This document shows, in pieces, positions 1 through 19,328 of a stretch of DNA of 19,328 nt. The notes under the pieces are model-generated. The model made no database searches. It was not told the origin of the DNA and saw nothing but the letters and a program-made list of their open reading frames with translations. The position numbers and the translations under genes are program-made. Origin of the DNA: Treponema sp. (GTDB lineage Bacteria > Spirochaetota > Spirochaetia > Treponematales > Breznakiellaceae); assembly GCA_031254385.1 (NCBI GenBank), contig JAIRUO010000068.1:1-19328 (forward strand). The letters run 5' to 3'. Position 1 is the stretch's first letter; each line of letters begins with the position of its first letter.

Positions 1-127
1 TCGCATCGATAACCGTAGACTTGCCTGAGCCATTGTCACCGGCGAGGAGGCAGCGGTTGCCTATCTCAATTACCGTGTCATCAAAGTTGTGCCAGTTGAC
101 GAGCCGGATGCGTTCAAGGGTTATCAT
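1..127 (-). CDS. jetC: JetC, SMC-like ATPase of type I Wadjet (partial, N-terminal 42 residues)
   Basis: This is the beginning of a gene that leaves the window on the left. The 42 visible residues start MITLERIRLVNWHNF and carry a Walker A motif, GDNGSGKST, at residues 30-38, followed by VIDA. This is the standard N-terminus of SMC/SbcC/MukB-type ATPases. It sits directly after jetA and jetB, in the order jetA-jetB-jetC, so it should be the ATPase of the Wadjet complex, an SMC machine that extrudes and cleaves closed circular plasmid DNA. The ATG overlaps the jetB stop by one base (TAATG), and GGAGGAAGAG just upstream is a strong ribosome binding site. The rest of the protein (coiled coils, signature motif, Walker B) and any jetD lie outside, so completeness cannot be judged. 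The identity rests on the context plus the Walker A start. Confidence 0.85.
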   Translation of the reverse strand, partial: MITLERIRLVNWHNFDDTVIEIGNRCLLAGDNGSGKSTVIDA

Positions 128-747
128 TACTCTTCCTCCGCTGGAGCGTCTGCGTCTCTGTCAGCATTGCCCTTGTTTCCCAAGGTGGCAAGGGCTTCGT
201 CCAAAGCACTGCGGTCTATTGAGAGAGGTATGCTAGGGTAAAGCTGGATTATCGCCTCCGGTTCGGAGTAGTCCTGAGATTCAATGGACACAAGCTTGCA
301 GGAAGAAAGCCGGGTCAGTACTTTGATGAGCGCGGTCTTTTTGATCTCCTCCCCGGTCATGGCGTTGTATTTGTCCTGAAAATCCCTGACAGTCAATATG
401 GGAAATTTTGTTAGCGTTACTTCAATTCTTTTTTCCTCATAGAGGAGGCGGAGGACAAGAACCGCGCAAATTTCATCTTTGGTAAAATACAGTCGAGTGT
501 TTCCCGGACCACGGAAGGCGATGACACCGAGGCTCTCGTCCCGTACCAGAATTGCGTTCATGCAGGAAAACCATGCCTCAAAAAGCGCGATATTGCGAAT
601 GGTAAAATCGTAAAGATCGCGCTCCTTTTCAATGCCCCGGATGATAAATGTTTTTGAAGTGAGGGTTTGCACTGCCGTCTTGAAGCGCTCAAACTCATCG
701 CTTGAGAGATCACGTATCAGGACAAGGGCGTCAAGATCCTGATTCAT
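127..747 (-). CDS. jetB: JetB, MukE/MksE-like accessory subunit of Wadjet (DUF4194 type)
   Basis: This 206-aa protein is the expected size for JetB, the winged-helix subunit (DUF4194 family, MksE-like) that bridges the JetA kleisin and the JetC ATPase in type I Wadjet. Residues of about 75-120 (VIAFRGPGNTRLYFTKDE, then a hydrophobic helix and VTLTKFPILTVRDF) and 130-165 look like the paired winged-helix segments of this family. The C-terminus is a short acidic tail ending APAEEE. The start at 747 lies inside the end of jetA, a 17-bp overlap, and is preceded by AGAGG seven bases upstream, which argues for translational coupling. The stop shares a base with the jetC start. I identify it from sequence style together with its position between JetA and JetC. 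No residue in JetB is catalytic, so function cannot be tested by a motif. Confidence 0.86.
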   Translation of the reverse strand: MNQDLDALVLIRDLSSDEFERFKTAVQTLTSKTFIIRGIEKERDLYDFTIRNIALFEAWFSCMNAILVRDESLGVIAFRGPGNTRLYFTKDEICAVLVLRLLYEEKRIEVTLTKFPILTVRDFQDKYNAMTGEEIKKTALIKVLTRLSSCKLVSIESQDYSEPEAIIQLYPSIPLSIDRSALDEALATLGNKGNADRDADAPAEEE

Positions 748-2257
748 GCTCTGCCTCTGTTAACGCCCTGCGGAACCGTATGTCGGGAACCACATAGTCC
801 GCAGCATGAACCGAACCTTCATCATCTTCTTCTATATTATACCCGAAATTACTGCGAGAATCTCCGTAAAGCAGGGCATAGACAAAGCGGATGTAGGATT
901 CTTCATCATTGATGAGTTCTGCCGGGATTAATATCTTTTCCGTACCGCCCTGTTCGTCTAACCACATATTGATACGCTTAAGAGAAAGTCGCCGCCGCAT
1001 CTGTTCCAGAAATTCATTCTCCCTTTTTTCCAGGGCCTCAAGATCAGCCTTCGCCACAACGGCGTTAAACCCACCTTCGTCCCGCTGACGGCGGTAAGCC
1101 ACGGTAGAAGGCGAAAAGAAGCTGACGCGGAAAAGGCCGTGGGCAATGTGGGCGCGAGCTTCATTATTGCCGCCGTGGATGGCTTTTATGAGCGTCCCGA
1201 TTTTCCCCGCAACGGTACTGTCCGGTTCAATGTACGCCTTGATGATCTCTGTACTGGAACGTGAATAGGCCGCATTACGGCGGTCGATTTCGTCCTCTAA
1301 CGGATCTACGGAGCGAAGATCGTCCCGGATTTCTTCCAGCATGAATTTCAGCTTTTCCCGACATTCCTCACGGCTGGTCTGGAGTATGCGCATATATTTG
1401 GCCGCGCTTTCGTTAAGCCATTCTTCGTCACGGAGCAGTTCTGCCACTTGTTTAAAAATACTCTGGCGATAGCGGGAAACATTGTCCGAAGTCTTAAGCC
1501 GCTTGTATGCCTTATCCAGCACTTCCCCAGCATACAGATTGTAATGTTCGTGTAACGCCAAAGACGCTTTTGAGCGTATCGCCTCTGCGTTAAGTTTGTC
1601 GTAATAACCCTTGATGCTCTGAGACAAAACCTTGAGGGAGTCAATGAGCGATCGGGCCTCCTCATGCGCCCTGAGTACCGCGTGATGGCCGTCTTTTTTT
1701 ATGGTTTCACCGCATAGCAGCGAATAGACCGTAACGACATGGCTCTCGTATTCTGTTTTAAGGCCGCCGTCCACATCGGCCAGGGCTTTCATAAAGGGCT
1801 TACCCCAGGCCGTAATGTTGATGACCTTGGTGAAATCCGCCAGTGTCTCCTCGCCTAGCCAGCCTGCATTGATGAGCCGCCTTAAGAAATGACTCGCAAG
1901 TGATCGCTCGTCAAAAGGGCGGCTTTCGGGTGTGCGGTTCTCCGTTTCTGCGCTTGGGGCCTCAGAGGAATACTCAAAGTCCAATTCGCCCATAGAGACT
2001 ACTTTATTGCTATTAGTAGACGGTTCATCTGCTGACATATCACCGGAAGCAGTCTCCGTTTCTTCCGCTAAAGTATCCCTGTGTAGGGCCAGGTAGTTCA
2101 TAAATTCACGAACCACCAGTTCCCGATCTAGACCGCGTGTGTTTTCCTGAAAGAGCCGGTAGTAAAGTACCATAAGGGCAGCGTAATGTTCCCTGTTTAC
2201 GCTTGCAAGGAGAGAAAAAAAATTAACAGGCAGAACTGAAAAAACCCCGGCAGGCAT
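731..2257 (-). CDS. jetA: JetA, kleisin-like subunit of type I Wadjet anti-plasmid system
   Basis: This 508-aa protein has the hallmark JetA N-terminus: FSVLPVNFFSLLASVNREHY at residues 6-25, then a helix (ALMVLYYRLF). JetA is the MukF/MksF-like kleisin that links the JetC SMC heads with JetB. Residues of about 65-115 form an acidic, Ser/Thr-rich linker. The rest is predicted mostly helical with long charged stretches, for instance 325-345 and 400-425, as in kleisins with a coiled-coil middle. The start at 2257 is fixed: the triplet immediately upstream is a TAA stop and the family motif begins five residues in. There is no Shine-Dalgarno sequence, and a -10 box ends six bases before the ATG, so the mRNA may be leaderless. 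It is the first gene of the minus-strand Wadjet operon, divergent from hsdM. Length and order match a type I system; jetD is not visible. Confidence 0.88.
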   Translation of the reverse strand: MPAGVFSVLPVNFFSLLASVNREHYAALMVLYYRLFQENTRGLDRELVVREFMNYLALHRDTLAEETETASGDMSADEPSTNSNKVVSMGELDFEYSSEAPSAETENRTPESRPFDERSLASHFLRRLINAGWLGEETLADFTKVINITAWGKPFMKALADVDGGLKTEYESHVVTVYSLLCGETIKKDGHHAVLRAHEEARSLIDSLKVLSQSIKGYYDKLNAEAIRSKASLALHEHYNLYAGEVLDKAYKRLKTSDNVSRYRQSIFKQVAELLRDEEWLNESAAKYMRILQTSREECREKLKFMLEEIRDDLRSVDPLEDEIDRRNAAYSRSSTEIIKAYIEPDSTVAGKIGTLIKAIHGGNNEARAHIAHGLFRVSFFSPSTVAYRRQRDEGGFNAVVAKADLEALEKRENEFLEQMRRRLSLKRINMWLDEQGGTEKILIPAELINDEESYIRFVYALLYGDSRSNFGYNIEEDDEGSVHAADYVVPDIRFRRALTEAEHESGS

Positions 2258-2263
2258 TTATCA

Positions 2264-2292
2264 ACGGTATGTAAAGGGGGTTTATTTGTCAA
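2264..2292 (-). promoter_or_regulatory. Promoter of the jetABC operon
   Basis: On the minus strand a perfect TTGACA (-35, positions 2287-2292) is followed after exactly 17 bp by TACCGT (-10, positions 2264-2269, three of six matches to TATAAT, including the first two and last bases). The predicted +1, seven bases past the -10, falls on the A of the jetA ATG at 2257, which would make the message leaderless. This is a sigma-70-type reading by eye. Confidence 0.55.
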
Positions 2293-2307
2293 GGTGGTGG
2301 GAGGGGG
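2293..2307 (+). other. G-rich tract between divergent defence promoters
   Basis: The plus strand reads GGTGGTGGGAGGGGG between the -35 of jetA and the -35 region of hsdM. Four G runs of at least two could form a two-tier G-quadruplex, or the tract could simply be a binding site. It abuts the jetA -35 box. No function is shown by the sequence alone. Confidence 0.35.
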
Positions 2308-2340
2308 TACCATAATGCTATAGGTTTTTTCGCTTATTTA

Positions 2341-2349
2341 TGATATAAT
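2341..2349 (+). promoter_or_regulatory. Extended -10 promoter of the type I R-M operon
   Basis: TGATATAAT is a perfect extended -10 element (TGn followed by consensus TATAAT at 2344-2349). No good -35 is present 17 bp upstream (TAGGTT at 2321-2326), which fits an extended -10 promoter. The predicted start of transcription, at 2356 or 2357, coincides with the hsdM ATG at 2357. No Shine-Dalgarno sequence precedes that ATG. Confidence 0.65.
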
Positions 2350-2356
2350 TTCCTTT

Positions 2357-4177
2357 ATGGACACCGTGATTCACAACCAAATCGTCAATTTCATCTGGGG
2401 TATAGCCGATGACTGCCTTCGGGATGTATATGTCAGGGGGAAGTACCGTAATGTCATACTCCCAATGACAGTAATCCGCCGTCTTGACGCTGTCCTTGAA
2501 CCCACCAAGGAGAAGGTTCTTGAAATGAAGAAGAACCTCGACAAAAATAAAATTTCCAATCAGACCTCCGCTCTCTGTTCGGCTGCCGGTCAAGCCTTTT
2601 GTAATTCTTCTCTCTTCAATCTCCGCGACCTTACCGCCCGTTCCACTCAAGCAAAACTCAGAACCGATTTCAACGCCTATCTTAACGGCTTCTCGTCTAA
2701 TGTTCAGGAAATCCTTCTTAAATTTAAATTTCGGGATGAAATCCCTACCATGCTGGAAGCTGATATACTTGGTGCTGTAGTTGAAAAGTTTGTCTCTCCC
2801 AAAATCAACTTGAGCCCCAATCCAGTCCTTGACGAGAAGGGTAAAAAAATCATGTCCGGCCTCGACAATCATTCAATGGGAACTATTTTTGAAGAACTAA
2901 TACGAATGTTCAACGAAGAAAATAACGAGGAAGCCGGGGAACATTTTACCCCTCGCGATGTCGTTGAACTCATGGCAGACCTTATCTTTACTCCGATTGC
3001 CGACAAAATCCTTGACAGTACCTATTCCTGCTATGACGGTGCTTGCGGCTCAGGCGGTATGCTGACAGTAGCGGAAAAACGCTTGGTGGATCTTGCTGCC
3101 AAAAAGAAAAAGAAAGTTTCTATTCGCCTTTTTGGTCAGGAAATACAGGGTGAAACCTACGCCATAGCCAAAGCCGATCTTCTCTTAAAAGGGGAAGGCG
3201 CACAATCGGATAATATTTCTTTTGGTTCCACTCTGTCTAACGATAACAATTCTTCCCGTGAATTCGATTTTATGCTTTCCAATCCTCCTTATGGCAAATC
3301 ATGGAAGGTAGATGCCGATAAAATGGGCGGTAAAAAAGGTATCATCGATAGCCGCTTTATTATCCCTTTTGAAGGAGACGGTGAGTTCAACATGATACCC
3401 CGCTCTTCGGACGGCCAGCTTCTTTTTCTTTTGAACAATGTGTCTAAAATGAAAAAAGACACTCCCACAGGAAGCCGTATTGCCGAAGTCCACAACGGTT
3501 CTTCCCTCTTTACCGGCGATGCGGGGCAGGGCGAAAGCAACGCCCGCCGCTACATGATAGAGAAAGACCTTGTAGAAGCCGTTATCGCCCTGCCGGAAAA
3601 GATGTTTTACAATACCGGCATTGCCACTTTTATCTGGATACTCTCCAACAAAAAAGAAAAAAAGCGCAAAGGTAAAATACAATTAATAGACGCCACTTCC
3701 ATAAAAACGCCGCTCCGCAAAAATTTGGGCGACAAGAACTGCGAACTATCTGCCAAAGATCGCAAAAAAATTCTCGATCTGTATTTGAAGTTTGAAGAAA
3801 ATGAATATAGCCGTATATTCAATCTGAATGAATTCGCCTATTGGAAAATAACAGTCTGCCAACCCATGTATGATGAGACGGGCAAAATCCTAAAAGATAA
3901 GAAAGATAATCCTCAGGCTGATTCCGAATTGACTGATACCGAACAGATACCTTTTACTTACGAGGGCGGTATAGAAACCTTTTTCGAGAAAGAGGTAAAA
4001 CCCTATACCAAAAACGCATGGATAGATGAAAGGCAAACCAAAATCGGCTATGAAATCAGTTTTACCAAGTATTTCTATAAGCCTATAGAACTGCGGCCAC
4101 TTGAAGAAATTACCGCAGATATAAAAGCCCTTGAAACGGAAACCAAGGGGCTGTTGGAAAAGATAATTGGGGATTGA
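2357..4177 (+). CDS. hsdM: Type I restriction-modification system, DNA N6-adenine methyltransferase subunit M
   Basis: This 606-aa protein is a full-length HsdM. The N-terminal helical HsdM_N domain starts at once (HNQIVNFIWGIAD, then VILPMTVIRRLDAVLEPTK, residues 6-51). GEHFTPRDVVELM at 194-206 and DGACGSGG at 227-234 form the S-adenosylmethionine-binding region. NPPY at 309-312 is the catalytic motif IV of N6-adenine methylases. M subunits pair with HsdS to methylate the recognition site and, with HsdR, form the restriction complex. The ATG at 2357 must be the start: an in-frame TAG lies at 2321 with no start codon between, and the conserved domain begins right after it. No ribosome binding site is visible, and the extended -10 box ends seven bases before the ATG. 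hsdS follows after nine bases. G+C here is close to 50% (one sampled line 52%), clearly higher than in the next two genes. Confidence 0.97.
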   Translation: MDTVIHNQIVNFIWGIADDCLRDVYVRGKYRNVILPMTVIRRLDAVLEPTKEKVLEMKKNLDKNKISNQTSALCSAAGQAFCNSSLFNLRDLTARSTQAKLRTDFNAYLNGFSSNVQEILLKFKFRDEIPTMLEADILGAVVEKFVSPKINLSPNPVLDEKGKKIMSGLDNHSMGTIFEELIRMFNEENNEEAGEHFTPRDVVELMADLIFTPIADKILDSTYSCYDGACGSGGMLTVAEKRLVDLAAKKKKKVSIRLFGQEIQGETYAIAKADLLLKGEGAQSDNISFGSTLSNDNNSSREFDFMLSNPPYGKSWKVDADKMGGKKGIIDSRFIIPFEGDGEFNMIPRSSDGQLLFLLNNVSKMKKDTPTGSRIAEVHNGSSLFTGDAGQGESNARRYMIEKDLVEAVIALPEKMFYNTGIATFIWILSNKKEKKRKGKIQLIDATSIKTPLRKNLGDKNCELSAKDRKKILDLYLKFEENEYSRIFNLNEFAYWKITVCQPMYDETGKILKDKKDNPQADSELTDTEQIPFTYEGGIETFFEKEVKPYTKNAWIDERQTKIGYEISFTKYFYKPIELRPLEEITADIKALETETKGLLEKIIGD

Positions 4178-4186
4178 GGAAAAAGT

Positions 4187-4933
4187 ATGTTGGAAGGATA
4201 TAAGGAGTATAAAGAGATACCAGAATTTTGGCTTCCTTTAATACCAAGGAATTGGGACAGCATAAAAATAAAGCATATTTTTAAGGAACGTGTTAAAAAA
4301 GGCTATCCCGAAAAACCTTTATTGGCGGCAACACAAAATATGGGTGTTGTTCCTAAAGATGTATACGGCAATAGAACCGTTGAAGCCCTAAAAGATTTGC
4401 ATCTATTAAAATTAGTCAAGGTAGGTGATTTTGTAATTAGCTTGCGTTCTTTTCAAGGCGGTATAGAATATGCTTATTATGAGGGTATTATAAGCCCTGC
4501 TTATACAGTAATGATACCGGATAATAACAATCCTCATTTCTTTCGATATCTTTTTAAGTCTGTAAGATTTGTTGAATTATTACAGAATTGTGTAACAGGT
4601 ATTCGCGAAGGACAAAATATAGACTATTCTAAATTACGAGATCATTTTGTACCAATTCCACCCCATCCTGAACAAGACCAAATTGTCCGTTACCTTGACT
4701 GGAAAGTTTCGCAAATTGACAATTTTTTTAGACTGACATATGGGAAGGCTAGTATAGACCCAAAAATATTCGTGAGCTACCCCAAATCTTTATTATCATT
4801 ACTTCAGGAATACCGTACCCGTTTAATCTCTAATGTCATTACTGGGAAAGTGAATGTACAGGGTATTAAAGTGCCAGAATTTAAAAATATTGAATATCAA
4901 AACACTTATGATTCAGATGAAGAGGCAGAATAA
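4187..4933 (+). CDS. hsdS: Type I restriction-modification specificity subunit S, half-size with a single target recognition domain
   Basis: This 248-aa protein is about 60% of the usual HsdS length of around 400. It has one target recognition domain (residues about 15-157: IPRNWDSIKIKHIF at the start, VGDFVISLRSFQGG in the middle, FVPIPPHPEQDQIVRYLD at the end). One conserved helical segment follows (163-180, then 201-223 LLQEYRTRLISNVITGKVNV). A normal S subunit has two of each. The acidic tail after VPEF is typical of family C-termini, so the gene ends naturally rather than being cut off. Half-size S subunits made experimentally can dimerise and read a symmetric bipartite site, so a palindromic target is inferred. 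GAGGAAAAAGT precedes the ATG, nine bases after hsdM. The stop overlaps the next start by one base (TAATG). The G+C is lower than in hsdM. Confidence 0.92.
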   Translation: MLEGYKEYKEIPEFWLPLIPRNWDSIKIKHIFKERVKKGYPEKPLLAATQNMGVVPKDVYGNRTVEALKDLHLLKLVKVGDFVISLRSFQGGIEYAYYEGIISPAYTVMIPDNNNPHFFRYLFKSVRFVELLQNCVTGIREGQNIDYSKLRDHFVPIPPHPEQDQIVRYLDWKVSQIDNFFRLTYGKASIDPKIFVSYPKSLLSLLQEYRTRLISNVITGKVNVQGIKVPEFKNIEYQNTYDSDEEAE

Positions 4934-7900
4934 TGGATAGTAATGCTGAAAATAAAGTGCAATTTGTTTCTCGATCTGAATTTTACAGACAAATGCGACC
5001 AGAATTTTTCTCAGATTCAGAAAATATTGCAGATATTATTTTACCCAGAGAAGTTCTTGCGTTTGAAATTGAAAAGATTAGTACCAACCAAAAACAAGAC
5101 CTTTTTGAAACTCTTTGTAGAAGATTGGCTGAAAGATTAATTTGTCCAAACTTAATACCACAGGTTGGTCCTACTGGTGGCGGAGATGGCAAAACTGATT
5201 CTGAAACTTATTCTGTCTCAAAACTCATTTCTGAAAGATGGTATATTCCGCGAGATGGCTGGAAGAACGATGAAAAATGGGCTTTTGCTTTTAGTGCAAA
5301 AAAAGACTGGAAAGCAAAAATAGAATCTGATATAAAGAAGATAATTGATACAAATAGGGGCTATACAAAATTCTTTTTTATAAGTAATCAAAAAATTTCA
5401 AGTAAGAAAAAAAAAGATGAACAAGGTTCATTAATCAAGGAATATGGGATTGATGTTACCATTTTTGATGCTGAATGGATCATTGAGAATATTTATAGAA
5501 AGAACCTTATTGAACTTACAGCTGAAACATTGAATATGTCTGATGTTTATAAAGGACGGAAGAAACGCTTGGGTAAAAATGATACTACAAGATTGGCTGA
5601 AGTAGAAGAAATTGAAAGAAAAATAGGAGATTGCCAATATTATTCACATGGCGATATACAATTGATCCATGATGCGATACGTTGTGCTGTTCTTTCGAGA
5701 ATGCTTGAGTTGCCGCGAGATGAAGTTGAAGCAAAATTTGTAAGAGCGGAGCGATTGTGTAATGAATACAGTGTAAAAGGCTTATTGACTAAAATAATAT
5801 ATCAAAAAGCATGGACATATATAAATTATTATGACGATTATCCTAATTTTATTAGCGAAACAATAAAACTAAAAGAACTCATTAATGAAAAATCAACAAG
5901 TATCGAAATAGAGTGGATATTAAATTTGTTTAATATATACCGCTCCATTCATCATTCTAAATCAGATGATATACCAAACAGGGATATTATTTATAATGAT
6001 TTTGAAAAGTATATAATTAATATTTTATCTTTGCGTTTACAAAAACAAGAAATGCCATGTTCTGCTTTAGTTGCAGAAACATACCTTGCTTTAATTGATT
6101 TAGTTCGCGTAGGGTATACACATGAGGATCCTTCAGCCTTGCTAAAGAATCTGTCAGAAATTATTTCAAAAAGCAAAAAATATATAGAATATCCATTTGA
6201 GCCTATTTGTCAAATTATAACAGAATTGGGATATATATTTGCAGATAACGCAGAATATGATATACTCATTGAAAATATAGTAAATATTTCAAGTCTGCGT
6301 GAATCTGAAATAAACTCTGGCATAATCTATTTTAATCGTGGAATACAGAAATTTAGAGCTAATAAATTCAAAGAAAGTATAGTTTATTTGGGCAGAGCAG
6401 TATTCAGATTGGCAAAAGAAGAAACCTCTGACAATATGATTTTTGCATTAACTATACTAGCAGAGAGTTATAAGGAATTAGCATTGCCTTGGGCATCTTA
6501 TAATTGTCTAATAACAGCAGCATCATTGGAACTGAAGAAGTTGTCTGAAGAAAATAAAATAACACAACAGTTTCTATCTATAATTAAATCAATACTCTCA
6601 ACAGAAATATTATTAGGGCGTCTTCCAAATATTTTTTTCTGGCATAGGTTATTTTTAACATTATATCAACAATATGGAGATAAAACAAGTGATATTCCCG
6701 ATAATATTATGTTAGATGGTTGTTTAGCTGTAAGATTATTACATATTGATCAAAAAGAAAATAATTTAAAATATTTACCACATATCCTAGAGAGTCAAGG
6801 ACTTCTGGTTTCTAGTGCTGCTGTTTTATATTTATTAGGGTATGAAGATGAAATTATAGAACATTATTCATATTTAGGTTTTAAAAACAATCTGGAACTT
6901 GGAGTTTTTTTTCAGAAATCTTATTCTCAGCCACTAATTGAACAAGTTTACTCTCAAACAGATTTCCAAAATTCTGATCTTCTTGCATTAAAAACTATCA
7001 TTATTGGTTGTGAAGTACAATTTGAGTTTGTCAAAAACAAAAGGATGTTTTTTCTTGTGGAAACAATCCTTGTTTTAATAGAAAGCATATTAGCGACTTC
7101 TGTTGGAAAAATATTCCCACATATAAAAAACGTCATTATTAGTGTTATTGAGGATAATAGTATTGATTATTTCTTGCAAACAAAAGATACGGAAACAAAC
7201 AGGCTGACATTAAAAGTAAATCCAAATAATATTTCTACCGGAGATCATAATTTAAAAGTCAGGTCTTTCTTAACTTTTTTCTCATTCATCCTTGCAAATT
7301 ACTTTTATACGGATAATATCAAAAATTTTATTGATAATATTTTCAGTAAAGAAAATCTTAATGAACGTTTAGCTGTTGCTTTTAACCATGAGCAACTATC
7401 GTCGGACTGCATGGGAAACAATACAAAAATATTTTTCGATGACTGGAAAGATGATAGAGTTATTTATGAAAATAAAAGACCATCACCTATTATTTTTCCT
7501 GAGAATATAACAAAAAATTCACAAAGTATTGCCCTTGATAAGGAGACATTTGAAAATGTACCGCATAATAAATTTGAAATTCATTCAATAATAGATGATA
7601 GTCTTTGGAATAAAGCAACTTGGAAAGCAACTGGTGTTGCTGCGCTACCAGAAGAAGGAATACTTGGTCTTGCCTTGATTTTTGATAATTTTGATGCTGG
7701 GAGAAAAATATTTGATGAATGGAATAAACTAATAGGAAAAATTGATAAAGAGGAATTAATTGATATCACTGTAATTAAAGGAATTGATAAACATAATCCC
7801 TATTGGTACAGAGTCGTTGTTACGGCAAATCAAGAAAAAATAATAATTAATAAAGATAAGTTTCTTATACTGAAATTAAGAGTTAATGAAATGGAGGCTA

Positions 7901-8193
7901 AAGACCATGGTAATTTGACTATCTTTGAAAACGCTTTTCAAATTCTAAAAAGGTATATTCTTTTCCCTTCATCTACGAAGGGGTTGCTTCCTGAACACTT
8001 AAAATATGGGATCGTAAAGACCAAAATAACAATGATAAACGCATGGCAGATTGGGATAAATGACCCATATCAAGCTGCAATACATGATACAGATGAACCG
8101 ATTTTACCCGAAGGTATAGATAATGTTCCAATACTTTCTTTACTGAAACAAATGAAAGAGAAAAAGAAGGGGTATTCAAATGACAGAATATAG
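4933..8193 (+). CDS. Large protein with N-terminal PD-(D/E)XK (Mrr-like) nuclease and helical repeats, embedded in the R-M operon
   Basis: The N-terminal part of this 1086-aa protein reads as a restriction-endonuclease-like fold. A helix LFETLCRRLAERL (57-69, with E59) is followed by PTGGGDGKTDSETY (80-93) and a strand AFSAKKDWK (119-127). D89 with S121-x-K123 fits the D...(E/Q/S)xK core, and residues 143-190 (FFFISNQ, IDVTIFDAEWII) complete the alternating strands and helices. From about 225 to 860 it is helix-rich with TPR-like pieces (GIIYFNRGIQKFRANKFKES, LTILAESYKELALPWASYN). Residues of about 870-1050 look like a separate folded domain (WKATGVAA, GLALIFDNFDAGRKIF, NPYWYRVVV). I see no signal peptide, helicase or NTPase motif. 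The start overlaps the hsdS stop by one base, with GAGG upstream. Sampled lines are only 22-28% G+C against roughly 50% for hsdM, suggesting separate acquisition. A nucleic-acid-cleaving defence effector is my inference; I cannot name the family. Confidence 0.8.
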   Translation: MDSNAENKVQFVSRSEFYRQMRPEFFSDSENIADIILPREVLAFEIEKISTNQKQDLFETLCRRLAERLICPNLIPQVGPTGGGDGKTDSETYSVSKLISERWYIPRDGWKNDEKWAFAFSAKKDWKAKIESDIKKIIDTNRGYTKFFFISNQKISSKKKKDEQGSLIKEYGIDVTIFDAEWIIENIYRKNLIELTAETLNMSDVYKGRKKRLGKNDTTRLAEVEEIERKIGDCQYYSHGDIQLIHDAIRCAVLSRMLELPRDEVEAKFVRAERLCNEYSVKGLLTKIIYQKAWTYINYYDDYPNFISETIKLKELINEKSTSIEIEWILNLFNIYRSIHHSKSDDIPNRDIIYNDFEKYIINILSLRLQKQEMPCSALVAETYLALIDLVRVGYTHEDPSALLKNLSEIISKSKKYIEYPFEPICQIITELGYIFADNAEYDILIENIVNISSLRESEINSGIIYFNRGIQKFRANKFKESIVYLGRAVFRLAKEETSDNMIFALTILAESYKELALPWASYNCLITAASLELKKLSEENKITQQFLSIIKSILSTEILLGRLPNIFFWHRLFLTLYQQYGDKTSDIPDNIMLDGCLAVRLLHIDQKENNLKYLPHILESQGLLVSSAAVLYLLGYEDEIIEHYSYLGFKNNLELGVFFQKSYSQPLIEQVYSQTDFQNSDLLALKTIIIGCEVQFEFVKNKRMFFLVETILVLIESILATSVGKIFPHIKNVIISVIEDNSIDYFLQTKDTETNRLTLKVNPNNISTGDHNLKVRSFLTFFSFILANYFYTDNIKNFIDNIFSKENLNERLAVAFNHEQLSSDCMGNNTKIFFDDWKDDRVIYENKRPSPIIFPENITKNSQSIALDKETFENVPHNKFEIHSIIDDSLWNKATWKATGVAALPEEGILGLALIFDNFDAGRKIFDEWNKLIGKIDKEELIDITVIKGIDKHNPYWYRVVVTANQEKIIINKDKFLILKLRVNEMEAKDHGNLTIFENAFQILKRYILFPSSTKGLLPEHLKYGIVKTKITMINAWQIGINDPYQAAIHDTDEPILPEGIDNVPILSLLKQMKEKKKGYSNDRI

Positions 8194-8290
8194 TGTTGTT
8201 TATATACATAGTTTCTGTAATAGTGAAATTATAGTTTCAGTTGAATATAATTTTCAAATTTACTCAAATAAGGTTCAGAAGGAGAACTAA
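8180..8290 (+). CDS. Possible 36-aa protein bridging the nuclease gene and the antitoxin gene
   Basis: An ATG at 8180 opens 36 codons starting MTEYSVVYIHSFCNSEIIV and ending VQKEN with TAA at 8288-8290. It overlaps the end of the nuclease-TPR gene by 14 bp in another frame and abuts the antitoxin ATG at 8291 with no base between. AGAAGGGG at 8165-8172, seven bases upstream, is a good ribosome binding site. The antitoxin's own site (AAGGAG) lies inside its last codons. Composition is as AT-rich as the preceding gene. It has no recognisable domain; it may be a real small protein, the remnant of a lost gene, or a leader that couples translation. The sequence does not decide between these. Confidence 0.42.
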   Translation: MTEYSVVYIHSFCNSEIIVSVEYNFQIYSNKVQKEN

Positions 8291-8581
8291 ATGCCGATAA
8301 TACGCCCAATAACAGACCTTGAAACAAGCTTGTCTGAAATTACCAAAACCGTACATGAAACGGATGAGCCTGTCTTTTTAACCAATAATGGTTATGGCGA
8401 TATGGTAGTCATGAGCATGGAAAACTGGGAAGAAATGAACTTTGAAAACGAGATTTACCAGAAACTGGTAGAGGCTCAAGCCGAAGCTTATTCAAATCCC
8501 AAACGTCTTTCTCATGATGAGGTTTTTGGTCCCCTTCGCCAAAAGATTGCCGATTATAAGGGATCTTCAGAAAATGCCTGA
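8291..8581 (+). CDS. Phd/YefM family antitoxin
   Basis: This 96-aa protein has the Phd/YefM layout. The N-terminal DNA-binding and dimerisation part includes PITDLETSLSEITKTVHETDEPVFLTNNG in spirit (residues 6-36, with the ITDL and VFLTNNGYGDMVVMSMENWEE signatures), and the charged C-terminal helix binds and neutralises the toxin. It is followed by a RelE/ParE-type toxin that starts eight bases before this gene stops (ATGCCTGA), a classic antitoxin-first type II arrangement. AAGGAG sits nine bases before its ATG. Such antitoxins usually repress their own promoter, but here the gene lies inside a long co-directional operon and I see no clear promoter in the few bases before it. It would therefore depend on operon transcription or on a promoter within the preceding AT-rich coding sequence. 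G+C returns toward that of hsdR. Confidence 0.92.
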   Translation: MPIIRPITDLETSLSEITKTVHETDEPVFLTNNGYGDMVVMSMENWEEMNFENEIYQKLVEAQAEAYSNPKRLSHDEVFGPLRQKIADYKGSSENA

Positions 8582-8879
8582 GATAAAGTATCTGCCCTCT
8601 TTTCAGCAGGAACTCAATGCTATAGTGGATTATATCACTTTTACTCTGGAAGCACCCCGAGCTGCTTCCAATCTGCTGGATGAACTTGAGAAATCAATCA
8701 ATAATCTTAGGGTTTTCCCGCTTGCCCATAGGTTGTATCGTCCTATAAAACCGATCCAGACTGAATACCGTGTCTTGACAGTAAAAAATTATCTTGTTTT
8801 TTATGTTGTTCTTGAAGAAACCATAGAAATTCATCGTATAATCTACAAAAAGAGGAATCTATCTCAATTGATAAAATAA
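8574..8879 (+). CDS. RelE/ParE family toxin
   Basis: Starting at ATG 8574, this 101-aa protein (MPEIKYLPSFQQEL...) has the RelE/ParE fold pattern. It begins with a strand, then a long helical hairpin (residues 15-45, AIVDYITFTLEAPRAASNLLDELEKSI), then FPLAHRLY and the sheet YRVLTVKNYLVFYVV, ending EIHRIIYKKRNLSQLI. The last part, with R/K-rich IIYKKR, is the usual active or binding edge. The frame stays open upstream to 8514, but the earlier ATG would put unrelated residues before the conserved start. The 8574 ATG has AAGGGA nine bases upstream and the typical overlap with the antitoxin stop. The family includes ribosome-dependent mRNA interferases and gyrase poisons, and sequence alone does not say which this is. 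It is followed by hsdR after 16 bp. Confidence 0.92.
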   Translation: MPEIKYLPSFQQELNAIVDYITFTLEAPRAASNLLDELEKSINNLRVFPLAHRLYRPIKPIQTEYRVLTVKNYLVFYVVLEETIEIHRIIYKKRNLSQLIK

Positions 8880-8895
8880 ACTAAAGGAACTGAAA

Positions 8896-11850
8896 ATGCC
8901 CACCAATACCAAAGAATCTGGTCTTGAAGAACTAATCGTAAACTCCCTTGTGCAAGACAATGGTTATCAACAAGGCGCTAATGAAGACTATAACCGCGAT
9001 TATGCCATAGATGAAACCCGCCTTTTCCGCTTTCTCAATAATACTCAAAAAATTGAAATGGCAAATATTAAACTTTCCTTTAAAGAATCTGGTAAAGCTT
9101 ATGATCTTGTAAAACAAAAAATCCTTGATATACTTCGGGCTGAGATTACCAAGCGTGGAGTTATTGACGTTCTCCGTAACGGAATAAAACTTTATCCATC
9201 AAGCTTAACGCTGTTCTATCCCACTCCCTCTGAAAGGAACGAGCAGGCAAAGAAGGATTTTGAACAGAATATCTGGAGTGTTACCAGACAGCTTAGGTAT
9301 TCAAATGATAAGACCCGTCGCGCCCTTGATTTTGTAATCTTCATAAATGGGTTGCCGATCTTTACAGCCGAACTGAAAAACCGCTCGACAAAACAGAATG
9401 TCGAGGATGCGGTCAAGCAATATAAAGTAGACCGTAACCCCAAAGAATTGATTTTTCATTTCAAGCGCTGTGCCGCCCATTTTGCCATAGATGATGAAGA
9501 AATACAGTTTTGTGCCAAACTTGAAGGTAATGATTCATGGTTCCTGCCTTTCAATAAAGGTTATAATGATGGGGCGGGAAACCCTCCCAATCCACAAGGT
9601 CTTGCTACGGATTATTTCTGGAAAGATATTCTCAAGAAGAATGAGCTTGCCAATATAATTGAAAACTATGCCCAGGTTATTAAAGAAAAAAATCCGCAAA
9701 CCGGAAAGATTACTGAAAGACAAATATTCCCCCGTTTTCATCAATGGGCTGTTGTTAAATCACTCCTTGCTGAGGTAAAAGAAGAAGGCATTGGACAGCG
9801 GTATCTTGTTCAGCATAGCGCCGGAAGCGGCAAATCAAACTCCATAGCGTGGCTTGCCCATCAATTGGTTGATCTTGAAAAAGACAATAAGCTAGTGGTC
9901 GATTCAATTCTGGTAGTAACCGACCGCCGCAATCTCGACCGCCAGATTCGGGATACAATTAAATCATTTACATCTGTTTCTAATACTATTGCTCCTGCTG
10001 AACATTCCAGAGACTTACGGGATGCCATAGAAGCCGGCAAAAAAATAATCATTACAACCATTCATAAATTCCCCTATATTTTTGAGGATATGGGAACCGC
10101 ACATAAAGGCCGTCGTTTTGCTATCATCATAGATGAAGCGCATTCCAGTCAAAGCGGTAATATGTCCGCCAAAATGAATGCTGTTCTGTCAACTACGGTT
10201 TTTTCTGATGATGACGATAGCGAAGACATCATAAATAAACTAATAGAGAGTCGCAAACTCCTGCCAAATGCCAGTTATTTTGCCTTTACTGCAACTCCAA
10301 AAAATAAAACGCTTGAACTATTTGGTACACCATATACAGAAGACGGCAAAATAAAACGCAGACCTTTCCATAATTATTCCATGAAACAGGCAATAGAAGA
10401 AGGCTTTATACTTGATGTTCTTAAAAATTACACTACATACCAAAGTTATTATCATTTGATAAAAACAATTGAAGAAGATCCTTTATTTGACAAAGGCAAG
10501 GCGCGAAAACGGCTCCGTAAATATGTTGAGGTCAGTCCTGAAGCTATTTTCAAAAAAGCTGAAATAATAGTAGAACACTTCCATGAAAATGTCCGTTTTC
10601 GTATCGACAAACAGGCTCGCGCAATGGTTGTAACCGGAGGTATAAAAAAGGCCGTTGAATATTTTGATGCCATTTCAAAATGTCTTTTAAAACGCAAAAG
10701 CCCATATAAAGCAATTATCGCCTTTACTGGCGATACTGAACATACAGATACATCAACTAAAAATAAAAGCATGGTATCAGAGGCCGATCTTAACAGGTTT
10801 CCAAGCAATCAAATTGAAAGTACTTTCAGGGCAGAACCATACCGTTTCCTGATCTGCGCTGACAAGTTCCAGACCGGTTATGATGAACCTCTTTTGCATA
10901 CCATGTATGTGGATAAAATTCTTGATGATATAAAAGCAGTACAGACTCTCTCTCGCCTGAATCGTGCTTATAGAAACAAAAATGATACTTTTGTTCTTGA
11001 CTTTGCCAATAAAGCCGATGATATAAAAGAAGCCTTCTCTCGTTATTACAAAACCACACTTCTATCTGATGAAACCGACCGTAACAAATTATATGAGTTT
11101 ATTGCTAACATGGAGAAATATGAAGTCTATTTCCAACAAGATATTGATAGTGTTGTTAATTATTTTCTTAACAACTCTCCCCGTACAAAGATAGACCCAA
11201 TCCTTGATATTTGTGCCGAGCATTACAAATCTCTTGAAGAAGATGAACAAGTCGAATTCAAAGCCAGTGCAAAAGATTTTGTCCGCCTCTATAATTTTCT
11301 TGGAGCTATTCTTTCCTATGGTATGCCTGATTGGGAAAAACTTTCAATTTTTTTGACCCTTCTGCTACCAAAGTTACCTGCACCAAAAGAAAATGATGAC
11401 ACAAAAGAATTGCTTAAATATATCGAGCTTGAGAGCTATCGTGCACAAAAAAGAGAAACCACAGACATTCTTCTTAACGATGTAAATTATGAACTTTCTC
11501 CAATAAACATAGCCGATCAGGTTTCCCCCGGTGAAGCGGATAAAGATTATCTGTCCCGTATCCTTGATGATTTCCATAAACAATGGGGTGATCTAAACTG
11601 GCAGGACGAGGATAATGTTAAGGCAACTATTAAGCAGGTTCAGTTAACCGTCTCAAAGGACGAAAAGTATCAGAACGCCATGAAAAACGCTGATCGCGAA
11701 AGCGCTAAGGATGAAGGCAAAGACGCTACCGAGCGGGCCATGCAGTCCTTTATGACCGACAGTATGGAACTCTATAAACAGTATGCCGATAACCTTTCAT
11801 TCCGCTTATGGCTTATCGACTTCATATTCAACGGAACTTATAAGCGGTAA
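8896..11850 (+). CDS. hsdR: Type I restriction-modification system, restriction and translocation subunit R
   Basis: This 984-aa protein is a full-length HsdR. The N-terminal nuclease core is D145 followed by E159-L-K161 (in LDFVIFINGLPIFTAELK), the PD-(D/E)XK residues that cut DNA. The superfamily 2 motor follows: Walker A in HSAGSGKS at 307-314, DEAH at 413-416, then FAFTATP (motif III) and helicase domain 2 with ICADKFQTGYDEPLLHTMYVDK and QTLSRLNRAYRNK (motif VI). The C-terminal helical region binds the M2S core and ends DFIFNGTYKR. The ATG has AAAGGA eight bases upstream. The gene ends in tandem TAA TAA codons. It is the last gene of the operon and is separated from hsdM and hsdS by the nuclease, small ORF and toxin-antitoxin pair. 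The motifs look intact, so the restriction activity should be functional. Confidence 0.97.
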   Translation: MPTNTKESGLEELIVNSLVQDNGYQQGANEDYNRDYAIDETRLFRFLNNTQKIEMANIKLSFKESGKAYDLVKQKILDILRAEITKRGVIDVLRNGIKLYPSSLTLFYPTPSERNEQAKKDFEQNIWSVTRQLRYSNDKTRRALDFVIFINGLPIFTAELKNRSTKQNVEDAVKQYKVDRNPKELIFHFKRCAAHFAIDDEEIQFCAKLEGNDSWFLPFNKGYNDGAGNPPNPQGLATDYFWKDILKKNELANIIENYAQVIKEKNPQTGKITERQIFPRFHQWAVVKSLLAEVKEEGIGQRYLVQHSAGSGKSNSIAWLAHQLVDLEKDNKLVVDSILVVTDRRNLDRQIRDTIKSFTSVSNTIAPAEHSRDLRDAIEAGKKIIITTIHKFPYIFEDMGTAHKGRRFAIIIDEAHSSQSGNMSAKMNAVLSTTVFSDDDDSEDIINKLIESRKLLPNASYFAFTATPKNKTLELFGTPYTEDGKIKRRPFHNYSMKQAIEEGFILDVLKNYTTYQSYYHLIKTIEEDPLFDKGKARKRLRKYVEVSPEAIFKKAEIIVEHFHENVRFRIDKQARAMVVTGGIKKAVEYFDAISKCLLKRKSPYKAIIAFTGDTEHTDTSTKNKSMVSEADLNRFPSNQIESTFRAEPYRFLICADKFQTGYDEPLLHTMYVDKILDDIKAVQTLSRLNRAYRNKNDTFVLDFANKADDIKEAFSRYYKTTLLSDETDRNKLYEFIANMEKYEVYFQQDIDSVVNYFLNNSPRTKIDPILDICAEHYKSLEEDEQVEFKASAKDFVRLYNFLGAILSYGMPDWEKLSIFLTLLLPKLPAPKENDDTKELLKYIELESYRAQKRETTDILLNDVNYELSPINIADQVSPGEADKDYLSRILDDFHKQWGDLNWQDEDNVKATIKQVQLTVSKDEKYQNAMKNADRESAKDEGKDATERAMQSFMTDSMELYKQYADNLSFRLWLIDFIFNGTYKR

Positions 11851-11875
11851 TAAGCCCCATGCATTTTAGCACTAT

Positions 11876-14800
11876 TCACGCCGAATTCAACAATTTCTGC
11901 ATCACTACCCTGGCAGCTTCGTAATCACTCATGAGCACAGCATTCTTTATTCGGTCAAATTCTTCAATAAAAGCATCATTCGAATTTAGTGCATCAAGGG
12001 CCTTTATCCCCTCATCTATGGCCGGGAAATCCATCTCGTCAAAAGCTGCTGTCATTTTTTCTAAAACAGATGGCAATCCAGACGGGATCCCTACGCTCTT
12101 ATTTTGTTTCTTTGTCGGGAAAGCTTCCGTAATGCCTGACTTCAAAGTATCAAGTCCTTCCAATAAGAACGGCAGCTTTATAGCGCAGAAGGCAGAGTCC
12201 TCCTTGGTGGCAGCGGACTCAAGTTCCAGTGCCATATTGGATAGTTCAGATGCGCCTATGTTGGCCAGTGAGCTTTTCATGCTATGCACTGCAATGGAAA
12301 AATTGCGCATATCATCAGCCGCCAAATAATCTTTCATTGTTTTTGCGCTGTTTTCAATTTCTGTTATCATTAACTTAAGCGATCTTTTGTAAACTTCACG
12401 CTGGCCTGCAACTCTTTCCAGCCCTGTTTGTACGGAAAGCCCGTCAATTCGTTCTATTTTTTTCCAGAAATCCCCATCTGCATTGGCGTCCGATCTGCTT
12501 ACAGGAGCCGTTCCGTCCATAATACCAACGCGTTTCGCTATCTTCTCTGCAGGAATCCAATTTTCCAGCATCTGTATCAGAGCTGCTTTAATAATAGGTT
12601 TAGCCAAAAAGTCATTCATGCCCGCAGCAAGGAACATATCTTTTATTCCTTCAATGACATTTGCGGTAAGCGCGATAATAGGTACATTTTCGCCCATTTT
12701 GCGAAGTATTTTCGTGGCTTCCACGCCGTCTATATCCGGCATCATATGATCCATAAACACAAGGTCATATTGATTTGCGCGAACCATATCTATTGCCTCT
12801 TCGCCGGAGCTTGCCCTATCCGCTGTTATTTCATATTGCTGTAAAAGTCCGCATGCGACATTCAGGTTGATTGAATTGTCGTCAACCACCAATACCTTTG
12901 CGTCAGGTGCATATATAGCGTGTTCATTACCGCCGATATAAGAAATCAAGGATTCATCGCCAAGAACTTTTGGAATTATGATGCGGAAGATTGTACCCTG
13001 GCCGTACAAACTTTCCATTGTTATCTGCCCGCCCATCATTTCAACCAATGATTTGGAAATAGACAAACCCAATCCGCTCCCTTCTTTAGTACGGTTCCTC
13101 TGTGTGTCGAACTGCGTAAAAGTTTCAAAAAGCTTGGGTATATCTTCTGCAAGTATACCCGCGCCTGTATCGCTGATCGAAAATTTAATGTTTTTCTCGG
13201 TAACATCTATGGCTAAACGTACATAACCTTCGCTGGTAAATTTAATCGCATTGCCCAGTATATTCAGAAGTATCTGCCTAAGGCGCATATCATCCCCATA
13301 CAGGCACTTGGGTATTGCGCTCTGCATTATCAGCTTAAATTCTATATTCTTTCCAGCGGCCAGGTATTGCACCATTGAAGAAATATTATCTATCAGCGAG
13401 TTAAAATCGTAGTGTATCGGTACAAGAGTCAGTTTACCGGCCTGTATTTTTGACAAATCCAGAATATCATTAATGATATTTAACAGCCCTATCGCAGATA
13501 GCCTGATATCTTCTACGCAGCGGAGCTGGCGTTTATCCAGATTAGTCGGAATCAATAATTCCGACATTCCCAAAATGGCGTTCATAGGCGTGCGAATTTC
13601 ATGCGACATTTTGGCCAGAAATTGGGACTTTGCCTCATTTGCCTCTTCTGCGCTTTCTTTTGCCGTTTCTGCTTCCCTGGCTACAACCAGCAATTCGCGG
13701 GTACGCTCCACCACGCGGTTTTCCACTGTACTCACGTACTCTTTCAAAGTAGTAACCATTCTCATCAGCGCACGCTGCAAAACAACAATTTCGTTGTTTT
13801 CGTCAGACTTTCTGGGTAATATAGCCTCGCTAAATTCAGCGTCAAGGTTGCCGATTGAAATTTGCGTGGCGGTCTCTGTAAGCACCCTGATGGGTTTCAC
13901 AATATTATTCGTATTTACATAAATAATAATAACTATTAAAATAAGGCAGGCCATACATGCAGCCGCAATCAGCCATGTGATCCCATAAGCGTCTTTGTAT
14001 AGAATATCGATTGGTGTACCAAAATACAAATATAAAGTATATTTCTCTGCCCCAATATCGATTTCAAGCGGGTACATGGATACAAGGGATTTCCTCTTGG
14101 TAAACGGTGACATGATTTCATCAGAATATATTATTTTTTGTTCCGTTGCGTTACGCAGAATATCAAAATCTTCAAAATAAAAGTCCTTCAAATTTTGTGC
14201 AATATTTTCGTTGACCGTGGCATGAAGAATTGTCATATCCTGGCTCAGAAGCATCAGCGTAAATACCGGGGTCTCCTCAAAAACCTCTGCAAGATTAAAT
14301 ATACCTTCATAAGTAATATCCACGCCGCAAATCCCGATTGTTTTACCGTTTGATATAATGGGAACGCTGATGGTTCCGGTATATATTGGCCCTTCTCCGG
14401 TGCCATAATCATAAGGACCTACATAATCAAAATACGGTTTTCCTGTTGTTAGCGGAACATGATACCATGGTGAAACTATAGCAGCTTCCAGTTCTTCTTC
14501 AGAATTATAATCTTCTATATCCAGAAGAACCCCGTTGCTTCTTATGTAATCCTTGGTATAATGCCTGTCTTCGTAGTATATGCCCTCCATAAAAATAAAC
14601 CATGCGCAGTAGACATTTGGACTTAAATCAATCATCGTGAACAGGGTTTTGTCTGCTGTCGCTTTTGCCTCGTCCGAAGGATGGTCAAGCGATGCAAGCG
14701 TTTGTTGAGTAAAATCAAGCAGGCCAGTTATATAGTCAAAACTCTTTTTTACTGAGTATGTAATGTACTTTGCGTGATCCGCATCCTTATTCTTAGCAGT

Positions 14801-14932
14801 ATTTATGCTGCTTGCAAGCAGAATATTTACCACCAGGACTATTATGAGACAGAAAACAGCAGAAACAGCACACAGGGTTGTAAGCAGTACCTTGCGGGTA
14901 GTGGACATCCTTTGATGTTTTTGTTTACCCAT
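11876..14932 (-). CDS. Membrane hybrid sensor histidine kinase (dCache-HAMP-HisKA-HATPase-REC-HPt)
   Basis: This 1018-aa protein has a transmembrane helix at about 15-41, then an extracytoplasmic dCache-type sensor (42-315, with [25 protein letters not shown] and [12 protein letters not shown]). A second membrane helix (about 319-339) and HAMP (about 340-400) precede a coiled coil. The cytoplasmic kinase has H444 in [10 protein letters not shown]-box residues N557 and N561 and G-box GSGLGLSI (618-625). A receiver follows (acidic pair D684/D685, phosphoacceptor D728, K778), then an HPt with H883 in [11 protein letters not shown]. This is a complete His-Asp-His relay. The final 80 or so residues form a further helical segment with no phosphoacceptor histidine. 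The start overlaps the stop of the upstream response regulator by eight bases (ATGGGTAA), so the two are coupled and the HPt most likely passes phosphate to it. The ligand is unknown. The gene converges on hsdR with 25 bp between the stops. Confidence 0.95.
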
Positions 14933-16007
14933 TTTTCAGAGCCTCGCTTACTTCCTTTATTTGAAGAGACAGTTTTAAAAATAGATCGACCAGCTCTGGG
15001 TCAAACTGTGAGCCACGCCCATCGGAAATTATCTTCATGGCTTCTTCATGCGAAAAAGCGCCTTTATACGGACGTTTTGAAACCAGCGCGTCATACACAT
15101 CTGCAAGGGACATCATACGCGCCTGCAGCGGAATCTCGCTGCCCTTCAAGCGATCAGGATAGCCTTTTCCATCCCATCTTTCATGATGGCAGTATGAAAG
15201 TGTTTTCGCATAATCAAGGAAAGTCTGGGTCGGCACCTTTTCTTGCAGGCTTTCGAGCAGCATTTTACCGTAAACCGCATGCTGCTTCATATAGCCAAAC
15301 TCTTCTTCGGTGAGTTTTGACCTTTTAAGCAGAATTTCATCAGGAATTCTTATTTTGCCTACATCGTGAAGAAGGGCCGACTTAAAGAACGCTTCTTTAT
15401 CCCAGGCGGTTACCTCGGTAGTGTACTGATCCGTTTCTTCCATTGCGTTGAGCATTATTTGCAAATATTTCTGCACACGCTCCACATGCTGGCCGGTTTC
15501 TTCGTCCCTGAATTCAACCATCTCTGCGGCCCAGGTAATAATCGCATTCTGAAGCTGAACCAAATCATTTGTTCTTTCTTGAACCATTGCGACAAGGTTA
15601 TCATTAAACTCGCGAAGTTCGTTCTTTTGGGACTGCAGAAGTAAATGCAGCTCTATTCTTTTTAGCAGGAGCGGTGGCGAAAAAGGCTTTGTTATGTAGT
15701 CCACCGCCCCAAGGGAAAGGCCCTTTAGCTCATCTTCTGCATCAATTTTTCCTGTCAGAAATATTACAGGTATATCCGCAGTTTCTGGATTTGCCTTTAA
15801 TTCTTTTAACGCGTCATAGCCGCTCATGCCGGGCATTTCCACGTCAAGCAGTATTAAATCTGGCCTGACTTTTTTCAGCATGAACAGGAGTTTATCCCCT
15901 GACGGCAACGTAACTACGGTATACATGTCTTGTAAAGCATTTTTCCCGGTATTCAGGTTTACAATGTTGTCGTCTACCAGAAAAATGCACTTTGTACGAG
16001 CTTCCAT
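14925..16007 (-). CDS. Response regulator with HD-GYP cyclic-di-GMP phosphodiesterase output
   Basis: This 360-aa RpfG-type protein has an N-terminal receiver (acidic pair D12/D13, phosphoacceptor D55 in [16 protein letters not shown]85, K107). A short coiled linker (about 120-155) joins it to an HD-GYP domain: TGQHVERV around H174, [15 protein letters not shown] with H214/D215, and [11 protein letters not shown] with GYP at 282-284 and further residues DVYDALVS. The metal-binding HD pairs and the GYP signature are intact, so hydrolysis of cyclic-di-GMP is expected, switched by phosphorylation. It has no DNA-binding domain. It sits between the mannosidase gene, five bases upstream, and the hybrid kinase, eight bases overlapping, on the same strand. 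The ribosome binding site is weak (TAGGT, close to the ATG), which suggests coupling to the mannosidase termination. It should be the output of the adjacent kinase relay. Confidence 0.95.
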
Positions 16008-16012
16008 AATAC

Positions 16013-19000
16013 CTACTTAAACGTAACCATTACCGTCTTGATTTCAAAAGCCCTAAAGCTCAGGGGCAGATCACTGCCAGAGTAGCGCAAGGGTTTTGGG
16101 TTGCCTTCCTGCAGGTCCGTAACAAGGGCCTGGGCTATGCCCTTGTTAAAATGGAGCTCGGTTTTAGTTCTGCCGCCCAGACTCTCATACAGCCTGATTA
16201 CGATGGTCTTCTTCTTGCTGGCTTCCGGGCCTTTTATGGTTTCCGCAATGACAGCATCGCCGTCAAGGCTAAAGAGAGAATATTCAGGTTTGCCTTTTGT
16301 TGCGGCGGCTGGCTTCTGGCTTATTTCCAGCGCAGGGCCTTCATTCAACTCATAACCCTTGCGTATAACGCCGGAACTGCCAAAGGGCCCGTTAAAGGGA
16401 ACCAGCGAATAAGTAAAGCGCTGTTCGCCTATATCAGCTTCTTCGTCTGGCGCAGTTGGGGAACGGAGCAGGGTCAGCCTCATGCTTCCGCCTGATACAT
16501 CATGGCCGTACTTGCAGTCATTAAGCAGTGCGAGTCCTCCTCCTTCTTCTTCCATGGAAATCCATTTATGCGCACAGACTTCAAACTTGGCGCGGTCTTG
16601 CAACAGGTTCTTATGGGTGTTCCGAAGCAGATGACCGTACTGAACTTCGCAGCGTACCTGGGCTGCGTCAAAGGCAGTATCAAATCCAACTTTTAAAAGC
16701 TGATGTTTTTCTTTCCAGTCAACCTTTGTAACAAAATCGATGCGTCTATCCGCAGCATAAAAGATTAGGTCCTGAACCAGAGTTGATTTTTCCGCGATGG
16801 CGTATTTGCGCCGGAGTATAAAACAGACCTGGCCGTCGCCTGCAAGTTCCGAGGAAAGGAGCCTTACTTCTTCTTTAAGGTATTTGGTCCAGTCCGAGTC
16901 TATATCCCAAGCTGCCCAAGCTACGGGCAGATCCTGGGCGCTCACAAAATTATTAAAACTGCCGCCCGGAGCAACAAGCTCCCGTTTGGCCTTTCTGTCC
17001 ATCAAACTGGAAATCCTGCCGGCTTTGTCAAACTTTATTTTATAGAACGGCGTTTTTAGGGATTTGTTCTTCTCATAGACAAAGGGAGAAGCCTTGTCAA
17101 AGCCTTCCACAGACCCGGCTTCTTTTGCGCTTAAAGCGCTAAAACGGGACCAGCCCAGACTGGGAAGCCGGGGAGCAAAAACCGCGGTTTCTTTTCCGTC
17201 CAGGTCTTTGTAATACTGAACGGGATAAATACCCGTGGGGGTCTTCTGACTCCTTTTGAGTGGGGATGCGGCAATACCGCCTGCCGCTTTTAGGGCGCCG
17301 GCTTTTTCAAATGACGAAGCTTCTACAAACACCGGATCGCTGCGTTCCCAGGAAAGGGAATTGAACGCCACAATACCGCCGCCAATTTCAGAGGCAGCCT
17401 TTTTCCGTACCGAAGAAGAAATTGCCGCTGCCGCTACCGCAACTTCTTTATGGCTTAAGTCCGCTTCATCATAAACCCTTTTAATAGAAGAACCTGGAAT
17501 AATATCGTGAAATTGCAGGGTAAGGAGGGTCTTCCAGTTCTTTAGGAGGATATCCTTTGGATATTGAGCCCAGCCTTCAAGACTGGCAACCGCGCTTAGC
17601 CATTCGGCATTGCGTAGGGCAAATTCATTCTTGCGGTTATTACGTTTGGTTTTTGCCTGGGTAGTGTAGGTACCCCGATGAAGTTCCAGGTAAAGCTCTC
17701 CCCGCCATTCCGGCCATTGCGTTTCTTTGCCGAATATTTTATCCAGGGCTTCGCTTACCTTGCGCCATGACGCTTTTGGTGCGCCTTCGAGGTTTTCCAG
17801 GCGGCGGGCCATTTCCAGGTCTCCACGGGCTGTTCCGCCGCCGCCATCGCCTTCGCCTATGGGTTTGATAGAACCTGACTGAAGTTCCTTATGCTGAATT
17901 TTATTCCAGGCTTCAATAAGGTCTGCTGGAAGCACCCGACCATTATAACCAGTTCTCCATGAGGTAATAAAATGTGTTTTTACAGCGCTGCCGTCCAGCC
18001 CTTTCCAGATAAAAGTATCGTAGGGGAAGCGGGTAGTATCGTTCCAGTTAATCTTGCTGGTAACAAAATACTTGATCCCGCAGCCCGCTAGAATCTGGGG
18101 CAGGGCAGCGGCGTAACCGAACACATCGGGAAGCCAGAGTGTATCGCTTTCATAATTCAGCATTTCTCTTGTGGCCTGCTTGCCTACAAGGAACTGCCTT
18201 ACCAGGGACTCGCCGCCAGTTATATTGCAGTCTGCCTCCACCCACATGCCGCCGTTAGGCTCCCAATTTCCTTTTTTGTAGGCCTCTTTTACAGCCTCAA
18301 ATATTTCAGGGTAATTTTCTTTTATCCCTTCCAGTTGCGCTGGCTGTGACTGTATAAAAACAAACTCTGGGTATTCTTCTGCCAGGCGGGCCATGTTGAT
18401 AAAGGTACGGGCCACCTTGCGCTCGGTTTCGCCTATGTGCCAGAGCCAGGCATGGTCAATGTGGGCATGCCCTATTAGGGGCATCTCAGGAGCCGTGGAC
18501 CCGTTTTTGGCCTTTAGCAGAGGCGCTATGCGTTTTCGCGCTTCTGCGGCTTGCTTTTCCAGGGCTGCGCCGGAAGAAGAAAAAGGTATTTCCATAAGCG
18601 CTTCGTAAAGGCCCCTGATTATCCTGGCCTTGCGCAGTGAATTCTCATCCAAATTTTTTGCCAGTTCAAAAAGGCAATGTACATCATAGTAAAGACCGTA
18701 GATGGACTCCACCCGCTCTACCAGAGTACCGCCCACAAAGGTATTGGGATAATCGTTAAGGTGGCGGCCCAGGGTAAGAATTACCTTGCGGTCATCGAAA
18801 GGATGGCTGCCGGGGTAATAATGGCCGCAGTAAGATTCAATATGTAGGGTATGGCTTTTGCCATCCGCTTTTAGTTTGATTTTCTTATGCCCCAGATTAA
18901 AAGCCCCAACAGGTTTTTCGTCAATAAAAACAAGGGAATCTGTGTTTGGGATGACCTTAAGGTAGAGAGGGGCGCTACTCTTTGACGGGACCGAAAATTT

Positions 19001-19204
19001 AGACCGAAACCAGGCGCAGTGCCAGGGCTTGCCGTATTGATACGGGCTAGGTATCTTCTTCCATGAAGCTTGAGCCGGCGGCTTGCGGAAAGCCTTGTCG
19101 GTTTCAAAAAACTCAAATTCCAGAGCCGACAGTTCCTTGTAACGGTTCGGTTTCAAAAAACGAAGGTATTGAACAATGCGTTGTTCTGCCTTGGGAATTA
19201 ACAT
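16013..19204 (-). CDS. GH38 alpha-mannosidase, cytoplasmic
   Basis: This is a glycoside hydrolase family 38 enzyme that releases alpha-linked mannose with retention of configuration, using a zinc ion. Counting from the chosen start (1063 aa), the GH38 metal site HAHIDHAWLW begins at 246 (H246, H248, D250). The nucleophile motif LWLPDVFGY is at about 356-364, with D360 the nucleophile. WVEADCNITGGESL (about 321-334) and EGDGGGGTARGD are also typical. The N-terminal 220 residues are a beta-rich accessory domain, and the second half is the GH38 beta-sandwich. The ATG at 19204 is chosen over the open frame that reaches 19234 because AAGGAG lies nine bases upstream of 19204. There is no signal peptide, so it acts on imported oligosaccharides. 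It leads the operon with the HD-GYP regulator and hybrid kinase. The natural substrate (alpha-mannan, N-glycan or other) is not evident. Confidence 0.94.
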   Translation of the reverse strand: MLIPKAEQRIVQYLRFLKPNRYKELSALEFEFFETDKAFRKPPAQASWKKIPSPYQYGKPWHCAWFRSKFSVPSKSSAPLYLKVIPNTDSLVFIDEKPVGAFNLGHKKIKLKADGKSHTLHIESYCGHYYPGSHPFDDRKVILTLGRHLNDYPNTFVGGTLVERVESIYGLYYDVHCLFELAKNLDENSLRKARIIRGLYEALMEIPFSSSGAALEKQAAEARKRIAPLLKAKNGSTAPEMPLIGHAHIDHAWLWHIGETERKVARTFINMARLAEEYPEFVFIQSQPAQLEGIKENYPEIFEAVKEAYKKGNWEPNGGMWVEADCNITGGESLVRQFLVGKQATREMLNYESDTLWLPDVFGYAAALPQILAGCGIKYFVTSKINWNDTTRFPYDTFIWKGLDGSAVKTHFITSWRTGYNGRVLPADLIEAWNKIQHKELQSGSIKPIGEGDGGGGTARGDLEMARRLENLEGAPKASWRKVSEALDKIFGKETQWPEWRGELYLELHRGTYTTQAKTKRNNRKNEFALRNAEWLSAVASLEGWAQYPKDILLKNWKTLLTLQFHDIIPGSSIKRVYDEADLSHKEVAVAAAAISSSVRKKAASEIGGGIVAFNSLSWERSDPVFVEASSFEKAGALKAAGGIAASPLKRSQKTPTGIYPVQYYKDLDGKETAVFAPRLPSLGWSRFSALSAKEAGSVEGFDKASPFVYEKNKSLKTPFYKIKFDKAGRISSLMDRKAKRELVAPGGSFNNFVSAQDLPVAWAAWDIDSDWTKYLKEEVRLLSSELAGDGQVCFILRRKYAIAEKSTLVQDLIFYAADRRIDFVTKVDWKEKHQLLKVGFDTAFDAAQVRCEVQYGHLLRNTHKNLLQDRAKFEVCAHKWISMEEEGGGLALLNDCKYGHDVSGGSMRLTLLRSPTAPDEEADIGEQRFTYSLVPFNGPFGSSGVIRKGYELNEGPALEISQKPAAATKGKPEYSLFSLDGDAVIAETIKGPEASKKKTIVIRLYESLGGRTKTELHFNKGIAQALVTDLQEGNPKPLRYSGSDLPLSFRAFEIKTVMVTFK

Positions 19205-19241
19205 GTATCCATACTCCTTAAATTGTGCATACAAAAATTTC

Positions 19242-19247
19242 AGTATA
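19242..19247 (-). promoter_or_regulatory. Probable -10 box for the mannosidase operon
   Basis: On the minus strand TATACT at 19242-19247 lies 37 bp before the mannosidase ATG. This gives a leader of about 30 bases that contains the AAGGAG ribosome binding site. The -35 partner 17 bp away (ATATCA) is poor, so the call is tentative. Confidence 0.4.
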
Positions 19248-19264
19248 CAGTTTTTAGTTTTTCA

Positions 19265-19273
19265 TGATATATT
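19265..19273 (+). promoter_or_regulatory. Extended -10 promoter for the rightmost MBL gene
   Basis: TGATATATT (TGn plus TATATT at 19268-19273) is an extended -10 box that ends eight bases before the ATG at 19282. It has the same layout as the hsdM promoter. Predicted transcription starts near 19279-19282, which leaves at most a three-base leader. No ribosome binding site is visible. Confidence 0.5.
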
Positions 19274-19281
19274 AAATCACG

Positions 19282-19328
19282 ATGAATATCAACTTTTATT
19301 CGCTCGGCGGCGCCGAGGAAGTAACAGG
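19282..19328 (+). CDS. MBL-fold (beta-CASP type) metallohydrolase, partial N-terminus
   Basis: Only 15 complete codons are visible, reading MNINFYSLGGAEEVT and then a partial glycine codon. The LGGAxEVTG pattern at the start is typical of MBL-fold RNA-processing or RNA-specificity (beta-CASP) proteins. Their first strand and turn precede the metal-binding HxHxDH motif, which lies outside the window here. An in-frame TAA at 19273-19275 fixes the start at 19282. The family call is based on a short stretch and could be wrong in detail. Confidence 0.6.
   Translation, partial: MNINFYSLGGAEEVT

Follow-up and report, generated by a model that had tools for sequence, protein, structure and literature searches.

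The window analyzed here, a 19,328-nucleotide stretch of Treponema sp. DNA, contains a type I restriction-modification (R-M) operon with the focal gene in its midst (4933..8193, + strand; 1086 aa, ATG start). Upstream on the same strand are hsdM, encoding a type I methyltransferase (2357..4177; N6_Mtase, E 6.8e-55), and, 9 nt further on, a short hsdS of 248 aa with one Methylase_S match (4187..4933). The hsdS TAA (4931-4933) and the focal ATG, which starts at 4933, form a TAATG junction, in line with the one-base overlap described in the sequence-only reading. Downstream, also on the + strand, lies hsdR (8896..11850), whose restriction subunit product matches HSDR_N and SWI2_SNF2 and falls under the curated cut-off of the NCBIfam hsdR model. 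A pair of genes for a Phd/YefM-type antitoxin (8291..8581, +) and a ParE/RelE-type toxin (8514..8879, +), unmentioned in the earlier entry on this gene, occupies the space between the focal gene and hsdR, with gaps of 97 nt before phd and 16 nt after parE. The Wadjet genes jetA (731..2257, -) and jetB (127..747, -) are neighboring defense genes. The focal gene has a GC content of 30.2%, versus 43.7% elsewhere in the window, which confirms its reported AT-rich composition; the recent acquisition proposed from it is plausible, judged by composition alone.

We found 263 homologues of the focal protein at E ≤ 1e-3 in one search with 7995 scored candidates, and nearly all of the 120 homologues listed among them are full-length. 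Because these homologues exist and 21 relatives could be aligned at 37 to 75% identity, the focal ORF is not a chance reading frame. The protein has no Pfam family at E ≤ 1 and no useful match in Pfam, PADLOC, NCBIfam, PHROGs, or PDB sequences, in agreement with the previous statement that its family could not be named, and members carry the annotation "hypothetical protein" in the plasmid and Escherichia coli rows listed. Family members occur on plasmids (13 records) and in prophages or viral contigs, in 26 of 5426 complete E. coli genomes, and, among 395 Bacteroidota genomes, as 2 full-length members. The distribution of the family is mobile and patchy and extends over several phyla.

The predicted structures contain both the helix-rich middle and the distinct C-terminal domain noted previously. 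In the full-length model (pLDDT 86), a PD-(D/E)XK-type domain (residues 14-200; 4972..5532, +), delimited by this model and by motif conservation, is followed by a TPR-like helical superhelix that was also identified by structure search (residues 204-670; 5542..6942, +), an alpha/beta domain with subsequent helices (residues 683-827; 6979..7413, +), and a tail of the bSEFIR type. No NTPase family (Pfam) and no Walker A pattern (GxxxxGK[ST] or [AG]x4GK) was detected, as the sequence-only reading had also concluded.

The residues proposed for a nuclease core, E59, D89, and S121-x-K123, were all found at those positions, together with D85 and A122. In the model, E59 lies in a helix (55-69), D89 lies at a short strand, and a strand at 116-121 leads into S121-A-K123, after which come helix 126-139, strand 146-151, helix 157-171, strand 174-178, and helix 180-189. 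This is the helix-strands-helix-strand order of a PD-(D/E)XK core, with low confidence (block pLDDT 55 to 79) across residues 71 to 120, that is, around the motif. In an alignment of 136 members, which near relatives dominate (116 are among the nearest matches of one search), D85, K87, and D89 of the D85-G-K87-T-D89 motif (5185..5199, +) are identical in every sequence, as are W126, K129, and D133. In the S121-A-K123 motif (5293..5301, +), S121 is likewise invariant and K123 is present in 133 members, being replaced by R once and by Q twice. Column by column, the most frequent residue in this alignment accounts for 74% in the nuclease region, 55% in the repeats, 47% in the insert, and 55% in the tail. 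The conserved D89 followed by an x-K pair corresponds to the PD-(D/E)XK signature, with S121 in place of the usual acidic residue; PD-(D/E)XK nucleases are known to vary at this acidic position.

A Foldseek search of viral predicted structures (BFVD) returned two nucleases at probability 1.00, an endodeoxyribonuclease I matched over 153 columns and a restriction endonuclease matched over 175, with E values of 0.08 and 0.23 (rows 9 and 19) and no aligned range given. Repeat proteins filled the match lists when the full-length model was compared with the PDB. The nuclease domain was modeled within the whole protein, and a PDB sequence search gave no match for it. When 12 N-terminal domains were searched against Pfam at E ≤ 10, the matches were to 12 weak, unrelated families, none of them a restriction nuclease; PADLOC gave weak matches to PDC-M38B (E 0.006) and PDC-M32B (E 0.036), each in 1 of the 12 members. 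Of the proposed "Mrr-like core," therefore, the PD-(D/E)XK-type motif and secondary-structure order stand for residues 55 to 190, without a Pfam Mrr-type profile match; for the restriction-endonuclease fold expected at residues 50 to 195, the order is present within the whole-protein model, with low confidence at residues 71 to 120. Together, motif conservation and the model suggest that the N terminus is a conserved PD-(D/E)XK-type domain.

The tail (residues 870-1084; 7540..8184, +), delimited by BLASTP, hhalign, and a model of its own, is common to bSEFIR-type proteins. A 365-aa protein with a TIR_2/SEFIR domain and the tail (L017) aligns by BLASTP with residues 887 to 1044 of the window protein (31% identity, E 3e-12). 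The tail alignment matched the C-terminal part of TIR/SEFIR proteins in hhalign with a probability of 99.94 (E 2.1e-37, 179 columns), versus 0.04 for a control with the nuclease-domain alignment. L017 and L028 match the PADLOC bSEFIR model over nearly their full length (E 3.4e-62 and 6.3e-57, respectively), and the fragments P0130 and P0132 match its positions 110-376 and 156-376. This profile did not match the whole window protein (E ≤ 1) or its tail (E ≤ 10), nor, at E ≤ 10, the tails of L002, L003, L006, and L016, the stand-alone P0128, or the isolated L028 tail; the link between tail and bSEFIR consists of the BLASTP alignment to L017 and the hhalign profile comparison. Folded alone, the tail (pLDDT 90) had no convincing match among solved structures. 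The window protein has no SEFIR/TIR effector domain (Pfam, E ≤ 1). The new result here is that, by sequence comparison, the tail and the C-terminal part of bSEFIR-type proteins are homologous, so that one tail is joined to two different effector domains.

We also compared the genomic neighborhoods of the family. The window itself is the only one of 21 family loci in which hsd genes were found. Its HsdM, HsdS, and HsdR had no relative at E ≤ 1e-4 in 48 loci, the best hsd match in all 51 loci reached only E 1.5, and the annotated loci have no hsd genes beside family members, within plasmid gene tables that are incomplete and a search that strongly divergent hsd genes could escape. PADLOC-recognized defense genes lie within 10 kb in 9 of the 21 loci, window included, as a raw count; the other 12, with neighbors scanned in part, show no clear known defense system. 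HamA/HamB (Hachiman) is directly downstream in two distant hosts (L001 and L034), and the remaining defense neighbors are MkoA (L006), MkoC-like (L002), IetA/IetS (L007), Avs2/Aga-like (L033), PDC-S58 (L046), and HEC-04 (L049). The anti-phage link drawn previously is thus supported by the shared tail and by these neighbors.

These data indicate that the focal gene product is probably a self-contained, effector-type anti-phage protein, with protection, target, and trigger inferred. The protein would be kept inactive in the uninfected cell, and its repeat and tail half would react either to some component of the phage or to a change that infection brings about in the cell. Molecules would then assemble, and the nuclease domains would cut nucleic acid, most likely DNA, leaving the phage cycle unfinished, possibly at the cell's cost. 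In bSEFIR, the tail would have the same input or assembly role, with NAD+ breakdown by the SEFIR domain as the output. We propose more tentatively, as a possibility somewhat short of an even chance, that the tail is an unnamed module for phage input or infection-triggered assembly, with a fold unseen among solved structures, and that two unrelated killing domains make use of it: the SEFIR NADase of bSEFIR and, in this family, a PD-(D/E)XK nuclease carried by a TPR-like scaffold.

The place of the gene in the hsd operon had suggested that its product cooperates with the R-M complex or serves as its backup. An accessory protein of this kind would bind HsdS, HsdM, or HsdR or would act once the complex has been blocked or bypassed. 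The one-base overlap and short operon gaps are consistent with such an accessory role, as is the available text on an embedded two-gene system of Vibrio cholerae, which for several phages protected less alone than with the whole cluster (PMC11411939). However, in that same text the embedded pair is itself responsible for protection, hsdR is set apart from the focal gene by the 97-nt gap and the toxin-antitoxin pair, and hsd linkage does not recur among the 21 family loci, so we did not retain this proposal and consider an accessory role very unlikely. Under the self-contained reading, the position would provide coexpression with the R-M genes and would be an insertion accident, with no subunit role.

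Two other explanations concern what the protein does. The nuclease-like domain might act on RNA or bind nucleic acid without cutting, with arrest via another step, as S121 before the x-K pair, the loss of K123 in three members, the low model confidence around the motif, and the lack of a useful profile match to known nucleases would allow; the seven invariant residues and the known variation at the acidic position argue against this, and we regard it as unlikely. The family might instead be general toxic or stabilizing cargo of mobile elements, serving plasmid or prophage competition and not primarily phage defense. Plasmid carriage, parA/parB-type genes near L002 and L003, and the E. coli members, which adjoin integrase genes and once lie at the end of a prophage tail module, fit this explanation. 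However, the tail is common to bSEFIR-type proteins, Hachiman is directly downstream in two distant hosts, and cargo positions at prophage ends are also common for defense genes, which makes the cargo explanation quite unlikely.

Two papers report anti-phage activity and NAD+ depletion for SEFIR systems (PMC12322248, PMC12774641), and the literature found, available in part, gave no account of phage sensing by bSEFIR. With a domain common to bSEFIR and an unrelated nuclease effector, input can be told apart from output, and the question of bSEFIR phage sensing becomes testable in two systems together. If the more tentative proposal above holds, the window protein would exemplify nuclease defense by a single gene, in a class that is both large and widespread. 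Its family spans several phyla and has members in ordinary E. coli genomes. Since the window member went undetected by the models taken from Pfam, PADLOC, and NCBIfam, censuses relying on them would miss it too.

Among known systems, bSEFIR (PADLOC PDLC03957) is a single-gene anti-phage protein and, like the focal protein, joins an N-terminal effector to the homologous C-terminal domain of about 170 to 200 aa. Unlike bSEFIR, the focal protein has a PD-(D/E)XK-type effector instead of SEFIR, is about three times longer, with the repeat scaffold and alpha/beta insert in between, and does not match the bSEFIR profile. Avs4 has the order Mrr-like nuclease, STAND ATPase, TPR; in contrast, the focal protein lacks an NTPase family or Walker A motif and has the bSEFIR-type tail, and the structural match to Avs4, because of its rmsd, is no proof of relation. 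TgvAB, the GmrSD-type two-gene restriction system embedded in the V. cholerae type I R-M operon, resembles the focal gene in placing defense genes in a type I R-M cluster and, according to the available text, protects by itself (PMC11411939); the likeness drawn here is one of placement. The partners of short prokaryotic Argonautes (TIR-APAZ, SIR2-APAZ, and DNase/RNase-APAZ) differ in that Pfam detected neither an Argonaute nor an APAZ domain in the focal protein, but they set a precedent in that a single module accompanies an NADase in some cases and a nuclease in others.

The ORF at 4933-8193 of the window (forward strand) encodes a 1086-aa protein in which the residues named by the sequence-only reading for an Mrr-like core are all present, and its ATG begins on the final base of the hsdS stop (TAATG). 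In structural models, the protein is predicted to consist of a PD-(D/E)XK-type domain, a TPR-like superhelix, an alpha/beta insert, and a C-terminal tail domain. Pfam and PADLOC confirmed the type I restriction-modification (R-M) setting, with hsdM, a short hsdS, and hsdR; the hsdS product (4187-4933; 248 aa, a single Methylase_S match) is possibly a half-S subunit. A Phd/ParE-type toxin-antitoxin pair with a mutual overlap of 68 nt (8291-8879) lies between the family gene and hsdR. JetB and JetA of a Wadjet system (127-2257, reverse strand) lie upstream of the hsd operon, diverge from it, and reach the left window edge, and further Jet genes, if any, would be outside the window. Beyond hsdR, on the opposite strand (11876-16007), we also observed a hybrid histidine kinase together with a response regulator that has an HD-GYP-like region, domains that were read from sequence.

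The sequence-only reading had suggested that the protein works with, or backs up, the R-M complex, and had taken its AT-rich composition as a pointer to recent acquisition. We examined 21 loci after merging near-identical copies: the window, L001-L003, L004 (with L037), L005-L009, an Escherichia coli group counted once (L010-L014 and L049-L051), L025-L027, L033-L036, and L045-L047, leaving out a truncated locus (L024), a remnant (L029), and tail-only or fragment loci. The family gene occurs without R-M: hsd genes are found in 1 of the 21 loci, the window itself, with several loci cut short on one side and plasmid gene tables incomplete. PADLOC-recognised defence genes lie within 10 kb in 9 of 21 loci including the window, a plain count rather than an enrichment over background. 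Besides R-M and JetA/JetB in the window, these were Hachiman HamA/HamB (L001 and L034, HamA starting 172 and 251 nt past the family gene), MkoC-like (L002), MkoA (L006), IetA/IetS (L007), Avs2/Aga-like (L033), PDC-S58 (L046), and HEC-04 (L049). The neighbours scanned were chosen ones, a set of 4 (all matched) and a set of 10; in the latter, 2 gave no match and the one at L005 had only kinase-type matches, which were left out of the count. No defence system was recognised near L003, L004, L035, or L047, and in a Pantoea locus (L036) the gene sits among metabolic genes. At L045 (6185-8211), a PLD-like protein, identified by eye from sequence, and a CHAT-domain protein lie just upstream of a family member from Bacteroidota; this pair is perhaps another defence unit, and the CHAT protein was not counted. 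As for recent acquisition, GC content is 30.2% in the window's family gene versus 43.7% in the remainder of the window. In 12 of the 18 loci where it was computed, the gene falls more than 3 points below its surroundings; low GC is therefore in part characteristic of the family.

The family is real, widespread, and unnamed. One database search found 263 proteins at E ≤ 1e-3 among 7995 scored candidates; the 120 matches listed are nearly all 1003 to 1111 aa long, none has a Pfam domain, and their names are variants of "hypothetical" or "uncharacterized." By tblastn, we found 13 plasmid records (11 with at least 80% coverage) from Alpha-, Beta-, and Gammaproteobacteria, Cyanobacteria, and Bacillota, as well as one unverified phage scaffold. 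Searching with the full family alignment hit six viral contigs, and searching with the N-terminal alignment hit five, with one contig common to both sets. In E. coli, 26 of 5426 complete genomes carry a copy at least 99% identical to the L010 type (23 cover at least 80%). Around the Aequorivita genome of L001, full-length copies occur in 2 of 395 genomes of its phylum (the other two matches there being one SEFIR protein and one short fragment), 2 of 395 of its class, and 3 of 397 of its family. A sparse, mobile distribution is usual for defence genes and alone proves nothing. In E. coli NWU_1 (L051 10001-13251) the annotation shows a pair of neighbouring ORFs in place of the gene, which looks like a split copy. 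On a Polymorphobacter plasmid (L035 9962-13809) the gene is missing the last part of the tail and continues into an IS5-family transposase.

The nuclease motif is conserved across aligned members. S-T-R or S-A-Q replaces S-A-K in the members at L010 (9989-13237) and L047 (8748-11945), where the predicted catalytic lysine is possibly lost or shifted. Three proteins of about 1000 aa (L030 5971-9018, L031 5947-8888, and L032 5920-8877), one annotated as two ORFs, have an N-terminus distantly related to the nuclease-type domain; their scanned parts had no Pfam match at E ≤ 0.1, and L030 adjoins a gene annotated as a Shedu nuclease.

In one Bacteroidota genome, the family profile also hit the last part of a TIR/SEFIR protein of 365 aa (L017), which is 31% identical to residues 887-1044 of the window protein. 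A second such protein, on a Lactiplantibacillus plantarum plasmid (L028), shares 34% identity with L017 over its length, and both match nearly the whole PADLOC profile for bSEFIR, a single-gene anti-phage protein (E = 3.4e-62 and 6.3e-57, respectively). We compared an alignment of 11 tails from full-length nuclease-type proteins plus 5 fragments resembling them with one of L017, L028, a pair of SEFIR fragments, and two stand-alone tails. The profile-profile match had a probability of 99.94 (E = 2.1e-37, 179 columns), while a control setting this second alignment against that of the nuclease domains gave 0.04. The case for tail homology depends on this comparison and the 31% alignment. Proteins made up of the tail domain by itself also occur (P0128 and P0129, 191 aa each). 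The same C-terminal module is thus combined with two or more effectors. On the other side, when seven tails were tried by themselves (those of the window protein, L002, L003, L006, L016, P0128, and L028), none reached the bSEFIR profile at E = 10, while fragments keeping the end of the SEFIR part did (P0130, E = 1.4e-23; P0132, E = 6.9e-7); a large share of the bSEFIR score thus stems from the SEFIR half. Folded alone, the tail gave a predicted structure (pLDDT, 89.9; pTM, 0.85) with no convincing match in the PDB.

We therefore describe a nuclease-type family with a repeat scaffold and a tail common to bSEFIR-type proteins, whose members are most likely stand-alone anti-phage effectors, a prediction made with moderate confidence, tempered by the number of tails that fall short of the bSEFIR profile and by a less certain identity for the repeats. 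Input or assembly would fall to the tail together with the repeats, and output to the N-terminal domain, with activation leading to nucleic-acid cutting. For the SEFIR partner of this tail, a Streptococcus thermophilus study lists SEFIR as NAD+ depleting and abortive, with narrow protection (PMC12322248), and another paper describes it as an NAD+-cleaving domain (PMC12774641). As far as our searches show, the combination of parts is new; for a separate defence module within a type I R-M operon, TgvAB is a precedent (PMC11411939).
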